This document shows positions 1 to 64,000 of a stretch of DNA of 64,000 nt, one piece after another. The notes under the pieces are model-generated. The model was given only the letters and a program-made list of their open reading frames with translations. It did no database searches and was not told the DNA's origin. Origin of the DNA: Bacteroidota bacterium (GTDB lineage: Bacteria > Bacteroidota > Bacteroidia > Chitinophagales > Saprospiraceae). The stretch lies in contig JAIUPL010000001.1 of assembly GCA_020160935.1 (NCBI GenBank), positions 248,001 to 312,000 on the forward strand, given 5' to 3'. Numbering within the stretch: the stretch's first letter is position 1; every line of letters begins with the position of its first letter. The translations under genes were made by a program, and so were the position numbers.

Positions 1-93
1 CCTACGCAAAAGGATGACAGTATCCTGAACTTTATCAAAAACATCCTCGATTCGTTCATTCCGAACCGGCGTACAGGAGGCGGGACGCACTAA
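1..93 (+). CDS. C-terminal end of an unidentified tail-module protein
   Basis: An open frame runs from the window edge to a TAA at 91-93 and encodes the last 30 residues of a protein ending in NRRTGGGTH. It lies 52 bp upstream of the sheath gene on the same strand, so it is probably another morphogenesis gene of the tail cluster, such as a tail completion or connector protein. Nothing in the visible part identifies it. Confidence 0.6.
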   Translation, partial: PTQKDDSILNFIKNILDSFIPNRRTGGGTH

Positions 94-145
94 CTACATA
101 GTGCGCTCCTGCTTCCCTTGACCGGTCTTTACATAACTCTGTATC

Positions 146-1333
146 ATGGCTCTTCCGGGAGTAAACATACTACTGCAAAACGGAGGCCTCGGCCTTGCAC
201 CGCTGAGCGATGACGCGGTTGTCGGCATCGTATTCAACGGTGTAGCAGCCACCAGCCTTGCGCTGGGTACCTCGTTCCAGGGTTTTGGCCTTGACGAATT
301 CGAAGCCCTGGGCATCGATGCCGCATACGACACCACCAACACGGTGAAGGTGTGGCGCACGATCAAGGAATTTTACGATGCAGCCGGCGACGGCGCTGAA
401 CTCTGGATCATGCTGGTGAGCCAGGCCACGACCGTGGAAGCGATCCTGACCAAAACCAACACGCATGCCAAGAAACTGCTCGATGACGCAGGCGGCCGCA
501 TTCGTATCCTAGGCGTAGGGCGTAACCCGGCAGGCGGCTATTCTCCGAATACCTCTGCCAACCAGATCGACCTGGATATTGTGAACGCACTTACCACTGG
601 CCAGGCCCTGGCCGATGATATGCAGGCGGCATTCAAGCCTGTACGCATCGTTCTTGAGGGGTATGCTTACACTGGAACAGCATCCGGGTTGCCCAACCTG
701 AAAGCGCAGACGAAACCGAACATGGCCATTCTGATCGGGAACAGCGAAAGCGGCGCCCGCTCGGCCATCGGCATCCTGCTCGGTCGCCTGGCGGCCGTGC
801 CGGTGCAGCGCAACCCGGGCCGCGTGAAGGACGGCAGTCTGCCCATTACGGCGGCTTACCTTGGTACGGCTACCCTCGAAAGCAATCAGGGCGCATCGAC
901 ATCGATCCACGACAAAGGATTCATCACCCTGCGGACGTATCCAGGAAAAGCCGGGTACTTCTTCACGGATGACCCTACTGCCGTGGCCGCTACGAACGAC
1001 TACAGCAGCCTGGCGCGTGGCCGGGTGATGGACAAAGCCATCCGGATTGCTTACACCACCTACGTGGAGGAAATACTGGACGAGGTGCTTATTGATCCGA
1101 ACACTGGCTACATCGCCACCGTGCAGGCCAAAAAGTACCAGGCGCTCGTAGAAAACGCTATCGGCACGGCTATGGTAGGCGAAAACGAGATCGTCAGTGT
1201 GGACGCATTCGTCGACCCGATCCAGAACGTACTCAGCACCAACAAGATTTGCATCGACATCCGGATCGTGCCATACGGCTACGCGAAGGCCATCGAGGTG
1301 CGTCTTGGATTCACTAACCCGGCAACCGCTTAA
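146..1333 (+). CDS. Contractile tail sheath protein (DUF2586-like)
   Basis: 395 residues beginning MALPGVNILLQNGG, a start that resembles the sheath-like DUF2586 proteins of Bacteroidota phages. It should form the contractile outer sheath around the tail tube. The identification rests on overall resemblance and position: it is followed 5 bp later by a 139-residue tube-sized protein, then by a frameshifting chaperone and a tape measure protein, which is the P2-like order FI-FII-E-E'-T. No signal peptide or membrane segment is present, as expected for a particle assembled in the cytoplasm. The ATG at 146 is the first in-frame start after the preceding stop. Its family membership should be checked with a profile search. 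Confidence 0.75.
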   Translation: MALPGVNILLQNGGLGLAPLSDDAVVGIVFNGVAATSLALGTSFQGFGLDEFEALGIDAAYDTTNTVKVWRTIKEFYDAAGDGAELWIMLVSQATTVEAILTKTNTHAKKLLDDAGGRIRILGVGRNPAGGYSPNTSANQIDLDIVNALTTGQALADDMQAAFKPVRIVLEGYAYTGTASGLPNLKAQTKPNMAILIGNSESGARSAIGILLGRLAAVPVQRNPGRVKDGSLPITAAYLGTATLESNQGASTSIHDKGFITLRTYPGKAGYFFTDDPTAVAATNDYSSLARGRVMDKAIRIAYTTYVEEILDEVLIDPNTGYIATVQAKKYQALVENAIGTAMVGENEIVSVDAFVDPIQNVLSTNKICIDIRIVPYGYAKAIEVRLGFTNPATA

Positions 1334-1338
1334 CCACA

Positions 1339-1758
1339 ATGGGATTCAACACAAGACAATACTCGTTCAGCGACGTAAGCGTGAATATCCTGGGCCGCAC
1401 CCTGGAAGGTTTCCGTGGTGTATCGTACAAGGTTTCTGTTGAAAAGGAACACCTGCATGGCCGAGGGAAAAAACCGCTGAGCATCCAAAACGGCGCCGAA
1501 ACCATCGAGGGCGAACTCATGCTGCTCCAGTCGGAACTGGAAGCCATGCGCGCAGCGGTGAAGGCCGCTAATCCGCTGGCAAAACTGACGGATGTATCGT
1601 TCGACATCGTGGTTACTTACGGAGATGGCGCTACGGCAGTGACGGACATTGTTCAGGGCTGCCAGTTTACCGAATACGAAAAGAGCCTACAGGCCGCCGA
1701 TAAGTTCATGGAAATTTCCATGCCTTTCCTGGCACTCGACGTTAAAGAAGGCGCATAG
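1339..1758 (+). CDS. Tail tube protein
   Basis: 139 residues, 5 bp after the sheath gene. Size, beta-rich composition without Cys or membrane segments, and position between sheath and tail assembly chaperone match the inner tail tube of contractile phages (FII-like). The segment near residues 18-52 (VNILGRTLEGFRGVSYKVSV, then EKEHLHGRGKKPLSIQNGAE) resembles the tube-family pattern in which two strands flank a loop. Tube subunits are needed in hundreds of copies, and a terminator-like hairpin immediately downstream fits higher expression of sheath and tube than of later genes. Function is inferred from synteny more than from residues. Confidence 0.7.
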   Translation: MGFNTRQYSFSDVSVNILGRTLEGFRGVSYKVSVEKEHLHGRGKKPLSIQNGAETIEGELMLLQSELEAMRAAVKAANPLAKLTDVSFDIVVTYGDGATAVTDIVQGCQFTEYEKSLQAADKFMEISMPFLALDVKEGA

Positions 1759-1825
1759 TGCAAAGCATGCTGCGGGCGTAATAGTGCAGGCACCTTTGCA
1801 GACATAAGACATCAATCCATCAATG

Positions 1826-1859
1826 GGGCGGGCTACAAACGCCCGCCCTTTTCACTTTT
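1826..1859 (+). terminator. Terminator-like hairpin between tube and chaperone genes
   Basis: GGGCGGGC at 1826-1833 and GCCCGCCC at 1841-1848 form a perfect 8-bp GC stem around a 7-nt loop, followed by TTTTCACTTTT. It sits in the only sizeable gap (120 bp) of the module, so partial termination here would lower expression of everything downstream of sheath and tube. The U-tract is interrupted, which suggests leaky termination. Confidence 0.7.
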
Positions 1860-1878
1860 AAACACAATTTAAACGAAA

Positions 1879-2397
1879 ATGGCGACGGTTCAAAGGAATG
1901 AAGACAGCACCATATCGGTAACCTTCTCGAACGGTTACCGCGTAAAATTCAAGCAGCCTAACGACACGGTGCTTGGCATGTGCATGGCGGCCAGCCGGCG
2001 CGATCCGAATGGAGGCGCAGACGTGCTGATTGAAAACTGCCTGATTGAAGGCGACAAGGTGAAACTGAAAAACAGTGTCGGCTACCTGAAACAACTGGCC
2101 GAATCCAGCGGCAAAATTTTTGGAGAGGTGGCCTGTTCTCTTTCCTGGGATGATGACAAGGCTCTGGTTGAATTCCTGGACGGTAAAATACTGATCCTTA
2201 AACCAATTGACCGCGATGGATACGGTCAGGCGCAAATGAAAGCCAAGCAAAACCCACTCAACTACGCCAAGCATATTCTTGCCTGCTGCTGGGTTGACGG
2301 CGATCAATCGGTAAAAAAATCGCCTGGCCACCTGCTCGGATTTTCCGACATACTGGAGACGTTCCTGGAATACACGGACGATGCCCTGGGAAACTGA
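1879..2397 (+). CDS. Tail assembly chaperone, short form (gpG/E-like)
   Basis: 172 residues, ending in DDALGN at a TGA. In contractile and long non-contractile tails the gene between tube and tape measure encodes a chaperone that coats the tape measure protein and is made in a short and a frameshifted long form. The identification rests on that position and on the slippery sequence at the very end of the frame (2388-2394), described separately. The start follows an A-rich stretch (tttaaacgaaa) and is the only reasonable ATG. No domain is recognisable from sequence alone, which is usual for these fast-evolving proteins. Confidence 0.7.
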   Translation: MATVQRNEDSTISVTFSNGYRVKFKQPNDTVLGMCMAASRRDPNGGADVLIENCLIEGDKVKLKNSVGYLKQLAESSGKIFGEVACSLSWDDDKALVEFLDGKILILKPIDRDGYGQAQMKAKQNPLNYAKHILACCWVDGDQSVKKSPGHLLGFSDILETFLEYTDDALGN

Positions 2398-2561
2398 TCA
2401 GGGGCTTTGACGGAAGCCCGGAAGAGAACTGGGTGGAATATAGCAATACACTGCTGCAATATTACCTCCACATACCAGACCCGTCGATACTTTCGAACGA
2501 AGCGTGGGCACTGAAGGTGAAACAATTGGAACACATCCGCAAATCAGAATCAGGTAAATAA
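1879..2561 (+). CDS. Tail assembly chaperone, -1 frameshift long form (gpGT/EE'-like)
   Basis: After a -1 slip on GGGAAAC at 2388-2394, translation continues as CTG ATC AGG GGC and so on through 55 further codons without a stop. The extension begins LIRGFDGSPEENW and ends RKSESGK at TAA 2559-2561, giving a fusion of 227 residues. The terminal A of this stop is the first base of the tape measure ATG (TAATG). Without the frameshift the 163 bases between the short form and the tape measure would be an unexplained gap in an otherwise gapless cluster. The T part of such fusions is known to bind the tape measure protein and tube subunits. Confidence 0.75.
2388..2419 (+). promoter_or_regulatory. Programmed -1 ribosomal frameshift site
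   Basis: G_GGA_AAC at 2388-2394 is a canonical X_XXY_YYZ heptamer in the zero frame, followed directly by the zero-frame TGA at 2395-2397. Seven bases further on, GGGCTT (2402-2407) and AAGCCC (2414-2419) can form a 6-bp stem with a 6-nt loop, at the usual spacing for a stimulatory structure. Phage lambda uses the near-identical GGGAAAG for its G-T fusion. Confidence 0.8.
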
Positions 2562-4219
2562 TGTCCGGATTTAACTACCTCATAAATTTGACTGTCGTAG
2601 GCGGCGGTGCGCTCGACAGGGCCATTGCGGCTACAGATCGCTTTGAAAACTCGCTTGAACGGGTTCAGAGCGAAACAGATGCGACTGGCCGGGCTGTGAA
2701 GAAACTTGGTAATGACGGGCGCAACGCCTTTGATAGTATGCGCTCATCGGTTGGCAGTTTTGTTGCGGGCCTTGGCATTGCCGTGGCGACCATGGGGAGT
2801 CTTCAAACCGCAGCACAAAATGAGGGGCTTGAAAAGTCCATTGAGTTTGCTGGTGGTGCGGCTGGAGCCAAAAATCTGGAGTTTGTACGTACTGAAGTTG
2901 AGCGGCTTGGATTGCCGTTGAAAGAGTCTTTAGAAGGATTTAAAACGCTGTCGGGCTCGATGATGGATACCGGCATAAGCGCCGAGCAGCAACACAACAT
3001 TTTCCAGGGGCTTGGCGAAGGTATCGCCACATTCCGACTGCCAGCAGAACAGGCAAACCGGGCCATGTTGGCGCTTGGACAAATGGCCAGTAAAGGAACT
3101 GTAAGTGCTGAAGAATTGAAAGGCCAGTTAGGGGAAGCGCTGCCAGGCGCGTTTACCGTTGCTGCACGTGCTATGGGGGTAACACAGACTAAGTTGAACG
3201 ACATGTTGAAGGATGGAGATGTGCTGGCAAAGGACTTTCTGCCAAAGTTCGCGGCTGAAATGCATAACACTTTTGGCAAGTCTGCCATCGACGCCACTGA
3301 CAGCGCTACGGCAAATTTCAACCGCATGAATGCAAGCATGTATGATCTGCGGGTAACAATTGGTGAGCAACTTATGCCAACCGTGTTGGGTCTGATGCAG
3401 AATTACCTTATACCAGCAGTATCATGGATCGGCCGCAACATAGAAATGCTCGGCGGGCTTGTTACTGTTTTTGGAAGCCTGTATTTGGCGGCCAAAACAT
3501 ATACCATTTACACGGGTATCATGTCGCTGGTAACGGGTGAGTTTACGGGTTCTGTTTGGGGTTTGAATGCCGCTCTACTCTCCAATCCAATTGCTTGGGT
3601 AATCGGCGGGTTTGTTGCGTTAAGTTCGGCTGTTGTATATGCATGGAACAAGTCTGAAGGGTTTCGAGGCTTTTTGTTCGGAATGTGGGAAAGCATAAAA
3701 ACGTTTGGAAGCCTTTTGGTTGACAGGTTTGTGAAACCCGTTATAGCCGCTTTTGAAATCCTTCGTGGTGCCTGGAATGGTAGTACAGAGCAAGTACAAC
3801 AAGGCATGCAAACCCTGAAGGAATCAGCAACATCATGGGGAAAGGATTTCGGAACAGAAATGAGCAACTCCTTTACAAAGGGGTGGAACAATGGTGTGGC
3901 TGACTTTAACAACGCAGCAGTCGCCCCGGTAGTGTCACAAGCGCCAGGGGCACCTGGGGCGGCTTTTGGCGGCGCAAATTTCAATTCTCCAGCCGGATCG
4001 AACAAAGGGAACAAAACCGCTTCTGACGCCTCCAAAATGGCAAATGGCATTACTGGTGGCGGCTCGAAAAACGTGGTAATCAACTTCAACGGTAAAATGG
4101 TGGAGTCCTTCACCGTACAGACGACGAACGTACGGGAAGGCGTGGAAAGTCTTCGTGATCTACTCATCAAGGAATTGGCGCAGGTGCTCAACTCCGCAAA
4201 CCAGGTGCAAACGAACTGA
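2561..4219 (+). CDS. Tail tape measure protein
   Basis: 552 residues. The N-terminal part (about 1-270) is the helical tape measure domain, including a coiled-coil-like stretch and the pattern ASKGTVSAEELKGQLGEALP near residue 180, which is typical of the family. Hydrophobic segments follow at about 290-360 (LGGLVTVFGSLYLAAK; NPIAWVIGGFVALSSAVVYA), as expected for a protein thought to reach the target membrane. The C-terminal 100 residues are rich in Gly, Ala and Asn. At roughly 1.5 angstrom per residue it predicts a short tail of about 80 nm. Its ATG overlaps the stop of the frameshifted chaperone (TAATG), and its own stop overlaps the next start (TGATG). Confidence 0.85.
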   Translation: MSGFNYLINLTVVGGGALDRAIAATDRFENSLERVQSETDATGRAVKKLGNDGRNAFDSMRSSVGSFVAGLGIAVATMGSLQTAAQNEGLEKSIEFAGGAAGAKNLEFVRTEVERLGLPLKESLEGFKTLSGSMMDTGISAEQQHNIFQGLGEGIATFRLPAEQANRAMLALGQMASKGTVSAEELKGQLGEALPGAFTVAARAMGVTQTKLNDMLKDGDVLAKDFLPKFAAEMHNTFGKSAIDATDSATANFNRMNASMYDLRVTIGEQLMPTVLGLMQNYLIPAVSWIGRNIEMLGGLVTVFGSLYLAAKTYTIYTGIMSLVTGEFTGSVWGLNAALLSNPIAWVIGGFVALSSAVVYAWNKSEGFRGFLFGMWESIKTFGSLLVDRFVKPVIAAFEILRGAWNGSTEQVQQGMQTLKESATSWGKDFGTEMSNSFTKGWNNGVADFNNAAVAPVVSQAPGAPGAAFGGANFNSPAGSNKGNKTASDASKMANGITGGGSKNVVINFNGKMVESFTVQTTNVREGVESLRDLLIKELAQVLNSANQVQTN

Positions 4220-4827
4220 TGGCGCAGACTGACTTTTCAATCAACGCATTACTGGAACGTGCATTCGGCATTGGCAGGGGTTTGCCTTTTGACTCCAGCA
4301 AGGCCGAAACCCCGCAAATCCGTACGGAACAACCTTTTGAGGATGTTCCGGCCAGCAACGACCAGGAGGGCGCTGAGTTTATGCAGATGCGGCTCAGCGT
4401 GAATTCCAGCCTTCCGACAGGGCAGTCGGTATTTATGCCCATGCGCCTGGGCGGGCTTGTGCTGCCGAATGAGCCGTCGATCATCGTAAGCAGCCGGAAA
4501 AACATCGTGGAGACAGCGTTGGCCGGAAGTTCGCGCCGTGGCACCGTGAAGGAATTGATCAGCGTAGAAGACTGGAGTGTGACGATCAGGGGCGTGGTGA
4601 TCAATTACGACTCTGTGCTGGTGTATCCGGAGGATGAAGTAAAAGCGCTGCGCGATCTGTACAACCTGAATGAGGCGCTGGATGTAGAAAGCGCCCTGAC
4701 TAACCTACTGGGCATTTATCGCCTGGTCATTAAAGAGTTTCTACTCCCGGAGATGATCGGGATACAGCATGCGCAGGCCTATCAATTTATCTGTACCTCC
4801 GATGAGGACTTTATACTGGAACTGTAA
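4219..4827 (+). CDS. Tail protein of unknown function after tape measure (DUF6046-like)
   Basis: 202 residues beginning MAQTDFSINALLERAFG. It is joined to its neighbours by 1-nt stop/start overlaps on both sides (TGATG at 4217-4221, TAATG at 4825-4829), so it is translated with them. Bacteroidota tail clusters often have a protein of this size between the tape measure and the hub, annotated as DUF6046; I suspect membership but cannot confirm it. The protein is soluble, mixed alpha/beta and without signal peptide. By position it could be a tail tip or hub adaptor (U- or X-like in P2 terms). Confidence 0.55.
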   Translation: MAQTDFSINALLERAFGIGRGLPFDSSKAETPQIRTEQPFEDVPASNDQEGAEFMQMRLSVNSSLPTGQSVFMPMRLGGLVLPNEPSIIVSSRKNIVETALAGSSRRGTVKELISVEDWSVTIRGVVINYDSVLVYPEDEVKALRDLYNLNEALDVESALTNLLGIYRLVIKEFLLPEMIGIQHAQAYQFICTSDEDFILEL

Positions 4828-5801
4828 TGTACGTACTGGGCGCTGAAATCGAAATAGGAGGCAAGAAGTTCACCCGCGTGAACATGGTCGAAGTGGAAAG
4901 TTCGGCCAAGGTGATCGAGGATACTGCTACCATCAAAATGCCGACAACGGCAAGGCTGGAGCGACAGGGCAAGTTTATTACGGAGGTAGATACGGCAAGG
5001 GTTTTCAAAGTGGGCGACCCGGTTGTGATTCGGCTGGGATACAATGGCGAATTGAGGGAGGAATTCAGGGGCTTTGTGTCGAAGATAAAACCCTCTACGC
5101 CGCTGGAGATCGAGTGCATTGATGCGACATGGACGTTGAGACGCAAAAACCTAAAGGCAAGTTTCAAGAAAACGACGTTGAAAAACCTTTTAAACTTCAT
5201 TTTAAAGGATACGGGCGTCAGCCTGAAAGGGAATGTACCTGGTGTGAATTTCACGGAGTTCTATTTCAAAAATGTAACGGCCGCGACGGCGCTCCAAAAA
5301 CTGAAGGATGACTACGGGCTTACGGTGTACCTGAAAAACTTCAACGAGTTGCACGTGGGCCTTTCCAGTTACACAGACGGAATGGTGGTGAAATACGGGA
5401 TCAGTGAAAATGTGATCGACAACGATCTGGAATGGGTGAATGAAGACGACACACGAATCAAGGTAAAGGCGGTACACATCAGGCCGAACAATACCAAAGT
5501 GGAAAAGGCTGTGGGCGATCTGGACGGTGAAACCCGAACACTTTTCTTCTACGATCTGGACGACCCCAAACAGTTAGAAACGATGGCGCTTCAAGAACTG
5601 GCCAAGTACAAATACAGCGGTTACAAAGGAGGGTTCAACACGTTCCTTTTGCCAGTAGTTCAGGTCGGTAATGTTGCCCGGATTCGGGATATTCATTTTG
5701 AAGAGCGCGGCGGCGATTACCTGGTGGACAAAGTGACCACCACTTTCGGAACAGACGGCGCCCGGCGAAAAATAGAACTTGGAATTAAAGTATCGATCTG
5801 A
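4827..5801 (+). CDS. Baseplate hub protein (gpD / gp27-like)
   Basis: 324 residues. The N-terminal half has alternating strands and the segment KVGDPVVIRLGYNGELREEF near residues 67-86, followed by FRGFVSKI, a pattern seen in late-control-D/gp27-type hub proteins. The middle (about 105-190) has KTTLKNLLNFIL and TAATALQKLKDDYGLTVYLK, typical of the family's second domain. The hub connects the tail tube to the spike, which is encoded next. Synteny (tape measure, hub, spike, gp25-like) supports the call. It is coupled to both neighbours through 1-nt overlaps. Confidence 0.75.
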   Translation: MYVLGAEIEIGGKKFTRVNMVEVESSAKVIEDTATIKMPTTARLERQGKFITEVDTARVFKVGDPVVIRLGYNGELREEFRGFVSKIKPSTPLEIECIDATWTLRRKNLKASFKKTTLKNLLNFILKDTGVSLKGNVPGVNFTEFYFKNVTAATALQKLKDDYGLTVYLKNFNELHVGLSSYTDGMVVKYGISENVIDNDLEWVNEDDTRIKVKAVHIRPNNTKVEKAVGDLDGETRTLFFYDLDDPKQLETMALQELAKYKYSGYKGGFNTFLLPVVQVGNVARIRDIHFEERGGDYLVDKVTTTFGTDGARRKIELGIKVSI

Positions 5802-6313
5802 TGGCAGACGCAAAAAACGATGTAGTACAGGCGCTCAAACGCCTGGTTCAGGATCAGCACACGGCCACCGTGCTGACGGCTACCGTTACTGCCGTGGATG
5901 ATGCCGCTTTGACCTGTGACGTGTCGGATGGAGACGAAACCGAACTATTCAATGTGCGACTGCGGGCCGCCATCGATGGCAGTGAGCAAGGCCCGGTATT
6001 GATACCTGAGGTAGGTAGTGCAGTGCTTATTGGAAACATTGGAAACAGTCCAAACGGCTATTTCATCATATCGTTCACGGCTGTCTCCAAAGTGCTTTGC
6101 CTGGTCGGGACAACAAGGTTAGAAATGACTACCGCGGGTGTTTTGATCGAGCGCAACAACCAAACGCTCAGGGCCGCCCTCGACGCCCTGGTCGATGCGA
6201 TCAAACTGATTACTGTGACATGCGCAGCACCTGGAACGCCCAGCACTGTGCCGATCAATGTAGCGGCATTTGATGCTGTAAAAACTCAAATCGCTCAGAT
6301 ACTAAAGTCTTGA
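5801..6313 (+). CDS. Baseplate spike protein (gpV / gp5-like)
   Basis: 170 residues. Residues 20-100 read as an OB-fold with the pattern GPVLIPEVGSAVLIGNIGN, characteristic of phage baseplate assembly protein V and the gp5/VgrG N-terminal domain. A short beta-strand region (CLVGTTRLEMTTAGVLIE) follows that could form a trimeric needle. The C-terminus is helical and ends without a His/Cys metal-binding tip, so a separate tip or PAAR-type protein may be supplied elsewhere. No lysozyme domain is present. The ATG overlaps the preceding TGA by one base. Confidence 0.75.
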   Translation: MADAKNDVVQALKRLVQDQHTATVLTATVTAVDDAALTCDVSDGDETELFNVRLRAAIDGSEQGPVLIPEVGSAVLIGNIGNSPNGYFIISFTAVSKVLCLVGTTRLEMTTAGVLIERNNQTLRAALDALVDAIKLITVTCAAPGTPSTVPINVAAFDAVKTQIAQILKS

Positions 6314-6314
6314 T

Positions 6315-6605
6315 ATGCCTTTCGATATTCTACTTGGAGACACGTTTGACCTTGCCTTTGCAAATGGCGATTTCGTGACGGGCGAAAGTACCCGGCAGCA
6401 TCAGCAACTGTTGCTCCTGGTGGAAAAGGGCGAACTGAAGGAGTTTCCGACGCGGGGTGTCGGCATTGCGACGTGGCTACTCGATGACGTAACAGGCAAC
6501 CTGAACGGCCAGGTCAAACGAGAGTTTGAGGCCGATGGAATGAAGGTGCTGAAGGTGGCCGGTGCTGGTGAAAAATTTAACGTTGAAGCCATATATGAGT
6601 CGTAG
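6315..6605 (+). CDS. Baseplate wedge protein (gpW / gp25-like)
   Basis: 96 residues with the gp25/W features: an N-terminal segment on what the gene sees as data (FANGDFVTGESTRQHQQLLL), then KGELKEFPTRGVGIATWLLD near residues 40-60, the glycine-rich turn seen in the IraD/gp25-like family. This protein initiates sheath polymerisation at the baseplate. It starts one base after the spike stop. Its last 11 bases overlap the start of the next gene at 6595. The length is close to that of short Bacteroidota family members. Confidence 0.75.
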   Translation: MPFDILLGDTFDLAFANGDFVTGESTRQHQQLLLLVEKGELKEFPTRGVGIATWLLDDVTGNLNGQVKREFEADGMKVLKVAGAGEKFNVEAIYES

Positions 6606-6879
6606 CATAACAGTACAGCCGGGGCAGACATTGCCCGACATCGCAGTGCAGTATTGCGGTTCGCTCAGCGCATTCCCGGAAGTGGCCAGTCTGAACGGGC
6701 TGGCGCTTACAGCGAGCATATCGGCTGGCCAGACGCTGCTGATACCAGCCGTGGCCACCGATAAACGGGTGCAATTATACTTTGCGCAAGGCGGCTACGT
6801 GCCGGCTTCAATTGGCGTAAAAGCAGTGGAAGAAGGGGTATCCTATTGGGGAATAGAGTACGATTTTATTGTGCAATAA
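6595..6879 (+). CDS. LysM-domain tail protein X
   Basis: 94 residues from ATG 6595. An earlier in-frame ATG at 6562 lies deep inside the preceding gene and is less likely. Residues 5-50 form a LysM-like motif: SITVQPGQTLPDIAVQYCGS, then VASLNGLALT and ISAGQTLLIP. Small LysM proteins (P2 gpX type) bind the hub and terminate the tail tube in contractile tails. The rest of the protein is a short beta-rich tail ending FIVQ. It overlaps the gp25-like gene by 11 bases and stops one base before the baseplate J gene. Confidence 0.75.
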   Translation: MSRSITVQPGQTLPDIAVQYCGSLSAFPEVASLNGLALTASISAGQTLLIPAVATDKRVQLYFAQGGYVPASIGVKAVEEGVSYWGIEYDFIVQ

Positions 6880-6880
6880 C

Positions 6881-7717
6881 ATGGCCAGAACAATCGCAGA
6901 AATACAGGCTGAAATCATTACGGCCGTCCAGAACGACACGACGCTCAGCCCTCAACTGACGAGCACCAGTGTGACGGCTATCTGGCGGCTCTGGACGTAT
7001 ATCATAGCCGTTTCTATTTGGACGCTGGAGGTTCTTTTCGACTTGTACCGCACAGAGATTACCGAACTGGTGGCCGCCCAGAAACCGCACACGTTGCGAT
7101 GGTACCAAACCAAAGCACTGGCATATCAGCATGGCGGTACGCTGAACCTGGCTAATGATGAATACAATAACACCGGCCTGACAGACGACCAGGTGGCTGA
7201 GCAAAAGATCATTGCCGAGGCGGCCGTAACGGAAGTGGATAACATCCTGTACGTAAAAGTACAAAAAGCCAGCGGTGAAGATTTGGCACAACTCGACCTG
7301 ACAGAAACGGAGGCTTTTACGGCTTACATGACGGAGGTGAAGGATGCAGGCGTGAAAATGATCGTTCGCTCCGTGCCGGCCGACCACCTGAAAATCGAGG
7401 TAGATGTGTACTACGATGCTACGATCCTTTCCAGTGATGGCGCCCGGCTCGATGGTACTGCCTCGACACCGGTGCAGGATGCAGCGAAGGCTTTCCTTCG
7501 TGAACTTCCTTTTGATGGAAAGTACGTGAAGGCGCATCATGTCGACGCATTACAATCTGTAGAGGGTGTGATTGTTCCGGAATTCAGGCTTTGCCAGGCC
7601 CGCCGCGACGACGACCCTTCTTTTGCCAACGTGGATGTTTTTTATGATCCGTACAGCGGGTTTTTGAAATTCTACGATGAAGAAACCGACCTCGTACTCA
7701 ACTTTATTCCTGCCTGA
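6881..7717 (+). CDS. Baseplate protein J
   Basis: 278 residues from ATG 6881 (MARTIAEIQAEI), chosen over an upstream in-frame ATG at 6869 that overlaps the LysM gene. The N-terminal helical region (about 1-110) includes VLFDLYRTEITELVAAQKPH, resembling Bacteroidota J-like baseplate proteins. A central beta domain and a C-terminal region (PVQDAAKAFLRELPFDGKYV) follow. J proteins form the outer wedge ring that links the gp25-like protein to fibre-attachment proteins. It ends in TGATG, coupled to the next gene. Confidence 0.7.
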   Translation: MARTIAEIQAEIITAVQNDTTLSPQLTSTSVTAIWRLWTYIIAVSIWTLEVLFDLYRTEITELVAAQKPHTLRWYQTKALAYQHGGTLNLANDEYNNTGLTDDQVAEQKIIAEAAVTEVDNILYVKVQKASGEDLAQLDLTETEAFTAYMTEVKDAGVKMIVRSVPADHLKIEVDVYYDATILSSDGARLDGTASTPVQDAAKAFLRELPFDGKYVKAHHVDALQSVEGVIVPEFRLCQARRDDDPSFANVDVFYDPYSGFLKFYDEETDLVLNFIPA

Positions 7718-8151
7718 TGTACGCGCTCGATCTCAATATACTGATAAACTGGCTGCTTCCCTCTTCTATCCGAAAAGGCAGAATGCTTGCCTGGTTGAAC
7801 GCCCTGGTGGCACCCGTAAAAATGCTGCACGGTAAGTTCCTGATCTTCTCCAATACCACGAGAAGCGGGATTTACATCACCGGCCAAAAAAGGGTGCTGG
7901 AGTACTATTTAAACCGCTTTTGGCTTGGCAGCGCTCCGATTGAAGTGTATGATACTGATCAGGCCGAACCGGTGTACATCTTCACTGAAAACGAAAATCA
8001 GCCGGTTTATTTGCCGGTTTTCATAACAGGATCGGCCGTTGATTTCATTGTGCAATTGCCGCTCGATCTGCAACCGTATGAGTCAGCCATCCGGGCTTTT
8101 GTAAACAAATACAAGTTGCCAACCAAACGCTACGAGATCATTTACTTATGA
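7717..8151 (+). CDS. Baseplate protein I-like
   Basis: 144 residues between J and the collar-domain fibre, where P2-like clusters encode protein I. The N-terminus (MYALDLNILINWLLP) is hydrophobic but carries no export signal pattern. A tyrosine-rich centre (RVLEYYLNRFWL) and a short C-terminal domain follow. There is no diagnostic motif, so the call is positional. Start and stop overlap the neighbours (TGATG at 7715, ATGA at 8148-8151), which indicates translational coupling. Confidence 0.6.
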   Translation: MYALDLNILINWLLPSSIRKGRMLAWLNALVAPVKMLHGKFLIFSNTTRSGIYITGQKRVLEYYLNRFWLGSAPIEVYDTDQAEPVYIFTENENQPVYLPVFITGSAVDFIVQLPLDLQPYESAIRAFVNKYKLPTKRYEIIYL

Positions 8152-9275
8152 ACAATATCAATTTTGCTTCTCCGAATGGCTTTCCGCTGGAAGCGGATGC
8201 GACCCTGGGCTTTATGCAGTCGGCGTACACCAACGCCCTGAATGGCCTGGCCGCCTACTTTGGCAGCGGTGTGATCTTGTCGGGCTTGGTGGAGGCGGGT
8301 ATGAATGTGAGTGACGGCTGGATATACCTCAACGGCGAATTGCTGTTTTTTGAAGGTGGCGTAAAAACAGCCAACTTCATCATCGAGCAAACGGTAGTAC
8401 AGAAAGCGAACCAAAACGGATCGCTCATAGACCGGTATTTTACCAGAAAGGCAAAATTCGGAACCGGTGGCACTCAATATAACTACGCAGACCTGCAACG
8501 CCTGGAAGCGCTGCAAAACCTGCAAAATCGCCTGCTCGATCTCATTACATTCGAACCGGAAGTGATTGTTTCCGGCTGTGCCGTGTCGAGCGTGAACACG
8601 GGCGCGTCGACGCTGGCTATTGCTGCCGGTATCGCGGTGATAAATCGAAAGTTTGTGACCGTTCCGGCTTACTCTGGCGGATATCCGATTTACCTGAAGG
8701 AGGACGGCACCTGGACGAACACCGCGCCCGGGTCGAACTTCATCGCTTTCAATCCTTATACATCTCAACGCCTGGCCGACGTAACTGCACGGGCAACTTC
8801 TCCCATCGGTGACGTCCGGATGCGGGCAACGTTGTCGACCAGTTTCGACGGTACTGGGCTGGGCAAATGGGATATGAAAGGCTGGGCACTCTGTAACGGC
8901 GCCAATGGCACAATGGACTTGCGCAGCCGGTTCGTAGTGGCTTATGACGGTCGCATCAGTGATCCGGGTGGCGGCTTGTGGGACGTAGCATACAATACAC
9001 CTGGTAACACTGGCGGGGAAAAGGCACACACACTGAGTACCTCCGAAATGCCTGCACACCGACACGGCCCGGCCTCCATTGGTTCGGGTGATGCTGGCCT
9101 TGTTCTTAAATCGATTTCCGGGCAGTCTACAACGGTTTCTGGCATCGACGCTTCCGGTGCTGGCACTGAGCCCAATGTGACTGCATCGCCGGTGGCCATA
9201 CCGGAAGCGGGTGGCGGCCAGGCACACGAGAACCGCCCGCCATTCCGGGTTTTAGTATTCATCCAGCGCATTTGA
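8148..9275 (+). CDS. Tail fibre with C-terminal collar domain
   Basis: 375 residues. The C-terminal third is a phage tail collar domain: MKGWALCNGANGTMDLRSRF near residue 245, the dipping turn EMPAHRHGP at about 300, and ENRPPFRVLVFIQRI at the very end. These are the hallmark segments of this receptor-facing domain. The N-terminal 190 residues are probably the baseplate-attachment part and have a distinctive helical segment (QRLEALQNLQNRLLDLITFE). The gene begins inside the previous stop (ATGA). In related clusters such fibres bind cell-surface glycans; the target here is unknown. Confidence 0.8.
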   Translation: MNNINFASPNGFPLEADATLGFMQSAYTNALNGLAAYFGSGVILSGLVEAGMNVSDGWIYLNGELLFFEGGVKTANFIIEQTVVQKANQNGSLIDRYFTRKAKFGTGGTQYNYADLQRLEALQNLQNRLLDLITFEPEVIVSGCAVSSVNTGASTLAIAAGIAVINRKFVTVPAYSGGYPIYLKEDGTWTNTAPGSNFIAFNPYTSQRLADVTARATSPIGDVRMRATLSTSFDGTGLGKWDMKGWALCNGANGTMDLRSRFVVAYDGRISDPGGGLWDVAYNTPGNTGGEKAHTLSTSEMPAHRHGPASIGSGDAGLVLKSISGQSTTVSGIDASGAGTEPNVTASPVAIPEAGGGQAHENRPPFRVLVFIQRI

Positions 9276-9279
9276 TAAC

Positions 9280-9732
9280 ATGGCAAAGCAAGCGATCAAC
9301 ACAATCAAGGGCTGGTTCCAGACTGGCGACAAACCCACGCAAAGCCAGTTCTGGGACTGGCTGGACTCATTCGTACATAAGGACGACACGATTGAAATAA
9401 ACAACGTGAACGGGCTGGATGATGCGCTCAGTGGCTTTGCATCGCAGGAAAGCGTGCAGGCTATTACGCCAATCCTGTTGTCTGGCACGGCTTCTTCTCG
9501 TTCTGTGACTATTCCGGCCGGAACATTCCTGGACGTGATCCGGATTAAAAGCACGTCAGCAATGACGTTTTCTGTCGGGCTTAGCGCCGGCACTAAAGAG
9601 ATCGTTTCCGACGAAGCCGTGGCGGCAAATTCGGCCCACTTCGTGGATCGATTATATGATTTTGAAACAGCGACAACAATATACTTCAGCGGGTTAGCAG
9701 GTACTTACACTATCAAAATCGTGTTCAAATGA
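9280..9732 (+). CDS. Small fibre-associated protein, unknown function
   Basis: 150 residues. The N-terminus (INTIKGWFQTGDKPTQSQFW, then DWLDSFVHKDDT) resembles a motif found at the start of fibre-like proteins in Bacteroidota phages and in some secreted host proteins. The C-terminal 90 residues look like a beta-sandwich ending in GTYTIKIVFK. It sits between two fibre genes and overlaps the second by 4 nt (ATGA at 9729-9732), so it could be an adaptor or a chaperone for the large fibre. I do not recognise a characterised family. Confidence 0.5.
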   Translation: MAKQAINTIKGWFQTGDKPTQSQFWDWLDSFVHKDDTIEINNVNGLDDALSGFASQESVQAITPILLSGTASSRSVTIPAGTFLDVIRIKSTSAMTFSVGLSAGTKEIVSDEAVAANSAHFVDRLYDFETATTIYFSGLAGTYTIKIVFK

Positions 9733-12700
9733 AAGGGAAAGTTTTATTGTTGCTGGCCATTGTGCTGGCGTTTTCAGCGTCTGTTTTTGCTCAGCGTACC
9801 ACAGTGACAGACGTGCTTCAATTGCCGTCTTCCAACGGAAAAAAGGTGTCGAGTATCATGACCGACACGACGCTTACGGGCGCGACTGATGCCATGCTGG
9901 TGTCGGCGCTGGCTGTCAAAAAATACGTCGACTCTCGCTCCGGGGGTAGTATTACCCAGCCCGTAATCTACAGCGTTGGCTTGGGTTCTCCGCTTCCTAC
10001 GCAGCCTGTTCCGGCGGGATCAGCAGCAATTCAGATCATTGATGTGAACGGGAATAAGGCGCTACACCTGAGCAATGGCGTATCGTGGGTGAGCGTGGGC
10101 GAATTGCTGGGAGTGAAGAATGTGGACAGTTTAAATATAACACCAGGAGAGATTAAACTGGTGCATATTGGGCGCAATGGTGCGGCAACGGGGCAGGTTT
10201 TGAAGTGGAACGGGACGGCGTGGGTGCCATCATCCGACGCTACTGCGCCGACCGGGGCCGCTGGAGGCGACCTGGATAGCAACTACCCAAATCCGACCGT
10301 TGTGGCCATTCAGGGGCATCCTCTTTCAGATGCGGTTCCATTACCTGGCCAGACGCTTATTTGGGATGGCGGTTCTTGGAACCCGACCGCTCCACCTGGT
10401 GCGGCTCACGAATACGCTGATCCGGGTTGCCTTGCGCCTACTGTGGTTCCCGATCCTATTGTCGGGCCTTTCTTGGCATGGAATACGGATTGTCTCGAAC
10501 AGTGGCGGTGGAATGGATTGGAGTGGGTGATCGATGGCTCTCCGGCCGGAACGTTTTATACAACGAGCCAATTTGCTGGAAATGGGGAGCCTGGAACGCC
10601 GCTGGCATTGGCGCAGAATGGCGCGAGTACGGGGCAGGTGATGAAGTGGAATGGCACGGTGTGGGCGCCTGGGACGGATGCGACGGGTGGTGGAGGTGTA
10701 GTAGTCCCTGGAAAAAGAATTCCTTATGGAACTGGGCTTACACTGAGTAGCGAGGCGGCGTTCACTTATGATACCGCACAAAATCGGCTTAATGTAGATA
10801 CTCTATCAGCAATAAGGGTCACGGCTCAAATATGGGATAAAGGTTTACAGGGCGCAACTTATAATGTTGCAGCTTATGGTATTTTGCCAAATGGGGCAGA
10901 CATAACGGCAAATCTTCAAAAACTTTTAGATACAATATATGTGCATGGTGGCGGAAAAATAACCTTTAACGCAGGCACTTACCGGATAAATGGAAAAGTG
11001 AAGCCACGTGTAAATTATAATGGGCTTAACGCGCCAAATTCTCCGGATATAGTTTTCGAAGGCGCTTCTTCATTTAATTCGGGGAATTATTTATCCCCTG
11101 TTGGTGGAACCATACTTGATTGTCGATACAATGGCGACACTATCGGGGTGTTTCAATTTAGAAGCACAGGAAAAACGGAGTTTTCAAGAATTACCTTTAT
11201 AAAAGGTGCTACTGGACTTGAGGGAACCCCATTTATACACACTACATTCAGAACGCTACATATTCACGACTGTGCATTTATCGGCTTTTCAGCAACAAGT
11301 AGATGCGCTGGAATTATCCTTGGTGGAGACGTAGCATATGAAGGCGTTTCGCCTGCTGACACGTCTTTTTATAATGGATTCCAAGGTTACGGAACCGTAA
11401 TAGAAAATAATTTTTTCAACTTTATAAACACAGGTGTTAGATTTAAAACTTATGCGAATGCGGTAGTGGTTACAAATAATAATTTTTGGAATGGATGCGG
11501 AGGGCTTGCGGCCATTACAATCACTCCGGCGGCTGCAAACTGTTACGGCAACGTTATTTCTAATAATCTAATTGAAATGTCTGCGTATTCGTATGGAATA
11601 CTTCTTGGACGGGCAAATGGAAACAGCATCATACATAACAACTTTTTCGATCCTGTTCCTGGTACATCAAAGGCAAATGTTAGGGCGCTGCAACTGACAA
11701 ACAATATGGTTGTTTCGGGCGGCGTAGGTGGCACGATAGACGACCTTTACGATCCATTTCAGAGTATAAGGTATATTCCGTGGGTACCTGGAGATACTGC
11801 TATTGTCCCGAACTATGAGTTACACAAGGCAGGCAACAAAGTCTTAATGGAATCGGTGAGCGAAAGGGTTTTTTCCGGCACCGACGAGGCATATATGACG
11901 ATAAAAACGACAACGCCATACGGTCAACAATTAAAAATAGACAAATCCGGCGTTACATCAATCCTCGCGTCGTTTCTGGACTATTCCGGGAATACTAAAG
12001 AATGGACATTTCCTGTTACCTCGTCAGGAACAGGGCGTCTTACGTCAGAGGGGAACTTACGCATATTTGCTAAAACGGGGGGGGAGGTCTATATCGGAGA
12101 CGCGGCAAACCAAAATCATTTATTTTTGTCCGGAACTCTTTATGGTGGGTTGACATCGACAACTACGCCGTTTAAAGTTGGGCAATCCGATAAAATAGTT
12201 TGGGGGGATACATCCAATCCGCTTTCAGGTGACGCAGCCGGACTTACGTCGACAAGTATTAATATTTTGAGAACCATAAACGCGGCCGGAAGCGACGGGA
12301 GACACCAGGCATCCGAATTTTATGCCACCGGAACGGGGGCAAATTCGTTGCCGTCAGGAACAACCGCACAAGCGCCTTCAGGTGTTCAGGGTTTGTTGCG
12401 AATTAATAAGTCTACAAGAAAACTAACAGTTGTAAGGACTGGGACAAGTTACGACGATGTTCTTACTGCACAGGACACTATGGGGGCGTCAATTGGTCAG
12501 GTGTTGCGTTGGAATGGCACATCTTGGGTTCCTTCCAATGATTATGAGGTGGTTTCAATGGTTGTTGCTCAACCAACAAGTAATTTTACTTCCACGGGTG
12601 TTGTCCCAGATGGGGCATGGCGTGTTCCATCGACATTCAACGGCTGGACTCTTTATGGTTACACTGTATCATTGTACACGGCTGGTTCTGGGTCTGGCTC

Positions 12701-12908
12701 TATCACAATCCAAGTCAATCGTGCAACGCCTGGAGGTGGATCCTCGAGCGGATGTTCTATGACTTTTTTGGCTGGTGATGTGCAAAAAGATGTTGTTAAC
12801 TGCGGATTGACACTTTCTACAGGAGATATGTTGCGGTTGAATGTTGGAACAAATGACCTTGCTACGTCTGCTCAAGGCCTTGTTGTTACATATATTTTAA
12901 AGCCATGA
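9729..12908 (+). CDS. Large tail fibre / tailspike with signal peptide, linker repeats and beta-helix
   Basis: 1059 residues. Residues 1-21 (KVLLLLAIVLAFSASVFAQ) form a textbook signal peptide, unusual for a phage structural protein. Residues 25-340 hold low-complexity segments with GQV-KWNGT-WVP modules near 155, 300 and, at the C-terminal side, 925. From about 375 a right-handed beta-helix of the pectate-lyase/tailspike type begins (AYGILPNGADITANLQKLLD, then GGGKITFNAGTYRI) and runs to about 650 with stacked asparagine-rich turns. A C-terminal beta domain follows. The central part is clearly AT-richer than both flanks, which suggests an exchanged receptor-binding or depolymerase module. 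It is the last gene of the tail module and ends before a strong terminator. Confidence 0.7.
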   Translation: MKGKVLLLLAIVLAFSASVFAQRTTVTDVLQLPSSNGKKVSSIMTDTTLTGATDAMLVSALAVKKYVDSRSGGSITQPVIYSVGLGSPLPTQPVPAGSAAIQIIDVNGNKALHLSNGVSWVSVGELLGVKNVDSLNITPGEIKLVHIGRNGAATGQVLKWNGTAWVPSSDATAPTGAAGGDLDSNYPNPTVVAIQGHPLSDAVPLPGQTLIWDGGSWNPTAPPGAAHEYADPGCLAPTVVPDPIVGPFLAWNTDCLEQWRWNGLEWVIDGSPAGTFYTTSQFAGNGEPGTPLALAQNGASTGQVMKWNGTVWAPGTDATGGGGVVVPGKRIPYGTGLTLSSEAAFTYDTAQNRLNVDTLSAIRVTAQIWDKGLQGATYNVAAYGILPNGADITANLQKLLDTIYVHGGGKITFNAGTYRINGKVKPRVNYNGLNAPNSPDIVFEGASSFNSGNYLSPVGGTILDCRYNGDTIGVFQFRSTGKTEFSRITFIKGATGLEGTPFIHTTFRTLHIHDCAFIGFSATSRCAGIILGGDVAYEGVSPADTSFYNGFQGYGTVIENNFFNFINTGVRFKTYANAVVVTNNNFWNGCGGLAAITITPAAANCYGNVISNNLIEMSAYSYGILLGRANGNSIIHNNFFDPVPGTSKANVRALQLTNNMVVSGGVGGTIDDLYDPFQSIRYIPWVPGDTAIVPNYELHKAGNKVLMESVSERVFSGTDEAYMTIKTTTPYGQQLKIDKSGVTSILASFLDYSGNTKEWTFPVTSSGTGRLTSEGNLRIFAKTGGEVYIGDAANQNHLFLSGTLYGGLTSTTTPFKVGQSDKIVWGDTSNPLSGDAAGLTSTSINILRTINAAGSDGRHQASEFYATGTGANSLPSGTTAQAPSGVQGLLRINKSTRKLTVVRTGTSYDDVLTAQDTMGASIGQVLRWNGTSWVPSNDYEVVSMVVAQPTSNFTSTGVVPDGAWRVPSTFNGWTLYGYTVSLYTAGSGSGSITIQVNRATPGGGSSSGCSMTFLAGDVQKDVVNCGLTLSTGDMLRLNVGTNDLATSAQGLVVTYILKP

Positions 12909-12930
12909 TAAAGGCCTTTAAAAGGTGATT

Positions 12931-12975
12931 AAAAAGGGGTGTTTTCAAGATTCTTGAAAACACCCCTTTTTTTGC
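12931..12975 (+). terminator. Strong intrinsic terminator of the tail module
   Basis: A perfect 19-bp stem (12931-12949 with 12953-12971) with a 3-nt loop is followed by T residues; the outer A/T bases of the stem are themselves the U-tract. Because the stem begins with an A-run it can terminate transcription from either strand. It lies 22 bp after the fibre stop codon and closes the operon. Confidence 0.9.
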
Positions 12976-13131
12976 AAGCGTTTTTTTGCTTTTGTGAAAT
13001 GCAGCGCGTTTAAAAGTGTACTTTTGGTTTTGCGGATTATACTCCCTCTATTTTAATGTTCATTTTCTGCTTGCCTGCCTAAAAAGGGCCGCTGCCCCTG
13101 GTGCGATTTCAGCCCTCTGCATCGTTCCTTA

Positions 13132-13254
13132 AATCAGGAGTACTCTACGCATTGTGTCCTTCGTGAAACCTTGGTGCACGTTGTGGTAAAAAATTTTAAC
13201 CACCAAGTTCACAAAGGTTTCACAAAGGACACAACGCGTAGCATACACCTGATT
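13132..13254. repeat. 56-bp-arm inverted repeat, CTACGC/TTGTGTCC family
   Basis: Arms 13132-13187 and 13199-13254 are complementary over 56 bp with about ten mismatches and an 11-nt loop. The right arm, read on the minus strand, contains CTACGCGTTGTGTCC and AAACCTTTGTG. The same word family makes up the palindrome at 59443-59555 (3 differences in a 32-base stretch). It lies between the plus-strand fibre operon and the minus-strand RNA genes, so it is effectively a convergent intergenic hairpin. The flanking bases 12976-13131 show nothing recognisable. Confidence 0.85.
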
Positions 13255-13293
13255 CTGTAAGATATTCCCAGACACGGTTTCAAACATACGGGC

Positions 13294-13420
13294 AAAAAAA
13301 AACCCGGCGCTCGTTTGCGCCGGGTCGGTTTCCCGTATATAATCTCATGAAAAGTTTCAGAATCTGTGTGTCAACAATTACCGCTTTCTCGAATATCACC
13401 GCCGTTTTCTTTTATTGACA
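13294..13420 (-). ncRNA. Candidate small RNA, copy A
   Basis: A self-contained minus-strand transcription unit. A Bacteroidota -7 box (CACTTTTG, 13424-13431) and -33 TTTG (13451-13454) are 19 bp apart and predict a start near 13420. A terminator with an 8-bp GC stem (13303-13310 / 13317-13324), extended by one A-T pair, and nine U residues ends it near 13294. The 5' end (TGTCAATAA) can pair with TTGTTGACA about 40 nt downstream, with one G-U pair. The block between that helix and the terminator (GATTCTGAAACTTTTCATGA and beyond) is nearly identical to copy B. No open frame of note lies in the transcript. It may belong to a known Bacteroidota RNA family such as Flavo-1; I could not check. Confidence 0.7.
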
Positions 13421-13423
13421 GTA

Positions 13424-13454
13424 CAAAAGTGCAAACATTTCTACCATATGCAAA
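13424..13454 (-). promoter_or_regulatory. Promoter of small RNA copy A
   Basis: On the minus strand, TTTG (13451-13454), 19 bp, then CACTTTTG (13424-13431). It matches the Bacteroidota TTTG / TAnnTTTG consensus except for the first base of the -7 box, and is conserved in position and sequence in copy B although the spacer has diverged. Confidence 0.7.
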
Positions 13455-13702
13455 GAACACAAAACTGAATTTGTTGATTTGTTAGTCCCTGTATATAGCC
13501 CAATCAAATAGCATGTTTTTTTAAAATATGATCAAAAACACCCGTATTTGCGTAAATTCAAGCCTTATACATATACGCAGACCTATCCATTTGTTGATTT
13601 TTTTAATATAAAAAATCTTTTATTTTTTTCATATTTTTTTTCAAAAGTTGAATTTCCGCTGATTATGGAGGACAAATCGAACCTCCACGCTCAAAAAAGG
13701 GC

Positions 13703-13829
13703 AAAAAAAAACCCGGCGCTCGTTTGCGCCGGGTCGGTTTCCCGTATATAATCTCATGAAAAGTTTCGGAATCTGTGTATCAAAGTTTTCCGCTTTCTCT
13801 TGCTGCACCGCCGTTTGCTTTCTTTGATG
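13703..13829 (-). ncRNA. Candidate small RNA, copy B
   Basis: The same architecture as copy A, exactly 409 bp further right: -7 box CACTTTTG at 13833-13840, -33 TTTG at 13860-13863, 19-bp spacing, and the identical terminator stem (13712-13719 / 13726-13733) with its U-tract. The 5' helix is ATCAAAG with CTTTGAT, different in sequence from copy A's helix yet paired at the same place, so substitutions are compensatory. The segment from CACAGATTC to the terminator is conserved with a single change, while the 5' half varies. This pattern is what a duplicated structured RNA would show. Confidence 0.7.
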
Positions 13830-13832
13830 ATA

Positions 13833-13863
13833 CAAAAGTGCAGCACATGATTCCACTGCCAAA
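13833..13863 (-). promoter_or_regulatory. Promoter of small RNA copy B
   Basis: On the minus strand, TTTG (13860-13863), a 19-bp spacer and CACTTTTG (13833-13840), identical in layout to the copy A promoter. The 19-bp spacer sequences of the two copies differ almost throughout, so conservation is confined to the boxes. Confidence 0.7.
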
Positions 13864-14183
13864 GAACAAAAAAAGAAATTTGTTGAGAGATATGAATCAA
13901 GAAAAATTTAAAATTTGATTCAAAAACACGACAAAAACAGGGCATTTGCAGGCAAAATAGACCGCTTATGTGTGTCAACCGGTTCAATTTGTTGATTTTT
14001 TTATTTGTTTTTTATTCAAATTTTTCATCATTTATCTGAAAAAAAATTTTGTACCAGCCTTTTTTCCAAAAAATGCACTGCCGCGCCACAGGGAATATTC
14101 AACCTACTTACAGGGCATACAGCATTTTAAAAGAGCAGGATACCCGGATTCGTGTATTTTTCCGCCAAACAAATTTGAATTCA

Positions 14184-16739
14184 ATGAAATTGCATTTGCT
14201 GCTTGGCTTTCTCTTTTATGCCGCTTTGTCCAGTGCGCAGGAAAAAATCAACCTTGCCTACTACCTTCCTGATATTTCCTACAATCCGGCAGTACCCACT
14301 CCCGCACAGTATCTGGGGTATGAAATAGGAGAGTGGCACCTGAGCCACGATTTGTTGGTCGGCTACATGCGTGAACTGGCACGTACAAGCAACCGCATTC
14401 AATTCAAAGAATATGGCCGATCCCACGAAAACCGCCCAATGATATGCCTCACCATCACCAGCCCTGAAAACCTGAGTCGTCTGGACGATATTCGAATGAC
14501 GCGACAAAAACTTGCAGCCCCTGCGCAAAGCGCCCGGCTGGATGTGAAAAACCTGCCCGCTGTCAACTACATGGGCTATTCCATCCATGGCAACGAAGCC
14601 AGCGGTTGCAATGCAGCCATGATGGTAGCCTACTATCTGGCTGCCGGCCAATCGGTTGAGATACAGGAACTGCTCCAAAATACTGTCATCTTATTCGACC
14701 CTTGTTTTAATCCGGATGGGATGCAACGCTTTTCCTCCTGGGTCAATAGTCGACGCAGCCGACGTTATGTACCAGACCCTGCTGGCGATGAATTCAACGA
14801 ACCCTGGCCGCGTGGTCGTTACAACCACTACTGGTTCGATCTCAACCGCGACTGGCTGGTAACGCAGCAACCGGAATCACAGGGGCGCGTAGGCATTTTT
14901 CAGGACTGGCACCCCAACGTACTGACGGATCACCATGAAATGGGCTCTGGTTCTACTTTCTTTTTCCAGCCAGGTGTTCCATCGCGTGTCAATCCGATTA
15001 CGCCTGCCAAAAACCAGGAATTAACGGCCAAAATCGCTGAATATCATGCGCGGCTGCTGTCCGGCAAAAACATCCTTTTTTACACCAAGGAAAATTTTGA
15101 CGACTTCTACTATGGCAAGGGCTCTACCTACCCCGACGCCAATGGCAGCATTGGTATTCTGTTCGAACAGGCCAGCAGCCGGGGTAGTGCCCAGCAAACC
15201 GATAATGGCCTGCTCACATTCCCTTATTCCATTCGCAACCAGGTACTCGCTTCCCTTTCCACTTTACAGGCAGTAAAAGCCATGCGGGTAGAACTCAATG
15301 AATACCAACGCGATTTTTTTAGATCGGCGGTCGAGGAGGCAGAAAAAGAATCCATCCAAGGATATGTGTTCAGCGATGCCAGTCGTGATTTTCCTGCGCG
15401 CGCGTTTTTAAATCTGCTGATGCGCCATCGGATCGAGGTGTACAATACCCGGCAGGATTTGCAGATAGATGGCGTCACTTATCCGGCAGGAAATGCATTC
15501 TGGGTGCCGCTCCAGCAACCCAATTATCGCCTCATAAAAGGCATTTTTACGCGCCAGACTTCTTTTGCAGACAGCATTTTTTACGATATTTCTGCCTGGA
15601 CGCTGCCCGACGCTTTCGGTTTGCAGTGGGCTGGTGTGCCCTCGGCCAGTCTGCCCAAATCGTGGAAACCATCAGACGATATTTCACTGACCTCGCGATA
15701 TGGGTTGTCCACGGTGCGCGAGCCTGCCTATGCCTACGTGATCGATGCCGCAGGTTACGAGCAGCCCCAGTTGCTGTATCAACTGCTGGATGAAGGGTTG
15801 CGCGTGCGCGTGGCTACCCGACCATTTTCTGCGGATGGGCGTACCTACAAGGCTGGTAGCCTCGTGATTGCGGCTGATCGACAGCCCCTGTCCCCGGCCG
15901 ATTTGCTTCAAAGAATGAATCAAATGCAGCATATTTTACCCGTTTCCTCCATTTCCAATGGAATGACTTCTGAAGGGCCGGACCTTGGCAGCGATCAATT
16001 TGCTGTGGTGCGGCTCCCGAAAATTCTCCTGCTCACAGGCAAGGGCGTCACACCGGAATCTGCCGGTGAGTTGTGGCACTTGCTCGATACACGCTACAAC
16101 ATCCCGGTTACTTCGGTGGAGACCACCCGATTCGACGACCTGAACCTGTCGAAATACAATGTGCTTTTGATGGCGGATGGCACCTACAACAATATTACGC
16201 CCGATAAAATACGTCAATTTGTGCAAAACGGAGGCACGGTGGTGGCTACCGGAGGCGCACTGAAATGGCTTTCCAAACAAAATCTGCTGGCCCTCGAAAT
16301 GCGCAATGCTTCGAATGAAAAAAATACGCGCCGCCCTTACGACGCGGTGGAAGATGACATGGGCGCGCGTCGTTTGCCCGGTTGCATTTTTGAAGCGACG
16401 CTCGACCTGACGCATCCGGTTTGCTATGGATACGAGCGCACAACGCTGCCTGTATTTTACAGCGACGCCATTTTTGCAGATGCCCCTTCCAACCCGTATG
16501 CGGCTCCGGTGGTGCTCGGTAGCAGCCCCTTGATAGCCGGATATGTCAATTCACGCTTTCAGCCATTGATTAAAAATGCTGCGGTAGTAGTAACAGGCGG
16601 CATCGGCGCCGGGCGTCTGATCGGCTTTGCCAATGCCCCTAATTTCCGCTCGTTCTGGTTCGGCACCAATCGTATGCTGGCAAATGCTGTCTTTTTTGGC
16701 AACCTCATCCATGGCGACACAGTGGTGCGCGGAAAATAG
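14184..16739 (+). CDS. Secreted M14-family zinc carboxypeptidase
   Basis: 851 residues from ATG 14184, chosen because it gives a clean signal peptide (MKLHLLLGFLFYAALSSAQ); the frame is open further upstream but encodes no plausible protein there. Zinc ligands are visible: H and E of HGNEASG near residues 135-138 and a His in DHHEMG near 250. The catalytic Glu is in SIGILFEQ near 328, so the enzyme looks active. The C-terminal third (about 630-740, VLLMADGTYNN and NGGTVVATGG) resembles a class I amidotransferase-like fold often attached to these large Bacteroidota peptidases. It probably acts in the periplasm or outside, removing C-terminal residues from peptides. It is a single gene, not part of the tail module. 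Confidence 0.85.
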   Translation: MKLHLLLGFLFYAALSSAQEKINLAYYLPDISYNPAVPTPAQYLGYEIGEWHLSHDLLVGYMRELARTSNRIQFKEYGRSHENRPMICLTITSPENLSRLDDIRMTRQKLAAPAQSARLDVKNLPAVNYMGYSIHGNEASGCNAAMMVAYYLAAGQSVEIQELLQNTVILFDPCFNPDGMQRFSSWVNSRRSRRYVPDPAGDEFNEPWPRGRYNHYWFDLNRDWLVTQQPESQGRVGIFQDWHPNVLTDHHEMGSGSTFFFQPGVPSRVNPITPAKNQELTAKIAEYHARLLSGKNILFYTKENFDDFYYGKGSTYPDANGSIGILFEQASSRGSAQQTDNGLLTFPYSIRNQVLASLSTLQAVKAMRVELNEYQRDFFRSAVEEAEKESIQGYVFSDASRDFPARAFLNLLMRHRIEVYNTRQDLQIDGVTYPAGNAFWVPLQQPNYRLIKGIFTRQTSFADSIFYDISAWTLPDAFGLQWAGVPSASLPKSWKPSDDISLTSRYGLSTVREPAYAYVIDAAGYEQPQLLYQLLDEGLRVRVATRPFSADGRTYKAGSLVIAADRQPLSPADLLQRMNQMQHILPVSSISNGMTSEGPDLGSDQFAVVRLPKILLLTGKGVTPESAGELWHLLDTRYNIPVTSVETTRFDDLNLSKYNVLLMADGTYNNITPDKIRQFVQNGGTVVATGGALKWLSKQNLLALEMRNASNEKNTRRPYDAVEDDMGARRLPGCIFEATLDLTHPVCYGYERTTLPVFYSDAIFADAPSNPYAAPVVLGSSPLIAGYVNSRFQPLIKNAAVVVTGGIGAGRLIGFANAPNFRSFWFGTNRMLANAVFFGNLIHGDTVVRGK

Positions 16740-16804
16740 TTGTGCACACTTTTTGTCAGAATTTTCAAATACTTTTGAAAACAAAATAGCGGATTTCGCT
16801 ATTT

Positions 16805-16964
16805 AAGTACCAAGACCTTATTCGTTGATAAAATTCTTCTCGGTCTTTTGAGGCAGGATCACGTTATTTTTTTCAACAATAGCGCTGCTATTACTTCAAA
16901 AAATGCCTCATCCGGCCTCAAAACTCCTTCGATAATTTTATCAATGAATAAGGTCTTGGTACTT
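16805..16964. repeat. 50-bp-arm inverted repeat between co-directional genes
   Basis: Arms 16805-16854 and 16915-16964 are complementary over 50 bp; the outer 17 bases (AAGTACCAAGACCTTATTC) are nearly perfect and the inner part has several mismatches. The 60-base loop contains a second small dyad, AATAGCGCTGCTATT. It fills the gap between the peptidase and the GbsR-like regulator. It could act as a terminator for the former or as a structured leader for the latter, whose start is 26 bp beyond it. Confidence 0.8.
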
Positions 16965-16989
16965 ACTGCATAAACCGTGTGATCCTAAC

Positions 16990-17493
16990 ATGATGAACTT
17001 TCAAGAAGGCAAACAAAAATTCATCGAATCCTGGGGCAAAATGGCCAGCGATTGGGGTATAAACCGTACGATGGCGCAGGTACATGCCTTGCTTCTCATT
17101 GCAGCCGAACCTTTGACTGCCGATGAGGTCATGAGCGAACTGGATATTTCGCGTGGCAACGCCAATATGAATATCCGCGCGCTGATGGATTGGGGCCTGG
17201 TACACAAACAATTGCGCACCGGCGAACGCAAAGAGTATTTTTATGCGGAAAAAGACATGTGGGTAGTGGTGCGGCAGATTATTCTCAATCGGAAAAAACG
17301 CGAACTGGAGCCTATGCTGAAAGTGCTTGAAGAAATTTCGAGTGTGGAAAACAACTGCCCCGAATCAGAAAGTTTTTGCACAGTGGTGCGCGACATTCGC
17401 AAGTTTTCCAACAAAGCCAATCAGACCCTCGATGCATTGGTAAAGGCCGATGCTACCTGGCTGAGCAACCCGCTTTTCAGCCTCTTACGTTAA
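16990..17493 (+). CDS. GbsR/MarR-family transcriptional regulator
   Basis: 167 residues. The winged helix-turn-helix occupies about 20-90: LTADEVMSELDISRGNANMN, then NIRALMDWGLVHK and a basic wing with GERKEYFYA. This spacing is typical of the GbsR branch of MarR-like regulators. A helical C-terminal dimerisation region follows. Two adjacent ATGs exist (16990 and 16993). Its stop codon overlaps the stop of the convergent methyltransferase by 3 bases, and no clear operon partner lies downstream on this strand, so its target is not evident. Confidence 0.8.
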   Translation: MMNFQEGKQKFIESWGKMASDWGINRTMAQVHALLLIAAEPLTADEVMSELDISRGNANMNIRALMDWGLVHKQLRTGERKEYFYAEKDMWVVVRQIILNRKKRELEPMLKVLEEISSVENNCPESESFCTVVRDIRKFSNKANQTLDALVKADATWLSNPLFSLLR

Positions 17494-18317
17494 TCCTGCT
17501 TTTTTTGCAGCAATAAAAAATAATGATCGGCAACCGGGGATAACCACCGCGCTGCCGATTTTTTTTCCAGCCATTCCAGCAGCCTTAGCCACTTGGGCCT
17601 TTTAAGAAAAAACGGGTCCAGATAGGATGGTGGCAACCAAAAACCGATCGGACGACACTCTTTTATAGTGTACCCTGGCAATAAATCGCCCAACTCCTTC
17701 GGGCTAAAATACCACGTTGGGATGAAGGTGTCCACATCCAGCCGCGCCTGAACCGCTGTGCGGCTCCCACGGCGAAATGCCTCATCTGCTTTGCCTTTAA
17801 GCAGAAAATACAGCGTTTCCCAGCAGGTGAAACGACTCATTACGACCAGCGCCAACCATCCTCCTGGCATCAACAAAGGTTTCATATGCTGTCCCCACTG
17901 CCTGATTTCTTCCGGCGAAAGGCAATTCAATCCTCCAAAATCGGAAAACAACAAGTCGAAAGGCGCATATTGCAATATCCTTTCCTGTGTATGCAACTCT
18001 TGCATGGAAACAACAGCCGTTTGTAAATGCTTGCTCAAGCCCGATTTTTCTGCTTTATCTGCCGTAATTTCCACCATTTGAGATGAAATGTCGGTAGCCA
18101 GCACCTGCTTTCCCCGGCCGGCGAGCCAAATCGCATCTGTTCCGCTCCCGCAATTGCATTCCAATACGTTTTGAATGTTGTTTTCCTGAAAAAAACGGCT
18201 CAAAAAGTACCAGACGCGCTGCCGCTGCGCCCATCCCACGGCCGTATCGGAAAAACTTCGGTCGTAGTCCTGCGCTATTTTGTCAAAAGGCGTCGGGTCA
18301 GGTTGTGGATGCTCCAT
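17490..18317 (-). CDS. Class I SAM-dependent methyltransferase
   Basis: 275 residues from ATG 18317 (MEHPQPDPTPFDKIAQDYD); an earlier ATG at 18350 would overlap the upstream gene by 53 bp. Motif I is VLECNCGSGTDAIWLA near residues 53-68, followed by ATDISSQMVEI, so the SAM site is intact. The substrate domain carries aromatic residues (WYFSPKELGDLLPGYTIKE). It overlaps the end of the radical SAM gene by 20 bp, so the two are co-translated and likely act in one pathway, modifying a lipid or small molecule. The substrate cannot be read from sequence. Confidence 0.75.
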   Translation of the reverse strand: MEHPQPDPTPFDKIAQDYDRSFSDTAVGWAQRQRVWYFLSRFFQENNIQNVLECNCGSGTDAIWLAGRGKQVLATDISSQMVEITADKAEKSGLSKHLQTAVVSMQELHTQERILQYAPFDLLFSDFGGLNCLSPEEIRQWGQHMKPLLMPGGWLALVVMSRFTCWETLYFLLKGKADEAFRRGSRTAVQARLDVDTFIPTWYFSPKELGDLLPGYTIKECRPIGFWLPPSYLDPFFLKRPKWLRLLEWLEKKSAARWLSPVADHYFLLLQKKQD

Positions 18318-19782
18318 ATTTAGTGGCCGTTTTTTGCTCCAGCCTGCCAAGGCGCCAGCGATCGAGCAGGGCCGCCGGTGCGTAGTAAAAGGTGCGCACA
18401 GCCCGGCGCAAGTTGGCAGAGCGGCCGGCGAGCAGGTTTTTCCATTCTGTTTTTCCTTGTTGAAGCCTGAATTGCTTGTGCACCAGCCGGTGCAGTCTCC
18501 TGTAAAAGGCGGGCGAAAACGTGGCCGGATACATCATGGCCAGGTCGTCGGACACTTCCCAGTTTTGTTTGTCGCCCAGCAAAGCCTTCACTTTGTCATA
18601 AAATTTGGTGCCTGGCAAGGGGTACGATACCGAAATGCCAATATCGTGCGGCTGAAGTTTTTTTAGCATTCGGAGTGTGGCGTCGATGTCGGCGCGGGTT
18701 TCTCCGAGGTAGCCGAACTGGAGGAAAAAACACACTTCTATCCCTTTTTTCTTGAGCAGCCGGGTGGCCTCGGCAATTTCTTCTACCGTAGTGCCTTTGT
18801 CCATGGCATCCAGAATTTTCTGGCTGCCGCTCTCGGCGCCTACCCACACTTGCCGCAGGCCGGAGGCAGCCAGCGCATCGATGGTGTCTTCCTTGAGCAA
18901 CAAGTCGACCCGGCTTTGAATTTTGTAGGTAAAATGCAGGTTTTTGGCTTGAACCACATCTCGGAAGCGTTGCACCCAGCCGGGTTTCAGTCCAAAAATA
19001 TCATCGGCCATCCAGAAGTGGCGAACGCCGAATTGATCGATTAAATATTCAATTTCTGCTGCCACCCGCTCGGGGCTGCGCGAGTTGTAGCGGTTGCCAT
19101 AAATGGGTTTGGCGCACCAGTTGCATTTATAGGGGCAGCCGCGTGTGGTGGCTAGGTTGAGGGAAAATGTGCCATGCGCGCGCTCCCAGATGTTTTTGTA
19201 AGCAGCAATATCTACCAGATCCCAGGCCGGATCGGGCAATTCGTCCAGGTCGTGCAACACGGGGCGCGGCGCTGTTCGCAGCACATTTTCCGAATTTTCA
19301 GGGCAATAGGCAAGGCCCGCGATATCGGAAAAATCTCTGACCCCGGCTTCCAAAGCAGCGATCAGCGCCTGCAAGGTCTGTTCACCTTCTCCCAAAATAA
19401 CAAAATCGGCCCCTTCCTTCAGATATTGTTCAAAATGATCTGTACTGTCGCTGCTGTTTACGATGACATGACAACCTTGCGCTTTGCCCGTTTTTGCCAT
19501 GTCGAAAGCGGCCTCGCGCATACGCGTGAGGCACATTTTGGTGAGATAATTGAACCCATCGTCATAGATCACCAGGTAACGCGGCTTTTCACGCACCAAT
19601 ATCAAAGCCAGTTCAGAGGGTGAATCTTTCAGCCCCACATCGAACAAACGGACCTGAAAGCCGAGCGAGCGCATCAGCGCTGCGGCATAAATAGTGCCAT
19701 AGGGCGGATAAGGTTGCTGCGCCTCCCACTGCTTGCGGTCGAATTTATAGAAATAGGAATGTGTGAAAAGTATATCGGTCAT
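18298..19782 (-). CDS. B12-binding-domain radical SAM protein
   Basis: 494 residues. The N-terminal 140 residues have the cobalamin-binding-like Rossmann fold of the BchE/HpnP/HpnJ group (GTIYAAALMRSLGFQVRLFD; later GADFVILGEGEQT). The radical SAM core starts near residue 205 with the cluster motif TRGCPYKCNWC, three Cys in CxxxCxxC spacing. No DxHxxG cobalamin motif is obvious, so the first domain may no longer bind B12. Such enzymes methylate or rearrange unactivated carbon in lipids, tetrapyrroles or natural products. The downstream overlapping methyltransferase suggests a two-step tailoring reaction. Confidence 0.8.
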   Translation of the reverse strand: MTDILFTHSYFYKFDRKQWEAQQPYPPYGTIYAAALMRSLGFQVRLFDVGLKDSPSELALILVREKPRYLVIYDDGFNYLTKMCLTRMREAAFDMAKTGKAQGCHVIVNSSDSTDHFEQYLKEGADFVILGEGEQTLQALIAALEAGVRDFSDIAGLAYCPENSENVLRTAPRPVLHDLDELPDPAWDLVDIAAYKNIWERAHGTFSLNLATTRGCPYKCNWCAKPIYGNRYNSRSPERVAAEIEYLIDQFGVRHFWMADDIFGLKPGWVQRFRDVVQAKNLHFTYKIQSRVDLLLKEDTIDALAASGLRQVWVGAESGSQKILDAMDKGTTVEEIAEATRLLKKKGIEVCFFLQFGYLGETRADIDATLRMLKKLQPHDIGISVSYPLPGTKFYDKVKALLGDKQNWEVSDDLAMMYPATFSPAFYRRLHRLVHKQFRLQQGKTEWKNLLAGRSANLRRAVRTFYYAPAALLDRWRLGRLEQKTATKYGASTT

Positions 19783-19885
19783 TTACCCGGCCTTTTGCGA
19801 TTGCAGCGATAAAAGTAATACGGCTTCTGACTGCCCGACGCAAAAACGGGTTTCAAATTTTGCCAGTTTATGCCATCGCTTGCTC

Positions 19886-19893
19886 TATGTTTG
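19886..19893 (+). promoter_or_regulatory. -7 box of the GH109-like gene
   Basis: TATGTTTG matches TAnnTTTG and lies 28 bp before ATG 19921. A TTTG at 19859-19862 is 23 bp upstream, slightly farther than the usual 19-21. It places transcription start near 19898, after two earlier in-frame ATGs, and so supports the Tat-signal start. Confidence 0.5.
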
Positions 19894-19920
19894 CCGACAT
19901 CAATTCAAAATTTTCTGTTT

Positions 19921-21321
19921 ATGCCTCACCACATCGATCGCCGTTCTTTCCTGCAAAAAACTGCACTGGCAGGCGCCGCACTGGCAACGCCTACTATTCT
20001 GTCGTCTGAAACAACTGAACAAACTACTCTTCAAACAAAGGAAAAATCTGCTATTAAAAACAAATTGCGTATCGGCTTTATCGGCGTCGGGCTTCGCGGA
20101 CAAAACCATGTGGAAATGGCGCTGATGCGCGACGATTGCGAAATCGCCGCACTGGCCGACCCAGATGCGCGCATGATGGCCGATGCCCTGAAAATGATCG
20201 AGGAAAAAGGGCGCAAAAAGCCCGATGTGTATGCCAATGGGCCACATGACTACCAGCGTTTGCTGGCCGATAAAAACATCGATGCCGTGGTCATCGCTTC
20301 TCCCTGGGAATGGCATACCGCGCAATGCGTGGCAGCCATGCAAGCCGGCAAATATGTGGGAACGGAAGTAGGTGGCGGCTTTTCGCTCGATGAGTGCTGG
20401 CAACTGGTCAACACCCACGAAGCCACCGGCGCGCACCTCATGTTTATGGAAAATGTGTGCTATCGTCGTGATGTGATGGCCGTATTGCAAATGGTGCGCG
20501 AGGGGCTGTTTGGCGAACTGATGCACCTGGAAGGCGGGTATCAGCACGATCTGCGTGGCGTAAAATTCAACGATGGACAAACGCCTTACGATTCCGGCGT
20601 CGAATTTGGCGAAAAAGGCTTTTCTGAAGCGCGCTGGCGCACCAAACACTCCGTATATCGAAACGGCGACCTGTACCCCACCCATGGCGTCGGGCCCGTG
20701 GCTATGATGACCAACATCAACCGGGGCAACCGGTTTTTGTACCTCACATCCACCGCCACCAAAGCACGCGGCTTGCATAATTACATAGTGGAGCACCCGA
20801 AAGGTGGCCCCAGCCATCCCAATGCCAAGGTGGAGTTCAACCTGGGCGATGTGGTGACGACCATTCTAAAAACCTCCAACGGTGAAACCATCCTGCTCTC
20901 GCATGATACTGGGCTGCCACGCCCCTACTCGCTGGGATTTCGGGTACAGGGCACCAAAGGCATCTGGATGGATGTGAACAAAAGCCTGCTTTTGGAAGGA
21001 AAAACGCCTGCGCACAAATGGGAAGATGCGCAGTCATGGCTCGATCGTTACGATCACCCCTTGTGGAAAAAATACGGCGCCGATGCCAAAACGGCCGGGC
21101 ATGGCGGTATGGACTTCTTTGTGTTTCACCATTTTGTGGAAAGTGCCAAACAGAACATCGCTCCCCAGATGGATGTTTATGACGCGGCTACCTGGCTGGC
21201 TATTACGCCGCTATCCGAAGCCAGCATTGCCACAGGCAGCGCACCGCAGGCTTTCCCGGATTTCACCCGCGGACGATGGACGGAAAGGAAAGCAGATTTT
21301 GCGATGGGAGATATTTTTTAG
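19921..21321 (+). CDS. Tat-exported Gfo/Idh/MocA-fold enzyme, GH109-like glycosidase
   Basis: 466 residues from ATG 19921. The N-terminus carries a twin-arginine signal (RRSFLQKTALAGAALATP). A Rossmann motif follows (RIGFIGVGLRGQNHVEMAL, about residues 45-64). The segments MENVCYRRDVMAVLQMVREG and GGYQHDLRG near residues 180-215 are characteristic of family GH109, enzymes that use tightly bound NAD+ to cleave alpha-N-acetylgalactosamine from glycans. The Tat signal agrees with export of a protein that folds around a cofactor in the cytoplasm. A plain sugar dehydrogenase is the alternative. The downstream iron-sulfur gene is 57 bp away on the same strand but functionally unrelated by appearance. 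Confidence 0.8.
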   Translation: MPHHIDRRSFLQKTALAGAALATPTILSSETTEQTTLQTKEKSAIKNKLRIGFIGVGLRGQNHVEMALMRDDCEIAALADPDARMMADALKMIEEKGRKKPDVYANGPHDYQRLLADKNIDAVVIASPWEWHTAQCVAAMQAGKYVGTEVGGGFSLDECWQLVNTHEATGAHLMFMENVCYRRDVMAVLQMVREGLFGELMHLEGGYQHDLRGVKFNDGQTPYDSGVEFGEKGFSEARWRTKHSVYRNGDLYPTHGVGPVAMMTNINRGNRFLYLTSTATKARGLHNYIVEHPKGGPSHPNAKVEFNLGDVVTTILKTSNGETILLSHDTGLPRPYSLGFRVQGTKGIWMDVNKSLLLEGKTPAHKWEDAQSWLDRYDHPLWKKYGADAKTAGHGGMDFFVFHHFVESAKQNIAPQMDVYDAATWLAITPLSEASIATGSAPQAFPDFTRGRWTERKADFAMGDIF

Positions 21322-21378
21322 AAATTTGGACGCAGATGGACTTCTATTGATTTTCACGAATAAAACCTTCTCACATAG

Positions 21379-21798
21379 ATGGAAAAACAATATTCCAACG
21401 GCGAAATAACAGTGGTCTGGAACCCCGAGGCCTGCATTCATTCTACCCTTTGCTGGAAAGGTATGGCTCAGGTGTTTAACCCCAAAAAACGGCCCTGGAT
21501 CAATGTGGATGGCGCCGATAGTGAGGCTATTATAGCCCAGGTAGAAAAATGCCCTTCAGGTGCGTTAAGTTTTTTCCGCAACAGCGAAAAAGACAATGCA
21601 CCTGAAACCGTCGAACTAGAAACCATCGTGGAAGCCTCTCCCAATGGCCCCTTGATGGTGTATGGCAACATCCGGGTGAAAGACAGTGAAGGCAACGAAA
21701 CCGTCAAACACAAAGTGACGGCTTTTTGCCGTTGCGGAGCATCCCAAAACAAACCGTATTGCGACGGCTCGCACCGAAAAATTGATTTCAAGGGGTGA
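21379..21798 (+). CDS. YjdI-CDGSH fusion iron-sulfur protein
   Basis: 139 residues, two domains. Residues 10-60 match the YjdI-type (4Fe-4S mono-cluster) domain: CIHSTLCWKGM, PWINVDGA and KCPSGALSF. Residues 112-138 are a CDGSH zinc-finger-like 2Fe-2S motif: FCRCGASQNKPYCDGSH, with the three Cys and the His that bind the cluster. The fusion is known in bacteria, but its role is only loosely understood, probably redox or cluster transfer. It is cytoplasmic with no signal peptide. A palindrome starts 27 bp downstream and separates it from the convergent glnN. Confidence 0.85.
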   Translation: MEKQYSNGEITVVWNPEACIHSTLCWKGMAQVFNPKKRPWINVDGADSEAIIAQVEKCPSGALSFFRNSEKDNAPETVELETIVEASPNGPLMVYGNIRVKDSEGNETVKHKVTAFCRCGASQNKPYCDGSHRKIDFKG

Positions 21799-21824
21799 TC
21801 TTTCAGCATTAGACAAATAAAAAA

Positions 21825-21882
21825 AGCGGATTCACCCGGATTTGACAGGAAAAATTCCCCATTCAATCCGTGTAAATCCGCT
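21825..21882. repeat. Inverted repeat with CGGATTTACACGGATT word
   Basis: AGCGGATTCACCCGGATT on the left (from 21825) pairs with AATCCGTGTAAATCCGCT on the right (to 21882), 19 bp with three mismatches. The right arm read on the minus strand contains the same 17-base word CGGATTTACACGGATTG that builds the much longer palindrome at 62590-62797. It lies between convergent genes. Confidence 0.75.
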
Positions 21883-21907
21883 CAACAATCTATGTAATCC
21901 GCGTTTA

Positions 21908-24100
21908 CTAGCGTACAAACAGCAGTTCGTGGTATTTCACGAGCGGCCAGTACTGGTCATCTACGATCATTTCCAGATCGTCTACCGCTTCGCGGATTTT
22001 ATCCATCTGCGGTTTTGCTTTATGGCACAGGATGTCGGCTTCTTCGCGTACACCTTCTGCTTCGTGTGATTTTTCCAACGCTTTGTGGAGTTTTTCCAGT
22101 CCATCACGGATGTCGCTGATATTTTTTACCACGCGTTTGAGCGTATCTTTTTGATAGCCGAGCGAGTCGTCCATATCGATAGCACGCAGCGCAGCGATGT
22201 TGGAGGCCAGTTCGGTCTGGTAGCGCAGTACGGCTGGCATCACCATCGAGTTGACGACGCTTTCGAGTGCTTTTGCCTCAATGCTGAGTTTGGTGCAGTA
22301 GGTGTGCAGTTGTACGTTGTGGTAAGCGTCGAGTTCTACTTTGCTCATTACGCCCGATTTGCCGTACAATTCCTGTCCGAGTTTTTTGCCCAGCACGTCC
22401 AGCGCTTCCGGTGTGGTGGCAAAGTTGTTGAGGCCCCGTTTGGCGGCTTCTTCTTTCCACTCGTCCGAATAGTTGTTGCCTTCGAAGCAGATGGCTTTCG
22501 ATTTGCGGATATAACTTTTCAGTACAGTCAGGATAGCCTCATCCTGTTTGGCGCCTTTGGCTACGAGTTTGTCTAGTTCTGCTTTGAATTCTACCAATTG
22601 GAGACCCATCATGGCGTTCATGGCGGCCATGGGGCCGGCGCAGTTCTGGCTGCTACCTACGGCGCGGATTTCAAATTTGTTGCCAGTAAATGCAAACGGA
22701 GACGTACGGTTGCGGTCCGTGTTGTCCAGTTCCAGATTGGGCAGTTTGGAAATCAGGTCGATGGCGCGTTTCACTTCCTGGCCGTCCGATTTGCGGTCTT
22801 TCACCAGTTGATCGAGCAGTTTCGACATAGCATCACCGATGAACACCGAGATGATAGCCGGCGGCGCTTCGTTGGCGCCCAGGCGGTGGTCGTTGCCCGC
22901 ATGCGCGATAGCCGAGCGCAGGATGTCGGCGTATTTGTGTACGGCTGCGATGGTATTCACAAAGAACGTAAGGAAGCGCAGGTTGGTGCTGGGGTTTTTA
23001 CCTGGCGACAGGAGGTTGACGCCGGTGTTGGTGCCCATGCTCCAGTTGTTGTGCTTGCCCGAACCGTTGATGCCGGCAAATGGTTTTTCATGCAGCAGCA
23101 CACGCAGTTTGTGGCGGCGGGCTACGCGCTCCATGAGATCCATCAGCAACTGGTTGTGGTCGACAGCCACGTTGATTTCTTCAAATACCGGCGCTACTTC
23201 GTATTGAGCAGGCGCCACCTCATTGTGGCGGGTACGCACCGGGATACCCAGTTTGTGGCTTTCCGTTTCCAGGTCGCGCATAAAAGCATACACACGCTCC
23301 GGAATGGAACCGAAATAGTGGTCTTCCAACTGCTGGTGTTTGGCAGCCGCGCGGCCCAGCAGTGTACGGCCGGTCATCACCAGGTCGGGGCGGGCGCTGA
23401 AAAGAGCCTCGTCTACCACGAAATATTCCTGTTCCCAACCGAGGGTAGCCGTAATTTTTGTTACATTGGAATCGAACAGTTGCGCTACAGGCACAGCGGC
23501 TTTATCGAGGAATGCCTGCGAACGAAGCAGTGGCAGTTTGTAGTCCTGCGCTTCACCGCCATAGGTTACAAAAATGGTCGGGATGCACAGTGTTTTGCCA
23601 TCGCCTACTTCCATGATGAAGGCGGGGCTGCTCGGATCCCAAACAGTATAACCGCGGGCCTCGAACGTGCTGCGCATACCACCCGATGGGAAAGATGAGC
23701 CGTCGGGTTCTTGCTGTACGAGTGCAGAACCGGAGAACTCTTCGATCACCTGTCCGTCGTGCGTCAGGTTGAAGAACGAGTCGTGTTTTTCAGCCGTTTT
23801 GCCTGTGAGCGGCTGGAACCAGTGTGCGAAGTGCGTGCAGCCTTTTTCTTCCGACCACTTTTTCATGCCTGCTGCAATATCGTCGGCTACTTCGCGTGTC
23901 AGTTTTTGCCCGCTCTGAACGGCCGCTTTTACACTGAGGTACGCATTCTCAGGCAGGTACTTTTTCATGGCCTCGTCATTGAAGACATTTTCTCCAAAGT
24001 AGGAGGCAATTTTTGCGGCAGGGCCTTCGCCAAGTTCTCCTGCGAAAGATTCTGCCCGGGTCTCCAAGGTCTGGAGTGCGTTGAAACGAGAGAGGGACAT
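21908..24100 (-). CDS. glnN: Glutamine synthetase type III
   Basis: 730 residues from ATG 24100 (MSLSRFNALQTLE); the frame continues upstream to 24211, but that part does not resemble the family and the chosen start fits the usual length of about 720-730. Recognisable parts: FTHWFQPLTG-like HFAHWFQPLTGKTAEKHDSF near residue 80, GATP-type and substrate segments GINGSGKHNNWSMGTNTG near 340, and NRTSPFAFTGNKFEIRAVGS near 460. It makes glutamine from glutamate, ammonia and ATP and is the usual main enzyme in Bacteroidota. It has a long leader of about 300 nt from the predicted promoter, with a palindrome overlapping the promoter, which hints at regulation. Confidence 0.93.
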   Translation of the reverse strand: MSLSRFNALQTLETRAESFAGELGEGPAAKIASYFGENVFNDEAMKKYLPENAYLSVKAAVQSGQKLTREVADDIAAGMKKWSEEKGCTHFAHWFQPLTGKTAEKHDSFFNLTHDGQVIEEFSGSALVQQEPDGSSFPSGGMRSTFEARGYTVWDPSSPAFIMEVGDGKTLCIPTIFVTYGGEAQDYKLPLLRSQAFLDKAAVPVAQLFDSNVTKITATLGWEQEYFVVDEALFSARPDLVMTGRTLLGRAAAKHQQLEDHYFGSIPERVYAFMRDLETESHKLGIPVRTRHNEVAPAQYEVAPVFEEINVAVDHNQLLMDLMERVARRHKLRVLLHEKPFAGINGSGKHNNWSMGTNTGVNLLSPGKNPSTNLRFLTFFVNTIAAVHKYADILRSAIAHAGNDHRLGANEAPPAIISVFIGDAMSKLLDQLVKDRKSDGQEVKRAIDLISKLPNLELDNTDRNRTSPFAFTGNKFEIRAVGSSQNCAGPMAAMNAMMGLQLVEFKAELDKLVAKGAKQDEAILTVLKSYIRKSKAICFEGNNYSDEWKEEAAKRGLNNFATTPEALDVLGKKLGQELYGKSGVMSKVELDAYHNVQLHTYCTKLSIEAKALESVVNSMVMPAVLRYQTELASNIAALRAIDMDDSLGYQKDTLKRVVKNISDIRDGLEKLHKALEKSHEAEGVREEADILCHKAKPQMDKIREAVDDLEMIVDDQYWPLVKYHELLFVR

Positions 24101-24584
24101 CTTAAAATCTGGTATGTTGAATGAATAGAAATGAATGCCAATGCCAGTGCCTGCTGCTCTCCGGGTCGAATGAATCCTTGATTCGATGTACAGACGTTTT
24201 TGTCCATACAAGACCGGAGAATAGCAGGAAATAATCAGGTTCGAATGTAGTTAGGAGCGGCTTGAAGGGCTGGCAAAACAAATAATATTTGGATTTGCCA
24301 TTTTTACGAGGGAGTCTTCTCCATTTGCCGATCGGGGTCGACATTGCCGTAAAATGCTGCAACGAGAAGAGCAATGATCGCATTTGTGGTTAGTAAACGC
24401 GCTTACAATGCTGCAAATGTAGCATTTTTTCAGTAAAAACTATTGAAAATTATAGTTTTTACATAGATTAACATAATTTGAAAACAAAAGAATCAGGAAG
24501 GAAAATAGGCGGTTTTGCAAATTTTTATTTTGTTCACAAAAACAAAACCGGGTGATAATACTTTTCTGTACAAAAGGTGCGCTT
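24101..24584. other. Non-coding stretch between glnN and recJ
   Basis: 484 bp with no credible gene. Bases 24101-24410 would be the glnN leader; they contain no riboswitch or terminator that I recognise. Bases 24465-24584 are AT-rich and hold the 3' end of recJ transcription without an obvious hairpin. Confidence 0.6.
24414..24462 (-). promoter_or_regulatory. glnN -7 box with upstream dyad operator candidate
   Basis: On the minus strand, TACATTTG (24414-24421) is a full -7 box. Eleven bases upstream lies a perfect dyad, GTAAAAACTAT (24433-24443) and ATAGTTTTTAC (24452-24462), with an 8-nt centre, in the place where a -33 element would be. No good TTTG is found at 19-21 bp. An activator or repressor site replacing the -33 box is a reasonable inference. 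Confidence 0.5.
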
Positions 24585-26288
24585 TTACGCTTTTGTCCTC
24601 ATGTCTTTGATTTGCAGGGAAATTCTCCTTTCTCCGCGCCAGAATTCTTCCCGGATATTGAAGGCAATATCGAATGGCTGACCGTTCAGTTCTTGAAATT
24701 TTTCGCCCAGATCAAAGCCTACGCCGCCAAACACAACTTGTCCCTGCGCGCTTTTAAGGGAAAACCGCACGTGGTTGTTCTCCAGCAAGCGGCTCTGGCC
24801 GGTATCTACCACATCTGTTGCGTAAAAAACGGGATTTCGATTGTGCGGGCCGAAAGGTTCGAAGCGTTTGAGCGTTTTCCAGAATGCAGGTGTAATATTT
24901 TCCAGCGGAAGCAAGCCGCTGATGTCCAGGATGGGCTGCTCGGCAGTGCGGCTCATTTGTTGTTGCACCGCCTGTTCGAAACGGTGTTCAAATGCCTCCA
25001 CGTTTTCCACCGGCATTTGCATACCGGCTGCATGTGCATGTCCTCCGTAGGAGTAAAACAGGTCTTCGCACGACTGCAAGGCGGTGTACAGGTCGAAACC
25101 CGGCACCGAGCGCGCCGACCCCACGGCCCTGCCATTGCTTTCCGTCAGTATAACGGCCGGGCGGTGAAACCTTTCGGCCATGCGGCTCGCGGCAATTCCG
25201 ATAATGCCTTTGTGCCAGCCTGCATTGTACAGTACGATACTTTTAGTGTGTTCATACCCTGGATGCGACAACACAATGCCGATGGCTTCGTTGGCTGTCT
25301 GGTGGTCTACCTCGCGGCGTTCCTTGTTGCGGCGCAGGAGTTGGGAGGCATAATTGAGGGCGCTGTTTCGGTCGCTGGAAAGCATCAGGCGCACGGCATC
25401 CCGCGCGTCGCCCAGGCGGCCGGCGGCATTGATCATGGGACCCACGGCAAAAACCAGGTCGTTTACATTTACAGGCGTTGGGCGGCCACTTTTTTGTATC
25501 AAGGCCCAAAGGCCGATGCTGGGAGCATGTTGCAGGCGTTTGAGTCCCAAGTGCGCCAACACACGGTTTTCGCCGGTCATGGGTACAATATCACAGGCGA
25601 TGCTGACAGCCAGCAGGTCGAGCAAATCACTTAGTTCCTGCACAGGCACATTGTGAAAAGAGGCAAATGCCTGGGCCAGTTTGAAAGAAATGCCGCAGCC
25701 GCTGAGTTCTTTGTAGGGGTAAGGACAATCAGGCCGCTTCGGGTCGAGGTTGGCCACGGCCTCCGGCAAGTCGCCTTCCGGCACATGATGATCACACACA
25801 ATGAAGTCGATGCCATACGACCTGGCAAGCGCCACTGCTTCGTTGGCCTTGATACCACAGTCCATGGCAATCACCAGCCCGCACTGCTGTTCGCAGGCAT
25901 ATTCCACACCGGCTATGCTCACGCCGTATCCTTCCTTGTCTCTGTCGGGCAGGTAATAATCGAGGTGGGTATGAAAACGCGACAAAAACCGATACATCAG
26001 GGCGACACTCGTGGTGCCATCTACATCGTAATCGCCATACAGCAGGATGCGCTCGTTGTTTTTCACGGCCTGGTCGAGGCGTTGCACGGCCCGATCCATA
26101 TCCTTCATCTCGAAGGGGTCGTGCAGTTGTTCCCAGCCCGGGCGGAAAAAAAGTTTGGCGGCCTCCGGCGTAGTAATGCCGCGTTGTACCAGCAAGGTAC
26201 AAAAGATGCGATCCATCTGCGTAGCAGACTGCAGGGCATCGACGAGCGATTCATCGATTGCGGGAAATTGCCAGAGCGGGGATTTCAT
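24585..26288 (-). CDS. recJ: Single-stranded-DNA-specific exonuclease RecJ
   Basis: 567 residues, the usual size for RecJ. The DHH-family motifs are intact: YGDYDVDGTTSVALMYRF near residue 80 (motif I), VCDHHVPEGDLPEAVANL near 160 (DHH), and GGHAHAAGMQM near 415 (DHHA1 motif GGHxxAAG). It degrades ssDNA 5' to 3' with Mn2+ or Mg2+ and acts in recombination repair and mismatch repair. It lies upstream of glnN on the same strand with a 484-bp gap, so it is probably a separate unit. Confidence 0.93.
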   Translation of the reverse strand: MKSPLWQFPAIDESLVDALQSATQMDRIFCTLLVQRGITTPEAAKLFFRPGWEQLHDPFEMKDMDRAVQRLDQAVKNNERILLYGDYDVDGTTSVALMYRFLSRFHTHLDYYLPDRDKEGYGVSIAGVEYACEQQCGLVIAMDCGIKANEAVALARSYGIDFIVCDHHVPEGDLPEAVANLDPKRPDCPYPYKELSGCGISFKLAQAFASFHNVPVQELSDLLDLLAVSIACDIVPMTGENRVLAHLGLKRLQHAPSIGLWALIQKSGRPTPVNVNDLVFAVGPMINAAGRLGDARDAVRLMLSSDRNSALNYASQLLRRNKERREVDHQTANEAIGIVLSHPGYEHTKSIVLYNAGWHKGIIGIAASRMAERFHRPAVILTESNGRAVGSARSVPGFDLYTALQSCEDLFYSYGGHAHAAGMQMPVENVEAFEHRFEQAVQQQMSRTAEQPILDISGLLPLENITPAFWKTLKRFEPFGPHNRNPVFYATDVVDTGQSRLLENNHVRFSLKSAQGQVVFGGVGFDLGEKFQELNGQPFDIAFNIREEFWRGERRISLQIKDMRTKA

Positions 26289-26379
26289 TGCGTGTTTTGA
26301 ATAGTTTCAGCAGGGCGAAGATATTATTTTTGGAAAAAATCCCGAATCATCCCCTACTGGTGATAATTTCAAGAGGTAT

Positions 26380-26681
26380 TCAGATGGGGTCAGAGTATTT
26401 TTTGGAAATCCAACTCCAAATTTTTAAACTACTACCTATTATGGCACTATCTAACCCAATCCATAATAGGCTGATTACCAACTCTCCTTTCGCAAACATC
26501 TCTGGATTTACCCATGTGAACGGGTCATAAATGTCGTAGTTGTTCCAATTAAAAGTCTTAACGAAAAAAAGTAGTTTAGTGGAATAAGAATTACACATAG
26601 TGCAAGGACAAAACCAAAAATAGCCCAAGCCTTTGATCTACGTCGTCTTTCTTCAATTTTTTTGGAAAACAAATCACTCAT
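26380..26681 (-). pseudogene. Frameshifted small membrane-protein gene
   Basis: From ATG 26681 a frame encodes MSDLFSKKIEERRRSKAWAI and a transmembrane helix (FGFVLALCVILIPLNYFF), then runs out after 57 residues at 26508. In the next frame, overlapping it, protein-like sequence continues (NWNNYDIYDPFTWVNPEMF and VISLLWIGLDSAIIGSSLKI, a second helix) to a stop at 26380. The switch lies near 26555-26575, after the TCGTTAAGACTTTTAATTGG stretch. Joined, the product would be about 100 residues with two membrane helices. The DNA is AT-richer than recJ. A sequencing error or a recent mutation are both possible. Confidence 0.5.
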
Positions 26682-27037
26682 CCAACTTGCCCATCCAAAA
26701 CATCCCCTCTATATTTGTCACGTCCCCGGATTTCGCAAGTGAAAATCCAAATTTTTGAATCCAGAACAGGCTGTTCGCGCAGTCTGTCTTTGCTCTCCTG
26801 TTCCACGCCGCATCTGATCGTTGTGTGGTTAAACACGCTTTAATCTACATTTATTTCCTTCTAAATCATTCATTACCCTTAGTTGAACAACTGAGTGGCT
26901 ACTCTTTTTGCGATTTCAACATTTTTTATTGCTGTGTTTGGGCTGTGGCCTTTAAACACACAGCTATCCTATTCGAATATCTTTTGTGCGCGCAAAATGT
27001 ATTATATTCTTAATCAATGTTAACTTCTTACAAAAAC
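26682..27037. other. AT-rich intergenic stretch before the propeller gene
   Basis: About 355 bp without a gene. On the plus strand TTG at 26687-26689 and TATATTTG at 26710-26717 are 20 bp apart and look like a Bacteroidota promoter reading toward 27038, which would leave a leader of about 310 nt. Nothing else is recognisable. Confidence 0.4.
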
Positions 27038-30000
27038 ATGAAACCGAACGACAATTTTTTCCATCATCCGATTTACGCTTTACTCCAACGCTGCTTACTG
27101 ATCCTGCCGATTTTCCTGACGACCTTTTCCGACCTTTGCGCACAGACTGAAACTATATTCTACCGATCCTGGGTACAACACACGAATTCGTTCGATCCGA
27201 CTTTTATCAATCACATCGTTTCCGAAGCCGACAACGCACATGACTGTTTTTACGTAGCTGGTTCTACTAAGAATACGATTAATACCTATAGTCTTTCCAT
27301 TACCAAATACCTGGACCCAGGTGTGGAAGTATGGAACAGACGTTTTAATCTTGACACTCTGGGCAATGTCCACGTGGCGGATGTCGCGGTGGATACTTCT
27401 GGGAATGTATTGGTGACCGGTTCGGCTTACAACGGTGCTACCAATTTATACGATCTGTTTGTCGTAAAATACAACCCATCGGGTACCAAACTCTGGCAAT
27501 ACGTCTACAATGGTTCCAGTGGTATTTACGACAGTGGTACCGCTATTACTTGTGCTGCCAACGGTGATGTATTCGTGTCGGGTGTTACCTGGCCTGATTT
27601 ATTCGATACCGATGCGCTGACTTTGCGATTGAACAGCAGCGGTACGCAGCAATGGCTTACCACTTTCGACAATGTTTCGCTGAACGATGCGGCAGGCACT
27701 ATAGACCTGGACGGCTCATTGGTTATCATTACGGGTTTCACCCAAAATACGGCTACAGAATGGGCTTATTTTGTCGCTCGTTACAATGTGAGTAATGGTA
27801 CAGTGGACAGCCAGCGCATCATCGATGAAGAAGGTACGGAAATAGAACAGGTTAACGCCGCTACTGTTGATGCCGAAGGCAATATCTATATCACTGGCAG
27901 CCTGGGTAGTGGGAGTAACGGGTTCGACGTACGCACAGTTACACTCGACCCAGATTTGGTTGTATTATGGACAGATACCTGGAACGGTGCGGGCGATGCC
28001 GATGATATGGGGCGCAGCATTGTCGTGGATGAGGATAAAAACGTAATGGTGGTAGGCTATACTACAGATGGCGGCGACCGCGATGCGCTGTTGCTTCAGT
28101 ACAATGCGGGCAGTCTCATCAATTCCGAAACTTATGACGGCGGCGAAGGTAATGATGAATACACCCAGTTACTACTTGGCGCTGACGGTAACATGATGGT
28201 GTCAGGTTATTCTACCAAGAAAGGTAATATCGATTTTCTTTCGGCGTATTACGCCAGCAATGGTACCTTGCTGTGGTCGGAAACCTATAATGGCTTGTTG
28301 AACAAGGATGACAAGGCCCAGCATATATCTAAAGGGAAGGGAGAAGACTACATTATCTCCGGTTCTACCCGTGACCCGGAAAATGAGAATTTGGAAACTG
28401 TTCTGAGCATCCGATACATCATGCACGAATTGGTAAAACCGCAAGATGAAGCGGTAACAGCACCATTCGTTGAAAACCGTGGTCAACTCCTTTATACCAA
28501 TGGCACGTCAGCCAGTAGTGTACGATATTACTCTCGCAGCACATATCCAAACCTATTTCTGACCGATGAAACGGCGCATTTCGTCTTCTCACATATTGAT
28601 ACCTCAGCTATTACTACGGATACAATAGTCCGACTGAATATGGATTTCGCAGATGCGCTGCCCAACCGACCTGCCCCGGCAGTGGGAGTAGAACGACAGG
28701 ACTGGTTTCACAATTATTACTACGATCATATTCCTGGAGGTCGAGAACGGACGCCACTATCCAATAAAGTGTTATTCCCGAGCATATATGAATATACAGA
28801 TGCCATTTTCGGGCAAGGTGACGACGGCAATTTTATTCGCTTCATCTTCAAGCCCGGCAGTGACCCAGACGATCTGAAACTGGAATTCACCGGTGCTACT
28901 GCCATATCTGTTCTGCTAAATGGCGATCTGAAGGTGGAAACAATCTTGGAGGACTTGATCTTACCAGCACCGGAGGCAATGACGGTTAGTAGTACAGGCG
29001 TTGAAACGGAGATCACGGCATGGACACCGGAGTATTACATCGGGTTAGACGGGAAGGTGAAGATTGTGACAGATACGTATGATAGTGGTAAAACACTAAT
29101 AGTGAGAATCGGTAAGGATCGAGGACAGACGGAGGTTGATAATTGGTGGAGTACCTATTATGGATGGACAGATTTGGATAATCAGAGTTCCGTAGACTAC
29201 GATGAGGCATTTAATTTGTATTCTTGTGGTAATTCCAGAAGCGTCGATTTCCCCGTAAATCAATTTGTTGCCACGCCTGCTGGAAAATCGGACTGGACGG
29301 TTAACAAGTTTTCGACCAGTGGATTTCCGCAGTGGTTTACTATGATTGGAGGCGGTGATGAAGAGTCCTTGCCTTTTCGCGAAAGGGCATACGATATTTC
29401 GGCTGCTGGTACGGATTTATATGTAGGTGGTTTGACTGATTTAGCCTGGGGAACACTTCCTAATGAGAATGGGGGCTTTCAGGATGCAGATTTTTCTGGA
29501 GAAAATTTTACCAAAGGCGTAATAGCAAGGCTGGCAAAATCAAATGGTGTCTTAATGTGGGCGACTCTTTTTGGTGACGCTAATGCGTTAAGAGGAGGCG
29601 TATTAGGAGTGCAAGCTCTTCAGGGAGGAGGTGTTGCGGTAGTAGGTTATTCGCAAGGTATTACAGATGAAGAAGGCTCTCTATGGCAAAACGTTGATCC
29701 GGGTGGGGCCGCTTTTCAGCAGGATGAGCAGGAAGGCACTATGTATATAGCGGAATTTAATGAAGGTGATAACTTGGTGTGGGCGACGAAATTTGGTCCT
29801 TCCATCAGCCCAACAGGCAACATATCGCATGCGCCAGCGGATATTACGGAAGACGGAAATGGACGTCTTTTTGTAGTAGGTTCTGTTGAGAATGATGAAA
29901 CTTCTGGAGATTTTTTCCCAAGTGGCCCTGGCGGAGGTATGGCGTATTCGGACGGAAAAGATGGTTTTCTGGCCGGATTTGGTGCTGACCGTTCCCTGAT

Positions 30001-30949
30001 GTTTGCCACTTACATCGGTGGCACAGAAGAAGATTATGCTACAGGTGTTGCTTGTGATCCTACTACAGGTGATGTGGTAGTGCTGGGAACTGCCAAAAGT
30101 AGTATATCAGATGGTTTTCCACTTCAAAGTTCAGGTAATCCACTTCAGGATGATAATACATTGGGAGGGGCATCAGACCTTTTTATCATGCGATTCGCTT
30201 CCAATGGTAACCTCGTTCACTCTCGTTATTTTGGTGGTGAAAATGACGAGTCAACTGACCCATTTACATTAGCAACATACAATGTAAATCCAGTCAACGG
30301 TCTCGCTATCGATGGAACTGGAAGTGTGTTCATTACCGGAAGTGCTGAAGCTGATTTACCGACGCTTTGGCCCGAAGATCAACCTGAATGGTTCTTTGAA
30401 GATTTTTCCGGAAATACCGACGCATTCGTAGCTGCTTTTGCTTCCAATTTTAAACTGGAATACTGTACCTATCTCGGCGGTTCGGCTCGTGATCACGGCA
30501 GCGATGTCGCCGTCACCAATGGTGTTTCTCATATCATAGCAATGGTAGGGCGTACGGAAGGAAAAAGTAACAACTATCCTACGTCCGGACCTGATGGATC
30601 TTATTTAAACCAACAGTCTCTGGGGGGCCAAATGGACGGTGTCATTTCCGTTATAAAAACGAATTATTACATTGTTCGCACCCAAGAGGTCTTATTGCCG
30701 GAATCTTTCATTTCGCTTTCTCCGAATCCTTGTACAGATATGCTGACAGTAACATCCAAAAAAGATGATATGAAACCTGTTAGTGCTTGTTTGTATGATA
30801 TAACAGGTCGTTTGATGGCCCGGATCACGTTAAGTGAAGATCAAGAAACCTGGACAATCCCAGTTAGGGATTTAAGGGCAGGTACTTATCGTCTTGTACT
30901 GGACACAGGCTCTGGTCTATGGTCGGGTCTGTTTGTAAAAATAGATTAA
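27038..30949 (+). CDS. T9SS-secreted SBBP beta-propeller protein
   Basis: 1303 residues from ATG 27038 (MKPNDNFFHHPIYALL), giving a signal peptide that ends near SDLCAQ; the ATG at 27017 is an alternative. Residues 45-470 are propeller-like repeats (DVAVDTSGNVLVTGSAYNGA, AATVDAEGNIYITGSLGS and others). FVENRGQLLY near 478 starts a domain common to SBBP proteins (DUF7948-like). More propeller repeats follow at 730-1190. The last 77 residues are a type A type IX sorting domain (LSPNPCTDMLTV, LYDITGRLMARI, LRAGTYRLVL). It should be carried across the outer membrane and anchored or released. The function is unknown, probably adhesion or binding. It is likely co-transcribed with the next gene, another T9SS propeller protein. 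Confidence 0.85.
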   Translation: MKPNDNFFHHPIYALLQRCLLILPIFLTTFSDLCAQTETIFYRSWVQHTNSFDPTFINHIVSEADNAHDCFYVAGSTKNTINTYSLSITKYLDPGVEVWNRRFNLDTLGNVHVADVAVDTSGNVLVTGSAYNGATNLYDLFVVKYNPSGTKLWQYVYNGSSGIYDSGTAITCAANGDVFVSGVTWPDLFDTDALTLRLNSSGTQQWLTTFDNVSLNDAAGTIDLDGSLVIITGFTQNTATEWAYFVARYNVSNGTVDSQRIIDEEGTEIEQVNAATVDAEGNIYITGSLGSGSNGFDVRTVTLDPDLVVLWTDTWNGAGDADDMGRSIVVDEDKNVMVVGYTTDGGDRDALLLQYNAGSLINSETYDGGEGNDEYTQLLLGADGNMMVSGYSTKKGNIDFLSAYYASNGTLLWSETYNGLLNKDDKAQHISKGKGEDYIISGSTRDPENENLETVLSIRYIMHELVKPQDEAVTAPFVENRGQLLYTNGTSASSVRYYSRSTYPNLFLTDETAHFVFSHIDTSAITTDTIVRLNMDFADALPNRPAPAVGVERQDWFHNYYYDHIPGGRERTPLSNKVLFPSIYEYTDAIFGQGDDGNFIRFIFKPGSDPDDLKLEFTGATAISVLLNGDLKVETILEDLILPAPEAMTVSSTGVETEITAWTPEYYIGLDGKVKIVTDTYDSGKTLIVRIGKDRGQTEVDNWWSTYYGWTDLDNQSSVDYDEAFNLYSCGNSRSVDFPVNQFVATPAGKSDWTVNKFSTSGFPQWFTMIGGGDEESLPFRERAYDISAAGTDLYVGGLTDLAWGTLPNENGGFQDADFSGENFTKGVIARLAKSNGVLMWATLFGDANALRGGVLGVQALQGGGVAVVGYSQGITDEEGSLWQNVDPGGAAFQQDEQEGTMYIAEFNEGDNLVWATKFGPSISPTGNISHAPADITEDGNGRLFVVGSVENDETSGDFFPSGPGGGMAYSDGKDGFLAGFGADRSLMFATYIGGTEEDYATGVACDPTTGDVVVLGTAKSSISDGFPLQSSGNPLQDDNTLGGASDLFIMRFASNGNLVHSRYFGGENDESTDPFTLATYNVNPVNGLAIDGTGSVFITGSAEADLPTLWPEDQPEWFFEDFSGNTDAFVAAFASNFKLEYCTYLGGSARDHGSDVAVTNGVSHIIAMVGRTEGKSNNYPTSGPDGSYLNQQSLGGQMDGVISVIKTNYYIVRTQEVLLPESFISLSPNPCTDMLTVTSKKDDMKPVSACLYDITGRLMARITLSEDQETWTIPVRDLRAGTYRLVLDTGSGLWSGLFVKID

Positions 30950-30959
30950 TAAATTCACT

Positions 30960-30992
30960 GGCAGGGATGGTCAATAGGAGGCCATCCTTGCC
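30960..30992 (+). terminator. Hairpin between the two T9SS propeller genes
   Basis: GGCAGGGATGG (30960-30970) pairs with CCATCCTTGCC (30982-30992) over 11 bp with one G-U pair and an 11-nt loop, followed by GTGTTTGT, a weak U-tract. It starts 10 bp after the stop and may reduce rather than end transcription into the next gene. Confidence 0.5.
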
Positions 30993-31011
30993 GTGTTTGT
31001 ATCTAAAAACC

Positions 31012-32457
31012 ATGAAAAAAGTCGCTTTTTATTTGGTAGTCTTGTTGGGCTTTACCGATAGTATGCAAATTCATGCGCAGGATTGGGAGGGTGTCGGATA
31101 TTTTCAGGGCAACGGTATACTTGAAATATTTCCCGATACGATTGCCAATAAACTATACGTAGGTGGGGTATTCCAGTCAGTTGATGATGTAGATAGTCGA
31201 AATATTATTTGTTTCAACGGCTCGACCTTTGAACAAATGACTGACAGTTCAAATGTGAATGTTTGCTGGAATCTGGGCTGCCGAGGTGTGGCTTCTATTA
31301 TAAGGTATCAGGATAAAATCATAGCAAGCTTAGTCCGATCTACTACTTATGAAGCCAATCCCCAGATTATAGGCGTAGGTGCTTGGGACGGAACAGGATG
31401 GTATCCCTTAGATGGAGGACTTGCCGATACATATAATGATTTTGTCTCTCAATTTCGTCCAGCGTCCATTTATGATTTTTGCCTGACCGGAGATACCCTT
31501 TATGCAGCAGGCTTTATTACCCATGTAGACTCCATACCAGCACTTGCCTTGGGTGCCTGGGATGGAGCACAGTGGCATAGTTTTAATGTGCCGGAGCCGA
31601 CTATTCCCGGTGTCGACTTTATGCTCGCTAACAGCGTTGCAAAATACAAAGGGAAGATCTACCTGGGCGGGAACCTTGGCCTTACATTGAATGGCGAGTA
31701 TATCAATGACTTAATTGTTTATGATGGCCTATTATGGGAAAAAGTCGGCGATGGTCTTGTCGATGGCTTGACCAATCTACACGACATGGAAGTTTTCCAG
31801 GACAAACTTTACATAGCGGGCTACTTTACTCAGGCTGACGGCAATCCTGGAAACAGCATCATGAGTTGGGATGGCGAGCAATGGAATGACCTGGGCGGCG
31901 GGGTATGTGGCTATGGTATCATCGATGATCTTTTCGTACATAAGGACAAACTCTATGTAGCAGGTCTCTTTGATTGCATCGGCGGTATCGAGGCACACAA
32001 TGTGGCGGTATGGGACGGTACAAAGTGGTGCAGTGTCGGGCATTCTATTTTCAATCGTGCAGCCAGTGCAATTGCGGTATGGAATGATACCATTTATGCA
32101 GGCGGTGGTTTTTATGAAATCGATGGACAGCCGGTGACTTATCTGGCACGTTTCGTAGGCGATTTATCTACCAGTGTCTGTTCGGAAGTAGTGTCGGCTT
32201 TGGAATCTACAACATCCGCAGCGCCTTATCTGAACTTGTATCCCAATCCCGCAGGCAACATGCTAACAATCACTTGCTCCGGTATGGACCGGCTACTACG
32301 TTACGAAGTGGTAGACTTGTTGGGTCGTTTGCAATGGTCATGCGTGGACTGTAACGATCGTCAGGAGGTGCTGGTGTCGAACTGGTCAGCGGGTTCATAT
32401 GTAGTACGAGCAGTTGGAGATAGTGGGATTATAACCAAAGGCTTTACAAAACAGTAG
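31012..32457 (+). CDS. T9SS-secreted beta-propeller protein
   Basis: 481 residues from ATG 31012 (MKKVAFYLVVLLGFTDSMQI), which gives a proper signal peptide ending HAQ; the open frame reaches back into the preceding gene but that part is not credible. The body repeats a unit of about 45 residues with LYVAG-F and AVWDGTKW-type segments: ALGAWDGAQWHSF, LIVYDGLLWEKVGDG, IMSWDGEQWNDLGGG, VAVWDGTKWCSVG. That suggests one Kelch-like or galactose-oxidase-type propeller. The C-terminal 75 residues are a type IX sorting domain (LYPNPAGNMLTI, YEVVDLLGRL). It probably serves on the cell surface with its upstream neighbour. Confidence 0.8.
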   Translation: MKKVAFYLVVLLGFTDSMQIHAQDWEGVGYFQGNGILEIFPDTIANKLYVGGVFQSVDDVDSRNIICFNGSTFEQMTDSSNVNVCWNLGCRGVASIIRYQDKIIASLVRSTTYEANPQIIGVGAWDGTGWYPLDGGLADTYNDFVSQFRPASIYDFCLTGDTLYAAGFITHVDSIPALALGAWDGAQWHSFNVPEPTIPGVDFMLANSVAKYKGKIYLGGNLGLTLNGEYINDLIVYDGLLWEKVGDGLVDGLTNLHDMEVFQDKLYIAGYFTQADGNPGNSIMSWDGEQWNDLGGGVCGYGIIDDLFVHKDKLYVAGLFDCIGGIEAHNVAVWDGTKWCSVGHSIFNRAASAIAVWNDTIYAGGGFYEIDGQPVTYLARFVGDLSTSVCSEVVSALESTTSAAPYLNLYPNPAGNMLTITCSGMDRLLRYEVVDLLGRLQWSCVDCNDRQEVLVSNWSAGSYVVRAVGDSGIITKGFTKQ

Positions 32458-32900
32458 CCATGGAAAGCAAGGCATGACAACTTCTCTTTAGAATCTATTC
32501 TTTTCCCTCACTTCCGATTTGTATAGATTCTTTTCCAAAACGATCCCTGATAAGGAATTCACCAACCTTTGATCTTTCTGCCTTGCCAGGTCTTCCCTCC
32601 ATCATTCCTGACATCCCAACGCCGTTCTTAGTGTTTTTTTCAACACCAAGAACAAACGTATAGCACTATTACCCATTACTCAAACCCCTGCGTTTCTATG
32701 CTCTTGATGTTAAAAAAACACCAACCGCGGCGCGGAGTTTATTCATGATTAAGTACCAGCGTGATATTGGTTGAAGTTATTTGATTTCGAGGTGCCGAAG
32801 GAAGAAGAGGTTTAGAGTATATTTCAAAAAAAATCCCGAATCCTGGCCTGCGCCAAAATCCGGGATGGAATATCTATATCAACTTGATGTTGAGGGAACA
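32458..32900. other. Intergenic stretch between propeller gene and recA
   Basis: 443 bp with no credible gene. It holds a 12-bp hairpin with one mismatch (GTTCTTAGTGTT at 32624, AACACCAAGAAC to 32653) and an echo of its core (GATGTTAAAAAAACACC near 32706). TGATGTT and AACATCA (32885-32903) form a small dyad over the recA stop. Unlike most other convergent gaps here it has no long palindrome. Confidence 0.6.
32824..32866 (-). terminator. recA intrinsic terminator
   Basis: Read on the minus strand, ATCCCG (rc of 32861-32866) pairs with CGGGAT (rc of 32833-32838) with an inner TGGC/GCCA helix, followed by eight T residues (32826-32833). It lies about 35 bp after the recA stop. Confidence 0.75.
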
Positions 32901-33971
32901 TCAAAAATCGTCGTCATCGCCGTCATCGTCCGATACGGCTACTTTTGCGGCGGAGGCGCTTCTTACCGAGCCGGAAGCCAGTTTTTCCTTAATTTTTTGT
33001 TCAATTTCAAGGGCTACCTCCGGGTTGTCCTGCAAGAAAATCTTGGCAGCATCGCGCCCTTGTGCGATTTTAGCGCCGTTGTAACTGTACCAGGCGCCGC
33101 TTTTCTGGATGATGTCCATTTCGGAGCCCAGGTCGATGATTTCACCGGATTTGGAGATACCTTCTCCGAATACAATATCGAACGAGGCCACGCGGAAAGG
33201 CGGAGCAAGTTTGTTTTTCACCACTTTCACCTTCACCTGGTTGCCCACGAGGTTGCCGTCTTTGTCTTTGATAGCCGCGCCGCTTTTGCGGATATCAAGG
33301 CGCACGGAAGCGTAGAATTTGAGGGCATTACCGCCGGTCGTGGTTTCGGGGTTGCCGAACATCACGCCGATTTTTTCACGCAACTGGTTGATAAAGATGC
33401 AGCAGCAGCCGGTACGGCCGATATTGGCGGTCATTTTACGCATGGCTTGGCTCATGAGGCGCGCCTGGAGGCCCATTTTGGAGTCGCCCATTTCCCCTTC
33501 GATCTCCGAACGGGGTACGAGGGCCGCCACGGAGTCGACCACGAGAATATCCACCGCGCCGGAGCGAATCAGGTTTTCTGCAATTTCTAGGGCCTGTTCG
33601 CCATTATCGGGCTGGCTGATCAACAGGTTATTGACGTCTACACCCAGCGCTTCGGCATAAAAACGGTCGAAGGCATGCTCGGCGTCGATGATAGCCGCAA
33701 TTCCGCCCTGTTTCTGGCATTCAGCGACGGCATGGATGGCGAGGGTGGTTTTACCGGAAGATTCCGGGCCGTAAATTTCGATGATACGACCTTTGGGGAG
33801 CCCGTAGCAGCCCAAGGCAATATCCAGGCCCAGCGAACCGGTTGGAATAACTTCGACTTCGATGGCCTGCTTGTCGCCCAGACGCATAATTGTACCTTTG
33901 CCGTACGTTTTGTCGAGGCGGTCTATTGTAGACTGTAGGGTTTTGAGTTTATTTTCTCTTTCGTCTGCCAT
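32901..33971 (-). CDS. recA: Recombinase RecA
   Basis: 356 residues. The P-loop [13 protein letters not shown] is near residue 67, Walker [19 protein letters not shown] near 140, and loop L2 [20 protein letters not shown] near 195-215. All catalytic parts are intact, with an acidic C-terminal tail ([11 protein letters not shown]) typical of the protein. Three adjacent Cys occur before the L2 region ([11 protein letters not shown]). It coats ssDNA and carries out strand exchange. There is no SOS box that I can identify for this phylum. A TATTTTTG box at 34017-34024 on the minus strand, 46 bp before the start, is a plausible promoter. Confidence 0.97.
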
Positions 33972-34016
33972 GGTGTTGGTGCGTGCTGTTTAGGACTAAG
34001 TGTTAAATTGTGGGGA

Positions 34017-34024
34017 CAAAAATA
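34017..34024 (-). promoter_or_regulatory. Candidate recA -7 box
   Basis: TATTTTTG on the minus strand matches TAnnTTTG and is 46 bp before the recA ATG. A good TTTG at 19-21 bp upstream is missing, so the call is tentative. A matching TATTTTTG on the plus strand (34060-34067) could serve the divergent hydrolase. The rest of 33972-34235 has one dyad, ACATTTCC/GGAAATGT near 34089-34111. Confidence 0.4.
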
Positions 34025-34235
34025 AACAAAGTGTTTCAATTAAAAAACATTTTGTCTTTTATTTTTGAAAAAATTGTTTTGCCGGTTGACATTTCCCTGA
34101 AAAGGAAATGTTGGAAATGGAATTTGACCGGGAAATGCTGGAGAAAAAATCAAACACAAATCAAATGCCGTCGATGAGGCAAACATACAGAAAAAACAGG
34201 TGTTATACCCCCCGTTTACAGGGCAATTGATAAAA

Positions 34236-34997
34236 ATGGAACTCTTTTTTCGCGAATTCGGGCAAGGCAGCCCTGTACTGATTCTGCATGGATTGTTCGG
34301 CTTTTCCGACAACTGGCAAACGATTGCCAAAGCATTGTCTGACACGCACCTGGTCATCACGCCCGACCTGCGCAACCACGGCCGGTCGCCGCATGTTTCC
34401 ACACATTCCTACCCGGAAATGGCCGAAGATGTGCGCCTGCTCATGGAACAGCACTGGATGTTTTCGGCCAGCGTAGTCGGCCACAGCATGGGCGGCAAGG
34501 TAGCCATGCAGCTGGCGCTCAGCCACCCGGAAATGGTAAACCGCCTGGTGGTGGTGGATATGGAACCGGGCGTAGCGGAAGACAACCATTCGTCCATTTT
34601 TCACGCCTTGCTCGACCTGGATTTGTCGAAAATGCCCACGCGAAAAGACATCGAAGCCTACCTTACCGACCGGATTCCAGACGCAGGCACCAGACAATTT
34701 CTGCTGAAAAACGTGACGCGCGAAGACGACGGGCGTTTTACCTGGAAAATGAACCTGCCCGTGCTTTGGCGGCATTACGCCGATGTGCTGGCAGCCGTAA
34801 GCGGCGAACCTTACACCAAACCGGCTCTTTTTGTGCGCGGAAGTCGATCGGATTATATTAAAGACAAGGATATTCCGTTGATCAAAACACTGTTCCCCAA
34901 CGCGCAAATCATCACCATAGAAGGCGCCGGGCACTGGGTACATGCCGACAAACCAAACGAACTACTGGCTGTGCTGAAAGATTTTTTAACGCAATGA
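34236..34997 (+). CDS. Alpha/beta hydrolase (YbfF-like esterase)
   Basis: 253 residues from ATG 34236 (MELFFREFGQGSPVLILHGL); an ATG 36 bp earlier is less plausible because the family starts at this strand. The oxyanion segment is LHGLFGFSDNW near residue 17. The nucleophile elbow GHSMGG is near 84, Asp in RGSRSDYI near 208, and His in GAGHWVHADKP near 232. This complete catalytic triad fits small cytoplasmic esterases of the YbfF type. The natural substrate is unknown. It is followed 90 bp later by an S41 protease gene on the same strand. Confidence 0.85.
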   Translation: MELFFREFGQGSPVLILHGLFGFSDNWQTIAKALSDTHLVITPDLRNHGRSPHVSTHSYPEMAEDVRLLMEQHWMFSASVVGHSMGGKVAMQLALSHPEMVNRLVVVDMEPGVAEDNHSSIFHALLDLDLSKMPTRKDIEAYLTDRIPDAGTRQFLLKNVTREDDGRFTWKMNLPVLWRHYADVLAAVSGEPYTKPALFVRGSRSDYIKDKDIPLIKTLFPNAQIITIEGAGHWVHADKPNELLAVLKDFLTQ

Positions 34998-35086
34998 TTT
35001 TTTAAGCCGCTCATAACCTGCCTACAGCGCACCTTGCGCCAAACGGCATGTCTTTGTTGCTTAAAAAATGTATTTCAAACATCAAC

Positions 35087-36706
35087 ATGATCCATAAACT
35101 CAAAATTTTCCCGGTCTTTTTCCTGCTGGCCGGCGCGGTGTCGGCCCAGGGTAAATACTTCGACATTGCCAAAAACATGGAAATCTTCGCCAACGCCTAC
35201 CGCGAAGTCAACCATTCGTATGTGGACGAACTCGATCCCAACAAACTGATGCGGCAAGGGCTCGATGCCATGCTCGAAGGGCTCGATCCGTTCACGAATT
35301 ACATTTCGGAAACCGACATCGAGGGGTATCGCATTCAGGTAGACGGTGCCTACAACGGCGTGGGCGCACAGGGCAAGCGCATCGGTGACTGGGTGGTAAT
35401 CACCGAAATTTATGAAAACAGCCCAGCCCATAAATCGGGCCTGAAAGTAGGTGATGCCTTTATTGCCATCGACGGCCAGAACGCCAAGGGAAAAACGGAA
35501 GGACAGGTGCTCGATTTCCTGCGCGGATTTCCGGGTACCAAATCACAACTGGTGGTGCGCCGCCCAGGCGAGAAAAAAGACCTCAACATTACACTCGAAC
35601 GCGGCGAAGTGATCATCCCCAATGTGCCGCACTCGGGCCTGGTGGCTGATGGCATCGGCTATGTCAATCTGACCACTTTCTCGCAGGATGCCGGTGAAAA
35701 TGTAGGCAATGCCCTGCGTACCCTGAAAGAGAAAAACCCGAACCTGAAAGGCGTTATCCTCGACCTGCGCGGCAATGGCGGTGGTTTGCTCAACGAAGCC
35801 ATCAACCTGGTAAACGTTTTTGTGCCAAAAGGCGAATTCGTTGCCAGCACCAAAGGAAAAGTGCCGGAATGGGATATCAGCCTGAAAACGCAGCACGCCC
35901 CCGTTGACAAAGACATTCCGCTGGTAGTGCTCGTCGACAGCCATAGCGCTTCGGCCAGTGAAGTTACTTCGGGCGCTTTGCAAGACCTCGACCGCGCCGT
36001 CATCATGGGTCAGCGCAGTTATGGCAAAGGCCTGGTGCAAAACACCAAGGAACTCGGCTACAATGCCCGTATCAAACTGACGACGGCAAAATACTACATC
36101 CCTTCGGGCCGCTGCATCCAGTCGGTACGCTATAAAAACGGTGTTCCGGTCGATATCCCTGAATCCGAACGTGCCCAGTTCAAAACCCGCAACGGCCGCA
36201 CCGTACTCGACGGCGGCGGTATCAAGCCGGATGTGGTACTTCCACACGATACGGCAACAGGCATCGTGAAAGCCTTGCTGGAGCAAAATATCATCTTCGA
36301 TTACGTAACGGAGTTTACGCAGAAACACGCCAAAATAGACTCCATTGAGGTATTTGAATTCACCGACTTCGACGGCTTTGCACAGTATGTTCAAAGCAAA
36401 AACTTTGACTACCAAACTGTTACCGAGAAAAAATTAGCCGAACTGCGCGACATTGCCCGCAGCGAAAACCTGCCTTTGACAGCAGAAATTGCTCAACTGG
36501 AAAACAAGGTAAAAGCGGAGAAAAAAGGCGAACTGGCCAAAAACCGCGATCGCATCCTGCATGAAATCGAACAGGATATTGTAGGGCGTTACTACTTCCA
36601 GCGCGGTAAAGTGCGTAAAAACCTTGTTAATGACCCCGAAATCAAAGAGGCAGTAAAACTCCTCAACAATACGAACCAATACAGCGCTATTTTGGCCGGC
36701 AAATAG
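35087..36706 (+). CDS. S41-family C-terminal processing peptidase
   Basis: 539 residues from ATG 35087 (MIHKLKIFPVFFLLAGAVSA), which gives a signal peptide; an ATG at 35048 would put charged residues before it. A PDZ domain lies at about 85-165 (GAYNGVGAQGKRIGDWVVIT; SGLKVGDAFIAIDGQ). The S41 protease core follows with RGNGGGLLNEA near 230, the catalytic Ser in SHSASASE near 288 and Lys in SYGKGLVQ near 313. It cleaves periplasmic proteins near their C-termini. The remaining 150 residues are a helical extension common in Bacteroidota versions. Confidence 0.9.
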   Translation: MIHKLKIFPVFFLLAGAVSAQGKYFDIAKNMEIFANAYREVNHSYVDELDPNKLMRQGLDAMLEGLDPFTNYISETDIEGYRIQVDGAYNGVGAQGKRIGDWVVITEIYENSPAHKSGLKVGDAFIAIDGQNAKGKTEGQVLDFLRGFPGTKSQLVVRRPGEKKDLNITLERGEVIIPNVPHSGLVADGIGYVNLTTFSQDAGENVGNALRTLKEKNPNLKGVILDLRGNGGGLLNEAINLVNVFVPKGEFVASTKGKVPEWDISLKTQHAPVDKDIPLVVLVDSHSASASEVTSGALQDLDRAVIMGQRSYGKGLVQNTKELGYNARIKLTTAKYYIPSGRCIQSVRYKNGVPVDIPESERAQFKTRNGRTVLDGGGIKPDVVLPHDTATGIVKALLEQNIIFDYVTEFTQKHAKIDSIEVFEFTDFDGFAQYVQSKNFDYQTVTEKKLAELRDIARSENLPLTAEIAQLENKVKAEKKGELAKNRDRILHEIEQDIVGRYYFQRGKVRKNLVNDPEIKEAVKLLNNTNQYSAILAGK

Positions 36707-36758
36707 GGTTATGCTTGTTAAGGTTTATTGAAAGAGAAAACTTCGGAGAAATTCTGAT

Positions 36759-36766
36759 TACTTTTG
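36759..36766 (+). promoter_or_regulatory. Candidate -7 box of the Cys-rich protein gene
   Basis: TACTTTTG matches TAnnTTTG, 90 bp before ATG 36856. No TTTG is found at the right distance upstream, so this is a weak call. Confidence 0.35.
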
Positions 36767-36855
36767 GAGCCTGATTTGATGAAATGATTGCATTGAATCA
36801 CACAGAAACGAAACGTCACGCATTTTTTAACAATTCAAACATTTCAGATTGACTC

Positions 36856-37248
36856 ATGAAAAAAGCAATCTTTTTCTTCGCCTTCATTTTTGCCCTCGGT
36901 CTGGCAAATGCCAATGCACAGGCTTGCTGCGCCAGTAAAAGTGCCTGCGCCAGCAAAGTAGCCAAAGCCGCTGCTTCCGACGCCAGCATCGAAAAACGTA
37001 TGGCTGATGACGGCACTGTTTCCTATGTTCGTAAAGAAGCCGACGCTCAAGGCAATGTACGTTTCGTAAGCGTACAATATGATGAAGCCTCCAATGCTTT
37101 CGTGAATGTAGCGCCAAAAACGGCTACTGCTTCCGATAAAGCAACCATGACGAAAAAAGCATGCTGCGCATCTGGCGAGGGTTCCGGTAAAGCATGTTGC
37201 GCCGGCAAATCGGCCAACAAGGCTTGCGCCAAGGAAATGGAGCAATAA
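36856..37248 (+). CDS. Exported Cys-rich small protein, unknown function
   Basis: 130 residues with a clear signal peptide (MKKAIFFFAFIFALGLANAN, cleavage near AQA). The mature protein has two Cys clusters separated by a central domain of about 70 residues: ACCASKSACASK directly after the signal, and KACCASGEGSGKACCAGKSA with a last Cys in KACAKE near the end. Eight Cys in 110 residues, as three CC pairs and two single CA motifs, suggest metal binding or disulfide links. The body (DDGTVSYVRKEADAQGNVRF) looks like a small beta-sheet. I do not recognise the family. It is a single gene with its own terminator. Confidence 0.75.
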   Translation: MKKAIFFFAFIFALGLANANAQACCASKSACASKVAKAAASDASIEKRMADDGTVSYVRKEADAQGNVRFVSVQYDEASNAFVNVAPKTATASDKATMTKKACCASGEGSGKACCAGKSANKACAKEMEQ

Positions 37249-37303
37249 TTATCACGAGCCTGCGGTATGATTTTCATGCCGTTTCGCACGTCTTTTCTTT
37301 TTG

Positions 37304-37342
37304 TACCGGATGTTTCTACGGAAGCATCCGGTATTTTTTTTT
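37304..37342 (+). terminator. Intrinsic terminator after the Cys-rich gene
   Basis: TACCGGATG (37304-37312) and CATCCGGTA (37325-37333) form a perfect 9-bp stem with a 12-nt loop, followed by ten T residues. It is 56 bp after the stop codon. Confidence 0.9.
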
Positions 37343-37427
37343 CCTACAAACACTAACTTTCAAACAGCCTCTTATCCAGCCAAATATCTTTTTCGTCGTC
37401 AAAATCCAACTTTTCGGGGGTAAACAC

Positions 37428-37459
37428 TTGACAAGTCGAGGCAAGGTTGATTACATTTG
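37428..37459 (+). promoter_or_regulatory. Promoter of the SPFH gene
   Basis: TTG (37428-37430), a 21-bp spacer and TACATTTG (37452-37459) match the Bacteroidota consensus closely. Transcription would start near 37464, downstream of an in-frame ATG at 37447, which confirms ATG 37498 as the true start. Confidence 0.75.
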
Positions 37460-37497
37460 CTATCAAAATAATATCAAATCAAAATCAATTCGAAAAA

Positions 37498-38349
37498 ATG
37501 GAAAAGATCATAAAACCTACTTCTGGCTGGGCCATGCTGGCATTCTTTTTTGTGCTGTTGGCTGCAGGTATCTTTTTGCTGACGCAAAAGCAGTTTGTTA
37601 TCGGCATTATCATTTTGTCTGTCGACCTGTTGATCATTGCGCCCGGCTTCCTGGCCATTGAGCCCAACAACAGCCGGGTAATGAACCTGTTTGGCGATTA
37701 TGTCGGCACCATTAGAGAGAGTGGATTTTTTTACGCCAACCCTTTTTATTCCAAGAAAAAAGTGTCGTTGCGCGCTGTTACCCTCGATGTTCCAATGATC
37801 AAGGTAAATGACAAACAGGGCAACCCTATCATGATTGGCGCCGTGGTAATGTACCGCGTACGCGACACGTTTAAAGCAACTTTCGACGTAGAGAACTACC
37901 CCGACTTCGTGAAAATCCAGAGTGAAGCAGCAGTTCGAAAACTGGCAGGCCTGTACAGTTACGACAACCTCGAAGACGAGCACGCTACGGTGTCGCTGCG
38001 CACCAATTCCGATGAAGTGAACCACCAGTTGGCGCATGAGATTTCCGAACGCCTGCTCATCGCCGGCATCGAAGTGATCGAAGCACGTATCAACAACCTG
38101 GCTTACGCCACCGAAATTGCCGGTGCCATGCTGCAACGCCAACAGGCTACGGCCATTGTGGCTGCCCGCGCCAAAATTGTGGAAGGCGCAGTGGGTATGG
38201 TGGAAATGGCGCTCGAACAACTTTCGCACAAAAACATCGTCGACCTCGATGAAGAGAAAAAGGCCGCTATGGTCAGTAACCTGCTCGTGGTACTTTGCGG
38301 CGACAGAAATGCACAACCGATTGTGAATACTGGCACTTTACACCATTAA
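37498..38349 (+). CDS. SPFH-domain (stomatin/prohibitin-like) membrane protein
   Basis: 283 residues from ATG 37498. Two N-terminal transmembrane helices (about 14-32 and 36-53: [36 protein letters not shown]) are followed by the SPFH domain. It includes [20 protein letters not shown], then [14 protein letters not shown]-like sequence near 120 and a helical stretch [20 protein letters not shown] near 215. SPFH proteins form membrane-associated oligomers that organise membrane regions or control proteases. The next gene on the strand is a ribbon-helix-helix protein, a pairing seen in other Bacteroidota. A long palindrome separates the two. Confidence 0.85.
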
Positions 38350-38352
38350 TTA

Positions 38353-38546
38353 GAGGTGTGAGAGCGTGAGAGATGTGAGAGGGTGAGAGCGTGAGAGTGT
38401 GAGAGATGTGAGAGATGTGAGAGTTCCTAGAGTGTACCGCCTTGCTAGTGAAAATGTAATTTCGAAGCGGTACACTCTAGGAACTCTCACATCTCTCACC
38501 CTCTCACACCTCTCACCCTCTCACATCTCTCACGCTCTCACACCTC
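38353..38546. repeat. Long inverted repeat built from GTGAGAG words
   Basis: The left arm (38353-38440) is many copies of GTGAGAGN ending in GAGAGTTCCTAGAGTGTACC, and the right arm (38467-38546) is its complement. The inner 22 bases pair perfectly. The outer parts pair in several registers because the word repeats with period about 8. Further CTCTCACA words continue to 38567. It sits between the SPFH gene and the RHH gene and ends 12 bp before the latter's start, so it could form a hairpin of 80 bp in the shared transcript. Confidence 0.85.
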
Positions 38547-38578
38547 TCACGCTCTCACACCTCTCACCACTCTATATC

Positions 38579-38788
38579 ATGTCTGCAAAAAAATCTTTCG
38601 TACTCCGCATCGACGAGGCTACCTACGCCGCGCTCGAAAAATGGGCTGCAGACGAGTTCCGCAGTGTGAACGGGCAACTGGAATGGCTGATACATCAGGC
38701 GCTGAAAGAAGCGGGAAGAGCAAAGGGAAAAGGGCAAGAGGCAAAGAGCAAAGGGCAAGAGGCAAAGGAGGAAGAAGGGGAGGAGTGA
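38579..38788 (+). CDS. Arc-type ribbon-helix-helix protein with low-complexity tail
   Basis: 69 residues from ATG 38579; the open frame upstream is just palindrome sequence. Residues 4-45 form the RHH fold: KKSFVLRIDEATYAALEKWA, then DEFRSVNGQLEWLIHQALKE, typical of Arc-like DNA-binding proteins. The last 22 residues (AKGKGQEAKSKGQEAKEEEG) are encoded by the start of the GGCAAGAG tandem repeat and look like a recent extension by repeat expansion. It probably regulates or accompanies the SPFH gene upstream. Confidence 0.75.
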   Translation: MSAKKSFVLRIDEATYAALEKWAADEFRSVNGQLEWLIHQALKEAGRAKGKGQEAKSKGQEAKEEEGEE

Positions 38789-38880
38789 ATGCGACAAGAG
38801 ACAAGGGGCAAGGGGCAAGAGGCAAGAGGCAAGGGGCAAGAGGCAAGGGGCAAGAGGCAAGGGGCAAGGGGCAAGGGGCA
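38708..38880. repeat. GGGGCAAGAGGCAAG tandem repeats
   Basis: About 170 bp of imperfect direct repeats with words GGGCAAG and AGGCAAG (7-8 bp period). They start inside the 3' end of the RHH gene and reach within 3 bp of the xdhC stop. There is no complementary arm nearby, so unlike most convergent gaps in this window it is not a hairpin. Copy number is likely to vary between strains. Confidence 0.85.
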
Positions 38881-38882
38881 AA

Positions 38883-40028
38883 TTATGGCATAAATACGGT
38901 TTCGAAGGTGGTCCCGGCTCGTGTATGAATGACTGTGGTATTCGTCCGCAAACTTTTCCCGTCTTTACCTTCAAAAACAGCCTGTATTTCGGCCAGGATG
39001 GACAAAGCAATTTCCTCGGGCGTTTCGGCCCCGATATTGAGGCCGACAGGCCCATAAATTTTATTGAGTTGCGCATCCGTCAGGTTCGCCCCGGAGCCTT
39101 GTATCTCGTCGATCATGCGCTCTTTTTTCTTTTTGGGCCCCAGGCAGCCGATGTAGGCGACATCGGTTTTCAGCAATTGCGTCAGCATTCTTAAATCGAG
39201 CGTGTAATTGTGCGTGAGCAACACAAAAGCGCTGCGGGCGTCTGTTGGCACATTTTGCAGCAATTGCTCGGGCTTGGCTGAAAAAAACTGACAGGATGGA
39301 ACATAGAAATCGGGGCGCGGCTGGTTCATTCCCGTATCTGCAATGCTCGTTTGCCAGCCCAGAATATGCGCCATTTCCACCAGCGGAACCGTGTCCTTGC
39401 CTGCGCCGACCACTGTGAGGGAAACCGGTGGCGCGATGTATTCCCAAAATGCATGAACGCCAGAGGTATTGGATATGTAGTGCCTGAAAACCGAGCGCTT
39501 TTCATCCAATATTTTTTGCGCTTCTTCCGCCCAGGTTTCCGCCATTTTCGACCTGGAAATAAATTTATCCTTTTTCCACACCAGACAAGTACCTGCTTGC
39601 TCGTCCCGCTTGTTTTCCAGTGAAAAAAGGCTGAGCAAAACTGCTGCTTCCCGCTTTTCAATGGCTTCCGCTATCAGTCGAACGGGGTTTTTGGCGTCTT
39701 CACGCCGCACCGGTTCCATCAATACCTGAATAATGCCGTTGCAGCCCATGCGAGCGCCCAGTTGTGCATCGTCTTCATCGCTGGTATCGTAGGTCACCAG
39801 CATTGATTCGCGCCGCGTGAGCACAAACAAGGCTTTTCGCAGTGCATCGCCTTCCAGGCAGCCACCGCTGATAGCGCCTGTCAGTTGACCATCGGGAGTT
39901 ACCAGCATTCTGGCCCCCGGCCGCCGGTAGGAGGAGCCATCCACGTGTACTACCGTAGCCAACACACAATCCTGGCCTTTTTGTCGGGCCTGGTCGTATG
40001 CCTCGACGATTTCTCTTAATTCTTTCAC
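38883..40028 (-). CDS. xdhC: XdhC/CoxI-family molybdenum cofactor maturation protein
   Basis: 381 residues. The N-terminal XdhC/CoxI domain has ATVVHVDGSSYRRPGARMLV near residue 22 and TGAISGGCLEGDALRKA near 50. The C-terminal Rossmann domain has PVSLTVVGAGKDTVPLVEMA near 205 and the family's LLTHNYTLDLRML and AYIGCLGPKKKKERM near 275-300. These proteins bind and sulfurate the molybdenum cofactor and hand it to xanthine-dehydrogenase-type enzymes. It follows the large subunit gene by 10 bp, which fits a dedicated maturation factor. Confidence 0.88.
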   Translation of the reverse strand: MKELREIVEAYDQARQKGQDCVLATVVHVDGSSYRRPGARMLVTPDGQLTGAISGGCLEGDALRKALFVLTRRESMLVTYDTSDEDDAQLGARMGCNGIIQVLMEPVRREDAKNPVRLIAEAIEKREAAVLLSLFSLENKRDEQAGTCLVWKKDKFISRSKMAETWAEEAQKILDEKRSVFRHYISNTSGVHAFWEYIAPPVSLTVVGAGKDTVPLVEMAHILGWQTSIADTGMNQPRPDFYVPSCQFFSAKPEQLLQNVPTDARSAFVLLTHNYTLDLRMLTQLLKTDVAYIGCLGPKKKKERMIDEIQGSGANLTDAQLNKIYGPVGLNIGAETPEEIALSILAEIQAVFEGKDGKSLRTNTTVIHTRAGTTFETVFMP

Positions 40029-40038
40029 TCGCGCTCAG

Positions 40039-42216
40039 TTAAAGTGCTTCCGGATCAAAAGGAAGTTTTCTGATTCGTTTGCCTGTGGCAGCAAATACCG
40101 CATTGGCCAGCGCAGCAGCCACTGGCGGCAGGCCCGGCTCCCCGACGCCCTTGATTTTATCTCCGCCTTCTGCCAAAATATGTACTTCTATTTGTGGCAT
40201 TTCCGACATGCGCATGATAGGATTGTCGTGGAAATTGCTTTGTTCCGTTTGCCCGTTTGCGAAGGTGATGCCGTTTTTGATCGCCGCCGTAATACCCATT
40301 ACAATGCCGCCTTCTACCTGGGCTTTTACATTGTCGGGGTTGACCACTGTGCCGAGGTCGATGACGGCATACACCTTGTCAATTTTGACGGCATTGTCGG
40401 ATGTTTTGGACACCTCCACTACATGGCCAGCGAGTCCGGCAAAAAAGTCCCACTGCGCAATGCCCCGGCCCCGACCCGGCGGTAGCGGTTTGTCCCAGCC
40501 AGATACTTCACGGAGTTTTTGCAATACACGTTTGGTATCGGAGTCTTTTGTAAGCATGTCCATGCGGAATTGCAAGGGATCTTTCCCTGCCTGATGAGCC
40601 AGTTCGTCGATGAAGCACTCATGTGCAAACGCCAGCGTCGAACTCGTCACCGAGCGCCAGTAGCCCAGTGGAATGTGTACATCGGCCAACACGAACAGGT
40701 TTTTCATGTTCGGTATTTCGTACGCCTGGCTGCTGATACCTTCCGTCATGGTGCCGTCGGGCTTGCTCTTGTCGCGTTCAGGCTCCAGAAATGCCGAAAC
40801 GGTAGGAGAAATAACCTTGTGCTGTAAAGCCAGCAGTTTTCCGTCGCTGGAAAGGGCACCTTTGAGCGCTGAAAACGTGAGCGGCCGGAACGGGCCCTGC
40901 TGCGTGTCGTCTTCCCGTGTCCACAGCACTTTTACAGGTTTTTTGATCGTTTTTGCCAAATCCACGGCCTCCAGAATAAAATCGAGGGCCAGCCTGCGGC
41001 CAAATCCGCCGCCATTGAAGCACGTGTGGACGGTGACATTTTCCTCTTTCAGTCCAAAGCGCCCGCGCAGGGTTTCCATTACATCGCCTGGCACCTGGGT
41101 AGATGTCCACACTTCCAGTGTTTTTTCGTCTTTCCAGTGCGCCGTACAGTTCATGGCTTCCAGTGGCGAATGCGACACGAAAGGCGTTTCGTACAAGGCT
41201 TCCAGTTTTTGGTTTGTTTCAGCGTACACCTTGTCGAAATCGCCGGAGGTGTGGTCTACCAGCCCTTCTGTTTTAGCCAATTCGCGAAGGCTTTGGGCAT
41301 AGTCTGTGGAGTTAAATTTTTCATTTCCTTTAAAATCCCACTCAACCTTTAGGGCCTTGCGACCTTTTAGTGCTGCCCAGTAGTTTTTAGCCACTACGGC
41401 TACGCCGGTCGATTTGTAGGTGCCGTATTCGCGCACTACTTCCAGCACCTGCTCCACGCCCGCCACTTTGAGCGCCATTTTTTTATCAAAACCTTTGAGG
41501 GCGGCGCCAAAAACCGGGCAACGTTCGACGGAAGCATACACCATGCCGGGCACTTCCACATCGATGCCGAAAACGGCGCGGCCGGATATTTTCAGGGGAA
41601 TATCGGCGCGCTGAACCGATTTGCCCAGCATTTTGAAATCAGCGGGGTCTTTCAGGCGCGGGTTTTGTGGCGCGTCCAGTTTGGAGGCTGTTTCTACCAG
41701 ATCACCGTATCCGAGGCTTTTTCCGCTGGGGTGGTGGAAAATTTTAGCGTCCTGTGCATAACATTCCGACTCCGGCACATTCCATTGGCGGGCGGCGGCA
41801 GTGAGCAGCATCTCGCGCGCTGCGGCGCCTACCTTGCGCAAATCATGGTAACTGCCGCGCACAGAATAACTGCCGCCGGAAAACTGAAGCGGCCCGAAGC
41901 GTTTTTCGCCGCCGGTTTGCTGCACGGTGTATTGCCCGGGCGAGAGTTCCAGTTCTTCGGCAATGATGGCCGGGATCGACTGGTAAGTGCCTTGCCCCAT
42001 TTCGGGTTTGGTATTAAAAAGGGTGATTTTACCCGAGCGTTCGATGAGAACGTACGGGTTCAAATTGAACGCATCTTCCAGGTTGCTCAGGTTGCTGATA
42101 AGGGCCGGTTCGTCGGCTTTTACAGACGGAATACCCAGGATGAATGCAGTGGCCGACAGTCCTGTGAATTTCAGGAAATCGCGGCGCTGTATGTTCGATT
42201 TTTGATTGTTCGACAT
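40039..42216 (-). CDS. Molybdenum hydroxylase large subunit (isoquinoline oxidoreductase beta-like)
   Basis: 725 residues beginning with a Tat signal (QRRDFLKFTGLSATAFILG). This is typical of the periplasmic branch of the xanthine dehydrogenase family, IorB-like, in which the molybdopterin subunit is exported together with its 2Fe-2S partner. Segments include GQGTYQSIPAIIAEELELS near 75, FNGGGFGRRLALDFILEAV near 390, and GVGEPGLPPVAAALANAVF near 695, the last containing the catalytic Glu (GVGEPG). It hydroxylates or oxidises N-heterocycles or aldehydes; the substrate is unknown. The 2Fe-2S gene is 30 bp upstream. Confidence 0.88.
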   Translation of the reverse strand: MSNNQKSNIQRRDFLKFTGLSATAFILGIPSVKADEPALISNLSNLEDAFNLNPYVLIERSGKITLFNTKPEMGQGTYQSIPAIIAEELELSPGQYTVQQTGGEKRFGPLQFSGGSYSVRGSYHDLRKVGAAAREMLLTAAARQWNVPESECYAQDAKIFHHPSGKSLGYGDLVETASKLDAPQNPRLKDPADFKMLGKSVQRADIPLKISGRAVFGIDVEVPGMVYASVERCPVFGAALKGFDKKMALKVAGVEQVLEVVREYGTYKSTGVAVVAKNYWAALKGRKALKVEWDFKGNEKFNSTDYAQSLRELAKTEGLVDHTSGDFDKVYAETNQKLEALYETPFVSHSPLEAMNCTAHWKDEKTLEVWTSTQVPGDVMETLRGRFGLKEENVTVHTCFNGGGFGRRLALDFILEAVDLAKTIKKPVKVLWTREDDTQQGPFRPLTFSALKGALSSDGKLLALQHKVISPTVSAFLEPERDKSKPDGTMTEGISSQAYEIPNMKNLFVLADVHIPLGYWRSVTSSTLAFAHECFIDELAHQAGKDPLQFRMDMLTKDSDTKRVLQKLREVSGWDKPLPPGRGRGIAQWDFFAGLAGHVVEVSKTSDNAVKIDKVYAVIDLGTVVNPDNVKAQVEGGIVMGITAAIKNGITFANGQTEQSNFHDNPIMRMSEMPQIEVHILAEGGDKIKGVGEPGLPPVAAALANAVFAATGKRIRKLPFDPEAL

Positions 42217-42246
42217 GTGGCTGTGTTTGAAACAATGAACGGCCGA

Positions 42247-42726
42247 TTATTTATTCGACTCGGTTTGAAGGGCTGCGGCAGCCGTGTGAATGGCTTTGCG
42301 GATGCGGTTGTAGGTGCCGCAGCGGCACAGATTTCCCGACATATACGTGTCGATGTCGGCATCCGTCGGGTTCGGGATGGCTTTCAACAGCGCCACGGCC
42401 GACATGATCTGGCCCGACTGGCAATAACCGCATTGTGGCACCTGCTCTTCTATCCAGGCGCGTTGCACTACATGGTCGATGTTGGCAGAAATGCCTTCGA
42501 TCGTGGTAATTTTATTTTTCTTTTTGATCGAGGAAATGGGCGTCTGGCAAGCGCGGATGGGCTGTCCATCCAGGTGAATCGTGCAGGCGCCGCACAAAGC
42601 CATACCACAGCCGAATTTGGTACCTTTCAGCCCCACGTAATCCCGAATGACCCAGAGCATCGGCGTATCCGGCTCTGCCTCTACCTGTACTTTTTGTCCG
42701 TTGATGGAAAGCGTATATTTTGCCAT
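42247..42726 (-). CDS. 2Fe-2S subunit of molybdenum hydroxylase (isoquinoline oxidoreductase alpha-like)
   Basis: 159 residues. The N-terminal plant-type 2Fe-2S motif has [15 protein letters not shown] with a fourth Cys in IRACQTPIS near 60. The C-terminal helical 2Fe-2S motif has [13 protein letters not shown] near 100 and [15 protein letters not shown] near 132. It passes electrons from the molybdenum subunit to an acceptor, possibly a cytochrome since no FAD subunit lies nearby. It has no signal of its own and would be co-exported with the Tat-tagged large subunit. NIPSNAP-type gene downstream order: it is the second gene of the cluster. Confidence 0.9.
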
Positions 42727-42736
42727 GGTTCAAACA

Positions 42737-43492
42737 CTACTTTATTTTTGAGAATGGGAGCGGTTTCATGTAAACCGATGCTATTTTTTCGATGATTTTG
42801 CCGTCTTTTTCCGAGTCGTCGCGCACTTTTATCCAGGCGGGGTCTTTTACGAAGGCATCGAATGCGGCTTTGCCTGCCGCTTCAGAAGGGTGCGCCAGGA
42901 TATAGACCAGGCGGGGCTGCTGCCCGTCTTTTTCCACCGTTTTCCAGTAGGCAATATTGACCATGCCGTGTTTTTCAAACAGCCGCATGGTATGGTTTCG
43001 GAACCTGGTTTCGAGCGCAGGCAGCCGGTCGGGCAGGCAGTAGTAGGTGCGCAGTTCAAACACATAGGGATGCTTTTTGACGGCGCGTTTTTTCCGGTGT
43101 TTGATGATGGGTGAAAAATCGGTTTTCGTCAGGTAAATGGATTCAATTTTCTTCAGGATTTTTCCGTCTTTCTCTGAGTTGTCGCGCACTTTTACCCATT
43201 CCGGGTCGGCGATGAATGACTTCCAGGCACTATCCCTCGCAGCCAGATTCGGAAAGGAAACAATGTATATCAGTTTGTTCGAATCGGCCATGTCCAGCCA
43301 GTACCCCTCATTGGTCATCCCGTGTTTTTCAAAAAGTTGGGTGGTATGGTTGGTAAACCGCTGGATAAGGGCATTCATCCGGCCATTTTCGGTGAGGTAA
43401 ATGCGCAATTCGTACAGTCGGGTGTCGGTGCTTTGGGTAAATGCCGTTGTAAGCCAGCAAAGGGCGAATAAGAGGGTAAATAAATTTTTCAT
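42737..43492 (-). CDS. Exported double NIPSNAP-domain protein
   Basis: 251 residues from ATG 43492 (MKNLFTLLFALCWLTTAF), which gives a signal peptide; the frame continues far upstream on this strand but only as antisense of the amidohydrolase gene. It holds two similar domains, one at about 25-130 (YELRIYLTENGRMNALIQRF, LFEKHGMTNEGYW) and one at about 145-245 (FELRTYYCLPDRLPALETRF, LFEKHGMVNIAYW). NIPSNAP domains are dimeric ferredoxin-like folds of uncertain role. It lies 10 bp upstream of the 2Fe-2S gene and so belongs to the molybdenum hydroxylase operon. Confidence 0.85.
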   Translation of the reverse strand: MKNLFTLLFALCWLTTAFTQSTDTRLYELRIYLTENGRMNALIQRFTNHTTQLFEKHGMTNEGYWLDMADSNKLIYIVSFPNLAARDSAWKSFIADPEWVKVRDNSEKDGKILKKIESIYLTKTDFSPIIKHRKKRAVKKHPYVFELRTYYCLPDRLPALETRFRNHTMRLFEKHGMVNIAYWKTVEKDGQQPRLVYILAHPSEAAGKAAFDAFVKDPAWIKVRDDSEKDGKIIEKIASVYMKPLPFSKIK

Positions 43493-43744
43493 GCATGAAA
43501 CACCTGGCATGTTGGAGCCATGTAGAGCACAAGAAAAGAAATTTCCGGAAATCCATTCTGATCGACAGCGGAAAGTAAATGAAGTTGCAAGTGTTTCTCT
43601 AAAATGTGGGGACAGGGAACCCATTCCGATATAAAAGTAGCAACTACATGCTCCACCAAATGCGACTCCGCATCGAGGCCATTCATTCGGAACTACAAAC
43701 TTTGTAGCCGCTTGCCTATTTTCACGGCGCAAAATCTTCTTTTC

Positions 43745-46738
43745 ATGACACATTCTACCCGCCTCCTGCTGAGCGTTGTACTCTTGTTGGTGCGAACGAC
43801 GCTTCCAGCGCAGGTCACTTTCCCTACGGCTGCGCCTTCCGACGAGCGCAGCGGGCTGCATGCTTTTACCAATGCGACCATTTACACGGACTATAAAACC
43901 AGCGTCGACAAGGCTACGCTTCTCATCAAAGAGGGGCGAATTGTAGCCGTTGGTGCCCAGGTATCTATCCCAAAAAATGCCGCCGTGCACGATTGTACCG
44001 GAAAAACCATTTACCCGGCTTTTATCGATTTGTATGCGACGGGATACGGCCTGCCCGCGGCGGCAGCGGGAAGTAGCGGTGGCGGCGGTTTCCGGCAGCA
44101 AGCACTCACGAATAAAAAAGGCGCCTACGCCTGGAACGAGGCCCTGCACCCTGAATACAATGCCGCCGATGTGTTCTCTAACGACCCCAAAGCAGCCGAA
44201 GAATATCGGAAAATCGGCTTTGGCGCCGTGCTCACCCACCAGCCTGACGGCATTTCGCGGGGAACCGGCGCACTCGTAACCCTGTGCGACGAGCGTGAAC
44301 ACGAGCAAATCCTGCTGGGCCGGGCTGCTCATTTTATGTCGTTCAGAAAAGGCAGCAGCACGCAGAATTACCCCAGTTCGCTCATGGGTTGCATCGCGCT
44401 GATCCGCCAGACATACCTCGACGGCCAATGGTACAAACTCGAAGGTTTTAAAAAGGAAAAAAACCTGTCGCTCGAAGCCTGGAATGCCTTGCTCGAACTG
44501 CCGCAATTTTTTGAATCGACCGAAAAACTCGATCTGTTCCGCATCGCCCGCATCGGGCAGGAATTTGGCGTCAAATACATCGTGAAATCGGCCGGTGATG
44601 ATTACCAGCGCCTGTCAGAAATTGCTGCCACCGGCCAGCCGCTGATTTTGCCGCTCAATTTCCCGGAAGGATATGACCTACGCGACCCCTATGCCGCCAT
44701 GAATGTGCCGCTCCGCGACCTCAAACACTGGGAACTGGCGCCTTCCAACCCGGCTATGGTGCAACAGGCAGGTATTCCTTTTGCGCTCAGCACCAACGGC
44801 CTGCGCGAAAAAGGCAAGTTTTGGGAAAATCTGCGCAAAGCCGTCGAATACGGCCTGAGCGAAGAAGCGGCCCTCAAAGCGCTCACCTTTACGCCGGCCA
44901 GCCTCGTGCGCGCCTACGAGCAGGTGGGCAGTCTTGAACCCGGCAAGGTGGCCAATTTTATCATTACCAATGGCAGTTTGTTCAAATTGGAAGGCAAAAT
45001 TTACCAGAACTGGGTGAAAGGAAACCCGTACGACATAGCGCCCGACAAGTCCATGCCCGCCGATGCACTGGGTGTGTACGACCTGAAAGTGGGGGCCAAT
45101 ACTTATACCCTTACGGTAAAAGGCAAACCCGAAGCGCCGGAGGCACAAATCATGCGTGCCGACAGCAGCAAAACCAAGGCGACGCTGAATTATAGCCCCA
45201 ACGGCGTCGTATTGTTGTCTTTTCAATTGGATACGGTAAAAAAAGCCACGGTTTCGCTTTCCGGTGTGGCCGGAGCGAAAGAGTGGATCGGACAGGGCAC
45301 CTTGCCCGACGGCGCCTGGGTCGACTGGAAAGCCACGTTTCTCAAACCTGCTGCCGATAACAAACCTGGCAAACAGGCGCCGGTCGTAAAAAATGAAACA
45401 GGAGATATTATTTATCCATTTACGGCCTTTGGCTGGAAGGAAAAACCTGTTCAGCAAACCGTTTTGATTCAGAATGCCACGGTTTGGACGAGTGAAAAAG
45501 AAAGTGTTCTGCCCAACACCGATGTGTTGATTTCCAACGGAAAAATCCTGAAAATCGGCAAAAAACTGCCGGTTCAGGACAATGCTACGGTTGTCGACGG
45601 CACGGGTAAATACCTTACCGCCGGTATCATCGACGAACACTCGCACATTGCCGTCAGCCGCAGCGTCAATGAGGGTTCGCAGGAGAGCAGCGCCGAAGTG
45701 CGCGTCGGCGACGCCATCGACTCCGAAGACAATGACATTTATCGCCAACTGGCTGGCGGCGTCACCACGAGCCATCTTTTGCACGGCTCTGCCAACCCCA
45801 TCGGCGGCCAAACGCAACTCATCAAACTGCGCTGGGGCGCTGCACCCGAAGAACTGAAATTTCAGAACTGGCCCGGGTTTATCAAGTTTGCGCTCGGCGA
45901 AAACGTCAAACACAGCAATGTGAGTAGCAGCAACCGTTTTCCACAAACCCGCATGGGCGTGGAGCAGGTGTATGTCGATTATTTCACCCGCGCCCGGGAA
46001 TACGGCTTGTTGAAAAAATCGGGTAAGCCTTACCGCAAAGACCTCGAACTGGAAGCCCTGCTGGAAATTCTGGAAAGCAAACGCTTCATTACCTGCCACT
46101 CCTACGTGCAATCGGAAATTACGATGATGATGCGTGTGGCCGAACGTTTCGGCTTCCGGCTCAATACTTTTACACACATTCTTGAAGGCTATAAAGTGGC
46201 CGACAAAATGGCCCAACACGGAGCGGGCGCCTCTACTTTCAGCGACTGGTGGGCCTACAAATACGAAGTTGTGGAAGCCATTCCGCAAAACGCGCGCTTG
46301 ATGACCGACCGCGGTGTCACTGTCGCCATCAACTCCGACGATGCCGAAATGGCGCGCCGCCTCAACCAGGAAGCCGCCAAATCTATCCTCTACACGGGCA
46401 TGAAAGAGGAAGACGCCTGGAAAATGGTGACCATCAACCCCGCCAAACTGCTGCACATCGAACAGCAAACGGGTAGTATCAAGGTGGGAAAAGACGCGGA
46501 TCTTGTGCTCTGGAACAACAATCCGCTATCTGTGTACGCCCGCGCTGAAAAAACCTGGGTCGACGGTATTCTTTTCTTCGACCGCCAGGAAGACGCTCGT
46601 ATGCAGGAATGGGTACGCACGGAACGTGCTCGCCTTATTCAGAAAATTCAGGCAGCCAAAAAAGGAGGCGAAGGCGGAGAAAAGCCCAGCGCCCCCAGAG
46701 GTCATTATCATTGTGATAGCGAGGAAGACGAGGGCTGA
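43745..46738 (+). CDS. Exported amidohydrolase with two amidohydrolase-like halves
   Basis: 997 residues from ATG 43745 (MTHSTRLLLSVVLLLVRTTL), which gives a signal peptide. The first half (about 40-420) is an amidohydrolase fold with a degenerate metal site (YPAFIDLYATGYG where HxH would be expected). The second half (about 570-960) has GIIDEHSHIAVS near 628, the metal-binding His pair in HSH form, TCHSYVQSE near 784, HILEGYK near 814 and AINSDDAE near 862, so it appears to be the active one. The tail is acidic and His-rich. Such proteins hydrolyse C-N bonds in cyclic amides or dipeptides; the substrate is unknown. It is divergent from the molybdenum hydroxylase operon, 252 bp away. Confidence 0.82.
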   Translation: MTHSTRLLLSVVLLLVRTTLPAQVTFPTAAPSDERSGLHAFTNATIYTDYKTSVDKATLLIKEGRIVAVGAQVSIPKNAAVHDCTGKTIYPAFIDLYATGYGLPAAAAGSSGGGGFRQQALTNKKGAYAWNEALHPEYNAADVFSNDPKAAEEYRKIGFGAVLTHQPDGISRGTGALVTLCDEREHEQILLGRAAHFMSFRKGSSTQNYPSSLMGCIALIRQTYLDGQWYKLEGFKKEKNLSLEAWNALLELPQFFESTEKLDLFRIARIGQEFGVKYIVKSAGDDYQRLSEIAATGQPLILPLNFPEGYDLRDPYAAMNVPLRDLKHWELAPSNPAMVQQAGIPFALSTNGLREKGKFWENLRKAVEYGLSEEAALKALTFTPASLVRAYEQVGSLEPGKVANFIITNGSLFKLEGKIYQNWVKGNPYDIAPDKSMPADALGVYDLKVGANTYTLTVKGKPEAPEAQIMRADSSKTKATLNYSPNGVVLLSFQLDTVKKATVSLSGVAGAKEWIGQGTLPDGAWVDWKATFLKPAADNKPGKQAPVVKNETGDIIYPFTAFGWKEKPVQQTVLIQNATVWTSEKESVLPNTDVLISNGKILKIGKKLPVQDNATVVDGTGKYLTAGIIDEHSHIAVSRSVNEGSQESSAEVRVGDAIDSEDNDIYRQLAGGVTTSHLLHGSANPIGGQTQLIKLRWGAAPEELKFQNWPGFIKFALGENVKHSNVSSSNRFPQTRMGVEQVYVDYFTRAREYGLLKKSGKPYRKDLELEALLEILESKRFITCHSYVQSEITMMMRVAERFGFRLNTFTHILEGYKVADKMAQHGAGASTFSDWWAYKYEVVEAIPQNARLMTDRGVTVAINSDDAEMARRLNQEAAKSILYTGMKEEDAWKMVTINPAKLLHIEQQTGSIKVGKDADLVLWNNNPLSVYARAEKTWVDGILFFDRQEDARMQEWVRTERARLIQKIQAAKKGGEGGEKPSAPRGHYHCDSEEDEG

Positions 46739-46748
46739 GGTATGGGAC

Positions 46749-47822
46749 TCAGGATTCTTTACAGGCCCTGTATAAATCCTGCCACCCATCCCGTTTTTTA
46801 ACCACCGTTTCCAAGTATTCCTGCCAAATGACATGGTCGTTGGCAGGATCTTTTACGATGGCCCCGGTGAGACCTGCGGCAAGATCGTGGGCGCGCAAAT
46901 CGCCGTCGCCAAAATGAGCGGCCAGCGCTTGTCCCTGATGTATAACTGAAATGGCTTCAGCAGTACTCAGCGTTGCACTCGGGCTTTTCAGTTTATCGCG
47001 GCCATCTTCGGTTTTGCCATTGCGCAATTCCCGGAAAATGGTCACCAGGCGTTGAATTTCGTGTATGGGTGCTGCATTGGGTGGCAGTTCGAGCGTTTTC
47101 CCCAGTGCATTCAGGCGATTTTGCACGATAGTCACTTCTTCTTCGAGCGTAGCAGGTAAAGGCAGTATGACGGTATTGAAGCGCCGCCGCAAGGCCGACG
47201 AGAGTTCATGCACGCCTTTGTCACGGTCGTTGGCCGTAGCGATCACATTGAAGCCATGAACAGCCTGTACTTCCGAGCCTAATTCGGGAATCGGCAGCGT
47301 TTTTTCCGATAACAATGTGATGAGGGCATCCTGCACATCAGCGGGTATCCTTGTCAACTCTTCCACCCTGGCAATTTTGCCCCCTTGCATGGCTGTAAGC
47401 ACCGGACTGGCTACAAGTGCTTTTTCAGAGGGGCCCTCTGACAGCAAGCGTGCGTAATTCCAGCCATATCGCAGCATTTCTTCCGTTGTGCCGGCCGTTC
47501 CCTGTACCAGCAGGGTACTGTTGCCGCTGATGGCTGCTGCCAGGTGTTCGCTTACCCATGTTTTAGCAGTACCTGGCACACCCAGCAATAGCAACGCACG
47601 GTCGGTAGCGAGGGTCGCCACGGCAATTTCGATGATGCGGCGTTTTCCGTAATACTTGGGTTCAATGTCTGTATCGCCGGCTTTCCCTCCCAGCAAATAC
47701 GTCACCACTGCCCAGGGCGACAGCAGCCAGTTGGCCGGCCGGGGCCGGTCGTCTGTTGCGGCCAGGGCAGCGAGTTCGTGTGCATAGGCGCTTTCTGCGT
47801 GGGGGCGGATGATTTCGGACAT
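46749..47822 (-). CDS. MoxR-type AAA+ ATPase
   Basis: 357 residues. Walker A is GVPGTAKTWVSEHLA near residue 82 and Walker B-like GGKIARVEELTRIP near 150, where the second acid of the usual DE is present as EE. The sensor segment is VIATANDRDKGVHELSSALR near 190, with an arginine finger in ALRRRFN. MoxR ATPases act as chaperones for protein complexes, usually next to a von Willebrand factor A protein. None is visible: the neighbours are the convergent amidohydrolase (10 bp away) and crcB. Partner genes may lie elsewhere. Confidence 0.82.
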   Translation of the reverse strand: MSEIIRPHAESAYAHELAALAATDDRPRPANWLLSPWAVVTYLLGGKAGDTDIEPKYYGKRRIIEIAVATLATDRALLLLGVPGTAKTWVSEHLAAAISGNSTLLVQGTAGTTEEMLRYGWNYARLLSEGPSEKALVASPVLTAMQGGKIARVEELTRIPADVQDALITLLSEKTLPIPELGSEVQAVHGFNVIATANDRDKGVHELSSALRRRFNTVILPLPATLEEEVTIVQNRLNALGKTLELPPNAAPIHEIQRLVTIFRELRNGKTEDGRDKLKSPSATLSTAEAISVIHQGQALAAHFGDGDLRAHDLAAGLTGAIVKDPANDHVIWQEYLETVVKKRDGWQDLYRACKES

Positions 47823-47830
47823 GGGATAGA

Positions 47831-47947
47831 GCGTGAGAGAGGTGGGAGGTGAGAGGTGAGAATGGTTGAGAAAGTTGAGGGTTGAGAAGGTTGAGAAAAC
47901 ATGGTATTGTGTAGATGACTACTCACCACTCACCACTCACTACTCAC
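47831..47947. repeat. Word repeats GGTGAGAGGTGAG / GGTTGAGAA / ACTCACCACTC
   Basis: The gap between the MoxR gene and crcB is made of short direct repeats: GTGAGA-type words on the left, GGTTGAGAAGGTTGAGAA in the middle, and CTCACCACTCACCACTCAC on the right. The right block encodes the last residues of CrcB (SSEW). The same CACTCACCACTCAC word recurs before the AlkD-like gene at 56561-56592. Only a weak long-range inverted pairing can be drawn. Confidence 0.75.
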
Positions 47948-48307
47948 TTTCAGGCCCAAAAATAGACAAACCAGACACACTAACAAACTGCCGGCCACGT
48001 ATGCAAATGCCTCCAGTTGGCGGCCCTCCTGCCATATTTTGAAACTTTCCGCCGTAAATGTGGAAAAAGTACTGAACCCGCCACAAAAGCCTGTGGTAAG
48101 TAGTAGGCGGCGTTGCTCATTAAGGCTGCCACCGGTGTGCAGGCCCATCCAGTAACCCAATAAAAGACAGGCCAGACCATTGGCCGCAAACGTGGCCCAT
48201 GGGAAGCGCCCTTGCACAGGCCATATCAACAAACCAACAGCGTACCGCGCCATGCTACCCATGCCGCCGCCGACGAAAACCAGAAAAAATGCAAACCACT
48301 GTGGCAT
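47930..48307 (-). CDS. crcB: Fluoride exporter CrcB/FluC
   Basis: 125 residues from ATG 48307 (MPQWFAFFLVFVGGGMGSMA); the frame is open for 33 codons upstream without family resemblance. Four hydrophobic segments and the signature GFCGGFSTFSTFTAES near residue 72, with ATFAANGLACLLLGY near 38 (the Asn and the Phe-box residues of Fluc channels), identify it. It forms a dual-topology dimeric fluoride channel in the inner membrane. No crcB-type fluoride riboswitch is visible just upstream. The C-terminal SSEW is encoded by the repeated word that fills the downstream gap. Confidence 0.9.
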   Translation of the reverse strand: MPQWFAFFLVFVGGGMGSMARYAVGLLIWPVQGRFPWATFAANGLACLLLGYWMGLHTGGSLNEQRRLLLTTGFCGGFSTFSTFTAESFKIWQEGRQLEAFAYVAGSLLVCLVCLFLGLKVSSEW

Positions 48308-48446
48308 AAATGGAAACAAAAAGTGATTGAGACAGCCAATATCCTGTATTGAGCGAAAAGATACATGAATTAGCCGATAATTTCTGCCATTAGGCCGGAT
48401 CTGCACCTTCCTTTGCCGGCATCATATCCAACCAAATCAATACAGT

Positions 48447-50105
48447 ATGAAATATTCAATCTTCTGCAGCCTGTTTTTGTTGCTTGTCGCAGCAAAAAGC
48501 CCTGCACAGAATACTTCCTTACAAAACCAGTTTGATCAATTGCTGCAAGCACAATTTCCAGCCGACGGGCCAGGCGCAGCCGTTTTGATTACACGAAAGG
48601 GCGAAACCCTCTACAAAAAAGCCATCGGAAAAGCCAATATGGAACTGGATGTGCCGCTCAGTACCGACCATGTTTTTCGAATTGGCTCTATCACCAAGCA
48701 GTTTACTTCGGCCGCTATTTTGAGGCTGGCAGAAGAAGGAAAACTCAAACTGCAAGACGACATCACCGTTTTTATTCCCGACTACCCGACGAAGGGCAAA
48801 AAAATTACCATCGAACACCTGCTGAACCACACTTCCGGCATCAAAAGTTACACGGAAATGGAAGAATGGAATAATGCCATGCGTCGTAAAGACCTGTCTC
48901 CACGCGAACTGATCGATTTTTTCAAAAATGAGCCTATGACTTTCGACCCCGGTACCCAGTACCATTACAACAATTCCGGGTACATTCTGCTGGGTTATAT
49001 CATTGAAAAAGCAAGTGGTAAGTCATATGCCAAATACCTCGACGAGCAGTTTTTCAAACCGCTGGGCATGTCGCATACCTATTACGATTCCTACGAGCCT
49101 GTCATACCTCGTCGCGCCGCCGGCTATAGTAAAGATGAAAAAATGTACACCAACGCCGAATTTCTAAGCACTACCCAGCCCTATTCTGCCGGAGCGTTGA
49201 TTTCAACAGTAGAAGACCTGACTACCTGGACACGCGCCTTGCACAGCGGGAAAATACTCCAACCCGAAAGCCTGAAAAAAGCCTTCAAATCCAATGTGCT
49301 GCCCGACGGCACCGACACTTATTATGGCTATGGCTGGCAAATGGGAACGCTCCTGGGCAGCCATACCGTAGAGCACGGTGGCGCTATCAACGGGTTTTTA
49401 AGTTATCTGATTTATGTGCAGGAAGAGGATGTTTGTGTGGCGGTGCTCACCAATTGCGATTGCAACGGCCCCGAGCCTTTTGGCGACAAACTGGCGGCAC
49501 TCGCAGCAGGAAAAGATATTGCACCCGCAGTGATTGCCATAAAACCAGAGGTACTCTCATCGTATACTGGCGTATATGAAAACGACAAAAAAGAACAACG
49601 TTTTATAACAGTGGAAAACGGTGTATTAAAATCCCAGCGCAGCGGATCCAGCAAGTTTACCCTCTTGTCTTTTGCGCCCGGACAGTTTTACTTTGAAAAC
49701 TCACTGTCGCGCATTCGTTTCATGGAAGAAGGAAAAGGCGCCAAAAAAACCATGAAAGCCATTGTCAGCGATCGTCATTCAGAAAACAATGTGTGGGTAA
49801 AAACGGACAAACCACTGCCTGCCGTCAAACGGGAACTCGAACTTACCGATACACAAATCAATCCTTTGCTGGGCGAATACCAACTGGCTCCAGGATTTAC
49901 AATAATCATAAGCCGCGAAGGAAACCAGTTGTTTGGTCAAGCCACCGGACAATCCCGTTTTGAGATATACGCCGAGTCGCCCACACGTTTTTTCCTGAAA
50001 GTGGTGGATGCCGTCATCGAATTTTATCCGGATGACAAAGGCGCAGTTCCACAAATGACACTGTTCCAGGGCGGGCAGGAATTACCCGGCACACGCATCA
50101 AATAA
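48447..50105 (+). CDS. Exported serine hydrolase of the beta-lactamase / class C family
   Basis: 552 residues. Signal peptide MKYSIFCSLFLLLVAAKSPA. The class C-type active site is seen as SITK (FRIGSITKQFTSAAILRLA, Ser near 81, Lys near 84) and YNN (QYHYNNSGYILLGY, Tyr near 173). HGGAINGF near 312 replaces the KTG box, as in esterases and D-aminopeptidases of this fold. The C-terminal 190 residues are two small beta domains (LSSYTGVYENDKKEQRF; LLGEYQLAPGFTII). It is most likely a periplasmic peptidase or esterase, not a drug-resistance enzyme. Confidence 0.85.
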   Translation: MKYSIFCSLFLLLVAAKSPAQNTSLQNQFDQLLQAQFPADGPGAAVLITRKGETLYKKAIGKANMELDVPLSTDHVFRIGSITKQFTSAAILRLAEEGKLKLQDDITVFIPDYPTKGKKITIEHLLNHTSGIKSYTEMEEWNNAMRRKDLSPRELIDFFKNEPMTFDPGTQYHYNNSGYILLGYIIEKASGKSYAKYLDEQFFKPLGMSHTYYDSYEPVIPRRAAGYSKDEKMYTNAEFLSTTQPYSAGALISTVEDLTTWTRALHSGKILQPESLKKAFKSNVLPDGTDTYYGYGWQMGTLLGSHTVEHGGAINGFLSYLIYVQEEDVCVAVLTNCDCNGPEPFGDKLAALAAGKDIAPAVIAIKPEVLSSYTGVYENDKKEQRFITVENGVLKSQRSGSSKFTLLSFAPGQFYFENSLSRIRFMEEGKGAKKTMKAIVSDRHSENNVWVKTDKPLPAVKRELELTDTQINPLLGEYQLAPGFTIIISREGNQLFGQATGQSRFEIYAESPTRFFLKVVDAVIEFYPDDKGAVPQMTLFQGGQELPGTRIK

Positions 50106-50122
50106 CTGATTAAGAGCGATTC

Positions 50123-50806
50123 ATGAGCCAACCCGCGCCTTCAGAATATTACCGGATTGTTTGCGACGCATTTCGCGCCAGCGGCAATCCCGATTATGCG
50201 CAGCAGCAAATACGTTACCTGCGCCATCAGTTCGAGTTTTTTGGATTGCCCATGCCGCGCTGGATGCCGCTCACCCGGGATTTGCACGCTACACATGGTA
50301 TTCCTGATGGCGATGATCTGAAAGCGCTTGTTCGGCTTTGTTTTCAGGACGATCACCGGGAGTTGCACTATTTCGCTTTGGAAACGGTGCAAAAAGCGCT
50401 CAAAAAGCAGCCAGCAGATTTCATCAACTTTCTGGAGGAACTGATTTGTGCGCGTTCCTGGTGGGATTCGGTCGACTGGATTGCCAAACTCGTGGGTATA
50501 CATTTCAAAAAACACCCTGCACTCATTTACGCGGTCACCGAACGTTGGATGGGTTCCGGAAATATCTGGCTTCAGCGGGTATCCCTGATTTTTCAACTGA
50601 CGTACAAGGAAAAAACAGACACGGAACTGCTGTTTTCCTACATCCGTCGCCTGGCCGGCTCCAGGGAATTTTTTATCCAGAAAGGAGCCGGCTGGGCGCT
50701 GCGTCAGTATGCCAAAACCAACCCCGAAGCCGTACAGGAATTTGTGGCCAGCACAAAACTGGCCCCGCTCACCCGGCGGGAAGCGCTCAAAAATATTCCG
50801 AAATAA
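50123..50806 (+). CDS. AlkD-like DNA alkylation repair protein (copy 1)
   Basis: 227 residues, all helical. HEAT-like repeats of the AlkD/AlkC type are visible in LVRLCFQDDHRELHYFALET near residue 70, ICARSWWDSVDWIAKLVG near 107, and FIQKGAGWALRQYAKTNPEA near 175. Trp residues in the WWDSVDW segment and Asp in this region correspond to the DNA-binding and catalytic site of AlkD, which removes N3- and N7-alkylated purines. It starts 17 bp after the serine hydrolase stop. Its 3' end faces rlmN with only 20 bp between the stops and no palindrome. Confidence 0.85.
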   Translation: MSQPAPSEYYRIVCDAFRASGNPDYAQQQIRYLRHQFEFFGLPMPRWMPLTRDLHATHGIPDGDDLKALVRLCFQDDHRELHYFALETVQKALKKQPADFINFLEELICARSWWDSVDWIAKLVGIHFKKHPALIYAVTERWMGSGNIWLQRVSLIFQLTYKEKTDTELLFSYIRRLAGSREFFIQKGAGWALRQYAKTNPEAVQEFVASTKLAPLTRREALKNIPK

Positions 50807-50826
50807 AATCGGTAGGAAAGGTGCTG

Positions 50827-51897
50827 CTATTTATTTGCCAACTGGCCGCAGGCGGCATCGATGTCTTTTCCACGGCTTCGACGCACCGTCACCGTCACGC
50901 CCTCCCGGGCAAGGTAGGCAGCAAAGGCATTCAGCCTGTTTTCGTCCGATTTTTCAAAGGAAGTGCCTTCAATCGGGTTGTATTCGATGATATTTACCCG
51001 AACAGGAAATTTCCGGCGACACAACTGGACCAGTCGGGCGGCATCTTCCAGCGAGTCGTTGAAGCGCTCGAACGCGATGTACTCATACGAAATCCGGTTG
51101 TGCGTTTTGGCATAAAAATATTCCAATGCCTCCATCAGTGCCTTGAGGTTGTTGCTCTCATTGATCGGCATGATTTCGTTGCGTTTGGCATCGTCGGCAG
51201 CATGCAGGCTGAGTGCCAGGTTGGAACGGTAACCATCATCCGCCAGTTTGCGGATCATTTTGGCAATACCGGCCGTGCTCACCGTGATGCGGCGTGCACC
51301 CATACCCAGTCCCAGTGGCGCCGGCGCGGTTAGCCGGGCGATGCTTTCCATGGTGTTGGCGTACGTGAGCAAGGGTTCGCCCATACCCATGTACACTACA
51401 TTGGTAAGCGGGCGGCCAAAACTTTCGAGGCTTTGCCGGTTGACGGCCGCTACCTGGTCAAAAATTTCGGCAGGTTCAAGATTGCGCTTGCGGCCCATGC
51501 GCCCGGTGGCACAAAATGCGCAGGTAAGGCTGCAACCCACCTGTGTGCTGACACAAACCGTGAAACGATCGTCGTCGGGAACCGGAATCAGCACACTTTC
51601 GATGCGATGCCCATCGTGCGTAATCCAGCGCGATTTGATGGTACCATCGGTGCTGTGCTGGGTTTTATCTTCAAAAAGCGTGTGGAGGGTGAATTGTGCC
51701 TTCAGTTTGGCGCGCAAATCCTTGGACAGGTTCGACATGGCATCGAAATCCGTCACGGTTTTGGCCCATAACCATTCGTACACCTGTTTGCTACGGAAAC
51801 GAGGTTCTCCCCAGGAAGCCAAAACGGCCTCCAGTTCGGCGAGGCTCAGGCTGCGAATGTCTTGTTCGGGAGTGGTTACGGCTACTGAATCTGTCAT
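50827..51897 (-). CDS. rlmN: 23S rRNA (adenine-2503-C2) methyltransferase RlmN
   Basis: 356 residues from ATG 51897 (MTDSVAVTTPEQDIRSLSLA); an ATG six codons earlier is possible. The radical SAM motif is CSLTCAFCATG near residue 118. YMGMGEPLLTYANT near 170 and RRITVSTAGI near 205 are family hallmarks. The conserved Cys that carries the methyl group is in AACGQLANK at the C-terminus. It methylates A2503 of 23S rRNA and some tRNAs, which helps reading accuracy. Confidence 0.94.
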   Translation of the reverse strand: MTDSVAVTTPEQDIRSLSLAELEAVLASWGEPRFRSKQVYEWLWAKTVTDFDAMSNLSKDLRAKLKAQFTLHTLFEDKTQHSTDGTIKSRWITHDGHRIESVLIPVPDDDRFTVCVSTQVGCSLTCAFCATGRMGRKRNLEPAEIFDQVAAVNRQSLESFGRPLTNVVYMGMGEPLLTYANTMESIARLTAPAPLGLGMGARRITVSTAGIAKMIRKLADDGYRSNLALSLHAADDAKRNEIMPINESNNLKALMEALEYFYAKTHNRISYEYIAFERFNDSLEDAARLVQLCRRKFPVRVNIIEYNPIEGTSFEKSDENRLNAFAAYLAREGVTVTVRRSRGKDIDAACGQLANK

Positions 51898-52049
51898 AAT
51901 GGCGCAAAGGTACAACGGAATACGGGTTCTTCGGGTAGGCCGGCATAAGAGTATGTTGGAAAAAGGTTGTTCAAAAGATCAAAAAACCCGTGAAATCATT
52001 CTGGGCAGCGATACTTTTGCGCCCATTCAGCCACCAGCCTGTTCTTCCC

Positions 52050-53084
52050 GTGTACGCACTTTTCAAACCCGTTCTGTTTCTTTTTTCTCCCGAAAAAGCC
52101 CACCGCATCACCGTGGCATTGCTCGATATGGCAGCCGCTATTCCGCCGGTCAACTGGCTGATGCGCCGTCTTTTTTGTGTAGAAAAACCGGCATTGACCC
52201 GACAACTTATGGGCCTGACTTTCCCCAACCCGGTAGGGCTGGCGGCCGGTTTCGACAAGGATGGAAAACACATCGAAGGATTGGCCTGCCTCGGGTTCGG
52301 ATTTATTGAAGTGGGCACCGTGACGCCGGTGGCGCAGGATGGCAACCCGCAGCCGCGCCTTTTCAGGCTGCCTGCCGACCGGGCACTCATCAATCGAATG
52401 GGCTTCAACAATGAAGGGCTGGAAGCGCTGGCGGCTCGTTTGAAGGCACTGCGTGCCCAAAAGCGCCTACTTTCGGTTTTGATTGGCGGCAACATTGGTA
52501 AAAACAAAATCACTCCCAACGAAGAAGCAGAAAACGATTATCTGCGTTGTTTTGAAGTGCTGTTTCCCTGGGTCGATTACTTTGTGGTGAATGTCAGTTC
52601 GCCCAACACTCCCAATCTGCGTGCACTCCAGGAAAAAGAGCCGCTCACCCGACTGCTTTCGCTGCTTCAGGAGCAAAACAGGGCCAAAGAAACCCCCAAA
52701 CCCATTTTACTGAAAATTGCGCCCGACCTGAGCGAAGAACAACTAAACGACGTGGCCGACATCGTGCAGGCTACCGGTCTGGAAGGGGTCATTGCCACCA
52801 ATACCACCATTGCAAGAGCGGGTTTGAAAACGCCTGAAAATGTGCTGGAAAATATCGGCGCAGGAGGACTCAGTGGCGCCCCGCTGCAAGCCCGTTCTAC
52901 AGAGGTAATTCGCCTGCTGCGTTCAAAACTTGGTGCCGGATTCGTCATCATCGGCGTCGGTGGGATCGATTCTGCTGAATCGGCCCGGGAAAAAATGGAG
53001 GCCGGCGCCGATCTGGTTCAGGTGTATAGCGGCCTGGTGTATGAAGGGCCGGGGCTGGTAGGGAAGATATTGAGGGGTGTTTGA
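52050..53084 (+). CDS. pyrD: Quinone-dependent dihydroorotate dehydrogenase
   Basis: 344 residues from a GTG at 52050 (read as MYALFKPVLFLFSPEKAHRI), which matches the class 2 N-terminus; the ATG at 51990 adds 20 residues with no family resemblance. The N-terminal amphipathic helix pair binds the inner membrane. FMN-site segments are GLTFPNPVGLAAGFDKDGK near 55 and GFGFIEVGTVTP near 84. The catalytic Ser is in NVSSPNTPNLRAL near 178. KIAPDLS near 227 and IGVGGIDSAESAREKMEAGA near 300 follow. It oxidises dihydroorotate to orotate in pyrimidine synthesis. Its stop lies inside the left arm of a long palindrome. Confidence 0.93.
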   Translation: MYALFKPVLFLFSPEKAHRITVALLDMAAAIPPVNWLMRRLFCVEKPALTRQLMGLTFPNPVGLAAGFDKDGKHIEGLACLGFGFIEVGTVTPVAQDGNPQPRLFRLPADRALINRMGFNNEGLEALAARLKALRAQKRLLSVLIGGNIGKNKITPNEEAENDYLRCFEVLFPWVDYFVVNVSSPNTPNLRALQEKEPLTRLLSLLQEQNRAKETPKPILLKIAPDLSEEQLNDVADIVQATGLEGVIATNTTIARAGLKTPENVLENIGAGGLSGAPLQARSTEVIRLLRSKLGAGFVIIGVGGIDSAESAREKMEAGADLVQVYSGLVYEGPGLVGKILRGV

Positions 53085-53249
53085 ACAGGATTCGAGTTTG
53101 AACAGGATTTCGGGGAGTTAAAGGATTAGAAGGATTCCTGCCTTATCGTTGACAATTCTTGAAATTTTCTTCAATTTTATACATCAAGGCAGGAATCCTT
53201 CTAATCCTTTAACTCCCCGAAATCCTATTCAAACTCAAATCCTGTTCAA
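53081..53249. repeat. 64-bp-arm inverted repeat filling the pyrD/isomerase gap
   Basis: Arms 53081-53144 and 53186-53249 are complementary over 64 bp with two mismatches and a 41-nt loop. The arm contains the word TTGAACAGGATT twice plus GGGGAGTTAAAGGATTAG. The left arm begins one base before the pyrD TGA and the right arm ends 2 bp before the stop of the opposing gene, so the hairpin occupies exactly the convergent gap. Confidence 0.95.
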
Positions 53250-53251
53250 CC

Positions 53252-54304
53252 TCAAATCCCGATAATCTTCTTCAAAAATCCTTCGTCAATATCCGCGCCG
53301 GCAAAATCGTCGAACGCCCGTTCAGTTACCTTGATGATGTGATCCTGAATAAACGGTGCACCTTCACGGGCGCCCTGCTCCGAATCCTTGATGCAGCATT
53401 CCCATTCGAGTACGGCCCAGCCTTTGTAGTCGTATTGTGCCAGTTTGGAGAAAATGGAAGCAAAATCCACCTGACCGTCACCGAGGGAGCGGAAGCGGCC
53501 CGGCCGGTCGATCCAGCCCTGATAGCCTCCGTACACACCGCTTTTTCCGGTTGGATTGAACTCGGCGTCTTTTACGTGGAACATTTTGATGCGTTCGTGG
53601 TAAAAATCGATGTATTGAAGGTAGTCGAGTTGTTGCAGTACGAAGTGCGACGGGTCGTACAGGATATGGCAGCGCTGGTGGTTGCCTGTGGCTTCCAGAA
53701 ACCGTTCAAAGGTGATGCCGTCGTGCAGGTCTTCGCCGGGGTGAATTTCATAGCACAAATCGACGCCTGCTTCGTCGAAAGCATTCAGAATGGGCAGCCA
53801 GCGATTGGCCAGTTCACGAAAACCCATTTCTACCAGTCCGGCAGGGCGCTGCGGCCACGGATAAACGGTATGCCAGATCAGGGCGCCGGAAAAGGTCACG
53901 TGTGCATCGAGGCCCAGGTTGCGGCTGGCTTTGGCGGCCTGTTTCAAGGTTTCTACTGCCCAGGCGGTGCGTTCTTTGGGTTTGCCATGCAGATGCGCCG
54001 GAGCGAAAGCGTCGAACATGAGGTCGTATGCCGGGTGCACGGCCACCAATTGTCCTTGCAGGTGTGTGGAAAGTTCGGTGATCTGAACACCGCAGGCTTC
54101 CACGCGGCCTTTCAGGTCGTCGCAATAGGCTTTGCTTTCGGCGGCTTTTTCCAGATCGATCAGCCGGCTATCCCAGGTTGGAATTTGTACGCCGACGTAT
54201 CCGAGGGATGCTGCCCATTTGCAGATACTTTCGAGCGAATTAAACGGGGCTTTGTCGCCCATAAACTGAGCCAGGAAGATAGCGGGACCTTTGATTGTTT
54301 GCAT
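53252..54304 (-). CDS. Sugar phosphate isomerase/epimerase (xylose isomerase-like TIM barrel)
   Basis: 350 residues. TIM-barrel strands and metal ligands of the AP-endonuclease-2 fold are visible: VGVQIPTWDSRLIDL near 37, CYEIHPGEDLHDG near 187 (Glu and His ligands), ILYDPSHFVLQQ near 213 (Asp and His), MFHVKDAEF near 240, and WAVLEWECCIKD near 295 (final Glu). The set is complete, so the enzyme should be active on a sugar or inositol derivative. No signal peptide is present. No sugar pathway genes are adjacent, so the substrate is open. Confidence 0.82.
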   Translation of the reverse strand: MQTIKGPAIFLAQFMGDKAPFNSLESICKWAASLGYVGVQIPTWDSRLIDLEKAAESKAYCDDLKGRVEACGVQITELSTHLQGQLVAVHPAYDLMFDAFAPAHLHGKPKERTAWAVETLKQAAKASRNLGLDAHVTFSGALIWHTVYPWPQRPAGLVEMGFRELANRWLPILNAFDEAGVDLCYEIHPGEDLHDGITFERFLEATGNHQRCHILYDPSHFVLQQLDYLQYIDFYHERIKMFHVKDAEFNPTGKSGVYGGYQGWIDRPGRFRSLGDGQVDFASIFSKLAQYDYKGWAVLEWECCIKDSEQGAREGAPFIQDHIIKVTERAFDDFAGADIDEGFLKKIIGI

Positions 54305-54448
54305 GACGTTTTGAATGTATAGTGCGAAGTCAATATTTCGTGTAAGGTAGTCGGGGTTTGCCGCCGCAATTTACACCAGTGCTCTTTTCAGGAGAAAAAG
54401 CGTGAATTTTTTTTTCTTATTTCCCAGAATTTTACTAAAGTTGCAACC

Positions 54449-55720
54449 ATGATGGAATGGATACTGATTTTTGTTTTTGTAATAGGCTATGCTGCCATTA
54501 CCCTCGAGCATTCGATAAAGATTGACAAATCCGCTTCCGCCCTGCTCACCGGGGTGTTGTGTTGGGTGGTGTATGTGATGGCTACTTCCGACAAGGAAAT
54601 GGTGACGGCCCAACTGGACGAGCACATGGCTGGCATTGCCCAGATTCTGTTTTTTCTGCTGGGCGCCATGGTAATCGTGGAGTTGATCGACGCCCATGAT
54701 GGTTTTGAAATTGTGACAGAGCGCATCCGCACCACCCGGAAACGGGCATTGCTGTGGATTTTGATGCCTATCACCTTTTTCCTGTCGGCCGTGCTCGATA
54801 ATCTTACAACGACCATTGTCATGGTCAGTTTGCTGCGCAAAATCATCGCCGATCCGGAAGACCGGATGCTATTTGCGGGTATGGTAGTCATTGCCGCCAA
54901 TGCCGGTGGCGCCTGGTCGCCGATGGGCGATGTAACGACTACCATGCTCTGGACAGGCGGGCAGATTTCAGCGGCCAATATCATCCGTATGCTGATTTTG
55001 CCCAGCGCGGTATGCCTCTTATTGCCATCTCTGGCCGTTCATTTTCGCTTGAAAGGAAATGTAGAAACACCCGTTGTAGTGCCCGAAGTCAACAAAATAC
55101 CTTCCACTCCACAGGAGCGCAAATGGGTATTCGGCATCGGAGTGGCCGTTTTGTTGTTCGTTCCCGTTTTTAAAACGGTCACACACCTGCCTCCGTTTAT
55201 GGGCGTTTTGCTGGGCCTGGGCGTTATGTGGCTCGCAACGGAACTGATCCACAGCGGCAAGGACCAGGCCGACAGAAGCCCCCTTTCGGTGGTACATGCC
55301 CTTCGGAAAATCGATACGCCAAGTATTCTCTTTTTCCTGGGCATTCTGGTGGCCATTTCGGCGTTGGAAAGCGCACACTTGCTGGTCGAACTGGCCACCT
55401 GGCTCGATCGTTCTGTGGGCAACATCACCGCCATCGGAATTTCCATCGGATTTCTGTCGGCCATCGTAGACAATGTGCCGCTGGTAGCCGCTGCACAAGG
55501 CATGTACACACTGGAACAATACCCGCACGACCATTTCTTCTGGGAATTTCTGGCCTATTGTGCAGGCACTGGCGGCAGCGCACTCATCATTGGATCGGCA
55601 GCAGGTGTAGCCGCGATGGGTATGGAAAACATCTCGTTTTTCTGGTATTTGAAACGAATTACGCCCCTGGCCGTGCTGGGGTATTTGGGCGGGGCGCTGG
55701 TGTATGTACTGGTTCAATAA
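54449..55720 (+). CDS. nhaD: NhaD-type sodium/proton antiporter
   Basis: 423 residues with about 11-12 hydrophobic segments. NhaD hallmarks are FFLSAVLDNLTTTIVMVSLL near residue 110 and AANAGGAWSPMGDVTTTMLW near 150, with a symmetric second half GFLSAIVDNVPLVAAAQGMY near 335 and AGTGGSALIIGSAAGVAAMG near 375. It exchanges internal Na+ or Li+ for external H+ in the inner membrane. Two ATGs (54449, 54452) stand at the start. A perfect 57-bp palindrome begins at the base after its stop codon. A second, CPA1-type antiporter is encoded 0.9 kb away on the other strand. Confidence 0.9.
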   Translation: MMEWILIFVFVIGYAAITLEHSIKIDKSASALLTGVLCWVVYVMATSDKEMVTAQLDEHMAGIAQILFFLLGAMVIVELIDAHDGFEIVTERIRTTRKRALLWILMPITFFLSAVLDNLTTTIVMVSLLRKIIADPEDRMLFAGMVVIAANAGGAWSPMGDVTTTMLWTGGQISAANIIRMLILPSAVCLLLPSLAVHFRLKGNVETPVVVPEVNKIPSTPQERKWVFGIGVAVLLFVPVFKTVTHLPPFMGVLLGLGVMWLATELIHSGKDQADRSPLSVVHALRKIDTPSILFFLGILVAISALESAHLLVELATWLDRSVGNITAIGISIGFLSAIVDNVPLVAAAQGMYTLEQYPHDHFFWEFLAYCAGTGGSALIIGSAAGVAAMGMENISFFWYLKRITPLAVLGYLGGALVYVLVQ

Positions 55721-55850
55721 GTCCTGAGTCGACAGTCCTGAGTCCTGAGTCTGTAGAGTTGACCATTTACCTTTGGCTTTTCTTAATAAAGATGCCAAAG
55801 GTAAATGGTCAACTCTACAGACTCAGGACTCAGGACTGTCGACTCAGGAC
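55721..55850. repeat. Perfect 57-bp inverted repeat with GTCCTGAGT words
   Basis: Arms 55721-55777 and 55794-55850 are perfectly complementary over 57 bp, with a 16-nt loop. The outer part is built from the word GTCCTGAGT repeated three times with a GTCGACAG insertion. It starts at the base after the nhaD TAA and ends 2 bp before the opposing TAG, so it fills the entire convergent gap. It would work as a very strong bidirectional terminator or as a recoverable hairpin at both mRNA ends. Confidence 0.97.
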
Positions 55851-55852
55851 TC

Positions 55853-56560
55853 CTAACACCTGGCCATTTTTTTCTTGTGGCCAATTTTCCCTTTCTCTGC
55901 CGCATTTTTAATGTAAGAAGTAGCCAAAGGCACCTGGCAGGAGGTGCCACCCATATCTACATACACTTCTCCTATTTTTTCGGCAATTTTCATGGCATAG
56001 TCGTGCAGTGGAAGCACCGAAATGCCGCAAGCCGTCACAAATCCGTTCATTGTATACCTGACCCTGTTCGGGGCTTGTTTCACAGAATCAGCCACCCGAT
56101 CGAGCAGTTTTTTCAGGCGATCTGTATCCAGTTCGCTGTCGGGGCGAATTGTGCAGAGGCTGCTCAGGGTAGCCCAGCCGGAAGAGGCAATGGATTCCTG
56201 TGGTGCATCGATCCATTCGAGCGCCAGTTCCCAGCCATGAGGACTTTCAGCCGCCACCCACGCTACGGTGTATTCACTGATCATGTGCCAGGAGGCGCGT
56301 TCGGCCCAGCGTTGCAATTCGGCCTTCGAAATCTTTTTTTCATCAGCAATGAGCCCAGCCAGGTACATGGCGTCGGAATTTCCTGTTTCGTACAGTGAAA
56401 GAGACAGGTTATGGTCTTTTTTGACGCTTTTGACGATCGTTTTCATGTCGCCGACTTTCACGCCGAAAAAGGGTTCACGCGCGCCATGCCGCAGGAATGT
56501 TTTTTTAGTCTGTTCGCTGCCCATTTGCTGAAGGGCTTGCATGATTTCTTCGGTGGTCAT
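55853..56560 (-). CDS. AlkD-like DNA alkylation repair protein (copy 2)
   Basis: 235 residues. The family start EEIMQALQQMGSEQTKKTFL, then PFFGVKVGDMKTIVK near 30-45, fits the AlkD group that begins with this GV-VGD motif. The helical HEAT-like body continues with RASWHMISEYTVAWVAAES near 88 (Trp in the DNA-facing groove). It ends with a basic tail (KIGHKKKMARC). It shares little sequence with the other copy at 50123 and probably represents a different subfamily. Its start is preceded by GTGAGTGG-type word repeats. Confidence 0.82.
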   Translation of the reverse strand: MTTEEIMQALQQMGSEQTKKTFLRHGAREPFFGVKVGDMKTIVKSVKKDHNLSLSLYETGNSDAMYLAGLIADEKKISKAELQRWAERASWHMISEYTVAWVAAESPHGWELALEWIDAPQESIASSGWATLSSLCTIRPDSELDTDRLKKLLDRVADSVKQAPNRVRYTMNGFVTACGISVLPLHDYAMKIAEKIGEVYVDMGGTSCQVPLATSYIKNAAEKGKIGHKKKMARC

Positions 56561-56592
56561 GTGGTGAGTGGTGAGTGGTGAGTGGTGAGTAG
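56561..56592. repeat. GTGAGTGGTGAGTG direct repeats
   Basis: Four copies of the heptamer GTGAGTG/GTGGTGA lie between the start of the AlkD-like gene and the antiporter gene's stop, on the minus strand immediately upstream of the ATG. The same word (as CACTCACCACTCAC) ends the crcB gene near 47930. Confidence 0.8.
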
Positions 56593-56602
56593 GATGGAGT
56601 GG

Positions 56603-57826
56603 TCAGGTAGGTATTTTGGACTTTTTTTCAACTTTTCCGACGCCGGTAAATTTGGCGGCAGTAGCCACTGTAGTGCCTTGTACCAGTATGGAAACGGTAA
56701 CAATAATAAAGGCAATATTCAAAATTTTCATGGCTTCCGGTACTTTTCCCACTACAGGAATCAGGGCAAATACGATTGGGGTGGCGCCGCGCAAGCCTAC
56801 CCAGGCAAAAAATGTTTGCGCCCGCCATGTCATATTCCTGAAAAATGCCAGGGAGGCAAACACACCGACAGGCCGTGCAACAAAAATAAGCAATGCCGCC
56901 ATTAATAATCCCTCGCGCATGACTTCGGGCAAGTTGTAAATTTTTACCTGCAAACCCAGAATCAGGAACAGCGCCGTTTCCATCAGCCAGGACAGGCTTT
57001 CAAAAAAATGTACGTTGATATCGCGTTGAACCCATGGAGAATTGCCCAAAATAATACCCGCCACATATACTGCCAGAAAAGCGCTGCCATCCAGCAAGTG
57101 GTTTACAGCGTATAAAATGACCACCCACGCCAATAACACAATCGGAAATTGCCCGCGTTTGAGCGGAATACGGCGTACCAGCAACAGAATGGATTTGCCC
57201 GCCAGAAAACCTGTGCCCAGTCCGATCAGCATCGACTGGATAAAATCAAATGCCAGTTTGGTGGCAGGAACCTCCACTGCGGTGGCCGCCATCAGTGCAC
57301 TCAGGCTCACGGTAAGAAAAAAAGCCATCGGATCGTTGGCGCCCGATTCGAGTTCCAGCACTTCCCGCGCACCTCTGTTGAGTTTCAGGTTACTGTTTTC
57401 CAGAATGGAAAAAACAGCCGCCGCATCGGTGCCGGATACCACGGCGCCCAGCAACAGCGATTGCAGCCAGGGCCAGCCCAGCAGCCAGTGCGCCAGCGCG
57501 CCGAACGCAGCCATGGTCAGCAAAACGCCCAGCGTAGCCAGGGATACGCCTCGCCATAAAATGGGTTTGAAGGCATTCCAGTTGGACTCAAACCCGCCCG
57601 TGAAAATGATGACACATAGGGCCAGTTCGCTGATGTGCAGCGTCAAAGAAGGGTTATTGTAGTAAAAATCGTATTCACCTCCGTTGCCCAAAGACAGTCC
57701 AATTGCCAACGTAACCAGGAGTGAGGGCGCGCCAAAACGCGACGCAAAACGATTGACAATGATATTCAGAATAATGAGCGCCGCAGCAAGTAGTAATATC
57801 GTCGGGTAAGTAAGGTGCATATTCAA
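56603..57826 (-). CDS. CPA1/NhaP-type cation:proton antiporter
   Basis: 407 residues with about 12 hydrophobic segments. The CPA core is visible: SLLLGAVVSGTDAAAVFSIL near 120 with the Asp of the SGTDAAAVF motif, and SGANDPMAFFLTVSLSAL near 160 with the ND pair of the electroneutral CPA1 type. ARPVGVFASLAF near 310 and GLRGATPIVFALIPVV near 345 follow. It should exchange Na+ or K+ for H+ in the inner membrane. The C-terminus is short and without a TrkA-C domain. The downstream AlkD-like gene is 43 bp away and may be co-transcribed. Confidence 0.88.
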   Translation of the reverse strand: MNMHLTYPTILLLAAALIILNIIVNRFASRFGAPSLLVTLAIGLSLGNGGEYDFYYNNPSLTLHISELALCVIIFTGGFESNWNAFKPILWRGVSLATLGVLLTMAAFGALAHWLLGWPWLQSLLLGAVVSGTDAAAVFSILENSNLKLNRGAREVLELESGANDPMAFFLTVSLSALMAATAVEVPATKLAFDFIQSMLIGLGTGFLAGKSILLLVRRIPLKRGQFPIVLLAWVVILYAVNHLLDGSAFLAVYVAGIILGNSPWVQRDINVHFFESLSWLMETALFLILGLQVKIYNLPEVMREGLLMAALLIFVARPVGVFASLAFFRNMTWRAQTFFAWVGLRGATPIVFALIPVVGKVPEAMKILNIAFIIVTVSILVQGTTVATAAKFTGVGKVEKKSKIPT

Positions 57827-57991
57827 TCGAGTGTGGGCTGGATTACGTTGAACGTGAGAAATTATCAGTGGTTACATTCTCTTATAACTCCATTCGTACC
57901 CGAAGGTTGACATTCGTCATCATACAGGGTGCTGCGGCTCATCTTCCTGAAGGCCCGATCGGCCGTAATCTTGCATTGTTTTCCGAAACAA

Positions 57992-59350
57992 ATGCCTATG
58001 AATACGACCCTCCTGTCAAAATACGACGTCGCAGCCCCTCGCTACACCAGTTACCCCACGGTGCCCTACTGGTCGGAGCCATTGCCAGAGCCCGCGGCAT
58101 GGCTTCAACACGTCAGCAGCGCCGTACAAGCCGACCGCAGCATCAGCCTGTACATTCACCTGCCATTTTGCGACAGCCTGTGTACTTATTGCGGTTGCAA
58201 CAAACATATTACGAAAAATCACGCCGTAGAACATCCCTACATCCAGGCGGTTTTGCGCGAATGGGCCATGTATCGCGATGCCATGCCTGTAAAACCTGTG
58301 CTTCGGGAACTGCACTTGGGCGGCGGCACGCCTACCTTTTTTTCGCCCGAAAACCTTCAGTTTTTGCTGGAAAACATCCTGCAAGACGTGGAAATTGCCC
58401 CTCAGCACGATTTTGGATTCGAGGCGCATCCCTGGAGCACCACAGAAGCGCATTTACAAACCCTGTTCAATCTGGGCTTCCGACGTGTCAGCATCGGCGT
58501 GCAGGATTTTGATGAAGACCTGATGCGCCTGGTTAATCGCCGGCAAACCATCGATTCGGTCGTGCGCTGTACCGAACTGGCGCGCCAGATTGGCTACGAT
58601 TCGGTCAACTACGATCTTATTTTTGGACTCCCAAAACAAACCCTGACGCACATTCAGGAAGATGCCCGCTACATCGCCCGCCTCAAACCCGATCGCATCG
58701 CTTTTTACAGTTATGCACACGTACCGTGGCTGAAACGCAGCCAGTGCGCCTATTCGGAAGAAGATTTGCCCGTGGGCGCTGAAAAAAGAAAATTGTACGA
58801 AGAGGGCCGCCGACTTTTTGAAACGGAAGGTTATGTGGAAATCGGCATGGATCATTTCGCACTCCCCCACGATTCCCTGTCAAAAGCCCTGGGCGATAAA
58901 ACCCTGCACCGCAATTTTATGGGCTATACGCCCTATAAAACCCGGCTGATGATCGGTCTGGGCGCTTCTGCCATCGGCGACACCTGGGATGCCTTCATGC
59001 AAAACGAAAAAACCATTGCTGAATACCAGCAACGCGTACAAGCCGGCGAACTGCCCGTACTAAGAAGTCATGTGCTGGATGAAACGGATCAATCGGTCCG
59101 TTCCCATATTCTGCGCCTGATGACCACCTTTGAAACGCAGTGGACGCCCGCCGAGGCAGAACAGGAATGGCTGCAACAGGCGCTTGGTCGCTTGGAGCCG
59201 CTGGTGCTGGACGGGTTGATTATGCTCGAGCCCTTTCACATCCGTGTCACGGAAGAGGGGCGCAATTTCCTGCGCAATATCTGTATGGCTTTTGATGCCC
59301 GTTATTGGAAAAAACAACCGGAGGGCCGTTTGTTTAGCCAGGCGGTGTGA
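57992..59350 (+). CDS. hemN: Oxygen-independent coproporphyrinogen III oxidase
   Basis: 452 residues from ATG 57992 (an ATG two codons later is equally possible); an ATG at 57929 is too early by comparison with the family. The radical SAM motif is LPFCDSLCTYCGCNK near residues 56-70, with the extra Cys (CxxxCxxCxC) of true HemN. LHLGGGTPTFFS near 108, GVQDFDEDL near 172 and NYDLIFGLPKQT near 210 are HemN hallmarks. The length is close to E. coli HemN (457) and the N-terminal tyrosine-rich region (KYDVAAPRYTSYPT) is that of HemN, not the HemW homologue. It makes protoporphyrinogen IX under low oxygen. Confidence 0.94.
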   Translation: MPMNTTLLSKYDVAAPRYTSYPTVPYWSEPLPEPAAWLQHVSSAVQADRSISLYIHLPFCDSLCTYCGCNKHITKNHAVEHPYIQAVLREWAMYRDAMPVKPVLRELHLGGGTPTFFSPENLQFLLENILQDVEIAPQHDFGFEAHPWSTTEAHLQTLFNLGFRRVSIGVQDFDEDLMRLVNRRQTIDSVVRCTELARQIGYDSVNYDLIFGLPKQTLTHIQEDARYIARLKPDRIAFYSYAHVPWLKRSQCAYSEEDLPVGAEKRKLYEEGRRLFETEGYVEIGMDHFALPHDSLSKALGDKTLHRNFMGYTPYKTRLMIGLGASAIGDTWDAFMQNEKTIAEYQQRVQAGELPVLRSHVLDETDQSVRSHILRLMTTFETQWTPAEAEQEWLQQALGRLEPLVLDGLIMLEPFHIRVTEEGRNFLRNICMAFDARYWKKQPEGRLFSQAV

Positions 59351-59442
59351 AGCGAATGGCTTGATATATCTGGGCGTTGGGCTTTTACTCGTGGTAGCAA
59401 GATGAAGCAGATTATTATGGCTTCATGGCCATTATTCTGCTC

Positions 59443-59555
59443 TGTACACTCTACGCTTTGTGTCCCTTGTGCAACCTTTGTGTTCTTAGTGGTTAAATTA
59501 TTTTACCACAAGGGACACAAAGGTTGCACAAGGGACACAAAGCGTAGCGTGTGCC
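59443..59555. repeat. 52-bp-arm inverted repeat, CTACGC/TTGTGTCC family
   Basis: Arms 59443-59494 and 59504-59555 are complementary with about eight mismatches, concentrated at the ends; the central CTACGCTTTGTGTCCCTTGT and CAACCTTTGTG pair perfectly. Loop 9 nt. Belongs to the same family as 13132-13254. It lies between convergent hemN and the following minus-strand gene. The rest of 59351-59633 holds nothing recognisable. Confidence 0.93.
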
Positions 59556-59633
59556 TAATTTTTCCAAATCGTTTTTGATGATAATTTGCGGTAATCCGTT
59601 CTTCCAGCCTGCTACGCTGAGGAGAACACACGC

Positions 59634-60317
59634 TCAGTTCTCCGCCACAAACCGGCAAAAATCTTCTGCCACCAGCAACGTCCTGCCCTTGTAATAGCGC
59701 CGGGCTTGCAAGAGTTGTTGCATCGCAGGTTCTATTTCCGGCTCTTTGTCTATAAATGTGCGAAGGGTGCGCAGCACCTTGAAATACCGCGCCAGGTCGT
59801 TTTGCTGTGGAATGTCGCGCGAGCCGAATCGGGTAAGCGTCGTTTGAAACACCGGAAAATCGTACGGAGCATAGTTGTCCGGATACCGAAAAGCCAGGTA
59901 CAACGCTATCATTTGAAAATCGCCGTGGTAGTGGTTGTTTTCCACCGTCGTCACTTTGGCTTTTTTGTAGTCCTGCAACAAGGCATCGCACCCGAACAAA
60001 AACCTGCCGATACGGCCTTCTACCTCTTTGGTTTCATTCAACAGATCGTTGAACATCAAACGCACGGTCATCGGGTCGAATTTCCAGAACTCCGTCATCA
60101 TCCGCTTGGGGTACCATTGTGCCGTTTGCCACATACGCCGCGTTTCGGTATTTAGAAAACTGCGCTCGAACATGTCGGCCGGATCGGCAGCATCGAGGTT
60201 CCAATTGTCCTGAAAATGCTGCAACGACTCCCATTTATGGGCAAAAGGGTGGGTTTTCTGGGCGCACAACCAGTTTTTATACGCCGCAACCGAGGACTGG
60301 ATTTTAGCCAAAATCAT
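59634..60317 (-). CDS. Conserved-looking protein of unknown function
   Basis: 227 residues, soluble, rich in aromatic residues. The N-terminus (WESLQHFQDNWNLDAADPAD, then MFERSFLNTETRRMW) and YPKRMMTEFWKFDPMTVRLM look like a domain that accompanies McrB-type GTPases in some restriction systems. That resemblance is from memory and weak, and no McrB or McrC gene is nearby. The C-terminal half is helical (ARYFKVLRTLRTFIDKEPEI). It lies 12 bp after the stop of the AlkB-like gene on the same strand and may be in one transcript with it. Confidence 0.6.
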   Translation of the reverse strand: MILAKIQSSVAAYKNWLCAQKTHPFAHKWESLQHFQDNWNLDAADPADMFERSFLNTETRRMWQTAQWYPKRMMTEFWKFDPMTVRLMFNDLLNETKEVEGRIGRFLFGCDALLQDYKKAKVTTVENNHYHGDFQMIALYLAFRYPDNYAPYDFPVFQTTLTRFGSRDIPQQNDLARYFKVLRTLRTFIDKEPEIEPAMQQLLQARRYYKGRTLLVAEDFCRFVAEN

Positions 60318-60329
60318 ACAATCAAGTAT

Positions 60330-61379
60330 TTAAAACGCCATTGCTGCCGACGTGTCTTTCAATCTGGGGTGCATCACCGCAAACCAAAGCGGCGGCAGCA
60401 AGGCCAGTATAATGCTCGTAGGGTAGCCATACGGCAATTGCGGACTTTCATCGATGTGCCGAAGGATCTGGTATTTGCGGGTGGCCTTGAAATGGTGGTC
60501 GCTGTGTCGGGTGAGTTCGTACAAAAAAATGCGTCCCAGTTCGTGGTCGCTGTTCCAGGAATGAATCGGCAACACAGGCTCGGGGCGTCCCGAAGCAAGC
60601 ATACGCCGCCGGAGGCCGTAGTGTTCTACATAATTGATCGTTTCCAGCAGCAAAATGCTGATCAGGGCAATGCAAAGCGCGCTGACGAGCCCCACCGGGC
60701 CCAGCAGTATCCCCACTACTACCAGCCAGAGGGTCTGGAAAATCGTGAATCGAATCATCTCGTTGCCCCATGAAACAACACTTTTACCTTCCTGCAACAG
60801 GCGTTCTTTTTCCAGCCTCCAGGCGCTGCGCCAACTGCCTGTTATCGATTGGAACCAGAAAAAATACACGATTTGTCCGGCGCGTGCCGAAGCAGGGTCT
60901 TTATCCGTTGCCACATGCTTGTGATGCCCCCGGTTGTGTTCAATAAAAAAATGCTGGTACAAACTCGGCAACAACAGCAGTTTGGCGCAAAAACGAGCCG
61001 TCCGGTCGCTGCGGTGCCCCAGTTCGTGCGCCACATTGATGCCGTTGGCGCCCAGTACAATGCCCACGCCCAGCGTCAGGCCCAACAATTCCGACACAGA
61101 AAGAGCCTTTTGGGTAAGGACATACAGATATGCACCGACCAGTGCAAACACAACAGGAAGGTTCAGGTACAACAAGCCATCAAAAAATCGAAGATTGCTG
61201 CGCCTCTGCTCTTCTTCCGTCGCTACATTCACGGATGATTGCGGCGTAAAAATTTCCACTACCGGAATTAGCACAAACGCCAACACAACGGTGGCCCACG
61301 ACCACGCTCCCTGAAAGTACAAGGCCACTGCGGCGCTCAGTGGCAAAAGGTATGCTGCCAGGTATTTTGCATCTTTCAT
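60330..61379 (-). CDS. alkB: AlkB-type membrane alkane/fatty acid monooxygenase
   Basis: 349 residues with about six hydrophobic segments. The non-heme di-iron histidine boxes are complete: HELGHR near 115, EHNRGHHKHV near 145, and LTRHSDHHF near 290, with NYVEHYGLRR near 248. This set and order match alkane 1-monooxygenase; the closely related fatty-acid or xylene hydroxylases are possible. It inserts one oxygen into a terminal C-H bond and needs electrons from a rubredoxin or ferredoxin. No rubredoxin is visible, but a flavin-ferredoxin reductase is encoded divergently. A TAGTTTTG box (61399-61406) is its likely promoter. Confidence 0.88.
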   Translation of the reverse strand: MKDAKYLAAYLLPLSAAVALYFQGAWSWATVVLAFVLIPVVEIFTPQSSVNVATEEEQRRSNLRFFDGLLYLNLPVVFALVGAYLYVLTQKALSVSELLGLTLGVGIVLGANGINVAHELGHRSDRTARFCAKLLLLPSLYQHFFIEHNRGHHKHVATDKDPASARAGQIVYFFWFQSITGSWRSAWRLEKERLLQEGKSVVSWGNEMIRFTIFQTLWLVVVGILLGPVGLVSALCIALISILLLETINYVEHYGLRRRMLASGRPEPVLPIHSWNSDHELGRIFLYELTRHSDHHFKATRKYQILRHIDESPQLPYGYPTSIILALLPPLWFAVMHPRLKDTSAAMAF

Positions 61380-61398
61380 GATTCCTTCATTTGTCTGG

Positions 61399-61441
61399 CA
61401 AAACTATTCAAAATCTGTTTTGTTCGGGAAGCGTACTTTTG
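61399..61441. promoter_or_regulatory. Divergent -7 boxes between alkB and reductase
   Basis: On the minus strand TAGTTTTG (61399-61406), 20 bp before the alkB ATG, and on the plus strand TACTTTTG (61434-61441), 31 bp before the reductase ATG, both match TAnnTTTG. They are 27 bp apart, which suggests co-regulation of the two genes. No good -33 element is seen for either. Confidence 0.55.
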
Positions 61442-61472
61442 CAGACCTTTTCAAAATTCTGCCACCACCACC

Positions 61473-62579
61473 ATGGATTTTTTTCAACTTACAATAAAAT
61501 CAGTCACCCCGGAAACTGCCGATACCATCACCATCGAGTTTGAACTGACGCCCGAACTGGCGCCCGTTTTCCAGTACAAACAAGGGCAATATATTACGAT
61601 TCGCCACGAAATGGACGGCCACGAATTGCGCCGCTCCTATTCCATGTCGTCGAGCCCGCTGGAGAACCGCCTGGCGGTTACGGTAAAAAAAGTGGAAGGC
61701 GGCCGCATCTCTTCCTGGCTTCACGACCATGCCAAACCTGGCGACGCCCTGGAAGTAGCCGCTCCTCAGGGCCGTTTTTACAACGACCTCAATCCCGACA
61801 AACGTCGCACGTATTACCTGTTTGGCGCCGGAAGCGGCATTACTCCGCTCATGTCTATCCTGAAAACCGTACTGGAAGGCGAGCCGATGAGCGCCGTTTT
61901 TCTGTTGTACGGCAGCCGCAGCGAAGAGCAGATTATTTTCCGCGATGCACTCGACCAACTTTCTGAGCGCTACAACGGCCAGTTGCATGTAGAACACGTG
62001 CTCAGCCGCCCCAAAAAAGAAAGCAGCGGCGGCGGGCTATTCGGTATTTTTAAAAAATCGACCAGCAACTGGAAAGGAAAAACAGGACGCATCGACGGAC
62101 GCATCACGACCCATTTCCTCGATGAAAATATGCCACACGGGCCCGAATCCGATTGCATTTATTTCATCTGCGGCCCCGGCGGTATGACCGATATGGTGAA
62201 AGCAACCCTTTTGGCACGCGGTATCGATGCCAAACAGATTCATACCGAACATTTCGTCAATGCAGGCCATGTCGCGGGCGAGTTCGATGCAACGGCCGCC
62301 AGCGGCAAACGTGTCATCGTACACCTGAAAGGACAAAAAATTGAACTGACCGTGCCCGATGGCGCCACCATTCTGGATGTATTGGTCAAGGAAAAATTCG
62401 ATCCACCCTATTCCTGCACTGCCGGCGCCTGCTCTACCTGCATGGCCAAACTGATCAGTGGCCAGGTGAAAATGGATGCCTGCTACGCCCTCGACGATGA
62501 AGAGGTGAAAGCCGGTTATATCCTTACCTGCCAGTCGCACCCCGAAACGGCCGTGGTGGAGTTGAGTTATGACATGTGA
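61473..62579 (+). CDS. Flavin-2Fe-2S oxidoreductase (PaaE-like)
   Basis: 368 residues. The FAD domain is at about 1-100 with RRSYSMSSSP near residue 53, the NAD domain with TYYLFGAGSGITPLMSILKT near 112 and FICGPGGMTDMVKATLLARG near 232, and a C-terminal plant-type 2Fe-2S ferredoxin domain with CTAGACSTCMAKLISG near 315 and DACYAL near 337. The order FAD-NAD-2Fe-2S is that of PaaE and of reductases that serve membrane di-iron oxygenases. It is divergent from alkB, so it is the likely electron donor to it. A long palindrome starts 11 bp after the stop. Confidence 0.88.
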   Translation: MDFFQLTIKSVTPETADTITIEFELTPELAPVFQYKQGQYITIRHEMDGHELRRSYSMSSSPLENRLAVTVKKVEGGRISSWLHDHAKPGDALEVAAPQGRFYNDLNPDKRRTYYLFGAGSGITPLMSILKTVLEGEPMSAVFLLYGSRSEEQIIFRDALDQLSERYNGQLHVEHVLSRPKKESSGGGLFGIFKKSTSNWKGKTGRIDGRITTHFLDENMPHGPESDCIYFICGPGGMTDMVKATLLARGIDAKQIHTEHFVNAGHVAGEFDATAASGKRVIVHLKGQKIELTVPDGATILDVLVKEKFDPPYSCTAGACSTCMAKLISGQVKMDACYALDDEEVKAGYILTCQSHPETAVVELSYDM

Positions 62580-62589
62580 AACACGGATT

Positions 62590-62797
62590 GGAAACACGGA
62601 TTACGCGGATAGGACGGATTTACACGGATTGGAAACACGGATTGCGCGGAGAGCACGGATTTACACGGATTGGATTCCTGGATTGAAAATTCTCCACTTT
62701 ACCGGAATCCAATCCAATCCGTGTAAATCCGTGCTCTCCGCGCAATCCGTGTTTCCAATCCGTGTAAATCCGTCCTATCCGCGTAATCCGTGTTTCC
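62590..62797. repeat. 89-bp-arm inverted repeat with CGGATT words
   Basis: The left arm 62590-62678 matches the complement of 62704-62797 perfectly over 89 bp except for a 5-base extra GGATT in the right arm; the loop is 25 nt. The arm repeats the words ACACGGATT and CGGATTTACACGGATTGG. It lies between convergent genes, starting 10 bp after the reductase stop and running 23 bp into the end of the GSCFA gene, so that the last residues of that protein (HGLRG) are encoded by the repeat. Confidence 0.97.
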
Positions 62798-63761
62798 GTT
62801 TTTCCTCCTCAAAGTCCATTCCCGGATATTCCTCTTCCATCTGACGGATGGCATCCAGTTGCACCTGCACAAAAGCCTGATGCTGCTGCGTATTCGGGTG
62901 AAATGGCCGATGCTGCGCTGCGGCCCTGATTTTTTCCACCCTGGCCAACAACTGGTTCGTTTCTTCGGTAAAAAACGTTTTTTTGAAAAATTCCCACACG
63001 TACTCTTCGGCAACTTCGGATGGATGCACCATATCGGTATCGTAAAAACGATAATCGCGCAGATCGTCCATCAATAATTCATATGCCGGAAAATAATGGG
63101 CGTAAGGCAACACACGGCATATTTCCTCGCAAGCCAGCACCAAAACGGCTTTGCTCCGCTGGTTTTCCAGCAGTCCGCTCCGGAGGTGGCGCACAGGACT
63201 TACGGTTAGCACGACCTGAAGATCAGGATTTCGTTTTTTCATTTTTTCCAGAACAGCCTGCACGGTTTCCGTTGTTTCCGACACCGAAAGCCTGCGTTGT
63301 TCAAACAGGGCGCCCGGCATTTTGTGGTTGTTGGCCACCACCTGCCTGGTACTGCGCAGCGTGAAAACATCGGATGTTCCAAACGTCAGCAGCAGTCGGT
63401 TGGTGGCTTTCAAATGCGCTGAAAATATCTGCCAGGCATCTGAAATTGCCGTCAAAGTCTCCTTTCGGTCCGGCCTGGAAAAATGCCCGTGGTGTTCCCA
63501 ACTGTGCCAGAGTCCGGCATTTTCGAACAAATCCGATTCCGCAAAAGGGCACTGATCCAACAACAGATCATCCAAGCTGCGCGCCATCGAGACAGGGTTG
63601 TACACGATACCGAACGGGTTGGTGAGCGCCTGAAACTTGTGTTCCTGCAGTCGCTTCCCCATATTTTCCGTGAAACACGAACCCACCAGCAGGAGCCGAT
63701 CGGCATAAGCGATGGAAAAAGGTGCCCGAACGGGCGGTAGAATGGTGCGGAAATCGTTCAT
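62775..63761 (-). CDS. GSCFA-domain protein
   Basis: 328 residues. The family signature GSCFTENMGKRL is near residue 26 (usually GSCFA), followed by NPFGIVYNPVSMARSL near 48 and LLTFGTSDVFTLRS near 122. TVSPVRHLRSGLLENQRSKA near 190 and YDTDMVHPSEVAEEYVW near 240 supply Asp and His of the SGNH-hydrolase-like active site. Function is unknown, possibly a cell-envelope esterase; no signal peptide is present. The C-terminal HGLRG is encoded by the palindrome, so the natural end of the protein may have been altered by repeat invasion. Confidence 0.85.
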   Translation of the reverse strand: MNDFRTILPPVRAPFSIAYADRLLLVGSCFTENMGKRLQEHKFQALTNPFGIVYNPVSMARSLDDLLLDQCPFAESDLFENAGLWHSWEHHGHFSRPDRKETLTAISDAWQIFSAHLKATNRLLLTFGTSDVFTLRSTRQVVANNHKMPGALFEQRRLSVSETTETVQAVLEKMKKRNPDLQVVLTVSPVRHLRSGLLENQRSKAVLVLACEEICRVLPYAHYFPAYELLMDDLRDYRFYDTDMVHPSEVAEEYVWEFFKKTFFTEETNQLLARVEKIRAAAQHRPFHPNTQQHQAFVQVQLDAIRQMEEEYPGMDFEEEKRKHGLRG

Positions 63762-63898
63762 TTTTATGGGTTTTTACGACTATGAAGTTGTTGCCGAATG
63801 CACGCACAAATTTCAGCGCAAACTTGCTACTTTTACCGCTCGCATTGCTCTGTCCATCGGGGTATCGGCGTTTTTTATTCTACTGCAAACCATCTTTC

Positions 63899-64000
63899 AT
63901 GAGTCTGTTCGATCGCCTTTTCGGCGCTTCCAAGAAAAATCAGCCCGACATCGTGTTCGGTCGCTATACGGATGCGTATAAATCCGAGGCACAACAGGAA
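63899..64000 (+). CDS. N-terminus of an unidentified protein, cut by window edge
   Basis: 34 residues from ATG 63899, beginning MSLFDRLFGASKKNQPDIVF and containing GRYTDAYKSEAQQE. The start gives a positively charged amphipathic helix that is not a signal peptide. It is divergent from the GSCFA gene, 138 bp away. I recall similar N-termini in Bacteroidota proteins of unknown function, but the visible part is not diagnostic. Confidence 0.55.
   Translation, partial: MSLFDRLFGASKKNQPDIVFGRYTDAYKSEAQQE

Follow-up and report, generated by a model that had tools for sequence, protein, structure and literature searches.

A multicopy family of predicted small RNAs in Saprospiraceae with an invariant core complementary to a start-codon-like sequence

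Two nearly identical units lie side by side on the minus strand of the genome of a Saprospiraceae bacterium, and the question they raise is what they encode. A first-pass annotation of the window (the whole stretch of DNA analysed, 64,000 nucleotides, in whose positions coordinates are given below) had read them, from the letters alone, as a tandem pair of small structured RNA genes 409 bp apart. Comparison of the repeat confirms two units of 144 nt each, at 13290–13433 and 13699–13842, which are 88% identical with a start-to-start distance of 409. Their parts were also found where that annotation placed them: a promoter of the form TTTG-N19-CACTTTTG matches letter for letter in both units (13454–13424 and 13863–13833), the same intrinsic terminator sequence is found in copies A and B, and the arms of the 5' helix, TGTCAATAA/TTGTTGACA in copy A and ATCAAAG/CTTTGAT in copy B, are present as described. 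Both units are real, but the pair is two of three, since the genome carries a further copy beside recQ, 14 kb before the window (contig C43, 233785–233928). The features of the two units are as follows.

13294–13421, minus strand: sRNA copy A, predicted transcript of ~125 nt with its 5' end near 13420 and its end at the T-run (repeat, nhmmer, covariance-model match of 141.9 bits)
13703–13830, minus strand: sRNA copy B, predicted 5' end near 13829 (repeat, nhmmer, covariance-model match of 145.9 bits)
13424–13431, minus strand: copy A −7 box, CACTTTTG (CAC[T/C]TTTG in 82 of 101 copies)
13451–13454, minus strand: copy A −33 TTTG, 19 nt from the −7 box (TTTG at 17–20 nt in 50 of 101 copies)
13470–13477, minus strand: copy A upstream element, TCAACAAA (69 of 101 copies have CAACAAA upstream, 63 of them at the same distance)
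13833–13840, minus strand: copy B −7 box, CACTTTTG (sequence and motif counts over 101 copies)
13860–13863, minus strand: copy B −33 TTTG (sequence and motif counts over 101 copies)
13879–13886, minus strand: copy B upstream element, TCAACAAA (sequence and motif counts)
13412–13420, minus strand: copy A 5' helix, left arm, TGTCAATAA (sequence, covariation)
13369–13377, minus strand: copy A 5' helix, right arm, TTGTTGACA (sequence, covariation)
13822–13828, minus strand: copy B 5' helix, left arm, ATCAAAG (sequence, covariation)
13779–13785, minus strand: copy B 5' helix, right arm, CTTTGAT (sequence, covariation)
13341–13352, minus strand: copy A invariant core, TTTCATGAGATT, proposed seed (invariant in 92 alignment rows)
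13750–13761, minus strand: copy B invariant core, TTTCATGAGATT, proposed seed (invariant in 92 alignment rows)
13294–13325, minus strand: copy A intrinsic terminator, stem ACCCGGCGC/GCGCCGGGT, loop AAACGA, T-run (99.7% of cells paired over 92 copies)
13703–13734, minus strand: copy B intrinsic terminator, identical to that of copy A (sequence, covariation)

The combination of CAACAAA with the promoter occurs in this genome only at two sRNA copies. To judge from sequence, each unit appears to have a promoter of the Bacteroidota type, the layout of a stand-alone gene and an intrinsic terminator with no conserved ORF, as looked for in a base-pairing sRNA. BLASTN detected homologues in 36 of the 37 genomes sampled within the genus (this one included), with 1–5 matches in each of the 36, and in none of 23 genomes of other genera; the only genus genome with no match (G010) has a completeness of 82%. 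Iterated nhmmer searches of the window and sixty fetched loci gave 110 matches, 101 of them near full length. In one genome (G005, locus L051, 8388–8942) four units stand in tandem ~130 nt apart, of which nhmmer matches only the first nearly in full; the three extra units match in their 3' part only, although for two of these model R1 aligns a loosely fitting 5' part as well.

Both window copies fold better than dinucleotide shuffles (z −2.95 for A and −3.53 for B; for either copy a single one of 200 shuffles did as well). The unconstrained minimum-energy fold of copy B omits the 5' helix (−35.0 kcal/mol, against −32.2 with the helix enforced), so that support for this helix is comparative. 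Covariation of the named two-helix structure was counted on alignment A2, which holds 92 of the 101 near-full-length copies (eight were left out as degenerate and one because a contig end truncates it), and was compared with 500 shuffles and with the structure slid along the alignment; relatedness among copies is not removed by the shuffles and is kept in the slid controls. The score was 0.441, as opposed to 0.175 in shuffles (0 of 500 as high) and at most 0.105 for slid structures. Across the two helices 97.2% of cells are paired, and 216 cells carry double changes, compared with 63.8 in shuffles. Double changes affect 10 of 17 pairs, a number that 9 of 500 shuffles also reach: four of seven in the 5' helix, whose outer pair is G-C in 49 copies and A-U in 35, and six of ten in the terminator stem. 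The compensatory change first noticed between two 5' helices thus extends over 92 copies, and the search for homologues that had been suggested as a check yielded related copies in which both helices covary beyond the shuffled and slid controls. We regard 13294–13421 and 13703–13830 as sRNA genes with little remaining doubt.

The first-pass statement that no protein gene explains this stretch agrees with our analysis, in that three ORFs of 67–77 aa do not look conserved as proteins. Two were rejected as genes since stops fall inside 61 of 84 and 28 of 42 tblastn matches from the loci carrying copies; the third was rejected with stops in 4 of 18, most matches shown being short pieces of the shared terminator. 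Small protein genes on the opposite strand, starting at ATGAAAAGT in the complement of the core, would be another explanation, and ATGAAAAGT does open a 23-aa frame in both window copies. The frame and its stops vary among copies with no conserved peptide, and changes in the pairing are compensatory, which makes this reading extremely improbable. The Rfam scan proposed for the locus was run and gave no match at gathering score anywhere in the window, nor did a tRNA search of the window find any. At low threshold, six loci gave 13 Rfam matches at E ≤ 1, all below gathering score and none recognised as a Bacteroidota family; these low-threshold matches were taken as chance, those at one locus (L172) being to miRNA models and mostly on an unrelated palindrome. 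The units are small, structured and stand-alone like 6S RNA and other Rfam RNAs, but differ from these in having no match at gathering score; the 6S covariance model of Rfam in particular gave no such match.

It had been claimed that the 3' half is almost identical between copies while the 5' half varies, and this holds, stably across species, among 15 chosen copies from five related genomes: 3' halves are 98.1–99.3% identical in every comparison, and for type A 5' halves the identity is 88.0% from one genome to another, compared with 65.9% to the B/C type within a genome. Since the A type resembles itself across genomes more than it resembles the other type at home, the paralogue types seem to be older than these species.

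When 616 ORFs around the copies were clustered, the largest cluster was RecQ-like, from 17 loci in 16 genomes, always tail-to-tail with the copy at 7–278 bp (RecQ domains were checked on one member). The window copies do adjoin a tail module, as originally described, but this neighbourhood is incidental: in another genome (G016) four copies stand between recQ and an M14 peptidase gene with no tail module. In the present genome (G000) and in G028, a prophage carrying tail genes sits inside the sRNA array, in opposite orientations and, judged by the flanking copies, apparently in different gaps. The tail module is therefore an intruder and no functional partner, and that such a small target was hit twice suggests that the insertions favour the sRNA locus. 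The prophage, which in G028 adds an AAA ATPase, an HTH repressor and an rve-like transposase below the Pfam cut-off, is probably Mu-like, a label based on gene content. It extends over window positions 1 to ~13043 and from ~234128 of contig C43 in G000, and over ~37545–73486 of contig C233 in G028; its transposase ORF has 100 aa in G000 and 701 in G028. A near-perfect palindrome (13132–13254) separates the prophage end from the copy A terminator; its 61-nt arms are 84% complementary, and it gives low-scoring miRNA matches in Rfam. A perfect 20-bp inverted repeat with A- and T-runs, perhaps a two-way terminator, lies just past the 1059-aa tail ORF (12931–12971).

Tandem multicopy units with a prophage and a separate palindrome close by invite the view that they are mobile or repetitive DNA of the REP or MITE kind, with no function of their own. 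We consider this very unlikely: copies keep the same locus between species, orthologous types persist, and the compensatory helix changes point to selection on the RNA. The core pattern was not found in the viral contigs searched, on which ground a phage origin of the sRNAs was also rejected.

More telling than the 5' helix of these RNAs is the invariant segment before the terminator. It is the most conserved part of the sRNA (UUUCAUGAGAUU), and within it TTTCATGAGATT is invariant in all 92 rows of A2. An exact core pattern retrieved 58 stretches from the GTDB species collection, all titled MAG, of which 57 carry the name of a Bacteroidota lineage, in most cases Saprospiraceae; the remaining one, titled Thermoanaerobaculia (L116), is probably this genus misnamed. 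The core followed by a terminator (TTTCATGAGATTAT, 15–45 nt, six T) was found in 92 of 284 genomes of the family, in 32 of 100 genera, when the reversed-pattern control was found in 1 of 284; outside this genus it was present in 63 of 254 genomes. A looser form of this pattern occurs in 12 of 14 genomes of one other genus (control 0), although a few of its hits lack a hairpin and may be chance. In a sample of the phylum, the pattern was found in 3 of 392 genomes, two of these from this family, and the control in one. The full covariance model, in contrast to the core, is confined to the genus, so that across genera only core and terminator are claimed: among 248 genomes of the order (13 candidates per genome scored, among the matches listed) it matched in three, all of this genus, 1 of 125 genera, and on 30 loci of other genera chosen by the core its best score was only 33.9 bits (E 0.0014). 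A 23-nt core pattern with up to three mismatches occurs in 25 of 398 family genomes, only three of them outside the genus; on reading these sequences we took one (G574) as real and two as chance.

In the other genera the core lies at most 400 nt downstream of an ORF whose end resembles a T9SS sorting domain in 20 of 30 loci, assessed by eye. Over 35 loci, 28 upstream ORFs were found and 25 are homologous to each other; two were confirmed to carry DUF7619 and Por_Secre_tail. At one locus of another genus (L291) the core is accompanied by a promoter resembling that of the copies described here. In genus g45 (L243, L244, L247, L249, L251–L253, L258–L260) there is a second conserved setting, in which the core is often flanked by a divergent FdhD-NarQ gene on one side and, downstream, by an SdiA-regulated-like gene (the domains of each were confirmed on a single member), and at two loci of other genera (L292, L266) repeated GAGATT..ATTCGTT and ATTAGGTCGTCTTA-like motifs stand upstream of the core.

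Such a distribution could mean that the units are cis-acting 3'-end elements, specialised terminators that serve neighbours (recQ, for example, or the T9SS-type gene) and have no function in trans, as the tail-to-tail RecQ-like genes at 17 loci examined and the position of the core at those 20 of 30 loci outside the genus would allow. We find this improbable, because copies in this genus have their own conserved promoter, upstream element and covarying 5' helix, copies away from recQ are conserved as well, and termination does not need a core outside the hairpin. Moreover, none of 100 copies has a five-A run between core and hairpin, so there is no T-run for the other strand.

Most likely the RNAs are start-codon-blocking sRNAs. 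The complement of the core reads AAUCUC-AUG-AAA and resembles a translation start. Searched as DNA in 41 genomes of this genus, the complement AATCTCATGAAA was counted 166 times, at least once per genome, and its reversed control 12 times, a difference due mostly to the sRNAs themselves. Of these sites 150 were listed; 94 were set aside as known copies (four, in G965, C50 and C236, only presumed to be so) and 56 were fetched, at least eight of which are further sRNA copies (E < 0.01). Fifteen of the 56 coincide with starts of ORFs of at least 70 aa, where ~17 would be expected by chance in 41 genomes; there is hence no overall excess of perfect start-codon sites. What stands out is where they fall: ten of the 15, and beside them a 65-aa ORF cut by a contig end (L402), belong to two distantly related families of secreted proteins, T1 and T2, with the site in six and five genomes, respectively (11 in total). 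An HYR domain is above cut-off in a T2 member, and a T1 member has a sub-threshold HYR-like match only; most T1 and T2 ORFs run up to the edge of the fetched sequence. A T9SS sorting domain is present in a further one of the 15 (L396).

Four T2 lineages, 54–67% identical in protein sequence, share the site while their −66 to −7 regions are hardly alignable (z −0.5 to 2.9, ungapped identity 0.30–0.37); among the five T2 genes is one pair at 98% identity. T1 says little, since its upstream and coding sequences are conserved around the site as well (z 4.2–15.7). A rough Poisson estimate for the site in four of 41 orthologues of one family is 3e-8, or ~3e-5 corrected for 1000 families, assuming independence and with families that were found by searching for the site, orthologues lacking it being uncounted. 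Predicted pairing energies are −16.0 to −20.7 kcal/mol, values equalled at 0–3 of 617 starts in the genome of the window.

The genome of the window itself has no perfect 12-mer site outside its three sRNAs. Near matches to ATAATCTCATGAAAAGT number 17 outside the sRNAs, few of them at ORF starts, and the best candidate is CTCATGAAAAGT at the start of a 372-aa ORF (L155), whose function we presume by eye; pairing there (−18.3 kcal/mol) is stronger than at all 617 background starts. At the 617 starts examined, ATAATCTC occurs 6 times against 4.9 ± 3.1, which is no enrichment, and the 24-nt core pairs with them no better than its shuffles do. A 15-nt core does better on two of the three measures used (equalled by none of 60 shuffles; 0.2 on the third), marginally so against partial shuffles (0.0125–0.0375), and not clearly so against starts with shuffled upstream sequence (19 against 13.7 ± 4.2). 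The loop of copy A paired with start regions no better than shuffles did (0.17–0.23).

These observations led us to a model whereby the units would be transcribed as trans-acting regulatory RNAs of ~125 nt in which the core UUUCAUGAGAUU is the base-pairing seed, annealing to AAUCUC-AUG-AAA; transcription, use of the seed, targets and the sign of repression are all inferred. Pairing would block the ribosome at the start codon, with neither Hfq nor an RRM protein of the RbpB type, and the main conserved targets would be mRNAs that encode secreted proteins of the HYR type or T9SS cargo. The 5' helix-loop, with its stable difference between paralogues, would tune stability, partner or extra pairing. 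Start-codon base-pairing as such we judge to have slightly the better of even chances; that HYR/T9SS-type proteins are the main targets may be so, at a little under even chances.

The strongest rival to start-codon pairing holds that the core is a protein-binding site and that the RNAs titrate or load an RNA-binding protein, copy number setting the dose and the variable 5' halves being minor. A single invariant motif in several copies per genome, predicted to be half unpaired (mean 0.52 over 95 copies), fits a decoy, and in other genera the same core precedes terminators that follow a T9SS-type gene. Such moderate accessibility may, for a seed, call for a protein or local opening. Protein titration leaves unexplained both the start-codon complements of T2 in hardly alignable surroundings and the long-lived 5' paralogue types, and two known candidate protein families, Hfq and RRM_1, gave no match in this 98% complete genome (the RRM_1 search was positive in Bacteroides as a control). 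We therefore consider it unlikely, roughly a one-in-four matter in our estimation, and retain start-codon pairing as the preferred reading.

Among known systems, FopS/GibS of Bacteroides thetaiotaomicron is described as a set of multicopy sRNA paralogues with sigma-ABfr promoters, an intrinsic terminator and one shared seed (PMC11697453). According to the same account, FopS members include intergenic and 3'UTR-derived genes, carry the seed in a single-stranded 5' stretch, pair near the start codons of outer-surface genes, target SusC-type mRNAs, work with RbpB and have been deposited in Rfam (PMC11697453). The window sRNAs are likewise multicopy sRNAs of Bacteroidota with a Bacteroidota-type promoter, an intrinsic terminator and one shared core as putative seed, proposed to aim at start codons of secreted or surface proteins. 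Unlike FopS as so described, they have their core immediately ahead of the terminator and downstream of a 5' helix that covaries; their proposed targets are HYR/T9SS-type secreted proteins rather than SusC-type; and the genome gave no RRM_1 match, with the Bacteroides control positive. Rfam gave no FopS match at gathering score, in a copy that may not include FopS. By this anatomy, with no Rfam match and no RRM protein found, and relative to FopS as that account presents it, the window sRNAs are not classed as members of FopS.

The nearest precedent found for sRNA control of secreted proteins in Bacteroidota is Rfp18 of Flavobacterium psychrophilum, which its report describes as a conserved sRNA with links to proteases that are secreted and to an adhesin predicted to be so; a single pairing region, in a third stem-loop, serves these predicted targets, and deletion lowers two target mRNAs (PMC9723704). 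The window sRNAs are similarly proposed to act on secreted proteins, a likeness taken from the description of Rfp18; unlike in Rfp18, the proposed pairing core stands before the terminator and the proposed effect is repression. In the open-licence PMC literature there was, among the matches listed, no paper on sRNAs of the Saprospiraceae, and the experimental Bacteroidota sRNA work met here concerns Bacteroides and Flavobacterium.

On a wider scale we tentatively propose, as a possibility less likely than not, a Saprospiraceae-wide RNA superfamily in which one invariant anti-start-codon module of core and terminator is joined to changing 5' domains and controls large T9SS/HYR-type surface proteins without Hfq, either in stand-alone multicopy genes or at the 3' end of a T9SS-cargo locus. 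If this holds, it would suggest how a seed and its terminator can be housed either in 3' ends or in stand-alone genes. If the model is true, the Saprospiraceae, a large environmental family, would have a conserved sRNA system of their own, built on a 12-nt seed whose predicted targets lie at specified start codons, connected with type IX secretion and working in a genome with no detected Hfq or RRM protein.
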